A DNA stretch of 64,000 nt from the NCBI GenBank assembly GCA_019119165.1, contig DWXO01000077.1, positions 1 to 64,000 of the forward strand, given 5' to 3'. Positions 1-64,000 of this stretch are shown one piece after another (position 1 is the stretch's first letter; every line of letters begins with the position of its first letter). The position numbers were made by a program, and so were the translations under genes. Source of the DNA: Candidatus Flavonifractor intestinigallinarum. GTDB taxonomy: Bacteria; Bacillota; Clostridia; Oscillospirales; Oscillospiraceae. The notes below the pieces were generated by a model. That model saw nothing but the letters and a program-made list of their open reading frames with translations, did no database searches and had not been told where the DNA came from.

Positions 1-1621
1 GCTTTGGTTCCGGCTCCGGCTCCGGTTCCGGCAGAGCCACCACAAAAGCGCCGGAAGGCACGGGGTCCTCCGGGGAGAGCGCCTGTCCGTTGACGGTAAT
101 GGACGGGACGCCCAGCCGCTGGGCCAGCTGCCCGGCGGTGAGACGGCAGTCCTCGCCTGCCCGGGCGGGGATGAAGTCTACCCGGTCGCCTGCCCGGACG
201 GGGGAGGAGGGCTGAGCCTCCGCGTCGTTGATGCGCAGCACGGCCGGATGGGCCGGCTGCCCGTGAAAGACGGTGCGCCGGCCGTCCACCTGAACGATAA
301 GGGGCTTTCCGGTTTTGCCCAGCAGGTCAAAGTAGGTGTAGCCGTTCATCATCAGCAGGTCCATGGCGGTCAGGCCGCTGCTGCGGAAGAGCTTGGCCGG
401 ATTCCCGTTGAGGGTGACCTGACAGCTGTCGCTGATCAGACCCAGGCCTGCCGATACGGCGATTCCCAGGGGGGTGGTGTATTCCGGGTCCTCCAGATCG
501 ATGATGTCGGAGTACACCGTGGCCTTGAAGTGGCCGCCGGCCACAGCCACCCGCCGGACGTCCATGTCCAAAGCGGCGGCCAGCTGCTCCCGCAGGCCGG
601 AGAGCTTGCTGCCTCCGCCGGCCAGGAACAGGGCCGAGGGCGGGGCGCCGTTGAGCTCCACCACCTGCCGGGCGATCTCGTCGGCCAGCTGCTGCCCCGC
701 GGGCTCCAGCACGGCCAGAGCCTGTTCCACGGAGCAGGTCTGCTCCTGGGCCAGAATGTCGGTGAAGGTCAGGGACTCGCCCCGGCTCAGCTGCGCCTTC
801 ATGTTCTCCGCCGTGGCGTAATCCACCAAAAAGGCTCGCATGAAGGCCTCAGTGATCTCATCTCCGGCCACGGTGGCCATGGTGTAGCCCACCACGCTGC
901 CGTCCCGGCACACGGCGATATCCGAGGTACCGGCGCCGATGTCCACCAGACACAGGTTCAGAAGGCGCAGATCGGCGGGAATGGCGGCGTTGAGGGCGGC
1001 GATTGGCTCCAGGGTGAGGCTGGCAACCTCCAGACCGGCCTGCCGCATCACGGCGTACAGGCTGTCGATGACGCCGCCGGGCAGGAAGGTGGCCACCACC
1101 TGGGCCTCCAGCTTCCGGCCGGTGTGGCCCAGCAGGGTGCTCAGGGGATAGCCGTCCAGCTGATACCGGGTGGCTGTGTAGCCCACCAGCAGAAGCTGCT
1201 GGCCGTCCGAACCGTCGGCGCGGATGGACTGCTCGGCCTCGGCCACGGCGGCGGCCTCCAGCTGGGCCAGGATGGGGGCGGTCACCGATTCGGGGGCGGA
1301 CAGCTCCCGCTGGCTCCGGCCCTGCTCGGTACGCAGGGCCCGGCCGGCGGCGGCCACACAGGCCCGCTCCAGCCGGCACCCCATATCCTGCTCCAGACGC
1401 CTGGTGACCGTCTGCACAGCGGCGGCCACCTGGGCGATATCCTCAATCTGTCCGTCCTGCATGACGCGGTGGGTGTGCAGAAGCTTCTCCACCGCAAGAA
1501 TACGGACCCTTCCGGACTCCTGACGGCCCAGCATACCGATCACGCTTCTGGTGCCGATGTCCAGGGCATAGATCAACTCCGGGTCCTGGTGGGGACGGAG
1601 CGGAAGCGATGTTTCGGACAT
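1..1621 (-). CDS. FtsA/PilM-like actin-fold ATPase (cell division protein FtsA family), C-terminus truncated by window edge
   Basis: Minus frame open from the ATG at 1619-1621 to the window start: MSETSLPLRPHQDPELIYALDIGTRSVIGMLGRQ...LLNLCLVDIGAGTSDIAVCRDGSVVGYTMATVAGDEIT...ALFLAGGGSKLSGL. Not in the supplied ORF track because it has no stop inside the window. Confidence 0.75.
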   Translation of the reverse strand, partial: MSETSLPLRPHQDPELIYALDIGTRSVIGMLGRQESGRVRILAVEKLLHTHRVMQDGQIEDIAQVAAAVQTVTRRLEQDMGCRLERACVAAAGRALRTEQGRSQRELSAPESVTAPILAQLEAAAVAEAEQSIRADGSDGQQLLLVGYTATRYQLDGYPLSTLLGHTGRKLEAQVVATFLPGGVIDSLYAVMRQAGLEVASLTLEPIAALNAAIPADLRLLNLCLVDIGAGTSDIAVCRDGSVVGYTMATVAGDEITEAFMRAFLVDYATAENMKAQLSRGESLTFTDILAQEQTCSVEQALAVLEPAGQQLADEIARQVVELNGAPPSALFLAGGGSKLSGLREQLAAALDMDVRRVAVAGGHFKATVYSDIIDLEDPEYTTPLGIAVSAGLGLISDSCQVTLNGNPAKLFRSSGLTAMDLLMMNGYTYFDLLGKTGKPLIVQVDGRRTVFHGQPAHPAVLRINDAEAQPSSPVRAGDRVDFIPARAGEDCRLTAGQLAQRLGVPSITVNGQALSPEDPVPSGAFVVALPEPEPEPEPK

Positions 1622-1663
1622 GAGGCAGACTCCTTTCGGAAGATTTCGGACAGTTGTCCGGAC

Positions 1664-3409
1664 TTAGTATTTACTGAAATGGTTCTCATCCATCGTGGGA
1701 TCGGCAGAAAAATCGTCGGCGGGGGCCTGATACTCCGGCTCGAAGGACTGAGGAGCACTGTCCTTCAGGTGGAAACGCTGGACCATCTGCTTCATCATGA
1801 CGGCCTGAGAGGAGAGCTCCTGGCTGGCGGCGGCGGATTCCTCGCTGGTGGCGGAGTTGGTCTGCACCACGGAGGAGATCTGATCCACACCGGTGGTCAG
1901 CTGGGCAATGGCCTCGGCCTCGGAGATGGTGCTCTCCGCCAGCTTCTCCATGTAATCGATGGCCACGCCGGCGTACTCCACGGTCTTCTGCATATTGGCG
2001 TCCACATCCTCGGCCAGGGCGCCGCCCCGCTCCACGGCGGCCATGGAGGACTCGATGAGCTTCTTGGTCTGCTTGGCGGCGTGGTCGGACTTGGAGGCCA
2101 GGTTGCGCACCTCGTCGGCCACAACGGCGAAGCCCTTGCCGGCGCTGCCCGCCCGGGCGGCCTCCACGGCGGCGTTCAGAGCCAGGATATTGGTCTGGAA
2201 GGCGATGTTCTCGATGGTCTCAATGATCTTGCCGATATCCTTCTGGCCGGCGAGGATCTCGCTCATGGCCTTGCGCATCTCCTGCATACGTTCGTTGCTG
2301 ATGCGCACCTGATCGGCGGCCTGGTCGGCCCGCTCCTTGGCGGTCTGGGCGGTCTGGCGGTTGTCCTGAGCGGAGTTGTCCAGATCGTTGATGGTGGCGG
2401 ACAGCTCCTCCACGGCGCTGGCCTGCTCGGTGGAGCCCTGAGCCAGAGCCTGAGAGCCGGTGGACACCTGGTCCGCGCTGGCGGCCACCTGGTCGGCAGC
2501 CTGGAGGATGCTGCTCATGGTGTCGTTGAGCTGCTCCAGCAGATACTCCACATTCTCCTTGATGGGAGCCAGCTCGCCGGGATACTGCTGGGTGACCACG
2601 CAGGACAGATCGCCGTTGGACAGACGCTTGGTCACGGTCACGATATCCTCGATGGTGTCATGCAGAATTTCCTGGGAGGTACGTACGGCGTCGCAGATGC
2701 CGCCGATCTCATCCTTGGACTGGTACTCCAGCGGGTAGGACAGATCGCCCTGGCTGAAGGCCACCACGGCCTTCTCGGCCTGACGGAGAGGCCGGACGAT
2801 GGAGCGCACGGTCAGCAGGTTGAGGGAGATGCTGGCCAGAATGCAGATCACCACCAGCACCACGAGGATGACGATTTCCAGGGTGGTCTGACTTTGAAGC
2901 TGGCGAGTCAGGGCGTCAGTCTGGCTGTTGAGCTCCTGAATGAGGGACTGGCCGGTGGTCACGGCCTGATTGAGCTTGGGGGTACACTGATTCTGAAGGA
3001 GCTGGCTCACCTTGGCGCTGTCGCCCGTCTGCAGGGCCTGGGAAATATCGCCAAAGGCCGCCTCCCAGTCCTCCACCTGCTGGATATACTGGTTGGCCAG
3101 ATCGCTGTTCAGCGTATCGATGGTCTGCAGGGTGGAAGTAATGATGTTGACGGAGTCGTTGATCTCGGACATGGTGGAGGTGTTGTATCCAAACAGGGCC
3201 ATGTCGCGCAGCTGACGGGCAATGGAGTTGACCTCCATTTCGCTCTCCAGAACCGCATTGGTAACACTGACCTGGTTGTTCAGGATATCCTGATAGCTGT
3301 TGCGGGTGCTGGTGATATTCCGGATGGAAAGGACGATCAACAGCAGGGTGAGCAGCAGCGAGATACCCGATGAGATCATCATTTTGGTTCCGACGCGCTT
3401 GTTTTTCAT
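1664..3409 (-). CDS. Methyl-accepting chemotaxis protein (4HB-type sensor, HAMP, MA signalling domain)
   Basis: N-terminal TM helix, second TM, HAMP, and the hairpin tip [40 protein letters not shown]. Confidence 0.95.
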
Positions 3410-3503
3410 AAATGCTTCCTCCCGATTCCTATATGTTTCGTAGTTGCGGTATATCCTAAAATCCTGCCGGAACTGCTTCCGGCGGAAGGGCGGAGAAATT
3501 GGA

Positions 3504-4214
3504 TCAGATCACATCGCCGTAGCGGCCTTTGGCCACATCACCGAACACGGTGCCGTCCACCAGGGTGATTACCCGGCGCCGCATGAGGTTGACGAAATTT
3601 TTAGCGTGGGAGGCCATGATAATGGTAATGCCATGGCGATTAAGTTCGGACAAAAAGAGGAACAGGTCCCAGGCGGTGTCCTCGTCCAGGTTGGCGGTCA
3701 GCTCATCCAGGACCAGGATTTCCGGATTGTTGATGATGGCCCGGGCCAGTTCCACGCGGCGGCTTTCGCCCAGAGAGAGTTCCACAGGATAGCGGCTGGC
3801 GGTATTTCCAAGCCCCACCAGGCCCAGCGCCTTCTGCACCCGCTCTGCCGGAGATTGCTGTACCCGGCCCCGGCCTAACTGGGCCACAGAAAGAAGATTC
3901 TCCTCAATGGTGCGCTTGCGGGCCAGGGTGGAAAACTGGGGAACATAGCCAAAACACAGCCGCCGGTATGCGCGCTGCCGTTGGGACATACGGGTGACGT
4001 TGACCTCGTCCAGGAAAATGTGGCCGTGGGTAGGCGGGGTCTCGCAGGCGATCAGCTGCAAAAGCGTGCTTTTGCCCGCGCCGCTGCTGCCCGTCACAAA
4101 GACAAACTCGCCCTGCTCAATGGTCAGATCCACCGAGCGGATGGCGTGAACCACCTGTTTTTCGTGTTCCTGGGGATAGTCCTTACCGATCCCTTCCAAA
4201 CGTATTTGCGGCAT
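3504..4214 (-). CDS. FtsE-like ABC transporter ATP-binding protein
   Basis: Walker [10 protein letters not shown], signature-like [14 protein letters not shown], Walker [13 protein letters not shown]. Start placed at MPQIRLEGI (4214), inside the longer ORF. Confidence 0.8.
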
Positions 4215-4227
4215 AGTAGACTCCTTG

Positions 4228-4256
4228 TGTACAAAAACAAAAATGTTTGCTATAAT
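4228..4256 (+). promoter_or_regulatory. Candidate sigma-A promoter with extended -10 for the C39-like peptidase gene
   Basis: TGTACA (4228-4233) - 17 nt - TATAAT (4251-4256), preceded by TGC (extended -10). Confidence 0.55.
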
Positions 4257-4282
4257 CATTTCCACAAATAGGGTAAGGCGGT

Positions 4283-5155
4283 GTGGAAGTTTTGGACAAA
4301 GAGAAGAGACGGCGCAAGCGGTTTCTCCGTCCGCTGGGGCTGGTGCTGCTGGCACTGCTCTGTATCGGCGGGGTGGAGCTGGCTGTGTGCCGGGTCATGG
4401 CGCCGGAACTGTACCAGCGCATCACCTACCCGGCGGCGGAGCTGTTCCGGCGCATTGGAGAAGGGGGACAGGCGCTGGCCGAGCGTGTGGGCAGCGCGCT
4501 TTCCAAGCAGGAGCCATCGGTTACGGTCAATCAGGCCATACAGGAGCCGCCCCAGCCGGAGGAGCCGCTGATTCAGGACCCGGCAGCCACGCAGTTTGAC
4601 TGGAGCGGCGAACAGGAGATCCTGACCGGCGGCCTGGCCGATCTGGTCTATTTCAATCAGGGGGAGGCCCCCTGGGCCGACGCCCTCTATGGCTCCGACC
4701 CCATCCGGGGCTATGGCTGCGGTCCCACGGCCATGTCCATGGTGGTGTCCACCTTGGGCGACCAGGTGGTGGACCCGGCGGAGATGGCCCGGATCGCCGA
4801 TGAACAGGGCTACTGTGCCGCCGGCAGCGGGTCCTATCTCGCCATTGTGGAGGGTCTGGCCGCCTACTTCGGGCTGAACGTGGAACCGTGCTACGGGATA
4901 TCCGCCGATGAGCTGCGGCAGCTGCTGGCCTCGGGCAACCTGCTGGTGGCGCTGATGGGCCCGGGGCATTTTACCCAGGGCGGGCATTTTATCGTCCTGC
5001 GGGGCGTGACGCTGACCGGTGAAGTGCTGGTGGCCGACCCGAACAGCCGGGATCGAAGCCTGGCGCTGTGGGATGCCCAGCTTATTCTGGACGAGCTGTC
5101 ATCAAGCCGCATCGACGGAGCGCCCCTGTGGTGCTTCTCCATGCTGGAGCAATAA
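4283..5155 (+). CDS. C39-family-like (peptidase_C39_2) membrane-anchored cysteine peptidase domain protein
   Basis: N-terminal TM helix; GYGCGPTAMSMVVSTLGDQVVDPAEMARIADEQGY, GHFIVLRGVT, VADPNSRDRS are typical of C39_2 domains. GTG start. Confidence 0.75.
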   Translation: MEVLDKEKRRRKRFLRPLGLVLLALLCIGGVELAVCRVMAPELYQRITYPAAELFRRIGEGGQALAERVGSALSKQEPSVTVNQAIQEPPQPEEPLIQDPAATQFDWSGEQEILTGGLADLVYFNQGEAPWADALYGSDPIRGYGCGPTAMSMVVSTLGDQVVDPAEMARIADEQGYCAAGSGSYLAIVEGLAAYFGLNVEPCYGISADELRQLLASGNLLVALMGPGHFTQGGHFIVLRGVTLTGEVLVADPNSRDRSLALWDAQLILDELSSSRIDGAPLWCFSMLEQ

Positions 5156-5219
5156 GAACGGACACGTCCCCCTGCCGACTGACGTCGACAGGGGGCGTTT
5201 TGTGTCGAAACGCGTAGGA

Positions 5220-5630
5220 TCAGGTCTTGTCTTTGGCGTAAAAGGAGTTCTTTCCGCCCAAACGCCGGCTGACGGACTGGTCCACCCGCCGTACCCGTTC
5301 CAGCAGGGCGCGGTTACGCTGGACCTGGTGCAGCAGCGCCTCGCCTGCCGGTGAGGGCGGGGTACCGGAAAAGTCGCCGGAAATCATCTGGTGGAGCAGC
5401 GCCCCGTCCGTCCCGGGCAGCGCTTCGCATTGCCGGCGCAGCATGAGCTGACAGTCGGCCAGACGCTGGAGCTCCTCCTGACGCATGGAGAGGAACATCC
5501 GAACCGACACCTGATCCTGACGGTCCACAGCTTGGGACAGCTGGTCGGTCAACTCGGAAACCTCGGTCAGCAAAACGTACATTTTGCGCTGGACGGCGCT
5601 GGCGGCGCTGAAATGTCGATCATCCAACAT
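5220..5630 (-). CDS. Small flagellar-cluster protein, possible FliT-like chaperone
   Basis: 136-aa, likely helical protein directly downstream of fliS; function inferred from position. Confidence 0.4.
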   Translation of the reverse strand: MLDDRHFSAASAVQRKMYVLLTEVSELTDQLSQAVDRQDQVSVRMFLSMRQEELQRLADCQLMLRRQCEALPGTDGALLHQMISGDFSGTPPSPAGEALLHQVQRNRALLERVRRVDQSVSRRLGGKNSFYAKDKT

Positions 5631-5639
5631 GGCAGACTC

Positions 5640-6014
5640 CTATCGGCTGGACACATTTTTGTCGGCGGTGCGGAAGCTCTCCCGCAGCTCGCCGGCCATA
5701 CGCTTGACCCGTTCCAGCTCGGTTTTGTTCCGGCCGCTCTTTACCCGGCTGAGCTCGTAGCAGAAGAACTCATACAGGCGGGTCAGCTGCCCGCTGATCT
5801 CATATTTGTGGTCCAGCGTACTGTCCAGATAGCGAATGATCTTCACGGCGTGGTCCACCGACGCTTCAAAAACGGGATAGTCCTCCTTGGCAAGGGCCAG
5901 CTCAGCCTGGGTCAGCCGCTTGACCAGTTCGTCATAGACCAGCAGCAGCAGCTCACCCTGCGTCATGGTATTCAGAGACTGCTCCCGATATTGCTGGTAA
6001 CCTCGCATATCCAT
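5640..6014 (-). CDS. fliS: Flagellar export chaperone FliS
   Basis: MRGYQQYREQSLNTMTQGELLLLVYDELVKRLTQAELAL; follows fliD. Confidence 0.92.
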   Translation of the reverse strand: MDMRGYQQYREQSLNTMTQGELLLLVYDELVKRLTQAELALAKEDYPVFEASVDHAVKIIRYLDSTLDHKYEISGQLTRLYEFFCYELSRVKSGRNKTELERVKRMAGELRESFRTADKNVSSR

Positions 6015-6038
6015 AAAGGTATGTCCTTTCCGTTCTGA

Positions 6039-8573
6039 TTAACCGCCCATGAGACCGGACAGAGCCGAGCTCTGAGAGTTCATCTGATTGATGAGCAGTT
6101 CCAACTGGGTGAACTTGTTGGTGTAATAGTCCACCTTATTGGACATCTTGTCCTGCCACTTGGAGATCTCATCCTCAACGTCCTGCATCTGGTTGAGCAG
6201 GGTGTTGTCCAGGGCGGCGGTGGGGGCGTATTTGGAACCGGCTTTCTCAATGAGGATGCCCTTGGGGTCGCCGGTGGTGGAGGCGTACCGGTCAAGGACG
6301 GTCTGAATGGAGGTCATCAGACCATTGGTGGCGGCGCCGTTTTCCTTGGACTTGGTAAAGGCCTCCTGCACCTTGTCGGGGTCACTCTCCAGGGCCTCCC
6401 GGAAGGCCTGCTCGTCAAAGGTGAGGGTGGTCAGACCGTCGGAGTAGGAGGTGGAGATACCCATGGAGCGCAGGGTGGAGCCGTCCGCGCCGCCCGGGGA
6501 GATGGCGTTGCGCAGCTGGTTATAGAGGGAGGACAGGTCGCTGTCCATAAACAGAAGGCCGGTCTTGGCCTTTTCCTCATAGTTTTCAATGGCGGATTCG
6601 CTCATGTCCGCCATTTCGTCGTCGGTGAGGGGCTCATACCGGGAGCCGTCGGACTGCTGCAGAGGCATATCGGAGTAAGCGCTTTTGACCTCTTTGATGA
6701 TGGTGTTGAAATCCTCCACCATTTTCTTCACGGCGTCCACGATTTTGTCCGCGTCGGTGGTGCTGGTGAAGGTGACCTTCTCCGAGTCATTGGCGGCCTC
6801 AAAGGTGCCGTTGAGGGTGACGGACATACCGTCCAGGTCCACCGTGTTGGAGGAGCGGACCAGATCCATGTCCTGACCGTTGATGGTGACGTTGAGCAGG
6901 GCGTCCTTGCCGTCGGAGTAGTCATCGCCCAGGGTATCCAGGCGTTTGCCGTCGGCATCCAGTGTGGCGCCGAAGATAGCGGCGCCCAGGCCGCCGGCTT
7001 CAATGTCCACCCGGCCTGCCGAGCCGGTGTCCTTGGCGGTAAAGACGAACTGGCCGGAGGTCTGGGAGTACTCCACCCGAACGCCGGCCTCGGTGTTGGC
7101 GTTGATGGCGTTGATGATGGTGTTCATCTCGGTGTTTTTGGAGTACTGGCCGATGACCGTGTCGTTGACCTTGAGCTCAAAGAGCAGGTTGCCGTCCTCG
7201 TCCACGCGGTAGCCGTCTTTGTTGACCTGATTGCCATCCTCGTCCACATAACCGGTGACATTGCCGTCGCCATCTTTCTGTTCGGTAACGGCTCCTGTGC
7301 CCTTAACGGCGTTGCTGAGGTTGTTCCAATCCCAACCATCCAGCTTCAGATCGCCCAGGGTCTTGCTGGTGTCCAGATAGCTGGTCAGGCCGGAACCGAT
7401 GCCCAGCACGTCTCCCACATCGGAGTTGGAGGCCTTTACGGAGAAGGTGGAATTTTTGACGGAGGGGTCCATGGTAAAGGTGAGGCCGTCCCGGTCAAAG
7501 GTGGCGCTGACCTTGGCCGTGGAGCCGTCCACCGTGCCGAAGGCGTTTTTCAGCTCCGCGTTGATGGCAGCTTCAAATTCGCCCAGATCGGTGATGCTCT
7601 GGAATTTGTCCAGGCTGATGGTTTTGCTCTTGCCGTCCATGGTGACGGTAAGGGTTTGGCCGGAGATAAACTCGCCCAGGGTGAGGTCTTTGGTCATGCT
7701 GTCGGGGGTGCCCAGGGAGACTTGCTGCTTGCCGTCGTCGCCCAGATCGCCCAGCTTGTCGGCCAGATTGCCGGTGGCGCCGGTGATGGCCACGGTGTTG
7801 CCGGCGTTTTTCTTGTCGCTGACGGAGATGGAAATGGTCCCGTCGTAGGTGGACTTGACCTCCACGCCGATATACTCGTCGGCGTTGCCGGAGCCGCCGC
7901 TGGTGGAGATCTTCTGCTCGCTGAGCTTTTCGTTGATGGCGTCCTGGAGGGCCTGGGTGTCGAAGCTGCCGTCCTTTTCAAAGAACTCCCGCTGACCCAG
8001 GTCAATAGAGACCGTCTTGCTGCCGTAGGTGAAGGTCATGGAGCCGGACAGCTGGCTCACCGTCACGGTGTCGTCCGCGTTGACGCCCAGCTCGCCGCCG
8101 CTGATGGTGGTCTTGCCGCTGCTGTCAACGGACACGCTGCCGTTGAGCTTGTCGGCGTTGTTGCTGTACCGGGCGGCGGCGGCCAGCTGCTTTACCGAGT
8201 TGATCACCACCTGGCTGCTGGTTTTTCCCATGGCGGAAATGAGGTCGGCGTTGGCGCCGTTGGTGGTGATGTTCACCGCGTTGTTAAAGAAGCTGGAACT
8301 GAGCAGATTGGTGGAGGAGTAGACGTAGGAGGCATAATTACGGGAGAACTCCACCAGTTTGTCGGAGATGCTCTGATAGGCCTCCTGCTTCCACTCCAGT
8401 GTGGTATGATCCTTCTGGAGAGACTGGATCTTCTGCTGGTAGCTCTGCACTACGCCGGAGATCAACTCCTCCGTGTCCATTCCGCTGGCCAGACCGGAAA
8501 TGATATTGTAGGTTCGGTTGCCATAGACGCTGCTGGAGGAGCTGGAGCCGGACAGGCTGTTGATCGATGCCAT
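6039..8573 (-). CDS. fliD: Flagellar hook-associated protein 2 / filament cap FliD (844 aa)
   Basis: YNIISGLASGMDTEELISGVVQSYQQKIQSLQKDHTTLEWKQEAYQSI at the N-terminus; C-terminal FliD region DKVQEAFTKS...LNQMQDVEDEISKWQDKM. Confidence 0.95.
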   Translation of the reverse strand: MASINSLSGSSSSSSVYGNRTYNIISGLASGMDTEELISGVVQSYQQKIQSLQKDHTTLEWKQEAYQSISDKLVEFSRNYASYVYSSTNLLSSSFFNNAVNITTNGANADLISAMGKTSSQVVINSVKQLAAAARYSNNADKLNGSVSVDSSGKTTISGGELGVNADDTVTVSQLSGSMTFTYGSKTVSIDLGQREFFEKDGSFDTQALQDAINEKLSEQKISTSGGSGNADEYIGVEVKSTYDGTISISVSDKKNAGNTVAITGATGNLADKLGDLGDDGKQQVSLGTPDSMTKDLTLGEFISGQTLTVTMDGKSKTISLDKFQSITDLGEFEAAINAELKNAFGTVDGSTAKVSATFDRDGLTFTMDPSVKNSTFSVKASNSDVGDVLGIGSGLTSYLDTSKTLGDLKLDGWDWNNLSNAVKGTGAVTEQKDGDGNVTGYVDEDGNQVNKDGYRVDEDGNLLFELKVNDTVIGQYSKNTEMNTIINAINANTEAGVRVEYSQTSGQFVFTAKDTGSAGRVDIEAGGLGAAIFGATLDADGKRLDTLGDDYSDGKDALLNVTINGQDMDLVRSSNTVDLDGMSVTLNGTFEAANDSEKVTFTSTTDADKIVDAVKKMVEDFNTIIKEVKSAYSDMPLQQSDGSRYEPLTDDEMADMSESAIENYEEKAKTGLLFMDSDLSSLYNQLRNAISPGGADGSTLRSMGISTSYSDGLTTLTFDEQAFREALESDPDKVQEAFTKSKENGAATNGLMTSIQTVLDRYASTTGDPKGILIEKAGSKYAPTAALDNTLLNQMQDVEDEISKWQDKMSNKVDYYTNKFTQLELLINQMNSQSSALSGLMGG

Positions 8574-8645
8574 ATTTTCACACTCCTTTTTTAAAGCAAG
8601 AAAGAGAACCGGATGTTAAAGGTACCGCGCCGGATTTGTGCCGTG

Positions 8646-8674
8646 TTGACAAAAAACGACAGGTTGAGTACAAT
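8646..8674 (+). promoter_or_regulatory. Candidate sigma-A promoter for parA
   Basis: TTGACA (8646-8651) - 17 nt - TACAAT (8669-8674). Confidence 0.65.
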
Positions 8675-8709
8675 GATCTGGAACGTAAATGTATGTTCTC
8701 TCAACACTT

Positions 8710-8736
8710 ATATCGTCCGTTACGGCGAAAGATTAA
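8710..8736 (-). promoter_or_regulatory. Candidate sigma-28 (FliA/SigD) promoter for fliD
   Basis: Minus strand TTAA (8736-8733) - 15 nt - GACGATAT (8717-8710); consensus TAAA-N15-GCCGATAT. Confidence 0.6.
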
Positions 8737-8797
8737 GAGCTCTCACCTATTTTTTCTGCAAAGCCGGGAGAGATTCTGACGGGCGGACAGGGAGGGT

Positions 8798-9595
8798 ATG
8801 AGTATGTCAGCTTCGAGGATCACCGTTACCAACCAGAAGGGCGGCGTTGGAAAGACCACCACCGCGGCCGCGCTGCTGGCCAGCCTGAGTCATCGGGGCG
8901 CCCGTGTGCTGGGCGTGGACCTGGACCCTCAGGGCAGCCTGGGCTTCAGCCTGGGTTTGGATATTGAGCGGTGCATGACCATATACGACGTGTTCCGGGG
9001 CGCGGTGGAACCGGAACAGGCCATTGCCCATACGGAGACCTGCGACCTGCTGCCCTCCAACATCCTGCTGGCGGGGGCTGAACTGGAGTTCAACCGGCCG
9101 GGACGGGAGTTTCTGCTGAAAACGGCCCTGTCCAAAGTGGAGCAGGATTACGACTACATCATTGTGGATACGCCTCCGGCGCTCAACCTGCTGACAGTCA
9201 ACGCCTATGTGGCGTCGGACCAGCTGATCATTCCCATGGCGCCGGAGGTGCTCAGTCTGCTGGGCGTGTCTCAGATCAAGGAGACCATTGAGAGCGTGCG
9301 GGATTACTATAACCCCCATCTGGAGGTGCTGGGTATCCTGCTCAACCGGTATAATGCCCGTTTCAACCTGAACCGGGAGGTGCTGGAGCTGGCGGGGCAG
9401 ATTGCCCAGCAGCTGAATACCGTGGTCTTTTCCGCCAAGATCCGCACCAGCGTCTCGGCGGCGGAGGCCCCGGCCCACGGCATGAGCGTGGTGGATTACG
9501 CGCCGTCGTCCAATCCCACCCGGGACTTTGAGCGGCTGTGCGACGAGGTGGCGGGAGCCCGCTTTCCTCGGGTTGAGAGAGGAGGTCGGCGCTGA
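8798..9595 (+). CDS. ParA/Soj-family ATPase
   Basis: Deviant Walker [56 protein letters not shown]. The 3' end overlaps the next gene. Confidence 0.92.
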
Positions 9596-10515
9596 TGGCG
9601 GGAAGAAAAGGCAGCCGCAGCAGTAAGACGGACCATGTGCTCAACCTGCTTTCGGGCGGGGCGCGGGAGGAGGAAGCCCGCCCCGCGGCGGAGGAACAGC
9701 CTGCCGGTACGCCCCCCGTAGAGCCGGAGACTGCTCCGGTGGAGCACCGGGAGGGGGAGCGGATTGTCGCCCCTATTTTGCAGGTGGCCCGCACCAACAA
9801 TGAGGCTCTGTCCAGGACCATTCGGGACGCGCTGACCCAGTCGCTGGAGGAGGAGATTGCTCAGAGCGAGGAGGAGCACCCTACGCCTGCGCCCGAACCG
9901 GAACCGGCCCCTGAGCCCGCGCCGGAACCCCAGCCCGCGCCCGTCTCGGGGGGCGGAAAGATGAGCCAGGAGGAGATCGAGAAGCTGCTCCACAGCATGG
10001 GTACGCCGGAGCCTGAACCGGAACCGGAACCTGCGCCGGAACCCCAGCCCGCGCCTGCCTCGGGGGGCGGAAAGATGAGCCAGGAGGAGATCGAGAAGCT
10101 GCTTCAGGGCATGGCCGCGCCAGAGCCTGAGCCTGAATCCAAGCCAGAACCTGTGCCCGAGCCTCAGCCAGAGCCTGAACTTGCGCCAGAGCCGGCTTCT
10201 GCGTTTGAAACCCCCTTTGCACCCCGGGAGACCCGCCTGCCCGACGGGGCGGTGTGCGTCAACGTGATGGAGGTGCTGGTGGACGAGCGCATCGAGCGGT
10301 ATGTCCGTATGTTCGGCCTGTGCGACTGTGCCCGCTGCCTGGCCGACGTTCGGGCGCTGGCGCTGACCCGGCTGCCGCCCAAGTATGTGGTGCTGGCGGA
10401 GAGCGTGGCCACCCCCATGCTCAGCCTGTACCGGGCCAAATTTGAATCCCAGGTGATCGCTCAGGTGGTCCAGGCCTGCAAGACTGTGATGGAAGCGCCC
10501 CGGCACATTCTTTAA
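9595..10515 (+). CDS. Pro/Glu-rich protein with two FliM-type docking peptides and a C-terminal ComFB-like domain
   Basis: [18 protein letters not shown] and [19 protein letters not shown]-terminus [45 protein letters not shown] resembles ComFB family (NVME..V...L..Y..C.C..C..DV.A.ALN.LPP.YV). Confidence 0.7.
9921..10121 (+). repeat. Two in-frame 114-nt tandem repeats encoding [25 protein letters not shown]
   Basis: ATGAGCCAGGAGGAGATCGAGAAGCTG occurs at 9961 and 10075, exactly 114 nt (38 aa) apart, with conserved flanks. Confidence 0.9.
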
Positions 10516-10519
10516 AAGC

Positions 10520-10557
10520 GGTTTCCCCTTCTCCCCCGGGAGGAGGGGAAAATTTTT
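10520..10557 (+). terminator. Rho-independent terminator after the parA-comFB-like pair
   Basis: TTCCCCTTCTCC-cccg-GGAGGAGGGGAA followed by AATTTTT. Confidence 0.75.
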
Positions 10558-10578
10558 AAAAAATTTTTGTCTGGGCAC

Positions 10579-10605
10579 TTAACTTTCCTGGAAAATGGAC
10601 GAAAA
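10579..10605 (+). promoter_or_regulatory. Candidate sigma-28 promoter for flagellin
   Basis: TTAA (10579-10582) - 15 nt - GACGAAAA (10598-10605). Confidence 0.55.
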
Positions 10606-10700
10606 CACCAGTGAAGGGAGTTGGGGCCGCGGCCCCTTTCCCCGAACTGCGGCCCGGCGCTCCGTAAAGGCCTGCGGAGCATCCGGACCCTGATACAGGC

Positions 10701-10720
10701 GGGCAAGAAGGAACTTGCCC
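10701..10720 (+). promoter_or_regulatory. Leader hairpin with AAGGAA loop, candidate CsrA-binding site upstream of the flagellin SD
   Basis: GGGCAAG-AAGGAA-CTTGCCC: perfect 7-bp stem with an ANGGA-type loop, about 12 nt upstream of the SD AAGGAGG. Confidence 0.5.
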
Positions 10721-10749
10721 CGACCAAATTTTCAAGGAGGAAAAGCATT

Positions 10750-11949
10750 ATGCGTATCCAGCACAACATTATGGCGATGAACGCCTACCGCAACTACTCC
10801 AACAACACCAGCGCTCTGTCCAAGAACCTGGAGAAGCTGTCTTCCGGCTACAAGATCAACCGCGCCGGTGACGACGCCGCCGGTCTGGCCATTTCCGAGA
10901 AGATGCGTGCCCAGATCACCGGTCTGGAGACCGCTCAGAAGAACGCCAAGGACGGCATCTCCCTGGTGCAGACCGCTGAGGGCGCTCTGACCGAGGTCCA
11001 CGATATGCTCAACCGCATGGTGGAGCTGGCCGACCAGTCCGCCAACGGTACCTACGACAACGAGACCGACCGCGCCAACCTGCAGAAGGAGTTTGAGCAG
11101 CTGACCAAGGAAATCGACCGTATCGCCGACAGCTCCAACTTCAACGGCATCAACCTGCTGGACGGCTCCATGGAGGATGGTAGCACGCTGGACACCTATA
11201 CCACGAAGATTGCTGCTTCTTCTGCTGGCAAGTCGACAATTGACGTGTCCGTCAACATGGGCGGCAATGTGAAGGTGCAGTTTGCTGTCTCCTCCACCTC
11301 GAGTCAGTATAATAAGGCCGCTGCTTCCAGCGGCGGTACGCTGACCGTTACCCTTCAGAAGGGCAAGTCCTACACTGCGGCAGAGATTCAGGACATCCTG
11401 CGGAAGGCAACTGGTGCAGCTTCCAAGACTAAGGCTCAGGCCTCTGTGGAGCTGGCAAAGAAGGCCACTGTGACCGGTGCCGGTGTTACCGCAAAGTCTT
11501 CGGATAACGCTTTGGCCGCTACTACTGGAACAGCAATTCAGGATAAGGGTAGTGCACTGACCCTGCAAATCGGCGACACCAGCGACGATTACAACCAGCT
11601 TGAGGTGAGCATCGAGGATATGCACGCCGCCAAGCTGGGCCTGACCGACATCAAGATCAGCGATCAGTCTAGTGCCAAGGCGGCTGTGGACACCATCAAG
11701 GCAGCCATCAACACCGTGTCCTCCGTCCGTGGTACTCTGGGCGCCACCCAGAACCGTCTGGATCACACCATCAACAACCTGTCCGTGATGACTGAGAACA
11801 TCCAGGACGCCGAGTCCACCATCCGCGACACCGACGTGGCCGACGAGATGATGGCCTACACCAAGAACAACATCCTGGTGCAGTCCGCTCAGGCCATGCT
11901 GGCCCAGGCCAACCAGGTGCCTCAGGGCGTGCTGCAGCTGCTGCAGTAA
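10750..11949 (+). CDS. fliC: Flagellin
   Basis: [56 protein letters not shown] and C-terminal [43 protein letters not shown]. Start corrected from ORF start 10621; SD AAGGAGG. Confidence 0.97.
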
Positions 11950-11982
11950 GCACTGGGACGTCACGCTACCCAATACCAAAGA

Positions 11983-12017
11983 GGGGGCTGGGGTTCAACG
12001 CCCAGCCCCCTTTTTTT
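11983..12017 (+). terminator. Rho-independent terminator after flagellin
   Basis: GGGGGCTGGG-gttcaacg-CCCAGCCCCC perfect 10-bp stem followed by TTTTTTT. Confidence 0.92.
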
Positions 12018-12035
12018 AAACCGAGGGAGGACGCC

Positions 12036-14018
12036 ATGCGAACCATTGAAGTTGCCAGAAGATTGGCGGAGCTGGGCCGGAAGGAAGATGCCCAGAAGGG
12101 ATATTATCTGGCCCTGCAAAAAATGAAAACAGAGGAGCTGGAGCCTAAGGAGCAGCTGGAGGCCGCCAGCTACCTGTTTTTTTCCAAATGGGATCACAGG
12201 CTCCCCTTCACTATCTTTGTGTCCCTCTACAACCAGGGCTATTTTCAGGACGAACTGATGAACCTGATGCTTCAGGCTTTTTATCTGCCCAATGTGCAGA
12301 AGCAGCAGAAGCAATATGCCCGCAACTGCCGCGCCCTGGCGCGCTATTCCTACTTTTTCCGGGACAGCTTCCCCAACTTTGATGAGCTGCCCATCCTCTT
12401 TTTCCCCTTTGACGATCAGGGCTTTGTTCCCTTTCTTCAGGCGGAAAACCGCTTCGGCGACTATGTGAACTTTGACGATCCGGTCATTGACCGCTACTTC
12501 TTTAAAGATTTGGAAAATCCCATCCTGGCTAAGGATGTTTACTCCCAGTACCAGCTGGAATATTTGAATGACAATGTGCGTAAAAGCGAGTGGGTGGGCC
12601 GGGAGAACCACATCTACCTCCACTATACCGATTGGAATCAGTTTTGCGGCTATCTCCCCTGCCTGGATTTTGCCCCGCTGCTGAAGGAGAAGAAGTTGGT
12701 CTTCCTGCTAGAAGAGGAGATCAGCCAGTATCCCATTGACTTCAAGGAACGCTTTGGCATCGACTACAGCCAGTACCCGGTCAAGCCCATCGGCGTCCGG
12801 GAAGTGAACCGACTGATCTGGCACACCCAGCTGTCGGCTCACAACGGTGGTGACTTTTTTAATGAAATCTTCTACGACCATCCCAACCTTCTGGTTTATG
12901 AGTCTATTATATTTGACAGCCTGAAAGAGCAGATAAAAAGTTGTAGGCAGGATTGGAAAACGGTCAATAATATTAATCCTTGGATCTGGAAAGAACTGTC
13001 TCGAATCCCAAATCCCACTGATAAAGATTTTTTAGTGGCGTTATTTCTTAACAGCGACGCGGTCAGCCGAGATATGCGCGGCGATTCCCGCATTGCCCCC
13101 GCTCTCTTTTTCCAGCCCCACTTCTACAATGTCTGCTGTAATATCAACCTAAACAAGACTCAGGATAAGGCGATTATCTCATCCAATCAGTATGAAGAGA
13201 TTAGTAAATCTACTATTTTTAACCAATTTAAGTACATTAAGACCTTTACCCCCATGCGCCGTATCACTACCAGCTATGGTGCTACAGTCCGCTTTATGCT
13301 CAAAGGAGTTCAGGAAAAAGAGGGGGAGAAGGTAATTTCAGATGCTTTTACTGAGCGGCTGCTTAACCGCTCTTTTATGATGGACAAGTGGGACAGGCTG
13401 TACCGGGACAGTGTACTGGTGCGGTTTGAGGATGGTAAACTGAATCCCAAGGCTACCTTCACCGCTTTGGCGGAATTCCTGGACATTCCCTATACGGAGA
13501 GCATGACCTACTGTTCAGGAAAAACCGGCCTGAATCCAGAGTCCTTGGAAGGTAACGACCTGGGCTTTGACCCCGCCGCCATCTACCGCACTTACGATGA
13601 ATATGTGGACGACGCTGACCGCTGTCTTCTGGAATACTTCCTGCGGGACGTATATGAGACCTATGGGTATGACTTCCACTACTATCACGGAGAAACTGCG
13701 GATATGGAGTGGGTGAAAGAAAAACTGGAGGGTTTCCACCATCTTGATTACTTGATCGTAGAAACATTCAAAAGTTTTCTGGATAAAAAAATTTTGGAAA
13801 ATGATACAATTATTTTTAATGGCACAGTCCATGAAAAGGAAGAGGGAAACCAGCTGATAGCGGAGCAGCAGCTGAATGATTATAAAAAGAACCGCTTAAA
13901 GGTTACAGAAATTCTGCTGAAAGGCCTGGAATTTGTGAACAAACAGGGGCAGCCGCTGCATATGATGAAGAAGCTTGAGCTGGACCCGGCGCTGCTGGAG
14001 CAGCCCCTGTACCACTGA
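12036..14018 (+). CDS. Sulfotransferase-like protein with an extended N-terminal region (putative flagellin/glycan modification)
   Basis: QLSAHNGGDFFNEIFYDHPNLLVYESIIF resembles the sulfotransferase 5' PAPS-loop region (SGTTFLNELLDSHPNI) in degenerate form; DSVLVRFEDGKLNPKATFTALAEFLDIPYTESM resembles the sulfotransferase C-terminal region. Confidence 0.55.
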   Translation: MRTIEVARRLAELGRKEDAQKGYYLALQKMKTEELEPKEQLEAASYLFFSKWDHRLPFTIFVSLYNQGYFQDELMNLMLQAFYLPNVQKQQKQYARNCRALARYSYFFRDSFPNFDELPILFFPFDDQGFVPFLQAENRFGDYVNFDDPVIDRYFFKDLENPILAKDVYSQYQLEYLNDNVRKSEWVGRENHIYLHYTDWNQFCGYLPCLDFAPLLKEKKLVFLLEEEISQYPIDFKERFGIDYSQYPVKPIGVREVNRLIWHTQLSAHNGGDFFNEIFYDHPNLLVYESIIFDSLKEQIKSCRQDWKTVNNINPWIWKELSRIPNPTDKDFLVALFLNSDAVSRDMRGDSRIAPALFFQPHFYNVCCNINLNKTQDKAIISSNQYEEISKSTIFNQFKYIKTFTPMRRITTSYGATVRFMLKGVQEKEGEKVISDAFTERLLNRSFMMDKWDRLYRDSVLVRFEDGKLNPKATFTALAEFLDIPYTESMTYCSGKTGLNPESLEGNDLGFDPAAIYRTYDEYVDDADRCLLEYFLRDVYETYGYDFHYYHGETADMEWVKEKLEGFHHLDYLIVETFKSFLDKKILENDTIIFNGTVHEKEEGNQLIAEQQLNDYKKNRLKVTEILLKGLEFVNKQGQPLHMMKKLELDPALLEQPLYH

Positions 14019-14030
14019 GGAGAGATACCC

Positions 14031-15173
14031 ATGGACAACAAAGGAACCGTTTATTTTTTTACCGGTCTGTCCGGCGCGGGCAAAACCACCATTGGCGGGC
14101 TGTTCTGCCGACGGCTGAAAGCCACAAAGCCTAACGCGGTCTATCTGGACGGTGATGAGATCCGTGTTGCGTTTGGTGAGGATGTGGGCTATACCCATGA
14201 GGAACGGCTGCGCTGGGCTGGGCGCATCTTCCGGGTGTGTAAGCTGTTGTCCGACCAGGGCATTGACGTGGTGTGCTGTTCGATTGCCATGTTTGATTCT
14301 GTGCGCCAGTGGAACCGGGAACATATCCCCAATTACAAGGAAATTTATATCCGGGTAAAAAAAGAAACCCTTATGCAGCGCAACCAAAAGGGCCTGTACA
14401 CCGCCGGGCACAATGTGGTGGGAATCGATTTGCCCTTTGACGAGCCGAAAACCCCGGATCTGGTGATCCAGAACGACGGCGACCGCACGCCGCTGGAGCT
14501 GGTGGAGGAGATTGAGCGAATCTTTTATCCCAATATTGTGGAGAACCCCATCGACAACCGGGATTATTGGAATCAGTATTATAACAATCGGATCTGTTCC
14601 ACGGAGCCGTCCCCCTTTGCCCAATATGTGTCTACTCTTGTGGAACCGGGCAAAACGTTGGTGGATCTGGGGTGCGGGAATGGGCGTGACGCGCTGTTTT
14701 TCGCAGGCCAGGGGCTGCAGGTGCTTGCCATTGATCTGTCCGGCTCAGCCATTGACCAACTGAACCAGATGCCGGTAGAAAATGCCCGTTTCCTGTGCGG
14801 GGACTTCATTGCCAGCGATGTCCACCAGCCGGAGATCTATGACTACGCCTACAGCCGCTTTACCATCCATGCGATTAATCAGCAGCAGGAGGCGCTGCTG
14901 CTCCAGACCGTGTTTCGCTCCTTGAAATGTGGTGGAAAATTCTTTATTGAAGTTCGTAGCGTAAACGATCCCCTCTATGGGAAAGGGAAGGCTGTAGAGC
15001 GCAATGCCTTTTTCTATGACAATCATTACCGGCGCTTTATTGTCCGGGATGAGCTGGTCAAATCCCTGGAAAACTATGGGTTCCGTGTAGAATATGCCAA
15101 AGAACAGACTGGATTTGCTCCCTACGGAAATGATGATCCGCCGGTCATCCGGATTGTGGCGGTCAAACCATAG
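14031..15173 (+). CDS. Adenylyl-sulfate-kinase-like domain fused to a class I SAM-dependent methyltransferase
   Basis: N-terminus: FFTGLSGAGKTTIGGLFCRRL, VYLDGDEIRVAFGEDVGYTHEERLRWAGRIFRVCKLL, QKGLYTAGHNVVGIDLPFDEPKTPDLVI (CysC-like). C-terminus: LVDLGCGNGRDALFFAGQGLQVLAIDLSGSAI (MT motif I). Confidence 0.8.
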   Translation: MDNKGTVYFFTGLSGAGKTTIGGLFCRRLKATKPNAVYLDGDEIRVAFGEDVGYTHEERLRWAGRIFRVCKLLSDQGIDVVCCSIAMFDSVRQWNREHIPNYKEIYIRVKKETLMQRNQKGLYTAGHNVVGIDLPFDEPKTPDLVIQNDGDRTPLELVEEIERIFYPNIVENPIDNRDYWNQYYNNRICSTEPSPFAQYVSTLVEPGKTLVDLGCGNGRDALFFAGQGLQVLAIDLSGSAIDQLNQMPVENARFLCGDFIASDVHQPEIYDYAYSRFTIHAINQQQEALLLQTVFRSLKCGGKFFIEVRSVNDPLYGKGKAVERNAFFYDNHYRRFIVRDELVKSLENYGFRVEYAKEQTGFAPYGNDDPPVIRIVAVKP

Positions 15174-15185
15174 GAGGCGGGATAT

Positions 15186-16004
15186 ATGCAGTTATCAGCT
15201 GATCTCCATACCCACTCCACTGCCTCAGATGGCCAGTATTCTCCCGCGCAGGTGGTGGAATTGGCCCGGAAGGCCGGCGTCCAATGCCTGGCTCTTACCG
15301 ATCATGACACCGTGGACGGCGTGGAGGAGGCGATTCAGGCCGGCGCACAGATGGGCGTCCATGTGCTGCGGGGTGTGGAATTGGGCGCCAGAGAGGATCG
15401 TCACTTGCACATCCTGGGGCTGGGCCTGGGGGCGGGCTGTACGACTATGGAAACGCTGTGCCGCAAACTCAAGGACAGCCGGGCTGAACGAAAATACCGG
15501 ATTGTGGATTTTCTCGAGGAAAAAGGAATCCATATCGACCTTCAGGAGGTGGAGGAGCTGGCGCAGGGCGGCTTGGTGGCCCGGCCTCACTTCGCTCAGG
15601 TTATGGTGCGTCACGGCTATGTTTCCTCCATGCGGGAAGCCTTTGACCGCTACCTGGACACCGACGAATATCAGCGCATTGAGCGGTTCAAGGCTGATGC
15701 CGCCGATTGTATTGCCGCAATCCGCCAATCCGGCGGCAGAGCTGTGCTGGCCCACCCCTGCCAGCTGAATTTGCCCGAGGAGAAGCTGGAGCGTCTTGTA
15801 AAGGAACTCAAGGATGCCGGTCTGGAGGGGCTGGAGTGCTTTTACCCTCAGCATACGCCTGAAATGGTAACGGCATACCGGAATCTGGCGATAAAATATG
15901 ACCTGTATGTTACAGCCGGCAGCGATTTTCACGGAGAACGGGTGCATCCCGACAGGCCGTTTATGCCTACGCCATTGGAATTGGCATGGCTGTTGGATCG
16001 ATAA
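15186..16004 (+). CDS. PHP-domain phosphoesterase, YciV/TrpH-like (possible 3',5'-nucleoside bisphosphate / pAp phosphatase)
   Basis: ADLHTHSTASDGQYSPAQVVELARKAGVQCLALTDHDTVDG, GVELGAREDRHLHILGL, RPHFAQVMVRHG, AVLAHPCQL, TAGSDFHGE: PHP metal-ligand set. Confidence 0.85.
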   Translation: MQLSADLHTHSTASDGQYSPAQVVELARKAGVQCLALTDHDTVDGVEEAIQAGAQMGVHVLRGVELGAREDRHLHILGLGLGAGCTTMETLCRKLKDSRAERKYRIVDFLEEKGIHIDLQEVEELAQGGLVARPHFAQVMVRHGYVSSMREAFDRYLDTDEYQRIERFKADAADCIAAIRQSGGRAVLAHPCQLNLPEEKLERLVKELKDAGLEGLECFYPQHTPEMVTAYRNLAIKYDLYVTAGSDFHGERVHPDRPFMPTPLELAWLLDR

Positions 16005-16020
16005 GGAATAAACAAAAGAT

Positions 16021-16062
16021 ATCCCCGATTTTATGTTCAATAGCATAAAATCGGGGATGTTT
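16021..16062. terminator. Bidirectional terminator between convergent PHP gene and cheB
   Basis: ATCCCCGATTTTATG-ttcaatag-CATAAAATCGGGGAT perfect 15-bp stem, T-rich on both sides. Confidence 0.92.
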
Positions 16063-16069
16063 TTTGCTT

Positions 16070-17125
16070 TTATTTACCTGTTTTCAGGTGCTGCATCAGC
16101 ACGGAGGAGATATTTTCGCAGGAGGCCTGGATGGTTACCGCGCCGATCTCATGGGCCACGCAGGGCATACCGTACACAACGCAGGATTCCTTGTCCTGCC
16201 CGATGGTGTAGGCGCCGGCGTTGCGCATCTCCAGAAGGCCGCTGGCGCCGTCCCGGCCCATGCCCGTCATGATGATGCCCACCATATGGCACTTCACCTG
16301 AGCGGCCATGGAGGAGAACAGCGCGTCCACCGAGGGGCGGTGGCCGCTGACCTTCTCGCCGGGCTGGCAGGAGAGGGTGTAGCGGCTTCCCATGCGTACC
16401 ACCCTGGCCTGCAGATCGGCGGGAGCCACCAGAGCCAGGCCCCGATGGATCTGATCGCCGTTTTTGGCCTCCCGCACTTCCATGGCGCACAGCTTGTTCA
16501 GGCGCTGGGCATACATGGCGGTGAAGCCGGGGGGCATATGCTGGACGATGACCATGCCGGGAATGTCGGCGGGCAGACGCTTGAGCACGGCCAGGGTGGC
16601 CTCAGTGCCGCCGGTGGAGGCCCCCAGACCGATGATGGTCTGGTCCAGATCCACGCCGCTGCTGTTGCGGCCCAGATCGGCGGGAGCCGCCGTAGTGGTC
16701 TGCTGGATGTGGCGGCGGCCGGGTACCACCTTGGCGCAGGAGGCCACCACGATTTTCTGGGAGAGGGACCGGAAGAAGGAATCCCGGCTCTCCGTGCCGT
16801 CCGGCTTGCGGACAAAGTCCACGGCGCCGGCTGCCAGAGCATCAAACACACGCAGGTTCAGGCTGGACACCAGAATCACCGGCAGAGGGTGCTCCGGCAG
16901 CAGCTGGCCCAGAAAGTCGATGCCGCTGATACCCGGCATCTCCACGTCCAGAGTCATTACATCGGGGTTGAGGCGAAGGATCTTGGCCTTGGCGTCCAGA
17001 GCGTTAATGGCGTAGCCCACCACCTCGATGCGGGGGAAGGCGGCCAGACCATTGATCAGAAAGGTGCGGGCCACGGCTGAGTCGTCCACCACCAGCACCC
17101 GGATCTTGCGGGGAGAGGATATCAT
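16070..17125 (-). CDS. cheB: Chemotaxis response regulator protein-glutamate methylesterase CheB
   Basis: IRVLVVDDSAVARTFLINGL receiver; GASTGGTEA, VVQHMPPGFTAMYAQRLNKLC, GMGRDGASGLLEMRNAGAYTIGQD methylesterase motifs. Confidence 0.97.
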   Translation of the reverse strand: MISSPRKIRVLVVDDSAVARTFLINGLAAFPRIEVVGYAINALDAKAKILRLNPDVMTLDVEMPGISGIDFLGQLLPEHPLPVILVSSLNLRVFDALAAGAVDFVRKPDGTESRDSFFRSLSQKIVVASCAKVVPGRRHIQQTTTAAPADLGRNSSGVDLDQTIIGLGASTGGTEATLAVLKRLPADIPGMVIVQHMPPGFTAMYAQRLNKLCAMEVREAKNGDQIHRGLALVAPADLQARVVRMGSRYTLSCQPGEKVSGHRPSVDALFSSMAAQVKCHMVGIIMTGMGRDGASGLLEMRNAGAYTIGQDKESCVVYGMPCVAHEIGAVTIQASCENISSVLMQHLKTGK

Positions 17126-17140
17126 GCGCTTTGCTCCTTC

Positions 17141-17986
17141 CTACGAGCGGGTCGGGGAGCTCTTCTTGCGGTAGACGGCCGGGGAGACCATCTGAAACAG
17201 GGGCGTTTGTCCCAGAGACTCCGAGTGACTGATAAACAAGTAGGCGTTGGGATTCATGGCGTCATAAAAACGTCGGACCAGCGCGTCCCGAGTGCTCGTA
17301 TCAAAATAGATCATCACATTGCGGCAGAAAATCACGTCAAATTTCAGCCGAAACCGGATGGGGTCCATCAGGTTAAAGGTGCGGAAGATCACGTTGTTCC
17401 GGATGGCGGGGGCCACCGTGTATTCCGTCCCGTCCCGGGGACTGTGGGTGAAGTAGCGGTGCAGCCATGCCGTGGGCATATCCGCCGGAGGCTGATAGAC
17501 GGCGGCCTTGGCCTTGGCCAGGGCCTGCTGGGAGATATCGGTGGCCAGAACCCGGGTGTCCCACTGGCCGGAACGCGTCCCAAAATACTCCTTGAGGTAC
17601 ATGGAGAGGGTATAAGGTTCTTCCCCGCTGGAGCAGCCGGCGCTCCAGATGGACAGCGTCTTGTCGCGGCTGTGGCGCTGCTCCAGCTCGGGCAGCACCG
17701 TGTCCTGGAAAAAGGTAAAGTGCTCTTTTTCCCGGAGGAAATAGGTGTAATTGGTGGTCAGCTTATTGAGCACCAGCTCCAGATCCTGGGGGTCCTGCTT
17801 GGTAAAGAGGTGCTCCAGAAAGGACTTGAAATCCGTATAGCCCCGGGATTTCAGGGACTGGGACAGACGGCTGGTGATCAGCTGGCGCTTGTTGCTCAGA
17901 TCAATGCCGTAATGCTTTTGAATAAATTCCACCAGACGCCGGAAGTCGGCGTCAGTGATGCTCAGACTGTGGAACATCATATCCAT
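17141..17986 (-). CDS. cheR: Chemotaxis protein methyltransferase CheR
   Basis: FRRLVEFIQKHYGIDLSNKRQLITSRL; SIWSAGCSSGEEPYTLSMYL; FDVIFCRNVMIYFDTSTRDALVRRFYDAM. Confidence 0.97.
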   Translation of the reverse strand: MDMMFHSLSITDADFRRLVEFIQKHYGIDLSNKRQLITSRLSQSLKSRGYTDFKSFLEHLFTKQDPQDLELVLNKLTTNYTYFLREKEHFTFFQDTVLPELEQRHSRDKTLSIWSAGCSSGEEPYTLSMYLKEYFGTRSGQWDTRVLATDISQQALAKAKAAVYQPPADMPTAWLHRYFTHSPRDGTEYTVAPAIRNNVIFRTFNLMDPIRFRLKFDVIFCRNVMIYFDTSTRDALVRRFYDAMNPNAYLFISHSESLGQTPLFQMVSPAVYRKKSSPTRS

Positions 17987-18000
17987 GCCGATTCACTCCC

Positions 18001-18477
18001 TCAGGTGTGCTCCATCAGCCGCTGGCAGTCAAAGGCCAGCATGGTCTGGCCTTCCTCCAGGGAGTACATCCCGCACACCAGCTCATTGGAGCTGCGGGGC
18101 GGAACGGGCAGCAGGGAGGAGGTGTCGATGTCCACCATTTTCTGTACCTGATCCACCAGAATGCCCACCTGGGTGTCGTCGGACTGGAGGATCATCATGC
18201 AGTCGCTCTCGCAGTCGCCGTGGCCCAGCAGACAGCGGATGTCCACAATGGGGATGATCTGTCCCCGCAGGTTGATGATGCCGCGGATATAGCTGGGAAC
18301 CAAAGGCAGCCGGGTGACGGTGTGGCCGGTGATAATCTCCACTACCGCCGCGGCCGGAACGCCGAACAGCAGCCCGTCCGACAGAAAGAGCAGATATTTC
18401 TCGGTCTGTACCACCGGAGCGTTGTCTGCTTCCGGGGCGGCTCCGCCAGACTGAAAGAAAACGTCCTCTGCGGTCAT
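18001..18477 (-). CDS. cheW: Chemotaxis coupling protein CheW
   Basis: KYLLFLSDGLLFGVPAAAVVEIITGHTVTRLPLVPSYIRGIINLRGQIIPIVDIRCLLG. Start MTAEDVFFQ at 18477. Confidence 0.95.
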   Translation of the reverse strand: MTAEDVFFQSGGAAPEADNAPVVQTEKYLLFLSDGLLFGVPAAAVVEIITGHTVTRLPLVPSYIRGIINLRGQIIPIVDIRCLLGHGDCESDCMMILQSDDTQVGILVDQVQKMVDIDTSSLLPVPPRSSNELVCGMYSLEEGQTMLAFDCQRLMEHT

Positions 18478-18491
18478 ATTCTTCTCTCCTT

Positions 18492-20579
18492 TCACTGGGC
18501 GTAGGCGCACAGGTTAGACACGTCCAGAATGATGCTGATATTACCGTCGCCCAGAATGGTGCAGCCGGCGATGCCGCTGGACTTGATGTTGAAGCGGTTG
18601 AGGTAGGAGGGCAGGGGTTTTACCACCACCTGCTGCTCGCCCAGCAGTTCGTCCACAAACAGGCAGTAGGAGTGTTCCCCGGCGTCCAGCCAGATCAGGA
18701 TGCCGTCCTCGATGTTGGTGACGCCGGCATCCATGCGGTACAGGTCGCGCATCCGGATCACAGGGTAGTAATTGCCCATGCACTTGAACATCTCGCCGCC
18801 GGCGGCGTCCCGGATCAGATCCTGGTCGGAGATACGGAAGGACTGGCGGATGTTGTGGATGGGAATGGTAAAGATAGAACTGCCCACCGAGACCTCCATG
18901 CCGTCCATAATGGCCATGGTCAGGGGGATCTTCAGGGTGGTGGTCATGCCCTTTCCGGGTTCGCTGGAGATAGACACGGTGCCGCCAACCTCCTCCACGT
19001 TGCGCTTCACCACGTCCATGCCCACGCCGCGGCCGGAAAACTCCGTGACCTGGGTGTTGGTGGAGAAGCCGGGGGCCATGAGGAAGTTGAGGATATCCCG
19101 GTGGGAATACTCCATATCAGGCTGGGCCAGTCCGTTGCGGATGGCCTTGTTCAGCACGGCTTCATAGTTGACGCCCTGGCCGTCGTCGGCGATCTCGATG
19201 ATGACCTCGCTGCCGGTGTGGCGGGCGGAGAGGATGATCTCACCCACCGGATCCTTGCCGGCGGCGATGCGATCCTCCGCGTTTTCTTCAATGCCGTGGT
19301 CCATGGAGTTGCGCACAATGTGCATGATGGGGTCGCTGATGCTGTCCACGATGGTCTTATCCACCTCGGTATCCTCGCCCACCAGGGTGAGGCGGACCTG
19401 CTTGCCCAGCTTTTTGCACATATCCCGGACGATACGGTTCATCTTCTGGAAGGTGCCCGACACCGGGACCATGCGCAGGGACATGGACACGTCCTGCAGC
19501 TCGTCGGTGAGCTTGCGCAGCTGCCGGGCGGATTTGGTGAAGGCGTCCAGCTTGATCCCCTTCAGATCGGGGGAGGAGGTGACCATGGACTCGGTAATGA
19601 CGATCTCGCCTACCACCGCGGCCAGCTGGTCCAGCTTGTTGAGGCTGACGCTGATCAGGCTCTCCTTGTGGTGGGCGCCGCCCTCGCTCTTCTGCGGTTG
19701 GGCCGGCTGGGGGGCGGCGGGGGCCGCCGGCGCCGCAGGAGCCGCCTGGGCGGCGGGGGCCGCAGGAGCTGCCGGCGCGGGGGCGCTGGCCTGGGGCTCC
19801 GGCGGAGCGGAGGGCTGCGGAACAGGCCGGTCTATGGCCTGATAGGAGCGCACCGAGCCGGAGCCGGTGACGGCATGGATGGACTTGTCACGGTCCGCCT
19901 GATTGCGGAAGGACAGGAGGAAGCCGGACTCCGCGATCTGAGCGGCGGTGGAGGGGTCGGAATCCACGCCTTTGGGGGAATAGGTAAAATCTTCCTCGGC
20001 GCACAGCTCACGGACGGAGGAGACCAGCATATAGGCACGCAGGTTTTCCATGCCGCAGCCCTCGTCGAAGTAGATCTGGAGATCGTAGGGGAACCCGTCC
20101 GGACCGGAGGGAGCGGCGGCGGCAGCCGCCTCGGGGGCGGCGGCGGGCGCCGGAGCGGGCTGGCCGCCGGAACGAATTTGCTCGATGAGTCTATTAACTT
20201 TCTGGAGCAGGGTGTCGATATCTTCTGTAAGGGGCTGCTCATTTTCGATATGCTCCAGCTCCTGCCGGAAGAAATCGATGGTCTGGAACAGTAGGTCAAA
20301 CAGTTCCGGCCGCAGTTCCTCCGGAACCACATCCATGGTTTTATCCCGGATGATGGCAAACAGGTCCTCCGCACGGTGGGCAATGGTCATCAGGGAGTTA
20401 TACTCCATCATGGCAGAGGAGCCTTTGATTGTATGCATGATGCGGAAGATGGTATTGATATCCTCCTGTGAAAAGCTGTCCTGCTGTTCGGCGGCCAGGA
20501 CGATGCTGTCCAGCTGCTCAAGCAGAGTATTGGTTTCGTACAAAAAGGCATCCAAAATGCTGTCGCTGCCTGCGCTCAT
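18492..20579 (-). CDS. cheA: Chemotaxis histidine kinase CheA
   Basis: Hpt IFRIMHTIKGSSAMM, ATPase VRNSMDHGIEENAEDR, FSTNTQVTEFSGRGVGMDVVKRNVEEVGGTVSISSEPGKGM, C-terminal CheW-like domain. Confidence 0.97.
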   Translation of the reverse strand: MSAGSDSILDAFLYETNTLLEQLDSIVLAAEQQDSFSQEDINTIFRIMHTIKGSSAMMEYNSLMTIAHRAEDLFAIIRDKTMDVVPEELRPELFDLLFQTIDFFRQELEHIENEQPLTEDIDTLLQKVNRLIEQIRSGGQPAPAPAAAPEAAAAAAPSGPDGFPYDLQIYFDEGCGMENLRAYMLVSSVRELCAEEDFTYSPKGVDSDPSTAAQIAESGFLLSFRNQADRDKSIHAVTGSGSVRSYQAIDRPVPQPSAPPEPQASAPAPAAPAAPAAQAAPAAPAAPAAPQPAQPQKSEGGAHHKESLISVSLNKLDQLAAVVGEIVITESMVTSSPDLKGIKLDAFTKSARQLRKLTDELQDVSMSLRMVPVSGTFQKMNRIVRDMCKKLGKQVRLTLVGEDTEVDKTIVDSISDPIMHIVRNSMDHGIEENAEDRIAAGKDPVGEIILSARHTGSEVIIEIADDGQGVNYEAVLNKAIRNGLAQPDMEYSHRDILNFLMAPGFSTNTQVTEFSGRGVGMDVVKRNVEEVGGTVSISSEPGKGMTTTLKIPLTMAIMDGMEVSVGSSIFTIPIHNIRQSFRISDQDLIRDAAGGEMFKCMGNYYPVIRMRDLYRMDAGVTNIEDGILIWLDAGEHSYCLFVDELLGEQQVVVKPLPSYLNRFNIKSSGIAGCTILGDGNISIILDVSNLCAYAQ

Positions 20580-20619
20580 AAGCGGTACGCTCCTTCCTTG
20601 GCGTTGAACTTCTATTTGG

Positions 20620-20646
20620 TTATCGACCGGAAGCGCCGGAAAATTA
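20620..20646 (-). promoter_or_regulatory. Candidate sigma-28 promoter for cheAWRB
   Basis: Minus strand TAAT (20646-20643) - 15 nt - GTCGATAA (20627-20620). Confidence 0.5.
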
Positions 20647-20724
20647 AGGGCCCGTTATTAAAATATACCGAGGACCCGGATAAAGACCGGGATACCACGA
20701 TCCCATAAAGAGGTGGAATAGACC

Positions 20725-22161
20725 ATGGCAGATCTTTTGGGCGCGGCCAACCGCGTTCCCGGCTATGACAACACAGTCAATAACCGCACGCAGATGGCGC
20801 CCGCCCGGACGGGCAATCCCCAGGTTCAGAATATTCCCGATCCCACCCGGGTAGGACGGGCGGATCAGCGCAACGAACAGCAGGGCTCCAACGACGCCCT
20901 GCAATCCGATGTGCTTCGCTATGATTCCAATTTCCAGACCTATCTGGAGCAGCTGCGGCAAACGCCGGAGCTGGCCCAGATCCTGAGCAAGACAGTGATG
21001 CTGCTGCGGGGAATGGCAAGCACGCCTGGCCTGCAGGGGGGAATCGCGCAAGAGATGGCCCGGCTGCTGGATATGCTGCGCCTGGACGAGAAGAGCTTCC
21101 GCAAGCTCTTTCAGGAGCAGGCCAAGGGCGGCAACCGGTTCTCCGGCGCGCTTTTTTCTCTGCTGCGGCAGGCCTACCAGAAGCTGCCCGGCGAGCACGC
21201 CCGGGCTGCCATTCTGGATTTTGCCCGGCGGTACGCCGATTACTCCTCCTCCCAGCACATCGGGAAAAACCTGCTGAGCCTGCTGCGGCAGATGAACGAC
21301 TATCTGCCCCAGAGCTGGCGGGGCCAGCTGGGGGAACTGGCCGGACGGCTGCAAAACGGCCTGGAGGCCGGGGCCTGGGGGGAAAACCTGAGCTTGCTGC
21401 AGCAGGAGATCATCCCCTATCTGGGCCGCTATGTGGAGCGGGCCCATGATCTGGGCCCCCTGCGGGCGCTGGTGAACCTGCTGGTGCTCAATACCGCCCG
21501 GTATGAGAACAGCGCGGAAGGGCCGCTGCTGCAATCCTTCCGCCAGCTGGCCGGGTTCAGCGAAGCGCTGGCGGGGCTCAATCAGCTGGACGACAGCGCC
21601 ATTCTCAAGCTGCTGCGGGAGAACGACTTTACCCGAGCGGGGGACGGCGCTTTCGCCCAGGGACTTGCGCAGGCCGCCGATCAGGCGCTGAAGGGCGTCT
21701 ACGGCCCCGACGTGCGGGAGGCCTTTGCGGAGATCATGCGGGCCACGCTGATCTATGAGAGCGTATATATGCCCCTCAATCATATGCTTTTCCCGGTGGA
21801 TTGGAACGGAAAGATGATGTATTCCGAGCTTTGGGTGGACCCGGACGCGGAGGACAAAGGGGAGCAGGGCGACTCGGCGGGCGGAAAGGTGCAGTTCCTC
21901 TTCAAGCTGGATCTGGAGTCCCTGGGCTTTATGGAGATCGCCCTGGGCGCCCGGGAGGAGCAGGTGGACCTGCAGATCCGGGGACCCCAGGCCGTTTCGG
22001 ACCACAGTGCCGTCATCATTCGGGATATGCAGGACATCCTGGCCCGCCACCAGCTGGCGGGGAAGAGCGTCCAGGTATCCAAGCTGGAGACACCGCTGGA
22101 TCTGACCCAGGTGTTTCCGAATCTCTTCGAAGGGAAGCGTGGCGTCGATGTCAAAATCTGA
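20725..22161 (+). CDS. Hypothetical protein with FliK/hook-length-control-like C-terminus (YlqG-like)
   Basis: C-terminal KVQFLFKLDLESLGFMEIALGAREEQVDLQIRGPQAVSDHSAVIIRDMQDILARHQLAGKSVQVSKLE; directly followed by a FlhB-C-like gene as in B. subtilis ylqG-ylqH. Confidence 0.55.
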   Translation: MADLLGAANRVPGYDNTVNNRTQMAPARTGNPQVQNIPDPTRVGRADQRNEQQGSNDALQSDVLRYDSNFQTYLEQLRQTPELAQILSKTVMLLRGMASTPGLQGGIAQEMARLLDMLRLDEKSFRKLFQEQAKGGNRFSGALFSLLRQAYQKLPGEHARAAILDFARRYADYSSSQHIGKNLLSLLRQMNDYLPQSWRGQLGELAGRLQNGLEAGAWGENLSLLQQEIIPYLGRYVERAHDLGPLRALVNLLVLNTARYENSAEGPLLQSFRQLAGFSEALAGLNQLDDSAILKLLRENDFTRAGDGAFAQGLAQAADQALKGVYGPDVREAFAEIMRATLIYESVYMPLNHMLFPVDWNGKMMYSELWVDPDAEDKGEQGDSAGGKVQFLFKLDLESLGFMEIALGAREEQVDLQIRGPQAVSDHSAVIIRDMQDILARHQLAGKSVQVSKLETPLDLTQVFPNLFEGKRGVDVKI

Positions 22162-22492
22162 AACACCTGCCGCCGGACCGGCCAAGCGGGCGGCGGCGCT
22201 GCAATACCGGCCCGGCGACGGCGCGCCGGTCATCGTGGCCGCCGGCATGGGCCATCTGGCGGAAAAAATGGTGGAGGTGGCCGTGGACTCCGGGGTGCCG
22301 GTGTATGAGGATACCTCCCTGGCCACCGTGCTGACCCAGATGGAGCTGGGCCGGGAGATTCCCGAGGAGCTCTATCAGGCGGTGGTGGATATCTACCTCT
22401 ACTTTCTGAACTTTGATCCCAACGATCCGGAGAAATTTCACCGCTCGCTGCAGGAGCGGACGGAGCAGAGCGGAAAGGAGAAGGGAGCATGA
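22139..22492 (+). CDS. FlhB C-terminal-domain-like protein (YlqH-like EscU/YscU homologue)
   Basis: AAALQYRPGDGAPVIVAAGMGHLAEKMVEVAVDSGVPVYEDTSLATVLTQMELGREIPEELYQAVVDIYLYF matches the FlhB cytoplasmic tail pattern; no TM segments. Confidence 0.85.
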   Translation: MASMSKSETPAAGPAKRAAALQYRPGDGAPVIVAAGMGHLAEKMVEVAVDSGVPVYEDTSLATVLTQMELGREIPEELYQAVVDIYLYFLNFDPNDPEKFHRSLQERTEQSGKEKGA

Positions 22493-23064
22493 CCTACAAA
22501 TACTTGATGTTTGACAGCCGGGGAAATCTGGTGGCCCACGCCACCTCTGTCTACGCGCCCCGGGGCAAAGAGTGGAAAATGGTCATTGACGATGACGATG
22601 TGGAAGAGGCGGCGAAACACTCCTACCTCAGCCTGGTGGGCGATTCCGACGCGGTGCCCGCCATGGAGGGACGAATCCTCCGCTGGGAGGGTAAGACCGT
22701 GGTGCTGGAGCCGGTACGGCCTCTGGAGCAGAAGGACCGTCAAAATCTGCGGGTCCCCGCCCGCTTTGTCAGCTACCTCTATTCCGTTTCCGGGACCTGG
22801 AAAGGCAGGGTCCCCATCGTCAGCCACGATCTGAGCAGCGGAGGGCTGGCCTTTTTCTGCCCCCGCTCCCTGCAGGTGGGCGAACAGGTGCAGGTGGTGA
22901 TCCCCGTCACCGCCAACCCGCTGCTGCTGGATATGGAGATCCTGCGCTGCCGCTCCGGTCCGGGCCAGGACCTGCTGTACGCGGGCAAGTTCCTGTCCAT
23001 GCTGCGGGAAGCAGAGAGCATGGTGCGGGAAGCGGTGTTCCATCTGCAGCGGCAAAAGAATTGA
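22489..23064 (+). CDS. PilZ-domain (c-di-GMP binding) protein
   Basis: RQNLRVPARFVS (RxxxR) and SHDLSSGGLAFF (D/NxSxxG). Confidence 0.85.
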   Translation: MTYKYLMFDSRGNLVAHATSVYAPRGKEWKMVIDDDDVEEAAKHSYLSLVGDSDAVPAMEGRILRWEGKTVVLEPVRPLEQKDRQNLRVPARFVSYLYSVSGTWKGRVPIVSHDLSSGGLAFFCPRSLQVGEQVQVVIPVTANPLLLDMEILRCRSGPGQDLLYAGKFLSMLREAESMVREAVFHLQRQKN

Positions 23065-23108
23065 ACCCGGCGGGCCGCGCCGGGAGAGTGTTTCCAAGGA
23101 AAGGACGA

Positions 23109-26100
23109 ATGGATATGACAGGCTGGAGAGAATGGACGAGACGGCTCACAGGCCGGGTCCGGGCCGGGCTTTTGGCGCTGGTCCTGGTTGTGGTCCTGGC
23201 CGGAACGGCGGGCGCCGCCTCCTATATGCAGCCCTACCTGGACAAGGTGGTGGAATGGGGGGTAATGCGGGGAGATATCGCCGGAAACCTGAATGAGAAC
23301 AATCCCATCACCCGGGCCGAATTCTGCACGATGATCAACCGTGCCTTCGGCTATTCCCGCATGGGCTCCACGCCCTTCCGGGATGTGAAGAACAACGCCT
23401 GGTATGCCCAGGACGTGGCTATCGCCTACACCACGGGCTACATCAAGGGCACCTCCGCGTCCACTTTTTCTCCCGAAAGCAACATTACCCGGGAGCAGGC
23501 GGCGGTAATTCTGTCCCGCATCCTGATGCTTCCGGAGGAAGTGGGCGAGAACACCGTGTTCAGCGACAGCCGCTCCATGGCCAACTGGAGCCAGGGCTAC
23601 ATCGCCGCCGCCGCCCACTACGGGCTGGTCAACGGCTATCCCAACGGCCGCTTCGGCCCTCAGGATAACCTCACCCGTGGGCAGGCGGCCATCCTGCTGG
23701 TCAACGCCCTGGGCACCCCCATCCGGGAGGCGGGAACCTACACCCTGGGCAGCGTGTGGGGCAGCGTGACCATCACCACCTCCGGCGTGACCCTGCGGGA
23801 CACGGTGGTGGGCGGCAACCTGTACATTACCGCCGGTGTGGACCTGGGCTATGCCACCCTGGAAAACGTCACCGTTCTGGGTGACATTGTGATCAGCGGC
23901 GGCGGCACCAGCGAGGGCGGCGAGGACAGCGTGATCCTGCGCAACGTGACCGCGCCCCGTATGCTGGTGGACAATCTGGGCAATCGCTTTACCTCCGTGA
24001 AGGTGGAGGGCGACGGCCTGATCAATCAGGCCAGCGTGCGTACCAACGCCTACCTGGAGGACAACACGCCGGACGGCTGCGGCGTGGCGCGCATCGACCT
24101 GGACGGGGAGGAGGAGCTGACCCTCACCCTGGCGGGCAACATCAAGGAAGTGGTCAACTCCGCGCCCCGCACCACCCTGGAGCTGGCCAGCGGACAGGCC
24201 AAAACCATCACCGTGGATGAGGCCGCGGTGGACTCCACCCTGTCCATTGCCGCCGGGGCCCAGGTGGAGCAGGTGAACCTGGATACCGGCATTGAGGTGA
24301 CCGGAGACGGCGACATCGCCAACCTTACCGTCAACGCCGCGGGCAGCACGGTGTCCATGCTGCCGGACCAGATCATCATTCGTCCCGGCATCACGGCCAA
24401 TATCGACGGGGAGGTCATGGACAGCGCGGCGGCGGCGGAGTCCTCCGCCGACCCCCGGCTCTACGCAGGCTATCCCCAGGTCCGGGATCTGGCGCCCACC
24501 AGCGCCACCGTGGCCTTCAGCGCCAACAAGCGGGGCACCATCTACTGGGCGGTGACCGCCGTGACCGACGGCTCCCTGACGGCGGAGGAGATCATCAATC
24601 CCTCCACCTACAGCCCCAAGATCGTGAAGAGCGGCACCGTGTCCCTGAGCGGCTCGGGGAAGGAGGGGACGGCCAAGATCAGCGGCCTGACCTCCGACGG
24701 CGCATACTACCTCTCCACCGTCTTTGTGGATGCCCGGGATGAGCGCAGCCCCCTGAAGGTCATTTCCTTCACCACACCCGACAACACCAAGCCGGCCTTT
24801 GCCTCCGGCTACCCCTATATGTCCAAGGTGACCAACATCTACGGCCAGACCACCGTCATGACCACCAAGACCTGCCGGCTGTACTACGCCGTGCTGGAGA
24901 AGGGCGCCAGCGCACCCACCGCCAGCGACTTCAAGGCCAACGCCGTCACCGGCAATCTGGGCTTTGGCTCCATGGACGTGGTGAAAAACACCCCCTACAG
25001 CTTCCGGGTCAACTCGGTGCCCCTGGATGAGCTGGAGAGCTACGACCTGTACCTGTGGCTCACCGATGTGGACGGGGCCCAGAGCTCGGCGGTGAAAAAG
25101 CTCACCTTTACCACCGTGGACGGTACGCCGCCCCAGTTCCGCACCGAGCCCACCGTCAACAACGTGAAGGAGACCTCTGTGGGCCTGTATGCCAACCTCA
25201 ATGAGGCGGGCACCCTCTACTGGGTCATTGTGGAGGAGGGCACCACCTATCCCAAGCCCCTGGCCGGGCAGAGCGGCGAGGTGGACCTGTCCAGCGACGC
25301 TGCCAAGCTTCAGGTCATGGCGGGTATGAACGCCCTGAAGAGCGGCAAGGTCTCCATGTCGGCCGACAAGGATGTGAGCTTCAACATCAGCGGCCTGCAG
25401 GAAGAGACGGCCTATGACCTCTATTATGTGGCCCAGGACAAGGCGGGCAACTACTCCGACACGGTGGGCAAGCTCACCATCCATACGCTGGACAACACCG
25501 TCCCCACCGTGACCCAGGAGTTCACCAAGTATAACGGCACGGCCTCCGACACCCCCCTGCCGGAGAGCGATGTGCGCCTGGTGTTCAGCGAGGGGATTCA
25601 GACGGTGGGCAACTATACCAAGCTGACCGACCTCTACCAGAAGGTGATCGACGCCCAGACGGAGAGCGCCAAGGCGGAGGCCCGGACCGAGCTGGCCAAC
25701 GCCCTGAGCAACGCCATCTACTTCTATCAGGTCCCTGCCGGCAGCCAGCCGGTCAAGGTGGAGGGGGCGGATGACGCCGACAAGAAGGACGACAGCTGGG
25801 TCATTGACTACCGCTACGCCGAGGTCACCATGGAGGAGGGAAAGGCCGTTATTACCTTCCCCAACGGCAGCGGCATCAATCTCAAGAGCGGCGCCACCTA
25901 TTATTTTGAGATCCAGGCCAACACGCTGGCCGACACCTCCTCCGCGGCCAATGTGATGGGGCGCACCCAGCTGCCCCGCTTTACCACGGTGTTTGCCGTG
26001 GTGAACCTGTCCGCCCTCAACGAGAACAGCATCCAGGTGGGCGGCAGCGCCGTGACCACCGACCTGAGCTGGCGGCTCACCCCGGTATCTACCGACAAGG

Positions 26101-28010
26101 TGGACGACTCCATCGACTGGGATATGCTCATCTGGTCGGACACCAGCGTGGAGTTCAATCTCTATGCCCGGGAGGTGGGCGCCGGCAGCGACGGCGCCTG
26201 GAAGCTGCTGGGCAAGAGCAAGATCGACGTGCCCGACACGGCCCAGGGCTATCTGGGTATCAGCCTGACCCGGAATTTCCTTGAGGCCGGAACCAACAAC
26301 CCGGACTTTGAGGCCCTGAACCAGCTGGACCCCAACACCTCTTATGAATACGCCATCTCCTTTACCAAGGTGGCCGGGCTGTCCGATCCCGACACCTGGA
26401 GCCAGCGGGTCAACATGAAGGTCCATGTGGTGGCCGGCAGCAACAACGATCTGGGTACGATGTCCGCCAACGTCACGGAGAGCAACTGGGCGGAGATGAC
26501 CAAGGAGGACCTGACCAACATCGGCCAGCCGGAGACCCTTACCCTGCGCAAGCAGTTCACCGATCAGCAGGCCCCTGTTTTCAACGGCGACTATCCCCTC
26601 TTCGACGCGGGAGACTCGGCGGTGGAGATGTCCCTGATGCTGGACCGGCCCGGAACCGTCTACTATGTCATCGCCCCGCTGGGCTATGTGGGTACCAGCG
26701 ACGGAGAAAATTCGTACGGCGACAACGCCACGGGCATCAAAAACTGGGAGAAGCTTCCCGAGAGCGGCAAGTACGACGCCATCGATGATGAGGACAATCC
26801 CAATCCCCCCATTCTTGTGGCGCCCGATTACCTCAACATTGTCAACGCCAGCAGCAACTACCGGAACGAAAAGATCAAGTACGGCACGGTGACCTGCGGC
26901 TCCAGTGTGGAGACCAAGCTGGTGGAGGGGCTGGACAAACAGACCCGGTACATCGCCTACTTTGTCCTCCAGGGCAACGCCCAGACCTACTCCCGGGTGT
27001 TGGCCTACCGCTTTGAGACCACCGATGTGAGCAAGCCGGTCATTACCCTGACCCAGTACAGCCCGTCGGTCAACTTTGAGACCGACTCCTCCGCCGAGCT
27101 GACTTACGCGCTCATCGCCACCAACGAGCTGCCCAGCAGCCTGCGCAGCAACAATGGCTTTGACAAGCTGGTGGACAGCAGCAAGAGCGAGCTCTGGGCG
27201 CAGTTGACCGGAGCCAACGGCGTCTATGAGGATGAGAACCGCACCGTCATTTGGGCCCTGTCCACCCCCTACGGCTCGGGCGGGTACACCGTTTTCGACG
27301 AGTTTGCCGGCAGCGCGGTGCGCAAGACCGTGTCTGAGCTGGTCAGCGGCAGCAACCCCATGGGCGCGGCCATCGCCGCCCAGGGAAAGAAATCCCTGAC
27401 CCAGGCCAACCAGTATTTCCAGACCCAGGACTTTACCAACAACATGACCGGCGGCACCATCTACTACTGCCTGGCCACCGCCGTCAGCCCGCTGGGCTCG
27501 GAGACTTCCTTTGCCGCGGTGGGCGGCGTGCAGATCCCCGACAAGACCCCGCCCGTGCTGGAAAATGTGTCCACCACCATTACCGGCGGCAGCGGCGGCG
27601 CCTATCCCACTTACAGCGGCACGGTGACCTTTACCTTTGACGAGCCGGTCTATCAGCTGGTGGAGCTGGCCGGCGGCGTGGAGCAGACCCCCATGCAGGT
27701 GTGGCAGACCAACAGCACCCTGACCCCGGAGGACGCGGAAAAAGCGGTGCGCCTCATCGATATCCTGGGCGGCAGTATTCCCAAGTGGAACCTGAACTAC
27801 ACCAACGAGGTGAAGAAGGCCTCCACCACGCTGACGCTGACCTTCCAGAACGTGTCGCTGGGGGATACCATCACCTTCTTCTCCGACAGCTTTATCTGTG
27901 ACGCCAGCAGTAACAGTACCCGTCAGAATCTCACCTTCCGGCTGGAGGAAACCGCCATCGGCAACATTACCGCCGGTTCCCGCGTCCAGTTTGTCCAGGT
28001 GAGCAACTGA
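23109..28010 (+). CDS. Large SLH-domain surface protein with Fn3-like repeats
   Basis: Hydrophobic signal-like segment (LLALVLVVVLAGTAGAAS); SLH motifs YLDKVVEWGVMRGD..NPITRAEFCTMINRAF, FRDVKNNAWYAQDVAIAYTTGYIKG, NLTRGQAAILLVNAL; Fn3-like strands. Start at 23109. Confidence 0.88.
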   Translation: MDMTGWREWTRRLTGRVRAGLLALVLVVVLAGTAGAASYMQPYLDKVVEWGVMRGDIAGNLNENNPITRAEFCTMINRAFGYSRMGSTPFRDVKNNAWYAQDVAIAYTTGYIKGTSASTFSPESNITREQAAVILSRILMLPEEVGENTVFSDSRSMANWSQGYIAAAAHYGLVNGYPNGRFGPQDNLTRGQAAILLVNALGTPIREAGTYTLGSVWGSVTITTSGVTLRDTVVGGNLYITAGVDLGYATLENVTVLGDIVISGGGTSEGGEDSVILRNVTAPRMLVDNLGNRFTSVKVEGDGLINQASVRTNAYLEDNTPDGCGVARIDLDGEEELTLTLAGNIKEVVNSAPRTTLELASGQAKTITVDEAAVDSTLSIAAGAQVEQVNLDTGIEVTGDGDIANLTVNAAGSTVSMLPDQIIIRPGITANIDGEVMDSAAAAESSADPRLYAGYPQVRDLAPTSATVAFSANKRGTIYWAVTAVTDGSLTAEEIINPSTYSPKIVKSGTVSLSGSGKEGTAKISGLTSDGAYYLSTVFVDARDERSPLKVISFTTPDNTKPAFASGYPYMSKVTNIYGQTTVMTTKTCRLYYAVLEKGASAPTASDFKANAVTGNLGFGSMDVVKNTPYSFRVNSVPLDELESYDLYLWLTDVDGAQSSAVKKLTFTTVDGTPPQFRTEPTVNNVKETSVGLYANLNEAGTLYWVIVEEGTTYPKPLAGQSGEVDLSSDAAKLQVMAGMNALKSGKVSMSADKDVSFNISGLQEETAYDLYYVAQDKAGNYSDTVGKLTIHTLDNTVPTVTQEFTKYNGTASDTPLPESDVRLVFSEGIQTVGNYTKLTDLYQKVIDAQTESAKAEARTELANALSNAIYFYQVPAGSQPVKVEGADDADKKDDSWVIDYRYAEVTMEEGKAVITFPNGSGINLKSGATYYFEIQANTLADTSSAANVMGRTQLPRFTTVFAVVNLSALNENSIQVGGSAVTTDLSWRLTPVSTDKVDDSIDWDMLIWSDTSVEFNLYAREVGAGSDGAWKLLGKSKIDVPDTAQGYLGISLTRNFLEAGTNNPDFEALNQLDPNTSYEYAISFTKVAGLSDPDTWSQRVNMKVHVVAGSNNDLGTMSANVTESNWAEMTKEDLTNIGQPETLTLRKQFTDQQAPVFNGDYPLFDAGDSAVEMSLMLDRPGTVYYVIAPLGYVGTSDGENSYGDNATGIKNWEKLPESGKYDAIDDEDNPNPPILVAPDYLNIVNASSNYRNEKIKYGTVTCGSSVETKLVEGLDKQTRYIAYFVLQGNAQTYSRVLAYRFETTDVSKPVITLTQYSPSVNFETDSSAELTYALIATNELPSSLRSNNGFDKLVDSSKSELWAQLTGANGVYEDENRTVIWALSTPYGSGGYTVFDEFAGSAVRKTVSELVSGSNPMGAAIAAQGKKSLTQANQYFQTQDFTNNMTGGTIYYCLATAVSPLGSETSFAAVGGVQIPDKTPPVLENVSTTITGGSGGAYPTYSGTVTFTFDEPVYQLVELAGGVEQTPMQVWQTNSTLTPEDAEKAVRLIDILGGSIPKWNLNYTNEVKKASTTLTLTFQNVSLGDTITFFSDSFICDASSNSTRQNLTFRLEETAIGNITAGSRVQFVQVSN

Positions 28011-28095
28011 CGGACCATATCCCGGAATCGTCCCTGCAGGGGCGGGCAGCGCCTGCCCGCCCTTGCGTTTGTTCCTGCAAAAGGAGGAATTTTCC

Positions 28096-31000
28096 ATGAA
28101 ACACACCGCGGGCCGCTGGCTGGCCCTTTTGCTGAGCTGGACTCTGCTGCTGGGGCTTTCGCCCACGGCCTTGGCCGCCGGAGCGGAGGAGGAAGGGCCT
28201 GCTCTCACGGGAGTGATGCTGAATCACTACACCCTGTCCATGGCTGTGGGCCAGAGCGACACCCTCAGCGCCACCCTCCAGATGTCCGACGGCTCCACGC
28301 TGGAGACCCTTCCCACGGGCTATACCGCCGTTTGGACGGTGGCCAATGACCGTGGGGATGAGGTGCGGGTGACCGCCGACGGGGAAAACAACCTTGCCGC
28401 CACGGTGGAAGCCCTGGCGCTGGCCGACACCAACGAGCCGGTCAAGGCCGTGTCGGTCACGATTACGGTGACCCCGGCGGGGGCGGCCCAGGGGCAGCAG
28501 GCATCCTGTCAGGTAACGGTCTCCGCCGCGGAGCCGCCTGGCGTGACGGTCAGCCCCAAGACCATGGAGCTCTCGCCCATTGAGACGGCCGCCAACCATA
28601 CGGGGCGGCTCACCGCTACCGTTACGCCCGCCTCGGCCCCTCAGACCGTGGCCTGGACCAGCGGGGATGGCACGGTAGCCACCGTCAGCGATACCGGCGT
28701 GGTCACGGCCGTAGGCGCCGGCGAGACAAAGATCACCGCCACCGCCAACGGCTACCAGGACACCTGTACCGTGCAGGTCCAGGGCGTGGCGCTGGACACC
28801 TCGGAGGTGACGAAGCCCCTGCGTGTGGGGGGCAATGCCACCCTGGATGCCACAATCTACGGCTCCTCCCTTCAGAACAAAACCCTTTCCTGGAGCAGCA
28901 GTGATTCCACCGTGGTAAAGGTGGATAAGGGCTACCTCTACGCCATGGAGGAAGGGGAGGCCATCATTACCGTCCAGATCAACGGCACCACCTATGTGGA
29001 TAGCGTGACCGTGAAAGTGGAGCAGGCCACCGCCGACGTGATCCGGGCCTCGGCGCAGACCGGGGACCCGCTGGAGTTTTCTGAGCTGGAGTCCGACCTT
29101 CAGAGCCAAAGCCGCCAGGTGCTGGACAAGAGCCTGAGCTACGTCAGCGGCCTGTCGGTGGACACGGCCCAGGGCACCCTCTATTACCGCTACGCCTCGG
29201 ATGGGGATACCGGCTCCGGCGTGGGCACCGGAGAGCGCTACTATGTCTCCCCGGGCAACGGCCAGATGTCCCTTTCCGACCTGACCTTTGTGCCCAAGTC
29301 CGATTTTGAGGGCACAGCGGTGATCCGGTACACCGGCTATGCCTCGGGCAGCGAGTTTTTCCAGGGCACCATCCAGGTGTCGGTGGAGATGGAACAGGAT
29401 GTGACCTACTCCACCTCGGCGGACAAGGCGGTGCAATTCAGCGCCGCCGACTTTGCCCAGGTGTGCCGCAGCCGGACGGGGCGGGACCTGAGCTACATCA
29501 TCTTCACCCTGCCCGACAGCAGCCGCGGTACCCTGTATTACAACTACCTCTCCGCCCAGAATCCAGGCACCGCCGTGGCGGCCGACGGACAGTACAAGTA
29601 CACGGGCAGCCCCAACCTGGGGGATGTGTATTTCCTGCCCGCTCAGGGCACCTCCGGCGAGGTGGTGTTCCCCTATACGGCCTGGGACGTGAACGGCACC
29701 TCCTACCGGGGACGGGTCACCGTCCAGGTTTCGGCGGCGGTGGCCTCGGGGGATCTTACCTACTCCGTGGCGCGCAACGGACGGGTCACCTTTGACGACA
29801 GTGACTTCAACACCCTGTCCCGGAACCTCACCGGCTATTCGCTGGAGCGGGTGCGCTTCACCCTGCCCGATTCCGACAAGGGCACGCTGTACTACGGCTA
29901 TACCTCCTCCGGCTCCTACACCGCTGAGGTGTCGGAAACCAGAGACTATTACCGCTCCTCCTACCCCTATCTGGACAACATCACCTTTGTGGCCGGAACG
30001 GATTACACCGGCACGGTGTCCATTCCCTTTACGGCGTGGGATGTGGAGGGAAACCGCTTTTACGGCGAGGTGGGCATCTCGGTGGCTGCCCGAGGCAGCG
30101 GCACCATCCGCTATACCGTGCTCCAGGGGGGAACGGTGAAGCTGGATGACGGGGACTTCAACGATCTGTGCCAGGAGCTGACGGGGGGCAGCCTGCGGTA
30201 TGTGCGCTTTACCCTTCCCGCGTCCTCCCGGGGTACGCTGTACTACAAGTACACCTCGTCGGGAAATTATGAAAGCAAGGTGTCTGAGAGCCGCAGCTAC
30301 TACCGCAGCTCCTCTCCGTACCTGGACAACATCACCTTTGTTCCCGCCTCCTCCTATACCGGCACGGTGTCCATTCCCTTCACCGGTTGGAATACCTCCA
30401 GTGAAACCTTCGCCGGCACACTGGAGATCACCGTGGACGGCACGCCCGATCCGCTGGTCTACCAGGTGACGGGGGGAGACGCGCTGACCTTTGACGAGGA
30501 GGCGTTTGACGACTACTGCCGTCTGGCCACCGGAGAGGGCCTGCGGTATGTGCGCTTTACCCTGCCCACCTCCACCCAAGGTACGCTCTACTATAACTAC
30601 AGAACCAGCACCGGAAAATACGACAGCAAGGTGACCTCCTCCCGCAACTACTACCTCAGCTCCTCCCCCTATCTGGAGAAGGTGAGCTTTGTGCCCGGGG
30701 ATGATTACGCCGGGACCTTCGACCTGTCCTTTACCGGCTGGAGTACCGGTGGTCGGAAGTTCACCGGCACGGTCACCATTACCGTGACCCAGGGACAGGC
30801 GGGGAACATCACCTATTCCACCGCCTACCAGCCGGTGACACTCCAGGCGGAGGACTTTGTCCAGGCCTGCGCCCAGCGGGGACGGGGCTCTCTGGTGTCG
30901 GTGAAGTTCACCGGGGCGGACAGCCTCTACGGCGGATATCTCTATGACAGCTACGGCGGGATTCACTCGGCCAGCAGCCAGGTGCGTACCGGCACGGTGT

Positions 31001-31701
31001 ACTATCCCTCCAGCTCCCCCCGGATCTCGGAAGTCTCCTTTGTGCCCCGGGTGGGCTTTCAGGGGACGGTGGTGCTGACCTACACCGGGACCGATTCCAG
31101 GGGAGGCACCTATCAGGGCACGGTGTCCATCCAGGTCACCCCCAACACCACGTCCAGCCACTTCTCCGACCTGAGCGGCTACGGCTGGGCCGCGGCGGCG
31201 GTGGATTTCCTCTACGAAAATCAGGTGGTCAGCGGCACCGGGAACGGGCGCTATGCGCCGGGACAGCCCATCACCAGAGCGGAATTCCTGGTGATGCTTG
31301 ACCGGGCGTTCGCATTCCCGGCCACGGAGAGCAAGTCCTTCCCCGATGTTCCGGACACCGCCTACTACGCCCAGTCGGTCCGGCGGGGCTACGCCCTTGG
31401 GGTGGTTTCGGGGTATCCGGACGGTACCTTCCGGCCCAATGAGGTCATCACCCGTGAGTCGGCGGCCACCATGCTGTACCGGGCCATGCAGGCCTCGGGA
31501 TGGAGCCTGAGCAGCGCGGGCGAAAGCGCCATGTACGGCTATTCCGACTGGCGGAGCGTATCGGCCTACGCGGTAACGCCAATGGCCACGCTGGTTCAGA
31601 ACGGGCTGCTGACCGGCGACGGGCAGGGCAAACTGCTCCCCACCAAGACCATGACACGGGCCGAGATGGCGGTTTTGCTGGCCAGAGCACTGACGTTTTA
31701 A
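28096..31701 (+). CDS. Large secreted protein with Ig-like (Big_2) domain, six tandem ~115-aa repeats and C-terminal SLH domains
   Basis: Signal peptide MKHTAGRWLALLLSWTLLLGLSPTALAA; VSPKTMELSPI...VAWTSGDGTVATVSDTGVVTAVGAGETKITATANGY; C-terminal AVDFLYENQVVSGTGNGRYAPGQPITRAEFLVML and two further SLH units. Confidence 0.9.
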   Translation: MKHTAGRWLALLLSWTLLLGLSPTALAAGAEEEGPALTGVMLNHYTLSMAVGQSDTLSATLQMSDGSTLETLPTGYTAVWTVANDRGDEVRVTADGENNLAATVEALALADTNEPVKAVSVTITVTPAGAAQGQQASCQVTVSAAEPPGVTVSPKTMELSPIETAANHTGRLTATVTPASAPQTVAWTSGDGTVATVSDTGVVTAVGAGETKITATANGYQDTCTVQVQGVALDTSEVTKPLRVGGNATLDATIYGSSLQNKTLSWSSSDSTVVKVDKGYLYAMEEGEAIITVQINGTTYVDSVTVKVEQATADVIRASAQTGDPLEFSELESDLQSQSRQVLDKSLSYVSGLSVDTAQGTLYYRYASDGDTGSGVGTGERYYVSPGNGQMSLSDLTFVPKSDFEGTAVIRYTGYASGSEFFQGTIQVSVEMEQDVTYSTSADKAVQFSAADFAQVCRSRTGRDLSYIIFTLPDSSRGTLYYNYLSAQNPGTAVAADGQYKYTGSPNLGDVYFLPAQGTSGEVVFPYTAWDVNGTSYRGRVTVQVSAAVASGDLTYSVARNGRVTFDDSDFNTLSRNLTGYSLERVRFTLPDSDKGTLYYGYTSSGSYTAEVSETRDYYRSSYPYLDNITFVAGTDYTGTVSIPFTAWDVEGNRFYGEVGISVAARGSGTIRYTVLQGGTVKLDDGDFNDLCQELTGGSLRYVRFTLPASSRGTLYYKYTSSGNYESKVSESRSYYRSSSPYLDNITFVPASSYTGTVSIPFTGWNTSSETFAGTLEITVDGTPDPLVYQVTGGDALTFDEEAFDDYCRLATGEGLRYVRFTLPTSTQGTLYYNYRTSTGKYDSKVTSSRNYYLSSSPYLEKVSFVPGDDYAGTFDLSFTGWSTGGRKFTGTVTITVTQGQAGNITYSTAYQPVTLQAEDFVQACAQRGRGSLVSVKFTGADSLYGGYLYDSYGGIHSASSQVRTGTVYYPSSSPRISEVSFVPRVGFQGTVVLTYTGTDSRGGTYQGTVSIQVTPNTTSSHFSDLSGYGWAAAAVDFLYENQVVSGTGNGRYAPGQPITRAEFLVMLDRAFAFPATESKSFPDVPDTAYYAQSVRRGYALGVVSGYPDGTFRPNEVITRESAATMLYRAMQASGWSLSSAGESAMYGYSDWRSVSAYAVTPMATLVQNGLLTGDGQGKLLPTKTMTRAEMAVLLARALTF
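29040..31140 (+). repeat. Six tandem coding repeats of roughly 115 aa (RFTLPxSxxGTLYYxYxS...YYxSSxPYLxxITFVPxxxYxGTVxIPFTxW)
   Basis: Diverged repeat units seen by eye in the protein; closest pair is units 3 and 4 (GTLYYGYTSSGSYTAEVSETRDYYRSSYPYLDNITFV vs GTLYYKYTSSGNYESKVSESRSYYRSSSPYLDNITFV). Confidence 0.85.
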
Positions 31702-31707
31702 CCAACC

Positions 31708-31752
31708 GGGGAAGCCGGAGCATGGATGCTCCGGCTTCCCCGTATTTCTTTT
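31708..31752 (+). terminator. Rho-independent terminator after the SLH protein gene
   Basis: GGGGAAGCCGGAGCAT-gg-ATGCTCCGGCTTCCCC perfect 16-bp stem, then gtatttctttt. Confidence 0.88.
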
Positions 31753-32027
31753 AGGCCCGCCGGAACGGCAAAAGGACAGGGCTATCTCAAATGCAGGGAA
31801 TATTAGGCACAAAACCAACATAGTTTTAGTGCGGTCCGGGCATGGGTATTCAACCGGGATTGATAAAAGCAAAATTGCGGTAAAGTGGAGCCGTAGAAAT
31901 GAATAAATAATCTTTATCGCAGGTTATATATGCGTTTTGATCGCGTAATGGAAGAATTATGCAAATATCAACCAAAGCACATATAAAAAGTAGGAAAATC
32001 AGTTGCGGATTTTGTCGTATTTTGTGC

Positions 32028-32056
32028 TTGAAAATATTGCGTTACTGCGGTACAAT
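32028..32056 (+). promoter_or_regulatory. Candidate sigma-A promoter for the fla/che operon
   Basis: TTGAAA (32028-32033) - 17 nt - TACAAT (32051-32056) in an AT-rich leader upstream of flgB. Confidence 0.65.
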
Positions 32057-32065
32057 CTATATGGG

Positions 32066-32092
32066 TAAAAGTGGTTGAAATTGCGACGAATA
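32066..32092 (+). promoter_or_regulatory. Candidate sigma-28-type promoter for the fla/che operon, tandem with the sigma-A site
   Basis: TAAA (32066-32069) - 15 nt - GACGAATA (32085-32092). Confidence 0.35.
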
Positions 32093-32180
32093 TAGAATAA
32101 TATGTCACAAGTGAGCCGAAAGAGGCTTTTTTCATTTCATATGAGCAGAAAAACCCAAAAAATAGAGGGAGTACATAGAT

Positions 32181-32564
32181 ATGGACTGTTTTGTAAGCAA
32201 TAGTGCCTTAATGCTACGGCGATCAATGGATTTCTTGTGGACCAAGCAGAGCTGCATTTTGGATAATATTGCCAATGCAGAAACGCCGGGGTACAAAACA
32301 AAATACGCTACCTTTGAAGAATCACTGCAGGAAGCCATTCAGTCCGCGTCCCACAAGGGCAGCACTGCCGGGGAAATTCGCTCTGCCATTCAGGGAGCCG
32401 ACATCTCGGTAGAGCAGGCCCAGGAGAACACCAGATTGGACGAAAATGGCGTGAACATTACAGAGCAGATGGTAGAGCTGGCCAGAAATGGTTACCAAAT
32501 GCAGTATGTGATGGACGCGATCAACAGTGATTTTTCGTTACTCCGCACTGCGATTAAGGGATAA
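32181..32564 (+). CDS. flgB: Flagellar basal-body rod protein FlgB
   Basis: RRSMDFLWTKQSCILDNIANAETPGYKTKYATFEESL; VELARNGYQMQYVMDAINSDFSLLRTAIKG. Confidence 0.95.
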   Translation: MDCFVSNSALMLRRSMDFLWTKQSCILDNIANAETPGYKTKYATFEESLQEAIQSASHKGSTAGEIRSAIQGADISVEQAQENTRLDENGVNITEQMVELARNGYQMQYVMDAINSDFSLLRTAIKG

Positions 32565-32577
32565 GGAGGCGTAGCAT

Positions 32578-33024
32578 ATGGCTTTTCTCAGTTCGATGAA
32601 TGTAGTGGGGTCCGGCCTCACCGCCCAGCAGCTGCGCCTGGACGTGATATCGGAGAATATCACCAACCAGAGCACCACCCGTACCGAGGGGGGCGGCCCC
32701 TATCGCCGGAAGATGGTGGTTCTCCAGAGCGAGGGCGGCCAGACGCCCTTTCAGCAGGTCCTGGCCCAGGCGCGGGGCGAGCGGGTCCAGCGGGAAGGCG
32801 GGGTGCGGGTGACAGAGATCGCCGAGGACCCCTCGGATTTCAAGCTGGTGTATGACCCCACCAATCCCGACGCCAATGAGCAGGGTTATGTGGAGATGCC
32901 CAATGTGGACCTGGTGAAGGAGATTGCCGACGCCATGGCGGCTTCCCAGGCTTATTCGGCAAACGTCACCGCCTTCAATGTGCTCAAGCAGGTGGCATCC
33001 AAAGGGCTGGAGATCGGGAAGTAA
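32578..33024 (+). CDS. flgC: Flagellar basal-body rod protein FlgC
   Basis: MNVVGSGLTAQQLRLDVISENITNQSTTRT; YVEMPNVDLVKEIADAMAASQAYSANVTAFNVLKQVASKGLEIGK. Confidence 0.96.
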   Translation: MAFLSSMNVVGSGLTAQQLRLDVISENITNQSTTRTEGGGPYRRKMVVLQSEGGQTPFQQVLAQARGERVQREGGVRVTEIAEDPSDFKLVYDPTNPDANEQGYVEMPNVDLVKEIADAMAASQAYSANVTAFNVLKQVASKGLEIGK

Positions 33025-33075
33025 TCGCCCGGTTGTAAGTGCCTGAAGAGGAAAGAGTAGAAAGGAAACGGTAAT

Positions 33076-33381
33076 ATGACAAGCCTTCAGACCATATCTC
33101 CCATCCAGCCGTTGTGGAGCACTGATTCTCCGGCGGCATCCGAAATTCAGAACGGCCAGCCCTCCATGTTCACGGAGATTTTTCAGTCCATGATCAACAA
33201 CGTGAAAGAGACTGACGCAGCCAAGAATGAGGCTGTTTACGCACTCGTCACCGGGCAGCTGGACAATCCGGCGGAGGCCACCATTGCGGCTACGCAGGCC
33301 AGCATTGCCACCGAGCTGCTGGTCCAGATGCGCGACCGTGCGCTGGACGCGTACAGCGAACTGATGCGCATCAGCATTTAA
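33076..33381 (+). CDS. fliE: Flagellar hook-basal body complex protein FliE
   Basis: FQSMINNVKETDAAKNEAVYALVTGQLDNPAEATIAATQASIATELLVQMRDRALDAYSELMRISI. Confidence 0.95.
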   Translation: MTSLQTISPIQPLWSTDSPAASEIQNGQPSMFTEIFQSMINNVKETDAAKNEAVYALVTGQLDNPAEATIAATQASIATELLVQMRDRALDAYSELMRISI

Positions 33382-33412
33382 AAGCTGAGAGACCTGGGGC
33401 GGGAGAAGAGTT

Positions 33413-35008
33413 ATGGGAGATAAAGTGAAAAAAGTGGTCTCCGATGTGGGACAGAAATGGAAAGCCGCCTCCCGAAAGACGAAAGGAATTCTGGGAGGCG
33501 CTGTGCTGGTTGTACTGGTGGCGCTGGTGGTGGTGATCATGGTGGCGAGCAACCGCCCCTATGTCACCCTGTTTGCCGACCTGAACCAGTCTGATTTATC
33601 GTCGATCCTGACGTATCTGTCCGACAATGGCGTCACAGAATATAAAGTGGAAGGGGATACCATCCTGGTGCCGGAAGACCGGGAAGCCGCCCTGAAGGCC
33701 CAGGTGCTTCAGGCGGGATACCCCTCCTCGGGATATGGGTACGACACCTATTTTGATCATGTGGGCAGCCTGACCACCGAGTCGGAGCGCAATCAGGTCA
33801 CCCTCTATGCCCTGCAGGACCGGATACAGGCGGTGGTCCGCAATTTTGACGGCGTCAGGGACGCGGCGGTGGTGCTCACACCGGGCGAGGACCACACCTA
33901 TGTGCTGGACAGCGGCAGCAAGGTGGACGCCACCGCTTCCGTGACGGTCACCATGGAGGAGGGGAAAACCCTCACCGACAACCAGGTAAAGGCCATCCGC
34001 AAGCTGGTCAGCAGCTGCCTTGCCGGGCTGAATGTGGAAAATGTGGATATCCTGGATACTTACGGAAATCCTTATACTGTCTCTGACGACTTTATGGACG
34101 TGCAGGATGCCTCCGCCCTGAAGCTGCAGCTGGAGGAGCAGTGGAACAACAACATCCGTACCCGGGTGATGCAGGCCCTGATCCCCATCTACGGTGAGGG
34201 CAACGTACAGGTAAGCGTCAACACGGTGGTGGATGTGGACCGCACCTACACCGACTCCACCGATTACACCCTGGAGGACTGGGCGGAGGGGAACGATGAC
34301 GGCATCATCGGCACCCAGGTCTGGGAAAACAGCATCGTCCGGGACGACGGGGAGGCGGGGGACGGCGGAGTGGCCGGCACCACCACCAACGCCGACCTGA
34401 ACACCTATGTGAACGAACAGATCCAGCCTGACGGCAACGAGTCGGTGATCTCCACCTCCGGTGAGACCGACCACCTGGTGGACACCACAAAGCAGCAGGT
34501 GGAGCATCTGGCCGGATATATCAGCGATGTGACCATCTCGGTGACCATCAACCAGAACGCGGCGGTGGGCGTGGAGGAGGCTGACCTGTATCCCCATGTG
34601 GCCCGGGCCGCCGGGATCTCCCAGGCCGACCAGGAGGACAAGATCTCCATTCTCATCGCGCCCTTCTATCAGGATGAGGCCCCCGATACGGACGTGCAGG
34701 AGCAGATGCCCCCGTGGGTGCTCTACGCGGCTATCGGCGGCGGCGTGCTGTTCCTGGTGCTCCTGCTGGTGATGTTCCTGCTCCATCGCAGACGGGTGAA
34801 AAAACGGCAGGCTGCCGCCGCCCAGGAGGCCGCTGAGGCCGTTGTGCCTGAGCAGATCCCGGTGCAGCAGCAGGCGGATATTATGGAGATGAATACCGAG
34901 AAGAGCATGGAATTGCGCCGGGATGTGCGGAGATTTGCCGAGGACAACCCGGAAATCGCGGCTCAGATGGTGAAGAACTGGCTGCGGGAGGGAGATAGGA
35001 CATCATGA
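33413..35008 (+). CDS. fliF: Flagellar M-ring protein FliF
   Basis: YVTLFADLNQSDLSSILTYLSDNGVTEYKVEGDTILVPEDR; LYALQDRIQAVVRNFDGVRDAAVVLTPGEDHTYV. Confidence 0.96.
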   Translation: MGDKVKKVVSDVGQKWKAASRKTKGILGGAVLVVLVALVVVIMVASNRPYVTLFADLNQSDLSSILTYLSDNGVTEYKVEGDTILVPEDREAALKAQVLQAGYPSSGYGYDTYFDHVGSLTTESERNQVTLYALQDRIQAVVRNFDGVRDAAVVLTPGEDHTYVLDSGSKVDATASVTVTMEEGKTLTDNQVKAIRKLVSSCLAGLNVENVDILDTYGNPYTVSDDFMDVQDASALKLQLEEQWNNNIRTRVMQALIPIYGEGNVQVSVNTVVDVDRTYTDSTDYTLEDWAEGNDDGIIGTQVWENSIVRDDGEAGDGGVAGTTTNADLNTYVNEQIQPDGNESVISTSGETDHLVDTTKQQVEHLAGYISDVTISVTINQNAAVGVEEADLYPHVARAAGISQADQEDKISILIAPFYQDEAPDTDVQEQMPPWVLYAAIGGGVLFLVLLLVMFLLHRRRVKKRQAAAAQEAAEAVVPEQIPVQQQADIMEMNTEKSMELRRDVRRFAEDNPEIAAQMVKNWLREGDRTS

Positions 35009-36078
35009 GTGAAACAGCAGCGGCAGCCCCCGCTCATGTGCCGGCGGCGCCAGTCAAGCCCACCGGAGATGCGCCCCATAAGGAGCTGACCCGCCAGCAG
35101 AAGGCGGCGGCCGTCATCATCTCCCTGGGAACGGAAAAGGCCTCCCAGCTCTACCAGTACATGGACCCGGAGGACGTGGAGCAGATCACCCTGGAGGTTG
35201 CCAAGCTGGGGTATGTGGACGCATCCACCACCGAGGACGTGCTGAACGAGTATTACCAGATGTGCATGACCAACAAGGCGGTGACCGAGGGCGGCCTGGA
35301 GTATGCCCGAGCCGTGCTGGAGCGGGCCTTTGGCTCCCAGACCGCCAGTCAGCTGCTGGACAAGGTGACCAAGTCCCTGAAAAACCGGGAGTTTGCCTTC
35401 CTCAACAAGGCGGATGAGAAGTCCCTGTACGCCGCGCTCCAGCATGAGCGGCCCCAGACCATCGCCCTGGTACTCTCCTATGTGGACCCGGAGAAGGCGG
35501 CGGCCGTCATTGACGAGCTGGACCCGGACCGGCAGGTGAAGGTGGTGGAGGGCATCGCCAACATGGAGAGCGCCTCCCCCGCGGCGGTAAAGATCATTGA
35601 GGCCGAGATGGAGAAGCGCTTCTCCAGCATCATGACCACCAACAATGTGAAGGTGGGCGGCGTGGACTATGTGGCCGGCGTCATGAACAATCTGGACCGT
35701 GCCAGCGAGAAGAGCATCTTCGACCGCCTGTCCGTCCACAACGCCGACCTGGCCGACGAGATCCGCAAGCGGATGTTCGTCTTCGAGGACATCATCACCA
35801 TGGACGACCGCTCGGTGCAGCGCTTTGTGCGGGATTGCGATCCCAAGGATATCGTGCTGGCCCTCAAGGGCGCCAACAGCGAGGTGGCCAACAAGATCTT
35901 TGCCAATGTGTCGACCCGTATGGCCCAGAGCATCCGCGACGACCTGGAGGTTACCATCAATGTGCGCATTCGGGACGTGGAGGCGGCCCAGCAGCGTATT
36001 GTGGGCGTGATCCGCGACCTGGAGGAGAAAAACGAACTGATTATCCTCAAGGGTGGAAAGGACGATATCATTGCCTAA
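35005..36078 (+). CDS. fliG: Flagellar motor switch protein FliG
   Basis: LTRQQKAAAVIISLGTEKASQLYQYMDPEDVEQITLEVAKLG; FEDIITMDDRSVQRFVRDCDPKDIVLALKGA. Confidence 0.97.
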   Translation: MSETAAAAPAHVPAAPVKPTGDAPHKELTRQQKAAAVIISLGTEKASQLYQYMDPEDVEQITLEVAKLGYVDASTTEDVLNEYYQMCMTNKAVTEGGLEYARAVLERAFGSQTASQLLDKVTKSLKNREFAFLNKADEKSLYAALQHERPQTIALVLSYVDPEKAAAVIDELDPDRQVKVVEGIANMESASPAAVKIIEAEMEKRFSSIMTTNNVKVGGVDYVAGVMNNLDRASEKSIFDRLSVHNADLADEIRKRMFVFEDIITMDDRSVQRFVRDCDPKDIVLALKGANSEVANKIFANVSTRMAQSIRDDLEVTINVRIRDVEAAQQRIVGVIRDLEEKNELIILKGGKDDIIA

Positions 36079-36898
36079 CATCTTGAAACACTTTTTCCGG
36101 CCTCAGGTGGGGTCCTATACCTTCCCGCCGGCGGATGAGATCCAGGTGGAGGAAGAGAAAACCGACCAGCCGGAGGAGGAGCGCCTGCCTGACGAGGGCG
36201 ATCATGCGGAGGAGTCGGGGCAGGACAGCGAGCGGCCCGGACCCGACCCGGGGCAGGGCGCGGCGGCCATGTTCTCCTACGCCAAGGTACAGTCCGAAAC
36301 CATCATCGCCCAGGCCAAGAGCGAGGGCGAGGCGCTGCTGGAGGAATACCGGCGGCAGGCCATGGAGGAGGCGCAGCAGCTGCGGGAGGAGGCCAAACAG
36401 GAGGGCTTCCGGCAGGGCTACGCCGACGGACTCGTCAAGGCCCAGGCCGAGAGCCGGGCCAGGCAGGATGAGGAATTCCAGAAGCAGGCCGGGCAGATCC
36501 GGGACTTCCTGCAGCGGGCCACCCAGGCCCGGGAGGAGCTGATGGAGCAGGCCCGGGAGGAGCTGTGCGATCTGAGTATCGCGGTAGCGGAAAAGGTGAT
36601 CCATGTCAGCCTGAAGAGCAGCCGGGAAGTGATCCTGCGCATGGTGCAGATGGCCACCGAGCGGCTGAAACGGCGTGAATGGGTACGAATCTATATCGGC
36701 GGCTGCGACAGCTGGGAGCTGGCGCAGATCAGCCCGGAGCTCACCGCCTCTCTGGCGGGATTGTCCGACCACATCAAGCTGATTCCCATGGCTGACGACG
36801 AGTCGGGTACCTGCATCATTGAGATGCCCGACGAAATCATCGACGCCAGCGTATCCACCCAGCTGGACAATCTGAAGGGGATACTGCGGGGCGGCTGA
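36071..36898 (+). CDS. fliH: Flagellar assembly protein FliH
   Basis: Helical Glu/Gln-rich stalk plus DLSIAVAEKVIHVSLKSSREVILRMVQMATERLKRREWVRIYIG between fliG and fliI. Probable TTG start overlapping the fliG end (track ORF starts at 36053). Confidence 0.9.
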   Translation: MPNILKHFFRPQVGSYTFPPADEIQVEEEKTDQPEEERLPDEGDHAEESGQDSERPGPDPGQGAAAMFSYAKVQSETIIAQAKSEGEALLEEYRRQAMEEAQQLREEAKQEGFRQGYADGLVKAQAESRARQDEEFQKQAGQIRDFLQRATQAREELMEQAREELCDLSIAVAEKVIHVSLKSSREVILRMVQMATERLKRREWVRIYIGGCDSWELAQISPELTASLAGLSDHIKLIPMADDESGTCIIEMPDEIIDASVSTQLDNLKGILRGG

Positions 36899-36916
36899 CG
36901 GAAGGAGGCGGGGGCC

Positions 36917-38218
36917 TTGTTTGAAGAGCTGATCCAGCGGGTACGGCAGGCGGAGACCGTCAGCTATACCGGGAAGATCGAGAATATCGTGGGTATGTCC
37001 ATTGAGGCCTCCGGCGGCCGGGCGGCGGTGGGCGATATCTGCCGCATCTACAACGGCGACTCCGGCGGCCAGGTGATGGCCGAAGTGGTGGGTTTTAAAA
37101 ACGATCATATCCTCCTGATGCCCTATTCTGATATGAGCGGTATCTCGGCGGGCAATTTTGTACGCAACACCGGCCGGCGGCTGAGCCTGAATATGGGCTC
37201 CTTTCTCAAGGGCCGGGTAATTAACGCGCTGGGCCAGCCCATCGACGGCAAAGGCCCCTTTCCAGACGGAATCCCCTTCTGCGTGGACGGCAGCTCCTAC
37301 ATCAACCCCATGGCCCGCCCCCCCATCCGGGAACGGCTGGAGTTCGGGATCAAGGCCATCGACGGGATGCTCACCGTGGGAAAGGGACAGAGAATCGGCA
37401 TTTTCGCCGGCTCCGGCGTGGGCAAGAGTACCCTGATGGGCATGATCGCCAAGCACGTGAAGGCGGACATCAACGTCATTGCCCTGGTGGGCGAGCGTGG
37501 CCGTGAGGTGCTGGAGTTCATGGAGAAGGACTTGGGCCCCGAAGGCATGAGTCGTTCGGTACTGGTTGTAGCAACATCCGACCAGCCTGCCATGCTTCGC
37601 AAGCGCTGCCCCTCGGTGGCCACCGGCGTGGCGGAGTATTTCCGGGATCAGGGATACGACGTGCTGCTGATGATGGACTCCCTGACCCGCTTTGCCATGG
37701 CCCAGCGGGAGATCGGCCTGGCGGTGGGAGAACCTCCCGTGGCCCGGGGCTACACCCCTTCTATCTACTCCGAACTTCCCAAGCTGCTGGAGCGCAGCGG
37801 TAATTTCCAGCGGGGCTCCATCACCGGGGTATACACCGTGCTGGTGGAGGGCGACGACACCAACGAGCCCATTGCCGATACCGTCCGTGGTATTCTGGAC
37901 GGCCACATCGTGCTTTCCCGCCGGCTGGCCAACAGCAACCACTTCCCGGCCATCGATGTGGGCGCCAGTATCTCCCGTCTGATGAACGACATCGTCTCCC
38001 CGGAGCACCGGCAGATGGCCGCCCGGGTGCGTGATATCATGGGCGTGTATGAAAAAAACATGGACCTGGTGTCCATCGGCGCCTACAAGAGCGGCACCAA
38101 CCCCAAGCTGGACTATGCGCTGAGCAAGATCGACGGCATCCAGCAGTTTTTGATGCAGGGCATCCGGGAGGGCTTCTCCTACGAGGAGGACCTGGAGCTG
38201 ATGCGTAAGCTGCTGTAA
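36917..38218 (+). CDS. fliI: Flagellum-specific ATP synthase FliI
   Basis: GQRIGIFAGSGVGKSTLMGMIAKH; ALVGERGREVLEF; MMDSLTRFAMAQREIGLAVGEPPVARGYTPSIYSELPKLLERSG. TTG start. Confidence 0.97.
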   Translation: MFEELIQRVRQAETVSYTGKIENIVGMSIEASGGRAAVGDICRIYNGDSGGQVMAEVVGFKNDHILLMPYSDMSGISAGNFVRNTGRRLSLNMGSFLKGRVINALGQPIDGKGPFPDGIPFCVDGSSYINPMARPPIRERLEFGIKAIDGMLTVGKGQRIGIFAGSGVGKSTLMGMIAKHVKADINVIALVGERGREVLEFMEKDLGPEGMSRSVLVVATSDQPAMLRKRCPSVATGVAEYFRDQGYDVLLMMDSLTRFAMAQREIGLAVGEPPVARGYTPSIYSELPKLLERSGNFQRGSITGVYTVLVEGDDTNEPIADTVRGILDGHIVLSRRLANSNHFPAIDVGASISRLMNDIVSPEHRQMAARVRDIMGVYEKNMDLVSIGAYKSGTNPKLDYALSKIDGIQQFLMQGIREGFSYEEDLELMRKLL

Positions 38219-38235
38219 CAAGGAGGAAATGAGCG

Positions 38236-38670
38236 GTGAAAAAGTTTCAGTTCGGTCTGGACAGAGTGCTGGATTACCGCCAGCGTATCCTGGAGGGACG
38301 TCAGAATGAATATGCCACCGCTACCCGCCGGGTCCAGGAGCAGCAGGCCAGGCTGGACGCGGTCCAGGAGCGCTACCAGAGCCTTAACAACCGCTTCCGG
38401 GAGGAGGCTGCCGCCGGAATTACCATCGCCGACGCCATGAGCTATGAAAACGGCCTGCGGGTACTGGAGCGGGAGATCGCCCGGGAGACCCAGACCCTTC
38501 AGCGTCTGGAGCAGGAGGCAAAGGAAAAGCGGCAGCGGATGCTGCAGGCCTATATGGACGCCACCGTGCTGGAACGGCTGAAGGAAAAGCAGCGGGACGC
38601 CTACGAGAAGGAAGTACAGAAACGGGACGAACAGTTCATTGAGGAGTTAGTTTCCGCCGCCCGGCTTTAA
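38236..38670 (+). CDS. fliJ: Flagellar export protein FliJ
   Basis: MKKFQFGLDRVLDYRQRILEGRQNEYATATRRVQEQQARLDAVQERY, directly after fliI. Confidence 0.93.
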   Translation: MKKFQFGLDRVLDYRQRILEGRQNEYATATRRVQEQQARLDAVQERYQSLNNRFREEAAAGITIADAMSYENGLRVLEREIARETQTLQRLEQEAKEKRQRMLQAYMDATVLERLKEKQRDAYEKEVQKRDEQFIEELVSAARL

Positions 38671-38703
38671 CACGGTCGGCGGCGAAATTCCCATTGAAAG
38701 GAG

Positions 38704-39843
38704 GTGAGAGAGATGTATATGGATAGCTTGATGCAGATGGTCCTGCAAAGTAGCTGGCAGCTGCCCGAGGTGGGCCGGAATCCCGCCGCGGACACCGGAG
38801 GAGAAGGGACCACGGGTCCCAGCTTCCAGGAGCTGCTGGAGCAGAGCCGGGACAGCCAGACCAAGACCCCGTCCGGACAGACCAGCGCCGAAGAGCCGGA
38901 GAAGGTGCCCCAGGATGGGGAGGAAGCCGTTCGGCCGGACCAGAAAGAGGACGTTGTGTCCGACGTGGCCATGCTGGATCTGAGCGTTCTTCTGCGGCCC
39001 CAGATTCTGACGCAGGAAATCACGCCTGCCGTTGAGACGGGAGAGGGCGAAGGAGTGGACGTGCTCCAGGGCCTGGCTCCGGTGACGGTGGCGTCCAACA
39101 GCGGAGAGAGCGCCCCTGCGGTCCAGACGGAGGCTTCTGTGGCCCAGCCTGGTCAGACGGCCCAGCCCGCCGCGGAAATGCCCGCGGAGGACGGCGCGGT
39201 CCAGGCGCTGCCCACAGAGGACGCGGCGGTTCCCCGTCAGACGGAGAGCGGCGTGTCGGAGGAGCCTTCCCAGGACCTGACCGAGAGCCAGTCCGGCCGG
39301 AGCGGAACCGGTACGGATACCGGCAGCGCGGCTGTGGAGGGAATGCAGACCCCCCTGTTCCGGGAGGTGGAGAATACACCTGTGCGGGTAGGCGACGCGG
39401 TGGTGGATATGACCGCGCCATCCAGCGAGGTGGAGAACACCCTGAGCAGCGTGCTGAAAGGCGCGGCGGAGCAGGGCGAGCAGTATGTGGAGATCCGGCT
39501 GAGTCCGGCTGATCTGGGTACTGTGGTGGCGGAGTTCACCAAGAGCCCGGAGGGAGTCCTCCATGTGGTGCTCCACGCGGAAAACGAACACACCGCCAAA
39601 CTGCTGGGCGACCATGCTTCGGCGCTGAGCCTGCTGCTTCAGGACAGCGGCCGGGGGGAAGTGCGGGTGGAAGTGACCCAACCCCAGAACGAGCAGATGA
39701 ACTGGAAGCAGCCCGACCAGGACGGCGGCCAGCACCAGCAGCAGCAACAGCAGCCCCGCCGGGACGTGCCGTCCCAGGAGGCGGAATCCTTCCTCCAGCA
39801 GCTTCGACTTGGGCTGGTAGAGATGGAAGAAGAGATCGTGTAA
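38704..39843 (+). CDS. fliK: Flagellar hook-length control protein FliK
   Basis: Low-complexity N-terminus; C-terminal YVEIRLSPADLGTVVAEFTKSPEGVLHVVLHAENEHTAKLLGDHASALSLLLQDSGRGEVRVEV. Confidence 0.9.
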   Translation: MREMYMDSLMQMVLQSSWQLPEVGRNPAADTGGEGTTGPSFQELLEQSRDSQTKTPSGQTSAEEPEKVPQDGEEAVRPDQKEDVVSDVAMLDLSVLLRPQILTQEITPAVETGEGEGVDVLQGLAPVTVASNSGESAPAVQTEASVAQPGQTAQPAAEMPAEDGAVQALPTEDAAVPRQTESGVSEEPSQDLTESQSGRSGTGTDTGSAAVEGMQTPLFREVENTPVRVGDAVVDMTAPSSEVENTLSSVLKGAAEQGEQYVEIRLSPADLGTVVAEFTKSPEGVLHVVLHAENEHTAKLLGDHASALSLLLQDSGRGEVRVEVTQPQNEQMNWKQPDQDGGQHQQQQQQPRRDVPSQEAESFLQQLRLGLVEMEEEIV

Positions 39844-39871
39844 GACAGCGGATACACAGGAGATGTAGCGT

Positions 39872-40465
39872 ATGACAACCAATGATTTCATGCCTCTTTC
39901 TCTGGACACCCTCCGGACCGCAAGCGCCAATTCGGCGGCCAAGACCAACAGCAGTACCCCGACGGCGGAGGAACTGGAGAAGTGGGGTTATACCGTCGCC
40001 GATACGGATAACGCCCTGGGCCTGGATTTTACCGACTTTTTACAGCTGATGGTCCAGCAGCTTCAGAACCAGACCATCGACAACGCGGCGGATACCTCCG
40101 ATATGCTTAACCAGATGGTTCAGATGTCGGTGGTGCAGATGATGAGCACGGTGCAGACCAGCCTGGACAACCTGACGGCGGCCAGCACCATGACCTATGC
40201 CGCCTCTCTGGTGGGCAAGACCGTTACCGTGGGCGCCTACGATGAAGAGGGCAATATCCAGGAGATCGTGGGTACCGTGGAGGGCACCGGCACCTATCAG
40301 AACACGCCGGTCATCTTCGTCAACGGCGAAATGTATCCCCTCAACAGCATCATGGCCGTGGGCACTCTGCCGGAGATTCCGGATGAGGGCGAAGGCGGCG
40401 ATACCGGTGAGGGCGGCGATACAGGCGAGGGCGGTCAGGAGGTCCCGGAGACGCCGGAGGCCTAA
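39872..40465 (+). CDS. flgD: Flagellar hook assembly protein FlgD
   Basis: ALGLDFTDFLQLMVQQLQNQTIDNAADTSDMLNQMVQMSVVQMM; ASLVGKTVTV. Confidence 0.94.
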   Translation: MTTNDFMPLSLDTLRTASANSAAKTNSSTPTAEELEKWGYTVADTDNALGLDFTDFLQLMVQQLQNQTIDNAADTSDMLNQMVQMSVVQMMSTVQTSLDNLTAASTMTYAASLVGKTVTVGAYDEEGNIQEIVGTVEGTGTYQNTPVIFVNGEMYPLNSIMAVGTLPEIPDEGEGGDTGEGGDTGEGGQEVPETPEA

Positions 40466-40497
40466 GCGGCTCTTCCTGAGAAAAAGGAGGTGTTCCT

Positions 40498-40881
40498 GTG
40501 ACAGGACCCATTGGAGCAGTGGGCGGCAGCGGTTTTTCTCCGCCGGCCGGTACATCCAAAGCCAAAACCGATACCCAGAATGGGTTTGGAGCAATGCTCC
40601 AGCAGGAACTGGAGCGAACCCGGACACGGCAGGTGGCGTTCTCCAAGCACGCCCTCAACCGTGCGGAGGAGCGTGGCATTGAGGTGACTCCCGCGCTGCT
40701 GGAGCGGCTGGGCGACTCGGTGGAGCGGGCGGAGGCCAAGGGGGCGACCAATATTCTGGCGTTGGACCAGAGTCTGGCCTTTATCGTCAATGTGCCCCAT
40801 AACCGGGTAATTACCACCTTGTCGGAGACAGAAATGAAGGACAGCATTTTTACCAATATTGACGGCGCCGTGTTCCTGTAA
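40498..40881 (+). CDS. TIGR02530-type flagellar operon protein
   Basis: VAFSKHALNRAEERGIEVTPALLERLGDSVERAEAKGATNILALDQSLAFIVNVPHNRVITTLSETEMKDSIFTNIDGAVFL. GTG start. Confidence 0.88.
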   Translation: MTGPIGAVGGSGFSPPAGTSKAKTDTQNGFGAMLQQELERTRTRQVAFSKHALNRAEERGIEVTPALLERLGDSVERAEAKGATNILALDQSLAFIVNVPHNRVITTLSETEMKDSIFTNIDGAVFL

Positions 40882-40971
40882 GCTTACAGAGGGCAGGACC
40901 GAAAGGAGGCTCTGGGGGCCGTGTGAAGGACGGCTTCCCGGCGGCGCAGCATCGAAAAGGAGCGAAACACT

Positions 40972-42048
40972 ATGGCAATGACGGGCGCTATGAGCGCGGC
41001 CATCTCGGGTATGAAGAACCATATGCAGGCGCTGAACGTGGTGGGCAACAACATCGCCAACGTGAATACCTACGGATATAAGACCCAGCGGATTACCTTT
41101 AAGGAGAGCATCTACAACACCCTGAGCGCCGGTTCCGGCGGAACCGCCACCATGGGCAGCACCAATCCCCGGCAGATCGGCTACGGCTGTACGGTGGGTA
41201 CCATCGATCTGGATATGAACCCCGGCGACCTGGTTTCCACCGGCCGGGATTTGGACTGTACTATCAAGGGCGACGGCTTTTTCCTGGTGGGCAGCAAAGA
41301 TGTTGACATTGAGAGCGCTGACGATGTAAAGGGACTGAACCTGACCCGGGTGGGCGATTTTGAGTTCCGGGACGGCTATCTCACCGACGGACAGGGCAAC
41401 GTGGTGTACGGCTACCTTATCAGTTCCGTGACCAACCCGGCGGAAAACGACGGTGACCCGGGTACTACCATTGGTGACGTCAGCACCGCCCTGGTGCCCA
41501 TCCGCCTGCCCATGAAGTCCACCAACGAGGACACCCTGGGCAGCGCGGTGTATGTGGGTGTGGATGCGGACGGAAAGAACGTGGACCCCACGGAGGACGT
41601 GGACGGATACATCGACTATAGCAATCTGAGCATCGACGCCAACGGCAAGATCGTCTGCACCAACGAAAATACCAAGGAAGAGGTGGTGGTGGGCTACATC
41701 GCTCTGGCCACTGTGGACAACCAAGGCGGCGTGCTCCATACCGACGGCCCGTACTACAACGCCGGGGACGCCGCAGGGGACATCACCCTCAGCGCGCCCA
41801 ACAGCGCGGTCACCGGCTACCTGAACAACGGCCGCATTGAGGGCGAGGACGGCGAGATCGACCCCGACACCATGCTCCTGGCGGGCAGTACCACAGGCCT
41901 TATGACCGCCTTCCTGGAGGGCTCCGGCACCGACCTTGCCACCGAGTTTTCCAACATGATCATCTATCAGCGCGGCTATCAGGCCAACACCCGCATCATT
42001 ACCGTGACCGACTCCATGCTGGAGGAACTGGTCAACATGAAGCGTTGA
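40972..42048 (+). CDS. flgE: Flagellar hook protein FlgE
   Basis: AAISGMKNHMQALNVVGNNIANVNTYGYKTQRITFKESIYNT; C-terminal ATEFSNMIIYQRGYQANTRIITVTDSMLEELVNMKR. Confidence 0.95.
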   Translation: MAMTGAMSAAISGMKNHMQALNVVGNNIANVNTYGYKTQRITFKESIYNTLSAGSGGTATMGSTNPRQIGYGCTVGTIDLDMNPGDLVSTGRDLDCTIKGDGFFLVGSKDVDIESADDVKGLNLTRVGDFEFRDGYLTDGQGNVVYGYLISSVTNPAENDGDPGTTIGDVSTALVPIRLPMKSTNEDTLGSAVYVGVDADGKNVDPTEDVDGYIDYSNLSIDANGKIVCTNENTKEEVVVGYIALATVDNQGGVLHTDGPYYNAGDAAGDITLSAPNSAVTGYLNNGRIEGEDGEIDPDTMLLAGSTTGLMTAFLEGSGTDLATEFSNMIIYQRGYQANTRIITVTDSMLEELVNMKR

Positions 42049-42115
42049 TGCCATTGCAAGAACTGTCCCGCCGCCTGAGAAATGTGCCTCAGGCGGCGGG
42101 AGCCGGAAAAAGAGG

Positions 42116-42340
42116 GTGATTGTTGTGATCGAATTGCAGAAAATGAACAAGGAGCGGTTTCTGCTCAACCACAATCAGATCGAGTGTATCGAGCTGATCC
42201 CCGAGTGCAAGATCGTGATGATGAACCATGACTATTACCTGGTACGCAATACGGTGGAGGAGATCATTCAAAAAATCGCCGATTACAACGCCAAGGTTCA
42301 GGATATACACCGGGAAGTCTCGGTAATCGACCGGCGCTGA
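42116..42340 (+). CDS. flbD: FlbD family flagellar protein
   Basis: MIELQKMNKERFLLNHNQIECIELIPECKIVMMNHDYYLVRNTVEEIIQKIADYN. GTG at 42125 is an alternative start. Confidence 0.92.
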   Translation: MIVVIELQKMNKERFLLNHNQIECIELIPECKIVMMNHDYYLVRNTVEEIIQKIADYNAKVQDIHREVSVIDRR

Positions 42341-42389
42341 GCGGGACGAGCCCACCCGGCACGGCATCTAGACAGAAGGGATCAACAAT

Positions 42390-43256
42390 ATGAACGTAGT
42401 GTATTTGATCGGCATAGTTCTCGCCATTGTGTTTACCATCTTCGGCATCATCGTGGGTATTAGCATCAACCCCGGCCAGACGCCCATGTTTGAATTCAGC
42501 TTTACCCCGAGCAGTCTGTGGAACTTCTTTGATTTGTCCAGTATTCTGATCGTGGTGGGCGGCACATTGGCAGTGGTCATCGCCTGTTACCCCAAGCTGG
42601 CCAGGTCCTTCCCCAAGCACATCAAGATCATGCTTCGGGCCAAAGCGTTTAACCCCGCTGAGTATGTGGAGCAGTTGGTGGAGCTGGCTCAGATCGCCCG
42701 GAAGAACGGACTTCTGGCGCTGGAGGAGAAGGCCAACGATCAGGCCGATCCCTTCTTCAAGCAGGCCATCATGTTGATTGTGGACGCCAACGACCCTGAC
42801 CGGGTACGCAGCATCCTGGAAAACGACATTGAGCAGACTTCGGCCCGCCACCAGGAAGTGGTGGCCATGTACGAACGAGGCTCCAACGCCGCGCCGGCCT
42901 TTGGTATGATCGGTACGCTGATCGGCCTGATCAATATGCTGAAGAGCTTGGATTCAGCGGACATGGAGTCGCTGGGACCCAATATGTCGGTGGCCCTGGT
43001 CACCACCTTCTACGGGTCCATTCTGGCCCATGTCATCTTTAACCCTATCGCCGCCAACCTCACCGCGCGGGATGAGGAGGAGATCCTCTGCCGGCAGATC
43101 ATTGTGGAGGGCATCATGGCCATCCAGTCGGGCGAGAATCCCAAGTTCCTGCGTGAGCGGCTGATGACCTTTATGAATCAGCAGCAGCGGGAGGGCTCCG
43201 GAGAGGGCGAAAGACAGACCAAGGAGAAAAAAGGCCGGAAAAAGGGCAAGGCATAA
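42390..43256 (+). CDS. motA: Flagellar stator protein MotA
   Basis: SSILIVVGGTLAVVIACYP; GLLALEEKANDQADPFFKQAIMLIVD; PAFGMIGTLIGLINMLKSLDSADMESLGPNMSVALVTTFYGSILAHVIFNPIA. Confidence 0.96.
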   Translation: MNVVYLIGIVLAIVFTIFGIIVGISINPGQTPMFEFSFTPSSLWNFFDLSSILIVVGGTLAVVIACYPKLARSFPKHIKIMLRAKAFNPAEYVEQLVELAQIARKNGLLALEEKANDQADPFFKQAIMLIVDANDPDRVRSILENDIEQTSARHQEVVAMYERGSNAAPAFGMIGTLIGLINMLKSLDSADMESLGPNMSVALVTTFYGSILAHVIFNPIAANLTARDEEEILCRQIIVEGIMAIQSGENPKFLRERLMTFMNQQQREGSGEGERQTKEKKGRKKGKA

Positions 43257-43290
43257 CGCGCCGAAGTACCGGGAGTGAGGAGGTTTGAAC

Positions 43291-44121
43291 ATGAGGAAAA
43301 AACGCAGCGGCGGCGGAGCCAACTGGATGGACACCTATGGCGACATGGTGACTCTACTGCTGTGCTTTTTTGTCATGCTCTATTCCATGTCCACGCTGGA
43401 TCAGCAAAAGTGGATTGCCCTGGTGGAGTCGTTTAATCCCGTGGCCGAGGCGCAGCACTCGGGCGGGGTCGGCGAGGATACCGCAGCTGAGGGACTGACC
43501 CAGCAGCAGGTAGACGATGACATTGAAAAGCTTTACCAGTCCATGCGGGAGTATATCGAAGAAGAGAATCTAAGTACCCAGATCAGCGTGACCAAGGGCG
43601 ACGGGTATGTGTTTGTCTCCTTCGATAACACCGTATTCTTTGAAGGCAACCGCTACACACTGCGGGACGAAGGAAAGGTAGTGCTGGACCAGATAGCCCA
43701 GTGCATTGCGGAGGCCAGCGCCTCTGTGGATGAGATCCGGGTGCTGGGCCATACCGCACAGGAGGACGGCGTCAACCCCAATGATCCCACCGCGGACCGC
43801 TTCCTGGCCAGCAACCGGGCGGCAGTGGTAACGGTTTACCTGCAGGAAAAGAACATCGTGGACCCGGCCCGGCTGGTCAGCGTGGGCTATGGAGAGTGGC
43901 GGCCGGTGGCGGAGAATGATACCTCCGAGGGCCGCGCACAGAATCGCCGGGTAGAGCTGCTGATCGCAGGATTGAACGTGGAAAACGGCATCGGAGACGA
44001 CATCGCCCAATACTACACCATGCGTTCCGGAGAGAGCGAAACCGCCGGCGGAACGGAGGGGGACGCCGGTACGTCCGGCAGTCTGGCTCAGGCGCAGAGC
44101 GGTTCCGGCGGGGAGGGATAG
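43291..44121 (+). CDS. motB: Flagellar motor protein MotB (OmpA-like peptidoglycan-binding)
   Basis: NWMDTYGDMVTLLLCFFVMLYSMSTLD; IRVLGHTAQEDG...FLASNRAAVVTVYLQEKNIVDPARLVSVGYGEWRPVAENDTSEGRAQNRRVELLI. Confidence 0.96.
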   Translation: MRKKRSGGGANWMDTYGDMVTLLLCFFVMLYSMSTLDQQKWIALVESFNPVAEAQHSGGVGEDTAAEGLTQQQVDDDIEKLYQSMREYIEEENLSTQISVTKGDGYVFVSFDNTVFFEGNRYTLRDEGKVVLDQIAQCIAEASASVDEIRVLGHTAQEDGVNPNDPTADRFLASNRAAVVTVYLQEKNIVDPARLVSVGYGEWRPVAENDTSEGRAQNRRVELLIAGLNVENGIGDDIAQYYTMRSGESETAGGTEGDAGTSGSLAQAQSGSGGEG

Positions 44122-44122
44122 C

Positions 44123-45133
44123 ATGGCGGAAGTATTATCACAAAGCCAGATTGACGCGCTGCTCAGCGCAGCGCGCAGCGGCGAGATGGATCTGAACCGA
44201 TCCGACCAGAGCGGCGAGAAAAAATACCGGAAATACGACTTCTACAGCCCCAGGAAGTTTACCAAAGACCGGCTGAAAATGATCAGCGGCATCTTTGAAA
44301 ACTACACCCGCATCATCAATTCCCGTCTCAACGGCCTGCTGCATACCACCAGCGAGATCGCCGTGGAGTCGGTGGAGGAGCAGCGCTACTATGAGTTCTC
44401 CAACGCGCTGTCCGACGGGGACGTATTGACGCTGGCGGATGTGGTTGTGGACGGTAAGCAGGAGAGCGAGGAAACCCCCGTCCTGTTCCACCTGAGCACC
44501 GGCCTGGCCCTGAACATGATGGACCGGCTCCTGGGCGGCGAGGGGGAGAACGGGGCCGGTGTTCCCGCCGGCTACAGCTTCACCGCTCTGGAACTGAAGC
44601 TCTATGAGGACATCGTAAAGGACCTGATCGGCATCCTGGGCGGCAGCTGGGAGAACTACATTGATTTGCAGTTCAGCTACCGCCGGGTGGAAGCCAACCC
44701 CACTTTGGTCCAGCTCATCGGATTGGATGAGACGGTGGTCATCATCGGCATCAGCATCAAATTCCCCAACGCGTCTGGGCGCATGAGCATCTGTCTGCCG
44801 GGAATGATGCTGACCAACATCTTCGCCCAAATCGCTGCCCTGAACCAGGTGGGCAGAGGCGCGGGGGAGAACCATTCTGAGGAGATCATGGATATCCTGC
44901 GGGATTCCCGGCTGGAAATTACCGCGGAACTGGGACGTACTCAGCTGACCTTGCAGGATATCTATTATCTGAATGTGGGAGATGTGGTGGATCTGGGCCA
45001 CCCGACCCAGGTCCCTGTCAACCTATATATCGGCGGACAGCCGTGGTTCAACGGAAAGCTGGGCACCCAGGGCGGCAATATGGCCGTTAAGATCTTGGAT
45101 ACCTATCACGTCCAGACAAGAGAGGAGAAGTGA
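44123..45133 (+). CDS. fliM: Flagellar motor switch protein FliM
   Basis: N-terminal CheY-docking motif LSQSQIDALLSA; YDFYSPRKFTKDRLKMISGIFENYTRIINSRLNGLLHTTSEIAVESVEEQRYYEF. Confidence 0.97.
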   Translation: MAEVLSQSQIDALLSAARSGEMDLNRSDQSGEKKYRKYDFYSPRKFTKDRLKMISGIFENYTRIINSRLNGLLHTTSEIAVESVEEQRYYEFSNALSDGDVLTLADVVVDGKQESEETPVLFHLSTGLALNMMDRLLGGEGENGAGVPAGYSFTALELKLYEDIVKDLIGILGGSWENYIDLQFSYRRVEANPTLVQLIGLDETVVIIGISIKFPNASGRMSICLPGMMLTNIFAQIAALNQVGRGAGENHSEEIMDILRDSRLEITAELGRTQLTLQDIYYLNVGDVVDLGHPTQVPVNLYIGGQPWFNGKLGTQGGNMAVKILDTYHVQTREEK

Positions 45134-45138
45134 GGCGC

Positions 45139-46416
45139 ATGGCTCAGAACATCTTTAATTCGATGGAACTGGACGCCATCGGTGAAATCATGAACATCAG
45201 CCTAGGGTCCTCGGCAACCGCTGTGTCCAATATGCTGGATCACCGGGTGGATATTACCACACCGTCCGTCAGCGTGGTCTCGGTAGACGAGTTCAGCATT
45301 GGCGATCTGGAACCGGCCATCGGCATTGAAATCCGGTATGTCTCCGGCCTGGAGGGCAGCAACATCATGCTGCTGAAAAAGAGCGATGTCAAGGTGATTG
45401 TTGACATCCTCATGGGCACCGAGACGCCAGATGAGGAGTTTGAGCTCAACGAGCTGACCATCAGCGCGGTGTGCGAGGTCATGAACCAGATGATGGGCGC
45501 GGCCTCCACCGCCCTGTCGGATTTCCTGGGTCATCCGGTGAACATCTCCACCCCCCAGTCCTTCCCGCTGGACAATATGGAGGAGTTCAAAAAGGACCAT
45601 TTTGTTTCCAACTCCAGCACCCTGGTGGTGGTCCGGTTCCTGCTGAGCATTGAGGACATCCTGAAAAGTGAGTTTGTCAATGTGATGTCGGTGGACCTGG
45701 CGAGAGAGCTGCTGGCGGGCTTTGAAATGAACTTCGGCACCGTCCCCTCGGAGGAGAGCGCTCCGGCGCCCGAGCCCAAGCCCGCTCCCCAGCCGGAGCC
45801 GCAGCCCGCCCCCCAACCCCAGAGCGCGGCCCAGTCCGCCGGCGGGCCGGTCCTGAGCCAGGAGGAGATCGAGCGTATGCTGGGCGGCATGGACGGCCAG
45901 TCTCAGCCCGCTCAGCCCCAGCAAGAGCCGGTGCAGCAGGCGCCCGTCCAACAGGCTCCTGTCCAACAGGCACCCGTTCAGCAGGCACCCGTCCAGCAGG
46001 CGCCTGTCCAGCAGGTCCCCGTCCAGCAGATCCCGGTGCAGCAGATACCGGTCCAGCAGGCGGCGCCCACCTGGCCTGCGCCTGAACCCAAGCTCATCAA
46101 CGCCACGCCCATGTCCTTCGCGCCCCTGGACGTGGAGGATCGGCTGGGCAAGGAGCAGGCGGACAATCTGGAACTGATCATGTCCGTGCCGCTGGAGATC
46201 TCGGTGGAGATCGGTCGTACCCGGCGGAAGGTGGAGGATATTCTTTCCTTCTCCAAAGGTTCTCTGGTGGTGCTGGATAAGCTGGCCGGAGACCAGGTGG
46301 ATCTGTTTGTCAACGGGCTGTGTGTGGCCCGGGGTGATGTGGTGGTCATTGATGATAACTTTGGCGTGCGCATTACCGAGGTTCTCAAGCAAAGCGAGCT
46401 TCTGAAACTGACCTGA
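45139..46416 (+). CDS. fliY: Flagellar motor switch phosphatase FliY (CheC-like domain plus FliN-like C-terminus)
   Basis: LDAIGEIMNISLGSSATAVSNML and ISAVCEVMNQMMGAASTALSDFLGHPV (CheC active-site motifs); C-terminal SVPLEISVEIGRTRRKVEDILSFSKGSLVVLDKLAGDQVDLFVNGLCVARGDVVVIDDNFGVRITEV. Confidence 0.95.
   Translation: MAQNIFNSMELDAIGEIMNISLGSSATAVSNMLDHRVDITTPSVSVVSVDEFSIGDLEPAIGIEIRYVSGLEGSNIMLLKKSDVKVIVDILMGTETPDEEFELNELTISAVCEVMNQMMGAASTALSDFLGHPVNISTPQSFPLDNMEEFKKDHFVSNSSTLVVVRFLLSIEDILKSEFVNVMSVDLARELLAGFEMNFGTVPSEESAPAPEPKPAPQPEPQPAPQPQSAAQSAGGPVLSQEEIERMLGGMDGQSQPAQPQQEPVQQAPVQQAPVQQAPVQQAPVQQAPVQQVPVQQIPVQQIPVQQAAPTWPAPEPKLINATPMSFAPLDVEDRLGKEQADNLELIMSVPLEISVEIGRTRRKVEDILSFSKGSLVVLDKLAGDQVDLFVNGLCVARGDVVVIDDNFGVRITEVLKQSELLKLT
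45928..46062 (+). repeat. Tandem 15-nt repeats encoding PVQQ(A/V/I) in the FliY interdomain linker
   Basis: PVQQAPVQQAPVQQAPVQQAPVQQAPVQQVPVQQIPVQQIPVQQA. Confidence 0.9.
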
Positions 46417-46472
46417 TCCCGGAGCCACGAGCTTTCCGGCAGGTACAATAATAACAGTAAAGGATGAACATC

Positions 46473-46838
46473 ATGGCTAAGATTCTGATTGTAGACGACG
46501 CCGCCTTCATGCGAAAGGTGATCCGGGACACGCTGACCAAAGAGGGGTATTCCGATATCCATGAGGCGGTAGATGGACAGGACGCCGTGGAGAAATACTT
46601 CGAGCTCAAGCCCGACCTGGTCCTCATGGACATTACCATGCCCAACATGGACGGCCTTGAGGCTTTGAAGGCCATCCGCGCCAAGGACAGCAACGCCAAT
46701 GTGGTCATGTGCTCTGCCATGGGCCAGGAGTCCATGGTGGTGGAGGCCGTGCAGGCGGGCATCAAGGACTTTATCGTCAAGCCCTTCAAGAGCGACCGTC
46801 TGCTCAAGACCGTTACATCCATTGTGGGCGCACCCTGA
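46473..46838 (+). CDS. cheY: Chemotaxis response regulator CheY
   Basis: MAKILIVDDAAFMRKVIRDTLTKEGY; DLVLMDITMPNMDGLEAL; MCSAMGQESMVVEAVQAGIKDFIVKPFKSDRLLK. Confidence 0.96.
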   Translation: MAKILIVDDAAFMRKVIRDTLTKEGYSDIHEAVDGQDAVEKYFELKPDLVLMDITMPNMDGLEALKAIRAKDSNANVVMCSAMGQESMVVEAVQAGIKDFIVKPFKSDRLLKTVTSIVGAP

Positions 46839-46845
46839 TTAAGAG

Positions 46846-47202
46846 ATGGTTCAGGAAGTTCTGCTGCTTCTCAAGGCCCTGCTGATCACCGTACTGGTGC
46901 TGGTCCTTGCCTACTGGTTTACCCGCCATATGGCGGGCCGTATGGCGGGGGGGAGCCGTGTGCGGGGGCGCTGTATCACGGTGCTGGAGCAGGTGAGCGT
47001 AGGCAAGGAGTCGAAGCTGCTGCTGGCCCGTTTGGGGGACCGGCTGTATTTTCTGGCCATGACGCCGGGCGGAATCACCATCCTGCGGGAAGTGACCGAG
47101 GAAGAGGCGGCGTCCTGGACCGGCCCTGAGAGCTCGCCGGCCGAGACGCCGGACAGCTTTGCCCAGGCCATACGTCGGGTGCTGGAGAAGAGAAGGAAGT
47201 AA
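46846..47202 (+). CDS. fliO: Flagellar biosynthetic protein FliO
   Basis: Single TM, then RCITVLEQVSVGKESKLLLARLGDRLYFLAMTPGGITILREV, directly upstream of fliP. Confidence 0.88.
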   Translation: MVQEVLLLLKALLITVLVLVLAYWFTRHMAGRMAGGSRVRGRCITVLEQVSVGKESKLLLARLGDRLYFLAMTPGGITILREVTEEEAASWTGPESSPAETPDSFAQAIRRVLEKRRK

Positions 47203-47215
47203 GGAGGTGTGAGCT

Positions 47216-47881
47216 GTGGATGCGTGGATCAATGTAAACGGAGAAAACGTACAAACGCTCCAGATCCTGTTTATGACCACTATGCTGACGCTGCTGCCAT
47301 CCATGGTGGTTATGATGACCTCCTTTACCAGGTATATCATTTCTTTTTCCTTTCTGCGCTCGGCCATGGGATTGCAGCAGAATCCGCCCAACATGGTGCT
47401 GGTGGGTATCGCTCTGTTTCTCACCCTGTTTACCATGTCTCCGGTGATCAGCCAGATCCAGACGACGGCTTACGAACCCTATGTGGCTGAGGAGATCAGC
47501 CAGGACGAATTTTTCAGGCGGGCGGAAATTCCGCTCAAGGAGTTTATGGCCCGCAATACCGACCAGAGCGCCCTGGATCTCTTCTGCGATATCGCGGGGA
47601 TCGAGAGCCCCGACGTACAGCAGCAGGGGGTGGAGGAGCTTTCGCTGCGGGTCCTGGTGCCCGCCTTCATGACCAGCGAGTTGAAGAAGGCCTTCCTCAT
47701 TGGTTTTTACCTGTACATCCCATTCCTGCTGATCGATGTGGTGGTATCGTCGGCACTGATGTCCATGGGCATGATCATGCTTCCGCCCTCCATGATCTCC
47801 ATGCCGTTTAAGCTGCTGCTTTTCATTACGCTGGACGGCTGGCAGCTGCTGTTCTCCACCCTGATACAGGGCTTCAACTAG
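47216..47881 (+). CDS. fliP: Flagellar biosynthetic protein FliP
   Basis: TLLPSMVVMMTSFTRYIISFSFLRSAMGLQQNPPNMVLVGIALFLTLF; LIDVVVSSALMSMGMIMLPPSMISMPFKLLLFITLDGWQLL. Confidence 0.97.
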   Translation: MDAWINVNGENVQTLQILFMTTMLTLLPSMVVMMTSFTRYIISFSFLRSAMGLQQNPPNMVLVGIALFLTLFTMSPVISQIQTTAYEPYVAEEISQDEFFRRAEIPLKEFMARNTDQSALDLFCDIAGIESPDVQQQGVEELSLRVLVPAFMTSELKKAFLIGFYLYIPFLLIDVVVSSALMSMGMIMLPPSMISMPFKLLLFITLDGWQLLFSTLIQGFN

Positions 47882-47900
47882 GTACGCGGGAGGTTAAGAT

Positions 47901-48146
47901 ATGGAGGCTGTGGACATTCTGCGGGAGGGTGTGGGCGTGGCGCTCAAGCTGGGCGCTCCCATGCTGCTGCTGAGTATGTTGGTGGGTATTCTGGTGGCAA
48001 TTTTCCAGGCTGTAACCCAGATCCACGAGCAGTCCCTTTCCTTTATCCTCAAGCTGATCGTGGTGGTCCTGATCCTGCTGATCGGCGGCGGATGGATGCT
48101 GGAGGTCCTTCAGGACTATACCCGCTATCTGTTTTCGCTGATGTGA
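47901..48146 (+). CDS. fliQ: Flagellar biosynthetic protein FliQ
   Basis: 81 aa, LLLSMLVGILVAIFQAVTQIHEQSLSFILKLIVVVLILLIGGGWMLEVLQDYTRYLF. Confidence 0.96.
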   Translation: MEAVDILREGVGVALKLGAPMLLLSMLVGILVAIFQAVTQIHEQSLSFILKLIVVVLILLIGGGWMLEVLQDYTRYLFSLM

Positions 48147-48159
48147 GGGGAGAGGGATC

Positions 48160-48930
48160 ATGGAGTGGTCTGAGCTGTATCTCTTTACCCTGATTTTCAT
48201 GCGGATGACCGGCCTGGTGGTGTTCAACCCCATACTGGGCCGCAACGGCCTGCCCAATCTGGCCAAGGCGGGCATGATTATGGTCTTTTCCGTCTTTGTG
48301 CTGAATCTGGCCCCCCAGCGCCCGGAGGTTCCGGGAACCGTGCTGGAATTCGGCCTGCAGCTGCTGCTGGAGCTGGGCGTGGGCTTTGTGCTGAGCTTTA
48401 TCATGCAGCTGTGCTTTATGATCATCCAGGTGGGCGGCGAGGTCATCGACGCCCAGATGGGCCTGACCATGGCGCAGGTTTACGACTCGGGCAGCCAGAT
48501 CAACATGACCGTGACCGCCTCCCTGCTCCATGTGCTGCTGGTGCTGGTCTTTTTTGCGGAGAACGGGCACTACACCCTGGTGCGCATCTTCCTCACCTCG
48601 GGGGAGGTGCTTCCCTTCGGCCAGGCCACCTTTGGCCAGGCGGTGGCGTCGGGAGTGGTGGAGGTGTTCCTGTCCAGTATGCTGCTGGCGGTGAAGCTGG
48701 CCTTCCCCATTCTGGCGGCGGAGCTGCTGGGCGAGCTGGGCATGGGCATCCTGATGAAGGCCATCCCCCAGATCAACGCCTTTGTCATCAACATTGAGCT
48801 GAAGGTCATCATAGGTCTGGTGCTGCTGTTTTTGTTCCTGACTCCAATGAGCGAGTTCCTGCTGGCGGCCGAGGGCGAGATGCTGGACGGCATGAGCCGG
48901 ATGCTGACCATTCTGGGCACGCCGGGCTAG
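48160..48930 (+). CDS. fliR: Flagellar biosynthetic protein FliR
   Basis: LIFMRMTGLVVFNPILGRNGLPNLAKAGMIMVFSVFV; GEVIDAQMGLTMAQVYDSGSQINMT. Confidence 0.95.
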   Translation: MEWSELYLFTLIFMRMTGLVVFNPILGRNGLPNLAKAGMIMVFSVFVLNLAPQRPEVPGTVLEFGLQLLLELGVGFVLSFIMQLCFMIIQVGGEVIDAQMGLTMAQVYDSGSQINMTVTASLLHVLLVLVFFAENGHYTLVRIFLTSGEVLPFGQATFGQAVASGVVEVFLSSMLLAVKLAFPILAAELLGELGMGILMKAIPQINAFVINIELKVIIGLVLLFLFLTPMSEFLLAAEGEMLDGMSRMLTILGTPG

Positions 48931-48951
48931 TCCCGCGGGAGGTGGAGCCAG

Positions 48952-50016
48952 TTGGCGGACAGTCAGAAAACCGAAAAGGCAACCCCGAAACGACGGCGTG
49001 ACGAACGGAAGAAGGGTAATATCTTCTTCAGCAACGACGCGGTCTCGGTGGTTGTGCTGATAGCCGGTCTGGCCACTCTGTTTTTGAGCATGGGAAGCAT
49101 GGCGGACAATCTGGGGCAGTTTCTTCGCAGCTGTATCTCCCTGGTCCGGCTTTCCCAGGGAACCGACGCGGTGGGGGATCTGAGGCAGCTGCTGCCAGAG
49201 CTGCTGTGGAGCTTTGTGCTGACGGTGGGACCCATCCTTCTGGTGCCCACGGTGGCCGGTATCGCGGCCACGTTCTTTCAGACAAAGCTGCTGGTGACGG
49301 GTGAATCCCTGCGGCCCAAGTTCAGCCGCATCAACCCCTTGCAGGGCATCAAGCGGCTGTTTTCCCTGCGCAGCCTGATCGAGGCCCTGAAGGGGCTGCT
49401 GAAGATCACGGTGCTGCTCTATATCATCTACAATTTCCTGGCCGGGACGGTGGAGCTGTTTACAAAGTATCTCTTTACCGATCTGGTCACGGCCTGCTCC
49501 CACTTGGCCGGGCTGGCCTTCCAGATGTCCATGCAGATCGCGGTGGCCTATGTGGTGCTGGCCGCGGCGGATGTGTTCTATCAGTGGATGGACTATGAGC
49601 GTCAGCTGCGGATGTCCAAGCAGGAGATCAAGGAAGAGTTTAAACAGATAGAAGGCGATCCCCAGGTCAAGGGCAGAATCAAGGAGATACAGCGCAAAAT
49701 GGCCCAGTCCCGCATGATGCAGAAGGTGCCCCAGGCCGACGTGGTGGTGCGAAACCCCACCCACTTTGCCGTGGCCCTGCGCTACAAGCCGGACCGGGAC
49801 AGAGCCCCGGTGGTGCTGGCCAAGGGACAGGATCAGATCGCCCTGCGGATCGTGCAGAAGGCGGAGGAGAGCGGCGTGGCAGTGGTGGAGAATGTGCCTC
49901 TGGCCAGAGCCCTTTACGCCTCCGCGGAGCTGGGACAGGAGATCCCGCCGGAGCTGTACGGCGCGGTGGCAGAAGTGCTGGTATATCTCTATCAGCTGCA
50001 TGAGAACGGCAAATAA
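48952..50016 (+). CDS. flhB: Flagellar biosynthetic protein FlhB
   Basis: QKTEKATPKRRRDERKKGNIFFSNDAV; cleavage motif NPTH in DVVVRNPTHFAVALRYKPDRDRAPVVLAKG. TTG start. Confidence 0.96.
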   Translation: MADSQKTEKATPKRRRDERKKGNIFFSNDAVSVVVLIAGLATLFLSMGSMADNLGQFLRSCISLVRLSQGTDAVGDLRQLLPELLWSFVLTVGPILLVPTVAGIAATFFQTKLLVTGESLRPKFSRINPLQGIKRLFSLRSLIEALKGLLKITVLLYIIYNFLAGTVELFTKYLFTDLVTACSHLAGLAFQMSMQIAVAYVVLAAADVFYQWMDYERQLRMSKQEIKEEFKQIEGDPQVKGRIKEIQRKMAQSRMMQKVPQADVVVRNPTHFAVALRYKPDRDRAPVVLAKGQDQIALRIVQKAEESGVAVVENVPLARALYASAELGQEIPPELYGAVAEVLVYLYQLHENGK

Positions 50017-50022
50017 AAGAAA

Positions 50023-52146
50023 GTGAGCGGCACGGAACCTATGAGACGAATTTTAGACAATGCCATATCCCTGGCGGTGGTCGTCATCGTCCTGTTTCTG
50101 GTGGTCCCGCTGCCCGCGCCGGCGCTGGATGTGCTGATCGTGGTGAACATCTCGCTGTCCATCATGATCCTGATGATCACCATGACCATTTCGGAGGCGC
50201 TGGAGTTTTCCATTTTCCCCTCCCTGCTGCTGGTGACGACGCTGTTCCGGCTGGGCCTGAACGTGTCCTCCACCCGCCTGATTCTCAGCCAGGGCGGTCA
50301 GGCCGGCGTGGTGATCCAGTCCTTCGGCCAACTGATCACCCAGGGCAATATCGTAATTGGTATCCTCATCTTCCTCATCATCGTACTGGTGCAGTTCATC
50401 GTCATTACCAAGGGTGCCGAGCGTGTGTCCGAGGTGGCCGCCCGCTTCACCCTGGACGCTATGCCCGGCAAGCAGATGGCCATTGACGCCGATCTGAGCT
50501 CCGGTATGATCGACGAGAAGGAAGCCCGGCTGCGCCGGTACAAGATTCAGAAGGAAGCCGATTTCTACGGCGCCATGGACGGCGCCACCAAGATCGTCAA
50601 GGGCGACGCGGTGATGTCTCTCATCATCACGGTCATCAACTTCGTGGCCGGCCTGATCATCGGTATCGTTCAGGGCGGCGGGGATCTGGCCAGCGTGATC
50701 AGCACCTATTCCATCGCCACCATCGGCGACGGCCTGGTGTCCCAGCTGCCCGCGCTGATGATTTCCACCGCCACAGGCATGATCGTGACCCGCTCGGTGT
50801 CCGACGGCAGCCTGAACACCGACGTAATCAGCCAGTTCAAGGCCCAGCCCCGTGCCATTTTGGCCACCGGTGTCATCCTGGTGCTGCTGGGTATTTTCCC
50901 CGGTACCCCCACGGTTCCGCTGCTGCTGGTGGGCGCGGCCCTGATGGCCGGCGGTCTGCTGAGCGAGCGGAAGATGGAGCGGGAGAAGCTGCAGCCCCAG
51001 GAGGAGGCTGCCGCCGAGGTCAGCCAGCCGGAGCCGGCCGCCAGCGAAAGCGACTATTTCAAGGATATCAACAATGTGTACTCCCTGCTGACAGTGGAGC
51101 CCATTGAGATGGAGTTCGGATACAGCCTGATCCCCCTGGTGGACGAGAACAGCGGCGGCAAGCTCATCAGCCGCATCGTGATCTTCCGCCGCCAGTACGC
51201 CCAGGACATGGGCTTTGTCATTCCCTCCATTCGTCTGCACGACGGCTCGTCCCTGGGGACCAACCAGTATATCATCCGGATTCGGGGCGAGGAAGTGGCC
51301 CGGGGCGAGGTGCTGGTGGACTACTACCTGGCGCTGGAGCCCCCCAACCCCGCCGGACAGATCGATGGTATCGAGGCCATCGAGCCGGCCTACGGCATCC
51401 CCTCCCGGTGGATTCTGCCGGAGAACAAGGAGATGGCGGAGATCTACGGCTACACCGTGATCACCCCGCTGACGGTCATGCTCACCCACCTGTCCGAGAC
51501 GGTGAAGAAGCACGCCTACGAGCTGCTGGGCCGTACCGAGGTGATGCAGCTGGTGGAGCACCTCAAGCAAACCGAGCCCGACCTGGTGGCAGACGCCATT
51601 CCCAATGTGGTGACCTATGCGGGGCTGGAAAAGATCCTGCGCAACCTGCTGAAGGAGGGGGTTCCCATCCGGGATCTGGGCCTCATTTTGGAGGCCATCG
51701 TGGACGCCGGTCCGGGCAACCGGGACATCGACCTGGTCACCGAACAGGTGCGTACCCGCCTGAGCCGCACCATCACCCGCCGCTTCTGCGACAACGGCCA
51801 GCTGCGGGTGGTGACCCTGGACGCCGAGGTGGAGAAGAAGGTGCTGGCCGCCCTCACCAAAAACGAGCAGGGCGTCTATCTGGCCCTCAGCCCCGATATC
51901 ATGCAGCAGATCATGGCCCAGCTGGGCGAGCTGCGGAAGAAATTCCAGGAGCTGTCCCAGACGCCGGTGGTGCTGACCAGCCAGGTCATCCGGGTCTATC
52001 TGAGCCGCCTGATCGCCCAGTTTTATCCGGATGTGTATGTGCTGTCCTTCCATGAGATCACCAGCAATATTCAGATCCAGGCCATTGGTAATATCGTACT
52101 GCAGGCCCCGGCGGCTCAGATGAGAGGAAAGGAGGCGGGAGGATGA
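50023..52146 (+). CDS. flhA: Flagellar biosynthesis protein FlhA
   Basis: SLSIMILMITMTISEALEFSIFPSLLLVTTLFRLGLNVSSTRLIL; FTLDAMPGKQMAIDADLSSGMIDEKEARLRR. ATG at 50041 is an alternative start. Confidence 0.97.
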   Translation: MSGTEPMRRILDNAISLAVVVIVLFLVVPLPAPALDVLIVVNISLSIMILMITMTISEALEFSIFPSLLLVTTLFRLGLNVSSTRLILSQGGQAGVVIQSFGQLITQGNIVIGILIFLIIVLVQFIVITKGAERVSEVAARFTLDAMPGKQMAIDADLSSGMIDEKEARLRRYKIQKEADFYGAMDGATKIVKGDAVMSLIITVINFVAGLIIGIVQGGGDLASVISTYSIATIGDGLVSQLPALMISTATGMIVTRSVSDGSLNTDVISQFKAQPRAILATGVILVLLGIFPGTPTVPLLLVGAALMAGGLLSERKMEREKLQPQEEAAAEVSQPEPAASESDYFKDINNVYSLLTVEPIEMEFGYSLIPLVDENSGGKLISRIVIFRRQYAQDMGFVIPSIRLHDGSSLGTNQYIIRIRGEEVARGEVLVDYYLALEPPNPAGQIDGIEAIEPAYGIPSRWILPENKEMAEIYGYTVITPLTVMLTHLSETVKKHAYELLGRTEVMQLVEHLKQTEPDLVADAIPNVVTYAGLEKILRNLLKEGVPIRDLGLILEAIVDAGPGNRDIDLVTEQVRTRLSRTITRRFCDNGQLRVVTLDAEVEKKVLAALTKNEQGVYLALSPDIMQQIMAQLGELRKKFQELSQTPVVLTSQVIRVYLSRLIAQFYPDVYVLSFHEITSNIQIQAIGNIVLQAPAAQMRGKEAGG

Positions 52147-52964
52147 AACAGACCGGTGCGGTGGTTTCACAGGAGGAAACTCAGTCTCCCGTTTCCCAGG
52201 AACAGGCGGAGCAGCTGGATAACCAGGCTCTGCTGGAACTCTACCGCAAGACCGGCGACCAGGAACTGAAGTGGATGCTGGTCATGCGCTATACCCCGCT
52301 GGTACGCCGCATTGCCCTCCAGGCCAGCGGGCTGTACAGCAACTTTGCCCAGCTGGACGATATCATCCAGGAGGGGCTTCTGGTGCTGCTCAATGCGGTG
52401 GATAAATTTGAGCCGGACAAAAACGTGAAATTTGAGACCTATGTCTCCACCCGCCTGCGTGGCATGATCGTGGATCTGGCCCGGCGTCAGGACTGGCTTC
52501 CCCGGCAGGTCCGGCAGAAGTCGGTGCGGCTGAACCGGGCCACGGACGAATTGGCCGGGAAGCTGGGGCGGATGCCCCGCAGCGACGAGATGGCGGAATA
52601 CCTGGGCATGACCCGGGAACAGTATGAGGCCCTTCTCTCCGAGACGGCGGTATCCACACTGGTGTCCTTTGAAGCGGTGCTGGACAGCTGCGGCGGTACG
52701 GCGGATAAGCTTATGCTGCAGAAGGAGCCGGGAAATCCCATTGAGGAGAGCGTTCAGGAGGAGGAGCTGCGCCAGGTGCTGGCCCAGGGAGTCGCCTCCA
52801 TGCGGAAGAATGAGCAGCTGGTGCTGTCGCTTTACTATGAAAAAGAACTGAATATGAAGGAAATTGCTCAGGTGCTGGGTGTCAGCGCCGCCCGGGTCTC
52901 TCAGATCCACAGCCGGGCGCTGCAACGCCTGAGGGTTTACATACAGAACTATATACAGGCATAA
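52143..52964 (+). CDS. fliA: RNA polymerase sigma factor FliA/WhiG family (sigma-28/SigD)
   Basis: FAQLDDIIQEGLLVLLNAVDKFEPDKNVKFETYVSTRLRGMIVDLARRQDWLPRQVRQK; region 4 LNMKEIAQVLGVSAARVSQIHSRALQRLR. Overlaps the flhA stop. Confidence 0.95.
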   Translation: MKQTGAVVSQEETQSPVSQEQAEQLDNQALLELYRKTGDQELKWMLVMRYTPLVRRIALQASGLYSNFAQLDDIIQEGLLVLLNAVDKFEPDKNVKFETYVSTRLRGMIVDLARRQDWLPRQVRQKSVRLNRATDELAGKLGRMPRSDEMAEYLGMTREQYEALLSETAVSTLVSFEAVLDSCGGTADKLMLQKEPGNPIEESVQEEELRQVLAQGVASMRKNEQLVLSLYYEKELNMKEIAQVLGVSAARVSQIHSRALQRLRVYIQNYIQA

Positions 52965-52990
52965 GGAAACCTGGAAAGAAGGAAGATTCC

Positions 52991-53746
52991 ATGACCAAGG
53001 GATTTTATCAGTTGACCTCCGGTATCCTGTCCCAGGGCCGGCGGCTGGACGTGGTGGGCAACAACATGACCAACCTGAGCACCCCGGGGTACAAGGCGGA
53101 GACCTATACCGACCGAACCTTTGAAGAGGTGCTGATCAGCCGGGTGGGCAATAAGGATAAGAGCGGGGCTGAGGTCATCGGCGAGGAGAGCTACATTCTG
53201 GCCCCCGATCAGCTCTATGTGAACTATGACCAGGGTTCATACAAGGAGACGGGGCTGACTCTGGATTTTGCTATCCAGGGAGACGGCTTTTTTGCCATCC
53301 AGACCGACAACGGCGTGGAGTATACCCGCTCGGGCAGCTTTTGCCTGGATGATCAGGGGCGGCTGAGCCTGGCGGGCCACGGGACGGTGCTGGGCACGGA
53401 CGGCCAGCCCATTACCCTGTATACCGACCAGATCACCGCCGACGGCGCCGGCCGGATCTACACCCAGGACGGGGCCTATCAGGGCCAGCTGGGCGTATAT
53501 ACCTTTGGGGATAACGAACAGCTGGCCAAGGGCGAGAGCGGCCTGTTTCAGGCCAACGGCCAGCAGGCCCAGCTCCAGAACCAGCCCCAGGTGAGCTGGA
53601 AGTGGCTGGAGGAGTCCAATGTGGATATGCTGCAGGAGATGAGCCGTATGCTCACCGCCCAGCGCAACCTCCAGAGCGGGGCTCAGGTGCTCAAGCTGTA
53701 CGACGGACTGCTGACCAAGGCCACCACGGAACTGGGCCGGCTGTAA
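52991..53746 (+). CDS. Flagellar hook-basal body protein FlgF/FlgG family (first paralogue)
   Basis: FYQLTSGILSQGRRLDVVGNNMTNLSTPGYKAETYTDRTF; LEESNVDMLQEMSRMLTAQRNLQSGAQVLKLYDGLLTKA. Confidence 0.93.
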   Translation: MTKGFYQLTSGILSQGRRLDVVGNNMTNLSTPGYKAETYTDRTFEEVLISRVGNKDKSGAEVIGEESYILAPDQLYVNYDQGSYKETGLTLDFAIQGDGFFAIQTDNGVEYTRSGSFCLDDQGRLSLAGHGTVLGTDGQPITLYTDQITADGAGRIYTQDGAYQGQLGVYTFGDNEQLAKGESGLFQANGQQAQLQNQPQVSWKWLEESNVDMLQEMSRMLTAQRNLQSGAQVLKLYDGLLTKATTELGRL

Positions 53747-53764
53747 TCAGAGGGGGGCGGAAAG

Positions 53765-54487
53765 ATGCTTCAGGGATTTTATAGTGCCGTGACCGGCGCA
53801 CGGCAGCAGATGCTTCGCATGGATGTGCAGGCCAACAATATTTCCAACGTGAACACCGCCGGATACAAGACGCAGGTGCCTACCTTCCAGGCGCTGATGT
53901 ACGGGATGCTGGACGGCATCGACGGCGCCCAGCTGCCCAAGGGAACAGGATCGTATCTCTCTGGAACGGGAACCGATCAGGCGCCCGGTTCTTATGTGGA
54001 GACAGGGCGGGAACTGGATTACGCCATTGTGGGCGACGGCTATTTTGCTCTGTATGAGCCGGGAACCGGGGAGGTCTCCTTTACCCGGGACGGGTCCTTC
54101 ACCCTGGCGGCCTTTCCGGCGGAGGGGCAGGCGGATACGGTCTACTATCTCTCCGACGGCGAGGGCCGGCAGGTGCTGAATCAGGAGGGCTATCCCATCC
54201 AGGTCACCGATCCCATGGCCCAGCTGCCGGTGGGGGTATTTTCCATTCAGTATAAGGACGGCCTGGAGCGGGCCGGCAGCAGCCGGTTCCTCATGGGCGA
54301 AAAGAACGGGGCCGTTTGGATAGGCGACGCCAAGGTGCAGCGGGGGATGCTGGAGCAATCCAACACCGACCTGGCCACCGAGCTGAGCCAGGTGATCGAG
54401 GCGCAGCGCTCTTACAGCTATGCGTTGAAAATGGTACAGACCGCGGACGAGGTGGAGAGCACCATCAACGGGCTGACCAACGGATAA
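53765..54487 (+). CDS. Flagellar hook-basal body protein FlgF/FlgG family (second paralogue)
   Basis: FYSAVTGARQQMLRMDVQANNISNVNTAGYKTQVPTFQAL; LEQSNTDLATELSQVIEAQRSYSYALKMVQTADEVESTINGL. Confidence 0.92.
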   Translation: MLQGFYSAVTGARQQMLRMDVQANNISNVNTAGYKTQVPTFQALMYGMLDGIDGAQLPKGTGSYLSGTGTDQAPGSYVETGRELDYAIVGDGYFALYEPGTGEVSFTRDGSFTLAAFPAEGQADTVYYLSDGEGRQVLNQEGYPIQVTDPMAQLPVGVFSIQYKDGLERAGSSRFLMGEKNGAVWIGDAKVQRGMLEQSNTDLATELSQVIEAQRSYSYALKMVQTADEVESTINGLTNG

Positions 54488-54493
54488 TGGGGG

Positions 54494-55120
54494 ATGGATG
54501 TGAAAAATTATAAGGACCTGAACGTCCTGGAGCTGGACACCATCCGGGAGATTGGCAGCATTGGCACCGGAAATGCCGCCACCGCCCTGTCCAGTATGCT
54601 GGGCTGTGAGGTGCGCATCGATCTTCCCGAGGTGCGTATCATGGGATATAATGAGGCCATCGACTGGATCGGCGGGCCCGAGGTGATTACCGCCGGCGTG
54701 CTGGTGCATATGTCCGGGGAACTCAACGGCATCATGCTCTCGGTGCAGCAGCTGGAGTTTGTCAATCTGGTGCTGGAGCGGATCATGGGCCGGACGGTGG
54801 ATCATTACAAGGAGCTGACCGATCTGGACCGCTCCGCGCTGGTGGAGGTGGGCAACATCATGATCTCCACCTTCATCAACGCCCTGTCCAGTCTGGCGGA
54901 TATCACCACCCGGCTGACCGTGCCCGCCTTCGCGGTGGATATGCAGGGGGCCATTCTGACGGTGCCCATGGCTGAGTTCGGCGGACAGTCGGATTACATC
55001 ATGACCATCAGTGCCAACTTCATCTGTAATGGCCGGGCGGTGCCCTGCCGGCTGCTGCTGTCGCCGGACATCCGGTCGTTGAATTTCCTGTTGAAAAAGC
55101 TTGGTGTTTTGGATGGATAA
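54494..55120 (+). CDS. cheC: CheY-P phosphatase CheC
   Basis: LELDTIREIGSIGTGNAATALSSMLGCEVRIDLPEV; ALVEVGNIMISTFINALSSLADITTRLTVP. Confidence 0.93.
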   Translation: MDVKNYKDLNVLELDTIREIGSIGTGNAATALSSMLGCEVRIDLPEVRIMGYNEAIDWIGGPEVITAGVLVHMSGELNGIMLSVQQLEFVNLVLERIMGRTVDHYKELTDLDRSALVEVGNIMISTFINALSSLADITTRLTVPAFAVDMQGAILTVPMAEFGGQSDYIMTISANFICNGRAVPCRLLLSPDIRSLNFLLKKLGVLDG

Positions 55121-55595
55121 GAAACTGGTAGTTGGAATCGCGGATATGAAGATGGCCCGCCAGGACGGGATGCTCATTACCTATGCGCTGGGCTCCTGCA
55201 TCGGGATCTGTCTGTACGATCCGCTGATCCGTTTGGCCGCGCTGGTACATATCATGCTGCCGCTGAACATGGAGACCGGTCGAACATCTCCCTTGAAATA
55301 CGCCGATACCGGGATCTGTGAGACGCTCCGGCAGATGGAGGCCCGGGGCGGGGCACGCGCCCGGATCACTGCCAAGATCGCTGGAGGCGCCCGTATGTTT
55401 GAGGTGGCCGGAAACGGAAACCTGGGCAACATCGGCCAGCGCAACATTGAGAGCACCCACCTTGTTCTGCGGCGGGAGGGCATCCGGCTGCTGCGGGAGG
55501 ATGTGGGAGGCACTGTGGCAAGGACGCTGCTGTTTGACGCGGCCACAGGCCAGGCCTGTATACGCAGCTATGGAAAACCGGAATTGATTTTTTAG
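55113..55595 (+). CDS. cheD: Chemoreceptor glutamine deamidase CheD
   Basis: VGIADMKMARQDGMLITYALGSCIGICLYDPLIRLAALVHIMLP; TAKIAGGARMF; NIGQRNIESTHLVLRREGI. Track start is 55101. Confidence 0.95.
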   Translation: MDKKLVVGIADMKMARQDGMLITYALGSCIGICLYDPLIRLAALVHIMLPLNMETGRTSPLKYADTGICETLRQMEARGGARARITAKIAGGARMFEVAGNGNLGNIGQRNIESTHLVLRREGIRLLREDVGGTVARTLLFDAATGQACIRSYGKPELIF

Positions 55596-55623
55596 AAACA
55601 AGATTGAGAAAGTGGGGAACGGC

Positions 55624-56568
55624 ATGGTGGACGAAGGAAAAAGCGGAATTTTGTTGGAAACTGGCACCAATGAGATTGAAATCATGGAGTTTACCATTGA
55701 CGAAAATCTCTATGGAATCAATGTGGCCAAGGTGAGGGAGATCATGATATCCGCCCCTGTAAAGCCCATGCCGCATACGCATCGGGCGGTGGAGGGGATT
55801 TTCAAGCCCCGGGATATGGTCATTACGGTAGTGGATCTGCCCAAATACCTCACCGGCCAAGAGCATCCTCACCGGGAGAAGGACCTGTTCATCGTAACCA
55901 ACTTCAATCAGATGTTCGTGGCCTTTCGGGTGGACAGCGTAGTGGGCATCAGCCGCATCTCCTGGGAGGATATCCAGAAGCCGGACAACACCATCTCCGG
56001 CGGCGAGGACGGGGTAGCCACCGGCATTGCCCAGTGCGGCAAGGATCTGGTGAGCATCCTGGACTTTGAGCGCATTGTGGCGGAGATCGCCCCGGAGACC
56101 AGTATCAAGGTCAGCGAGGTGGAGGCGATGGGCGCCCGGGAGCGCAACGCCAGCCCTGTCTGGGTGGCGGAGGACTCCATCCTTCTGTCCCGGATGATCC
56201 GGGATTCCCTGGAGCGGGCGGGCTACACCAATTTGCGGATGTTCCCCAACGGGGCGGAACTGTGGGAGGCGCTGTGCGCCTGCCCGCCGGAGGATGTGGA
56301 GAACCAGGTGGCCCTCATCATCACCGACCTGGAGATGCCCCAGATGGACGGACACCGCCTGACCAAGCTGATCAAGAGCAGCGCCGGATACCGGGAGATC
56401 CCGGTGGTCATCTTCTCTTCGCTGATCACGGAGGATATGCGCCGCAAGGGCCGTGAGGTAGGTGCGGATGAGCAGCTGAGTAAGCCCGAGATCGGACATC
56501 TGATCGGGGTGCTGGATGAACTGCTCAGCCGGAACAAGAGAACGCAGAAAGGGGAGGCTGTACAATGA
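55624..56568 (+). CDS. cheV: Chemotaxis protein CheV (CheW-like plus receiver domain)
   Basis: NEIEIMEFTIDENLYGINVAKVREIM; HRAVEGIFKPRDMVITVVDLPKYL; ALIITDLEMPQMDGHRLTKLIKSS. Confidence 0.93.
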   Translation: MVDEGKSGILLETGTNEIEIMEFTIDENLYGINVAKVREIMISAPVKPMPHTHRAVEGIFKPRDMVITVVDLPKYLTGQEHPHREKDLFIVTNFNQMFVAFRVDSVVGISRISWEDIQKPDNTISGGEDGVATGIAQCGKDLVSILDFERIVAEIAPETSIKVSEVEAMGARERNASPVWVAEDSILLSRMIRDSLERAGYTNLRMFPNGAELWEALCACPPEDVENQVALIITDLEMPQMDGHRLTKLIKSSAGYREIPVVIFSSLITEDMRRKGREVGADEQLSKPEIGHLIGVLDELLSRNKRTQKGEAVQ

Positions 56569-57848
56569 GCACCAAGTATATTGTACGTCAGCCCATCAAG
56601 GACCTGGAGAACCATATTGTGGGCTATGAGATCCAGTATTATGGGGAGAACCAGGCCTTTGGCGGAGAGGACGCCGCCGCCAATGACTTCGCGGCGGCCG
56701 ACACCATTTACAATTTTCTGACCCTCAATACCGACAAGCTGCTGCGTGGGAAGCTGCACTTCATGACCTTCACCACCACGCTGCTGATGAAAAAGACTCC
56801 CCGGCTGTTTGATAAAAACGAACTGGTCATCCAGATCGACGACAGCGTGATCATCCATCCGCTGGCCATGCACATGATCCAGCAATACGCCCGGGAGGGC
56901 TATCAGATCGCGGTGAACGAGTTCCAGTTCGCGCCCCGCTATCTGGCCATGCTGGACAGCATCGACTACATCAAACTCAATTTCCAGACCATGCAGGATC
57001 TGACCTTGAAGAACATCATCGAGATCGCCCACAGCATGGACAAAAAATGTATCGCCGTGGGCATCGACCGGGAGGAGCTGTATCAGCGGGCGGTCAAGCT
57101 GGGCGTGGACGCCGTGGAAGGAACGCTGGTGGCCGAGAAGATGGCCCAAAAGACCCATAACAGCGGCTATCTGCAGAGCAACTTCTTCCGCCTGATGGTG
57201 GCGGTCATCCGGGATGAGCCCAATGTGGAGGAGATCGAACAGATCATCTCGGTGGACGCCACCCTTACCTACGGCCTGCTGCGTATTGCAAATTCCCGTT
57301 ATTTTTCCCTGCGCAGCAAGGTGACTAACGTGCGCCAGGCCATCATGACCATCGGCCTGAACGAGCTGAAGCAGTGGGTTTACCTGCTCAGCGCCAGCAA
57401 CGCGGAGAACCACATGGATGAGAGCGCCGAGGAATTCCTCCGCCTGTCCCTGATGCGCGCCCACTTTTGCAGCAGCCTGACCAACTATGCCAAACAGCTG
57501 CCCATCACCAAGTCCGACGCCTACCTGATGGGTATGTTCTCCACCCTCAATTACCTGATCGACGCGCCGCTGGAGGAGATCTTGAAGCAGATCCCCCTGT
57601 GCCAGGAGGTCAAGGACGCCCTGCTGCACCACAGCGGACGCAGCGGAATGCTCTACGATCTGGCACTGTGCTACGAGCGGGCGGACTGGGCCCAGATCGA
57701 CCGGCTGGCCGGAGAACTGGGCATTCAGGCCAACCTGCTCACCAGCCTGTATTTTAGCTGCATGGAGGATGTCAACCGGATCTGGAGAGACATTACCCAG
57801 GCCAGCGGTGAACCGCCCATCCTGGAAGAGGAACAGCAAGAATCATAA
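56565..57848 (+). CDS. EAL/HDOD signal-transduction protein (YuxH-like), EAL degenerate
   Basis: YIVRQPIKDLENHIVGYEIQYYGEN (EAL motif lost); HDOD: IISVDATLTYGLLRIANSRYFSLRSKVTNVRQAIMTIGLNELKQW. Overlaps the cheV stop. Confidence 0.85.
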   Translation: MSTKYIVRQPIKDLENHIVGYEIQYYGENQAFGGEDAAANDFAAADTIYNFLTLNTDKLLRGKLHFMTFTTTLLMKKTPRLFDKNELVIQIDDSVIIHPLAMHMIQQYAREGYQIAVNEFQFAPRYLAMLDSIDYIKLNFQTMQDLTLKNIIEIAHSMDKKCIAVGIDREELYQRAVKLGVDAVEGTLVAEKMAQKTHNSGYLQSNFFRLMVAVIRDEPNVEEIEQIISVDATLTYGLLRIANSRYFSLRSKVTNVRQAIMTIGLNELKQWVYLLSASNAENHMDESAEEFLRLSLMRAHFCSSLTNYAKQLPITKSDAYLMGMFSTLNYLIDAPLEEILKQIPLCQEVKDALLHHSGRSGMLYDLALCYERADWAQIDRLAGELGIQANLLTSLYFSCMEDVNRIWRDITQASGEPPILEEEQQES

Positions 57849-57887
57849 CGATCCAGTGGCACGCTTTCTTGCAGTGGGAGAAAAAGA

Positions 57888-57932
57888 GATCCGCCCGAAC
57901 CGTGAAAGCGCTTCGGGCGGATCCTTTTGTTT
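57888..57932 (+). terminator. Rho-independent terminator at the 3' end of the fla/che operon
   Basis: GATCCGCCCGAA-ccgtgaaagcgc-TTCGGGCGGATC followed by cttttgtttt. Confidence 0.88.
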
Positions 57933-57968
57933 TATGCCGAGATAGAAAAGAGAGAAAGGGGGGAGCCT

Positions 57969-59666
57969 GTGATACCGGAGATGGACCAGACCACGCGGGC
58001 GCAGCTTGAAGTGCTGAAGATCCTGGGGGAGAGCTGCGACGACTACCTGTTTCTGTGGGAGATCAAGACGGGGCGCCTGTATTTTGCAGGTGACATCAGC
58101 GTACGCTATCCCGTCGCTCGGCGCGAAAACCAATGCTATACCCTTCAGGATTGGTACGATATCGTGTACGAAAAGGATCTGCCCAATCTGCAGCAGGAGC
58201 TGAAACGGATTTGTCAGGGCGGGGTGGACCGATACGCCCAGGAGTACCGCCTGGTGGACCGGGACGGAAATCAGATCTGGGTCAGCTGCCGGGGACAGTG
58301 CCAGCGGGATGAGCATGGGCACCCCCGGGCCCTCATCGGGCGCATCTCCTCCACCGCCATGGAGCTGATCATGGACCCGCTGACCGGAGCCTTCAACGCC
58401 GCTCAGCTGATGGAGGATATGGAGCAGATCCAGGCCGCCGGAGCCCCCTGTTTTTTGCTGATACTGGGGGTGGACAACCTCAAGTATATCAACCTGCGAT
58501 ATGGCCGGGCCTACGGCAGCCGCATCCTGCGCCTGATGGCGGATACCTTGGAAAAAGTGGTGGGCGTGGGACAGCGGATTTACCGTCTGAACGGAGACTG
58601 CTTTGCCATCAATCTGGCGGTATCGGAGCAGGAGAAGGTGACGGAGACCTACCGGCAGCTCTGCCAGCGGATAAACGATTCTTGCACCATCTCCGCCGGA
58701 GTTGTGGCCTACCATGAGAACCGGAGTGCGGACGCCAGCGTTCTGTATCAGTATGCGGAGGAGGCGCTGGATGAGGCCAAGCAGCAGGGAAAGAACACCC
58801 TGGCCTTTTTTTCCCGGAAAGAGTGTCAGAAAAAGCTGTACGCCATAGAGCTGCAGGAGGAGCTGCTGCAAAGCATCCAGGATGGATTTTCCGGGTTTTC
58901 CCTGTGCTATCAGCCCCAGGTCTGTTCCGGAACCTATGAGCTCTTCGGCGCGGAGGCGCTGCTGCGCTATCACTCCCCCATCCGGGGCGCGGTCAGTCCG
59001 GTGGAGTTTGTTCCCATGCTGGAGCAGACCGGGATGATCTGTCCGGTGGGGCTGTGGGTACTGCGTACCGCGCTGAACCAGTGCCGGGAGTGGACACAGC
59101 GCTTCCAGAAAAAGCTGCACATAAGCGTCAACATATCCTACGCCCAGCTCAGCCAGGAGAACATCGCCGAACAGGTGCTGGAGCTGCTGGAGGAGAGCGG
59201 ACTGCCGGGGGATGTCCTTACCCTGGAGGTTACCGAGAGTATGCAGCTTCAGGATTATACCCACTTTAACGAACTTTTTGACCGGTGGAAGGAGAAGGGC
59301 ATCAAGATCTCGGTGGACGATTTTGGAACGGGCTACTCCAGCCTGGGATATCTCAAAAATCTGGACATCGACGAGATCAAGATTGACCGCTGCTTTGTCA
59401 GCGGAATTCAACACAGCCGCTACAACTACCGTCTGCTCAACAACATGGTGGAACTGGCCCGGTCCTCTCAGATCACAGTGTGCTGCGAGGGCGTGGAAAC
59501 CCGGCAGGAGCTGGCTGTGCTGGAGCGGCTGGGGCCCACGCTGCTCCAGGGCTTCCTGTTCAGTCCCCCCGTGCCCCGGGAGGAGTTTGAGCGGACTTAT
59601 ATCGCCCAGGACACGCCGGAGGCCCAGCGCTATGCCGGCCTGAAACAGGAGCTGTACCGGGTTTGA
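57969..59666 (+). CDS. PAS-GGDEF(degenerate)-EAL c-di-GMP phosphodiesterase-type protein
   Basis: YRLNGDCFAINL in place of GGDEF; FGAEALLRYHSP, DDFGTGYSSLGYLKNLDIDEIKIDRCFV, CCEGVETRQELAVL intact EAL. GTG start with SD AAAGGGGGG (track start 57927 lies in the terminator tail). Confidence 0.88.
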   Translation: MIPEMDQTTRAQLEVLKILGESCDDYLFLWEIKTGRLYFAGDISVRYPVARRENQCYTLQDWYDIVYEKDLPNLQQELKRICQGGVDRYAQEYRLVDRDGNQIWVSCRGQCQRDEHGHPRALIGRISSTAMELIMDPLTGAFNAAQLMEDMEQIQAAGAPCFLLILGVDNLKYINLRYGRAYGSRILRLMADTLEKVVGVGQRIYRLNGDCFAINLAVSEQEKVTETYRQLCQRINDSCTISAGVVAYHENRSADASVLYQYAEEALDEAKQQGKNTLAFFSRKECQKKLYAIELQEELLQSIQDGFSGFSLCYQPQVCSGTYELFGAEALLRYHSPIRGAVSPVEFVPMLEQTGMICPVGLWVLRTALNQCREWTQRFQKKLHISVNISYAQLSQENIAEQVLELLEESGLPGDVLTLEVTESMQLQDYTHFNELFDRWKEKGIKISVDDFGTGYSSLGYLKNLDIDEIKIDRCFVSGIQHSRYNYRLLNNMVELARSSQITVCCEGVETRQELAVLERLGPTLLQGFLFSPPVPREEFERTYIAQDTPEAQRYAGLKQELYRV

Positions 59667-59701
59667 AGAGAGCGGACGGTCCGCGCTCTGTAAGGTAAAA
59701 A

Positions 59702-59738
59702 GGCCCCGGAAAATCACACATTGGGATTTTCCGGGGCC
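59702..59738. terminator. Bidirectional terminator between convergent EAL and hemerythrin genes
   Basis: GGCCCCGGAAAATC-acacattgg-GATTTTCCGGGGCC. Confidence 0.85.
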
Positions 59739-59756
59739 GGCTTACAGGCTGGATGC

Positions 59757-60155
59757 TTACATGGACTGAATATGATGGGCCAGCCGCTTATCTTCGTTTC
59801 GGATGTGGGCCACAAGGATGGCTACAATGCGGTTGAGCTCGCCCAGCGCCTTGATGGTAGAGCCGTCCTTCACCAGCTGCTGCGAGGTTTCCGCCAGCAT
59901 CTGACGGTATCCTTCGTGGAACTTCTTGTGCTCGGGATAGCCCGGGTAGCTGGTCTGCATCTGCAGGCGCTCCTCATCCCGGAAGTGCTTGGCCACATAG
60001 TCGTTGAGGAAGGTCAGGGTACTCTGAATCTGTTCCCGGCCCTTTCCGGAGGAGCAGGCGTCCATCAGGGTGTTGACGGTGTCCAGAAGAAGGCGATGCT
60101 GGGAATCGATCAGCGCGTTTCCGGTGGTCAGATCAGGGGTCAGTGTGTACTTCAT
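59757..60155 (-). CDS. Bacteriohemerythrin
   Basis: MKYTLTPDLTTGNALIDSQHRLLLDTVNTL; HFRDEERLQMQTSYPGYPEHKKFHEGY; HIRNEDKRLAHHI. Confidence 0.95.
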   Translation of the reverse strand: MKYTLTPDLTTGNALIDSQHRLLLDTVNTLMDACSSGKGREQIQSTLTFLNDYVAKHFRDEERLQMQTSYPGYPEHKKFHEGYRQMLAETSQQLVKDGSTIKALGELNRIVAILVAHIRNEDKRLAHHIQSM

Positions 60156-60345
60156 AATTCAGGGCTCCTTTTTGTATCAAGCTATGTCGAGGACTGCCGG
60201 AAGAGCAGTGGAGACTCTCAATTAGTATATCAGCTAATTTATAAAAATAATAATAGTTATTAATATTATTTCATTTTTCCTAGAAAAAAGAAGCTGGAAC
60301 ACCCGAAGCGTAAGAAGGGCCACATAAAAAGAGGAGAACTTCGCG

Positions 60346-63300
60346 ATGGAGCTGTTAAAGGAATTTTTTGAGGAATTTGATGAGCTGGTCTATATCTCAG
60401 ACCCGGAGACCCATGAGCTGCTTTATATGAACCGGGGCTTGCGGGAGCTTCTGGGCTATCCGCGGCACGAACAGTATGTGGGCAAAAAATGCTATGCGGT
60501 ATTGCAGGGGAGGACGGAGCCTTGCCCCTTCTGCACCAACCAGCAGCTGAAAATGGGTGAGTTCATATCCTGGACCCATAAAAACCCGGTGCTTCAAAAA
60601 CGTTATCTCATCAAGGACAGTCTTATCCAGATCCAGAACAAGCCTTGCCGCATTGAGCTGGCCATTGATATGGACTCGGAGGTTATGTGCGGCGTTCCCT
60701 ATTATTACGTCCGGAGAGAGACGGTATTAAACGAGTGCCTGCAGCGGATCTTTTCAACCACAGACCCGGAGCAGGGGATGGAGCTGGTCCTGGCCTACCT
60801 GGGGGAGACCTTTGGCTGCGATCGTGTGTATATTTTTGAGATCGATGAGGACCGGTGGATTGATAACACCTATGAATGGTGCCGAGAGGGCGTGATGGCC
60901 CAGCAGGAGATTCTGCAAAGGATTTCCCTGTCCAGCATCGACTGGTGGATGAAAAAGTTTCAGAAGAATCAGGTTTTGGTGATTCAGGACCTGGAGGAGA
61001 TCCGCGCCCAATACCCGGTGTCCTATACAATTCTGAAGCCGCAGAATGTGACCTCCCTGGCGGCGGGGCCCATCAGCATTGAGGGCCGGGTCATTGGATT
61101 TCTGGGCGTGGACAATCCCAGACGGGAAATCATAGATATGCTCACCCCCATTCTGAATGTGATCGGGTACTTCATGGCGGCTCTGCTGCGGCAGCGCAAC
61201 CTGCTCAAGCGGCTCAATACGTTGAGCTTTCACGATCCCCTCACGGGAGCGTACAACCGCAACGCCATGTTTGAGCACAACCAGCAGCTGGGGCAGCTGG
61301 AGAGCATGGGGGTGGTATACTGCGATATCACCGGGCTGAAGCGGACCAATGACGTCATGGGACACGATGCGGGCGACCGGCTGATCCAGCACTGCTGTGA
61401 TGTGCTGCGGGAGACCTTGCAGACGGAGTGGCTCTACCGCACCGGCGGGGATGAGTTTGTGGCGGTGTTCCGGGACTGCGGCGAGAAACAGTTTCAGGAC
61501 AGGGTACAGGCCCTCCGGGAGCGGGTCAGTCAGGACCAGTGCCATATGGCGGTGGGCTATGCCTGGTCGGACCAGCAGCCCTTCCATCTGGAGCTGCTCA
61601 TTACTCAGGCTGATAAGGTCATGTATCAGGACAAGCGGAACTATTATGCCGCCAATTACCGCAAGCCGGGCATCGACTGCAGAAATCACAGCGAAGAGAA
61701 AAACGATTGCCTGGAACGGAGGGACAGCCCCTTTTACCATTTCGTGGCCACCACCTATTGCGACATGGAGCTGCTGTTCCAATCCATCTCCGAGCGCAAT
61801 TCGGTAGGCTATTACTACTTCGGCGATATGCAGAAGGACCTGTTCTATATCTCGGACAATATGCGGGATGAGTTTGGCTTCCAGAACAATGTGGTACCTG
61901 GATTGCTGCGGGAGTGGGCCAAACGGATCACCACCACCGTCTTTCGAAAGCTGTACTGGCAGGAGATACAGGATATGCTGCGGGAAAAACGGAGCGTACA
62001 CGACCTGCGCTACCAGGTGCGCAACGCCAGTGGAAAGAACACCTGGATTCGCTGCTACGGGATTTTGAAGTGGGACGAGGAGAAAAACATCCCCCTCTTC
62101 TTTGCGGGTCGGGTCACCCACCAGGACGATGCGTTTGTGGTGGACCCGGTGACCAACTTCCCCCGGGAGTCGGCGGTGTTCAGCCGCCTGGATGGGATCC
62201 GGGAAAGCCGGCAGAGCTGCCTGATCATCGGTTTCAGCTTTAACAACATCACCGAGCTCAACAGCACCCGGGGGCGCACCTACAGCGACCATCTGGTGCA
62301 GAACATTGCCGAAGAACTGATGAATACCCTGTCGGGAAAGATGTCCTTTTATCGTCTGGAGGGGATGCGCTGCATGGCTGTGGTGGAGCCCACCTGTCAG
62401 GAGAGCAGGGACAAACTGGTGGGCTGGATTCGCAATATTGTTGAGGCAGGCTACCGGGTCATGGGGCTTTCGGTGCATCACCCCTGTTCCTTTGCCTTGA
62501 TGGAGTACCCCCAGTCCCATCGCTCCCCCGCCGACTTCCTGGAGGATATGGTCTCGCTGATCAAGGTGGCCAAGCATGACCCCAAACAGCTCTATGTGGA
62601 AAACTCGGAGGAGAACATCAGAAAAATCAAGCGGATGTCCAATATGGCCCTGTCCCTGACCCAGGATGTGCTGCGGGGCATGGAGCATTTCCGCATTATC
62701 ATCCAGCCGGTGGTGTCCGCCCGGAACGGCGCGGTGGTAGGCGGGGAGGCCCTGCTGCGCTGGACCTTCGAGGGAAAGGACGTGTCTCCCGCCATCTTTA
62801 TCCCCATGCTGGAGAAGGAAAACCTGATTCAGCTGGTGGGCCGGTGGGTGTTTGAGCAGACGGTATGCAGCTGTATGCGTATGGCGGCCCAGATTCCCAG
62901 CTTCTACCTCACCTTTAATGTCAGCCTTCGCCAGCTGTCCGATGAGCATTTTACGGACTTTATGAAGAGCACCATGGAAAAATACCATCTGGACGGATGC
63001 CATCTGGTGGCCGAGGTGACCGAGAGCTTCATGGACGAGCAGCCGGAAAACCTGATGCAGTTTGTGAACGCCTGCAAAAGCATGGGCATCCAGATCGCCC
63101 TGGACGATTTTGGAAGCGGCTATTCTTCCCTGCGGATGCTGCTGCAATATCCCTCCAGCATCATCAAGCTGGACCGCTCCCTGCTGGCGGGAATGACAGA
63201 ATCCGCCGACAAGATGAACTTTATCTCCGGCATCGTCTATGCCTGCCACCGGTTTGGAAAGAAGGTCTGCATGGAAGGGGTGGAAACCGATGTGCAGAAC

Positions 63301-63432
63301 GCACTGATCCGGGAATCGGGGTGCGATATGATACAGGGCTACTACTATTACCGCCCCATGGAAGTGGAGGAGGTATACCGCCTGCTTGCCACAGACGCCG
63401 GGCAGAGCGCGGAAGAGGCAAATGATAAGTGA
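60346..63432 (+). CDS. Multidomain PAS-GAF-GGDEF-PAS-GGDEF(degenerate)-EAL c-di-GMP turnover protein (1028 aa)
   Basis: RTGGDEFVAVF intact GGDEF; second GGDEF-like domain with FYRLEGMRCMAVV; GGEALLRWTF, VAEVTESF, DDFGSGYSSLRMLLQYPSSIIKLDRSLL EAL motifs. Confidence 0.9.
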   Translation: MELLKEFFEEFDELVYISDPETHELLYMNRGLRELLGYPRHEQYVGKKCYAVLQGRTEPCPFCTNQQLKMGEFISWTHKNPVLQKRYLIKDSLIQIQNKPCRIELAIDMDSEVMCGVPYYYVRRETVLNECLQRIFSTTDPEQGMELVLAYLGETFGCDRVYIFEIDEDRWIDNTYEWCREGVMAQQEILQRISLSSIDWWMKKFQKNQVLVIQDLEEIRAQYPVSYTILKPQNVTSLAAGPISIEGRVIGFLGVDNPRREIIDMLTPILNVIGYFMAALLRQRNLLKRLNTLSFHDPLTGAYNRNAMFEHNQQLGQLESMGVVYCDITGLKRTNDVMGHDAGDRLIQHCCDVLRETLQTEWLYRTGGDEFVAVFRDCGEKQFQDRVQALRERVSQDQCHMAVGYAWSDQQPFHLELLITQADKVMYQDKRNYYAANYRKPGIDCRNHSEEKNDCLERRDSPFYHFVATTYCDMELLFQSISERNSVGYYYFGDMQKDLFYISDNMRDEFGFQNNVVPGLLREWAKRITTTVFRKLYWQEIQDMLREKRSVHDLRYQVRNASGKNTWIRCYGILKWDEEKNIPLFFAGRVTHQDDAFVVDPVTNFPRESAVFSRLDGIRESRQSCLIIGFSFNNITELNSTRGRTYSDHLVQNIAEELMNTLSGKMSFYRLEGMRCMAVVEPTCQESRDKLVGWIRNIVEAGYRVMGLSVHHPCSFALMEYPQSHRSPADFLEDMVSLIKVAKHDPKQLYVENSEENIRKIKRMSNMALSLTQDVLRGMEHFRIIIQPVVSARNGAVVGGEALLRWTFEGKDVSPAIFIPMLEKENLIQLVGRWVFEQTVCSCMRMAAQIPSFYLTFNVSLRQLSDEHFTDFMKSTMEKYHLDGCHLVAEVTESFMDEQPENLMQFVNACKSMGIQIALDDFGSGYSSLRMLLQYPSSIIKLDRSLLAGMTESADKMNFISGIVYACHRFGKKVCMEGVETDVQNALIRESGCDMIQGYYYYRPMEVEEVYRLLATDAGQSAEEANDK

Positions 63433-63475
63433 TAGCGCCTGCCGTTGACAAACAATAATCCGTTGAGAAAAAGAA

Positions 63476-63512
63476 GCGGGCCTGTTGCAAATATTGCAAC
63501 AGGTCCGCTTTG
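63476..63512. terminator. Terminator hairpin between convergent genes
   Basis: GCGGGCCTGTTGCAA-tat-TTGCAACAGGTCCGC followed by tttggttt. Confidence 0.85.
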
Positions 63513-63514
63513 GT

Positions 63515-63784
63515 TTATAGCAGAAGGGCCAGCAGCCAGCACAGGGTGGCCCCCAGGGCGCCGCCGGCGGCATACACCGGGGCGGGAATTTTTCGCCAGG
63601 TCCGCCGCCAGCCGGAGGAGCGTTTGAGGTAGCCGTCGGCCGCCCGGCGGGCCTCCTGGAGCACCGCCTCGGCGGAGGCTCCCTTGCCGAAGGCGTCCTC
63701 CTTCACGATAAAAATGGCTTGTTCAAAAAATCGGGGGTCTGGGGACTTCACCACAATGACCTGCCGGGACACGCCCTGTACCAC
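63515..63784 (-). CDS. Small conserved-looking protein with C-terminal TM helix, unknown function
   Basis: GTG start with SD AGGAAAGGATG: VVQGVSRQVIVVKSPDPRFFEQAIFIVKEDAF...PAPVYAAGGALGATLCWLLALLL. Confidence 0.55.
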   Translation of the reverse strand: MVQGVSRQVIVVKSPDPRFFEQAIFIVKEDAFGKGASAEAVLQEARRAADGYLKRSSGWRRTWRKIPAPVYAAGGALGATLCWLLALLL

Positions 63785-63917
63785 CTGCCCACATCCTTTC
63801 CTGTTTTGTACCAGTATTTCCAAAAACAGATGGGTATATGCACAGAGGAAGGGATTGGCGTACATAACCGACGGCTTGCCCTCGTACACTACCCTCAGTG
63901 AGATTGGAGGGGTAGGT

Positions 63918-64000
63918 ATGAACAGACGCAGACTCATCGCGGCCCTGGCCCTGGTGTTCGCGGTGAATATTTCCCTCATTGCCTTTGCCCAGCAGGCCCA
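63918..64000 (+). CDS. N-terminus of a secreted or membrane protein, truncated by window end
   Basis: SD GGAGGGG then MNRRRLIAALALVFAVNISLIAFAQQA (signal-peptide-like). Confidence 0.55.
   Translation, partial: MNRRRLIAALALVFAVNISLIAFAQQA

Follow-up and report, generated by a model that had tools for sequence, protein, structure and literature searches.

Directly downstream of a flagellin gene of Candidatus Flavonifractor intestinigallinarum lies what we read, with moderate confidence, as a modular flagellin-modification cassette that follows the nucleotide logic of sulfation but in most or all carriers does not use sulfate. As the best explanation of the data, gene 1 (a divergent transferase), an APS-kinase-like enzyme and a PHP phosphoesterase make up the core common to such cassettes, and the attached group varies with the accessory genes. 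Gene content, conservation, the absence of APS-forming enzymes and the swapping of modules were computed in this paper.

Gene order and conservation

In the window, the whole stretch of 64,000 nucleotides that was analysed, flagellin is followed by three co-directional genes spaced 12 nt apart (Table 1). The sequence-only reading had placed terminators on both sides of these genes, and the gene coordinates and hairpin folds agree with that layout. A hairpin with a T-run recurs in 16 of the 20 other flagellin-ST gaps examined, one of the 16 being weak. The hairpin in the window's own gap probably allows partial read-through, by which much flagellin and little enzyme would be made.

Table 1. Features of the flagellin locus and the adjoining cassette (positions in the window)
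Feature	Position	Strand	Description
Flagellin	10750..11949	+	Flagellin_N 3e-45, Flagellin_C 2e-27; probable target of modification
Terminator-like hairpin + T7, flagellin/gene 1 gap	11982..12017	+	Fold -31.3 kcal/mol, z -3.7
Gene 1 ('ST')	12036..14018	+	660 aa; predicted group transferase
Gene 2 (CysC-MT)	14031..15173	+	380 aa; APS_kinase domain fused to methyltransferase
Gene 2, N-terminal APS-kinase-like P-loop kinase domain	14031..14540	+	PF01583 7e-28; motifs GLSGAGKTT, LDGD, QKGLY
Gene 2, C-terminal class I SAM methyltransferase domain, TehB/TPMT-like	14541..15173	+	Methyltransf_23 2.9e-13
Gene 3, PHP phosphoesterase	15186..16004	+	272 aa; PHP (PF02811) 1e-12
Terminator-like hairpin closing the cassette, ahead of convergent cheB	16016..16063	+	Hairpin seen in sequence

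The order flagellin-ST-CysC(-MT)-PHP was found in about 25 Oscillospiraceae-type loci, and the conservation of this arrangement is well above chance. In relatives for which that DNA is present, flagellin almost always stands immediately 5' of gene 1, and genomes with an ST gene are enriched for flagellin (9/12 vs 53/289, p 5e-5). The same MT-type cassette as in the window is carried by F. plautii ATCC 29863. Two parts of the sequence-only reading are thereby supported: the three genes belong together, and they travel with flagellin. An exception is L042 of genome G245, an ST-CysC-IspD locus with no flagellin beside it; in L026, CysC-MT is placed behind a DegT-type aminotransferase gene. These two loci are what would be expected if the cassette adjoined flagellin yet modified another surface glycan, but such a role is very improbable, since almost every other locus with sufficient sequence has flagellin immediately 5' of the cassette and ST genomes are enriched for flagellin.

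Kinase and PHP protein

The kinase domain of gene 2 retains the P-loop of the APS_kinase family. It passes its best subfamily model, PRK05541, which is named adenylyl-sulfate kinase (158 > 127), and fails the APS-kinase equivalog TIGR00455 (apsK), with 101.3 bits against 138.7. The CysC-MT proteins form one clade in the kinase tree (support 92/84). Across the phylum, Sat or CysDN often lies beside canonical APS kinases but never beside the cassette kinase. The predicted structure of CysC-MT (pLDDT 68.4) was too poor for a fold search. Adenine-binding residues were dropped as a marker of kinase specificity, because the second Phe is missing as well from solved structures annotated as APS kinases. 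The domain is proposed to be a nucleotide 3'-kinase.

Gene 3 scores best, though below the curated cut-off in each case, with the NCBIfam models for 3',5'-nucleoside bisphosphate phosphatase (NF041577, 1.9e-58) and RNase RNM (NF047791, 3.1e-58); against the equivalog NF041577, 197.8 bits were obtained for a cut-off of 400. Its relatives in the PDB are 9etk, 2yb1 and 7ug9, and the metal-site motifs DLHTH, TDHDT, E65, H75, HP and GSDFH are invariant. The PHP proteins of cassettes of all accessory types group as one cassette-specific clade. PHP genes also adjoin cysC in true sulfate operons (L146, L150 and L154); the neighbours of canonical cysC include Sat or CysDN, with PHP alongside in three. 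Gene 3 is a candidate for hydrolysing a 3',5'-nucleoside bisphosphate by-product. A cycle of maker, user and by-product remover had been proposed for the three genes, and it fits both the cassette-specific PHP clade and the PHP genes beside cysC in sulfate operons. Overall, this 3'-phosphonucleotide logic is well supported.

A divergent predicted transferase

The N-terminus of gene 1 is helical and TPR-like, and its C-terminal half is highly divergent and sulfotransferase-like. The match to Sulfotransfer_3 (E 0.022, 15.4 bits) lies below the gathering score of 27; 6 of 15 family members match this model, with a best E of 0.0014. In hhalign, the gene 1 profile aligned to sulfotransferase with P 0.001, vs about 0.3 for unrelated controls, at a probability of just 21%. 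In a by-eye alignment, the R/K-S-G-T 5'-phosphosulfate (RSGTT PAPS) loop was not recognised, and its place is occupied by a conserved HNGGDFFNEI...HPN. A profile search against PDB sequences gave no match, and the AlphaFold model (mean pLDDT 59.6, <50 across much of the core) was too poor for a fold search. A search of 390 further genomes of the class found no gene 1 relatives, so the alignment could not be improved. Gene 1 may belong to the sulfotransferase fold, but the scores are low and the predicted structure is poor. Of the sulfotransferase-like enzyme in the sequence-only reading, the faint similarity stands, while the Sulfotransfer_3 cut-off and the PAPS loop speak against it.

Availability of sulfate

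ATP sulfurylase (Sat) was found in none of the 27 cassette genomes, and in the same search 5 of the 14 control genomes were positive. The sequence-only reading had itself listed a genome lacking this enzyme as evidence against its scheme. CysD, with CysN, occurs in one of the 27 (G204). Many surveyed genomes are incomplete MAGs, and in the window's own genome, a MAG of 85.6% completeness, neither Sat nor CysDN was identified. Of the 27 carriers, 26 thus have no identified APS-forming enzyme, the genome of F. plautii ATCC 29863 among them. PF01507 matches in 8 of 9 carriers were left out of this count: those of L051-L054 and L056 fall short of the CysD models, that of L059 matches no CysD model, those of G288 and G068 were set aside on reading their sequences, and those of G315 are short (4.9e-9 at best).

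Probably, then, sulfate cannot feed the cassette in almost all carriers, and sulfation is probably not its chemistry. The cycle had originally been cast as PAPS-dependent sulfation, in which the APS kinase makes PAPS, gene 1 moves sulfate, the PHP protein removes pAp and methylation falls to the methyltransferase. Such a scheme would suit the Pfam assignment of the kinase, the faint sulfotransferase similarity of gene 1, the best match of the PHP protein to a pAp phosphatase model together with the place of such proteins beside cysC in sulfate operons, and the CysDN of G204; but it is improbable in view of the missing APS makers, the unmet apsK and sulfotransferase cut-offs, the unrecognised PAPS loop and the genes for CTP-dependent phosphonate and polyol (CDP-alcohol) activation in sister cassettes.

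Sister cassettes and module swapping

The kinase of sister cassettes stands without a methyltransferase domain, and after it come cytidylyltransferases together with genes of 2-aminoethylphosphonate (AEP) or CDP-polyol type. An IspD-type cytidylyltransferase comes after the kinase in L037, L042 and L045 and after PHP in L036 and L038, and SDR, DUF2284 and NTP_transferase follow the kinase in L035 and L046. L041 has, after the kinase, PEP mutase (411>320), phosphonopyruvate decarboxylase (481>312) and AEP transaminase (424>361), all above NCBIfam cut-offs and accompanied by NTP_transferase and CTP_transf domains. Judged from these genes, the groups attached by sister cassettes would best be explained as 2-aminoethylphosphonate, polyol phosphate, or not assignable. 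The window cassette has neither cytidylyltransferase nor phosphonate genes, and the comparison suggests that its fused methyltransferase domain stands where the sisters have separate donor-making genes. The transferase tree shows the MT-type cassettes to be polyphyletic (AU p 0.00017), whereas CysC-MT is one clade, which indicates that donor modules were swapped onto different transferase backbones.

Proposed mechanism

The enzymatic steps, the nucleotide, the methyl phosphate and flagellin as acceptor are what we infer from this pattern. The activated group would be built as a nucleotide conjugate, of CMP or CDP type in sister cassettes by way of the cytidylyltransferase. The APS-kinase-like enzyme would phosphorylate the 3'-OH of the conjugate, as in the 3'-phospho-CDP-phosphoramidate of Campylobacter. 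Gene 1 is proposed to use this donor and move a phosphoryl or phosphonyl group onto flagellin or its glycan, after which the PHP protein would cleave the released 3',5'-bisphosphate. For the window cassette, where a fused methyltransferase replaces the accessory genes, the group is therefore most simply, and perhaps, methyl phosphate; since this cassette has no cytidylyltransferase, the nucleotide of the MT type can only be guessed, as can methyl phosphate.

The fusion of both domains in one polypeptide and the weak sulfotransferase assignment of gene 1 would also suit a WbdD-like outcome, in which kinase and methyltransferase cap a flagellin glycan or side chain with methyl phosphate by direct action, with gene 1 as a glycosyl- or other transferase and no nucleotide donor. 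This is unlikely: it leaves unexplained the cassette-specific PHP protein of nucleoside-bisphosphate-phosphatase type and the cytidylyltransferases at the methyltransferase position in sisters, and kinases of APS-kinase type are not known to act on anything but nucleotides. Phosphate with a methyl group had been the fallback of the sequence-only reading, and it is closer to the evidence than sulfate. It is equally doubtful that 3'-phosphonucleotide chemistry transfers phosphate or another group first and that methylation follows on flagellin, after gene 1. The missing APS makers, sister modules and PHP clade accommodate that order as well as they do the preferred one, and the C. jejuni end product is also a methylated phosphoramidate, but the methyltransferase is fused to the kinase rather than the transferase, which would favour action on the donor.

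Beyond the window, the preferred mechanism may tentatively be extended, at somewhat less than even confidence, to a general phosphorus counterpart of sulfation, with swappable flagellin-linked cassettes, 3'-phospho-CMP/CDP conjugates (AEP, polyol phosphate, methyl phosphate) as donors, one sulfotransferase-like family and a dedicated PHP protein clearing the bisphosphate. Counting against the preferred mechanism are the name of the best kinase model, still adenylyl-sulfate kinase, the CysDN of G204 and L042 without flagellin.

Comparison with known systems

The closest parallel is the O-methyl phosphoramidate (MeOPN) pathway of C. jejuni. Its cytidine diphosphoramidate kinase Cj1415, annotated CysC, is APS-kinase-like and 3'-phosphorylates a cytidine-diphospho conjugate, and a methyl-bearing phosphorus group is then transferred; the kinases are likened by description. 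Unlike the cassettes, this pathway targets capsule and has no known flagellin link or PHP gene. Its glutamine kinase, P-Gln cytidylyltransferase and amidase are missing from the window cassette, and inspection by eye showed neither the glutamine kinase nor the amidase in the cassettes. In C. jejuni, 3'-phospho-CDP-phosphoramidate has been reported as an intermediate (PMC6429109).

PAPS-dependent sulfation (CysC, sulfotransferase, pAp phosphatase) shares the three-part logic, a homologous kinase and PHP adjoining cysC, and differs in the APS supply, PAPS loop and partner genes described above. Phosphonyl tailoring (Pnt: PEP mutase, phosphonopyruvate decarboxylase, AEP transaminase, PntC) is matched by the complete AEP module and nucleotidyltransferases of L041, along with a CTP_transf-PEP-mutase fusion of a kind covered by a published survey (PMC6697681), but not by the window cassette. 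The survey describes nucleotidyl activation as predominant for such phosphonates, and its main text has no mention of flagellin, of a kinase or of a sulfotransferase-like enzyme (PMC6697681).

Among the listed titles and abstracts, nothing relevant was found that linked flagellin to sulfotransferase and phosphonate, to adenylylsulfate kinase or to methyl phosphate, or that dealt with glycosylation of Flavonifractor flagellin. The type A flagellin glycan of C. difficile, a phosphate-linked N-methyl-threonine encoded beside flagellin, likewise decorates a clostridial flagellin with a methylated group linked through phosphorus, as the window cassette would. Its enzymes are different, and to our knowledge include no APS-kinase-like, PHP or sulfotransferase-like proteins. 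WbdD of E. coli O8/O9, which makes methyl phosphate caps, also joins kinase and methyltransferase on one chain; its kinase, however, is of the unrelated protein-kinase type and acts directly on the polysaccharide end.

Biological meaning

If correct, the proposed mechanism would explain 'adenylylsulfate kinase' genes beside flagellin in gut bacteria with no recognisable sulfate activation, and would give a function to a transferase family that lacks a confident family match. It would also imply that 3'-phosphonucleotide donors can carry groups besides sulfate. The host may detect the flagellin of Flavonifractor and other commensals, so that its decoration would bear on motility, phage adsorption and immune sensing.

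Arrangement and conservation of the cassette

The gene calls confirmed the positions of the three genes, their 12-nt spacing and their place behind flagellin, as described in the sequence-only reading.

Table. Flagellin and the cassette genes in the window
Feature	Position	Strand	Description
Flagellin	10750-11949	+	Directly 5' of gene 1
Gene 1	12036-14018	+	Faintly sulfotransferase-like
Gene 2	14031-15173	+	APS-kinase-type P-loop kinase fused to class I methyltransferase (CysC-MT)
Gene 3	15186-16004	+	PHP phosphoesterase

The window belongs to a 2.29-Mb MAG (85.6% complete), with Flavonifractor, Pseudoflavonifractor, Lawsonibacter and Agathobaculum-type bins as named relatives. Relatives of gene 1 were detected in 12 of 301 genomes of the family, plus one short match at 30%; a further 390 genomes sampled from the class yielded none. 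Flagellin lies directly 5' of gene 1 at nearly all loci with enough DNA and is enriched in gene 1 genomes (9/12 vs 53/289, p 5e-5), which upholds the proposed link to flagellin. The cassette is real, conserved and flagellin-linked.

Between flagellin and gene 1 stands a strong hairpin followed by a T-run (-31.3 kcal/mol, z -3.7), and a second one closes the 3' end of the cassette. Of 20 other gaps inspected between flagellin and gene 1, 16 likewise contain a hairpin and T-run, weak in one case, so transcripts from the flagellin promoter probably read through into the cassette at a low level.

Several variations and neighbors were also observed. A gene 1-CysC-IspD cassette (L042:12230-15308, genome G245) has an altered gene 1 N-terminus and stands without flagellin 5'. 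At L026:174-2837 a DegT/DnrJ-type aminotransferase gene replaces gene 1 ahead of CysC-MT, and neither flagellin nor PHP was found around it within the stretch read. Genome G285 (L039, L043, L045, L046) carries several flagellin-gene 1 cassettes with differing accessory genes, some broken by fragmentation of gene 1 or by partial loss of the kinase P-loop region; this set is possibly an antigenic repertoire. In the window, a ParA-like ATPase followed by a ComFB-domain protein (8798-10515) lies just 5' of flagellin, an arrangement conserved in L022, and two very large secreted S-layer-homology-domain proteins, one with Big_2, occupy 23061-31701 within the flagellar-chemotaxis region.

The three proteins and the sulfation test

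Gene 1 is only faintly sulfotransferase-like. Its Sulfotransfer_3 match (E 0.022, 15.4 bits) is below the cut-off of 27, and the best E among its relatives is 0.0014. Profile comparison of residues 250-560 to sulfotransferases of the class gave P 0.001 and a probability of only 21% (unrelated controls, P ~0.3), and a by-eye alignment places a conserved HNGGDFFNEI...HPN where sulfotransferases have RSGTT...HP. The AlphaFold model failed across much of the core. Gene 2 combines a kinase domain (PF01583, 7e-28) and a class I methyltransferase domain (3e-13); the kinase exceeds the cut-off of the broad PRK05541 model (158 > 127) and does not reach the curated apsK equivalog (101 < 138.7).

The best NCBIfam models for gene 3, 3',5'-nucleoside bisphosphate phosphatase and RNase RNM, are both under cut-off, and its metal-site motifs are invariant across 12 relatives. 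Across 121 sampled genomes, PHP proteins with at least 53% identity occur in 4, all with gene 1 (p 6e-7), and in 2 of these the PHP gene sits apart from the kinase; the top PHP elsewhere in the sample has 39% identity. All 19 cassette rows form a single PHP clade (SH-aLRT 100), whatever the accessory type. In Pseudoflavonifractor capillosus An827, an insertion of ~2.6 kb splits the PHP gene (L021:7693-11147).

The sequence-only reading proposed a PAPS cycle in which the kinase makes PAPS, gene 1 sulfates flagellin or its glycan and PHP clears pAp, and it called for a search for ATP sulfurylase (Sat). Among 27 cassette genomes none has Sat (PF01747), which the same search found in 5 of 14 control genomes. 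PF01507 had no match in 18 of the 27; among the 9 with matches, a recognised CysD with adjoining CysN, the other route to APS, is present in G204 only, and a direct CysD search of 10 carriers agrees. By contrast, genes for canonical APS kinases from the phylum, with 32-40% identity, frequently adjoin Sat (verified in L146, L147, L151 and L152, judged by eye in L149) or CysD/CysN (verified in L142 and L148, partly by eye in L150 and L153).

A PHP gene directly adjoins cysC at L146:5898-6746, L150:5482-6297 and L154:4651-5499, which supports PHP as a remover of 3',5'-bisphosphate; at L146 and L150, Sat or a CysN-type gene is also close by. Therefore, the logic of maker, user and by-product remover stands, and sulfate as the transferred group is most likely wrong. 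The PHP genes next to cysC may encode a pAp phosphatase that generally accompanies bacterial sulfate activation in Bacillota. In a glycan-type cluster (L145:2749-9158), a cysC-like gene is accompanied by genes for a large methyltransferase-like protein and for another protein whose HFFKNAGTT motif is, by eye, reminiscent of sulfotransferases.

Sister cassettes and the proposed cycle

Sister cassettes have a single-domain kinase and other genes in place of the methyltransferase. After the kinase, L037, L042 and L045 have an IspD-family cytidylyltransferase; in L036 and L038 one comes after PHP and is joined by a ribulose-phosphate 3-epimerase-family protein. These IspD-family proteins score under the cut-off for IspD as well as that for ribitol-phosphate cytidylyltransferase, so they point to no particular polyol. 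SDR, DUF2284 and NTP_transferase genes follow the kinase in L035 and L046. L041 encodes an NTP_transferase and three enzymes of 2-aminoethylphosphonate (AEP) synthesis that exceed their cut-offs: AEP transaminase (424 > 361), phosphonopyruvate decarboxylase (481 > 312) and PEP mutase (411 > 320), the last carrying a fused CTP_transf domain. L047 and L049 have PEP-mutase-type genes and a radical-SAM-like gene, and L047 additionally a decarboxylase and PHP.

PntC enzymes are established cytidylyl activators of AEP, and proteins that join PF01467 to PEP mutase are common (PMC6697681). For 3'-phosphorylation of a CDP conjugate by an APS-kinase-like enzyme there is a precedent in the O-methyl phosphoramidate (MeOPN) pathway of C. 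jejuni, with 3'-phospho-CDP-phosphoramidate as a named intermediate (PMC6429109); a work cited there has cytidine diphosphoramidate kinase in its title.

In the proposed cycle, an activated conjugate, NMP-X, would be formed, in the sisters by the cytidylyltransferase; the kinase would add a 3'-phosphate; the gene 1 protein would transfer X onto flagellin or its glycan; and PHP would remove the leftover bisphosphate. In the window, the fused methyltransferase perhaps methylates the terminal phosphate of a nucleoside diphosphate. Methyl phosphate is the least secure part, because the window's cassette has no cytidylyltransferase.

On the gene 1 tree, MT-type cassettes split into two separate clades, and forcing them together was rejected (AU p 0.00017); on the kinase tree CysC-MT is a single clade (92/84). 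Therefore, the donor-making module has been exchanged among transferase backbones. This suggests recognition by gene 1 of a common part, flagellin and a nucleotide moiety shared by the donors, and not of any single group. We regard the system as known chemistry, 3'-phosphonucleotide group transfer, that would here act on flagellin as a new target, and there is a moderate chance that the cassette represents a general counterpart of sulfation based on phosphorus.
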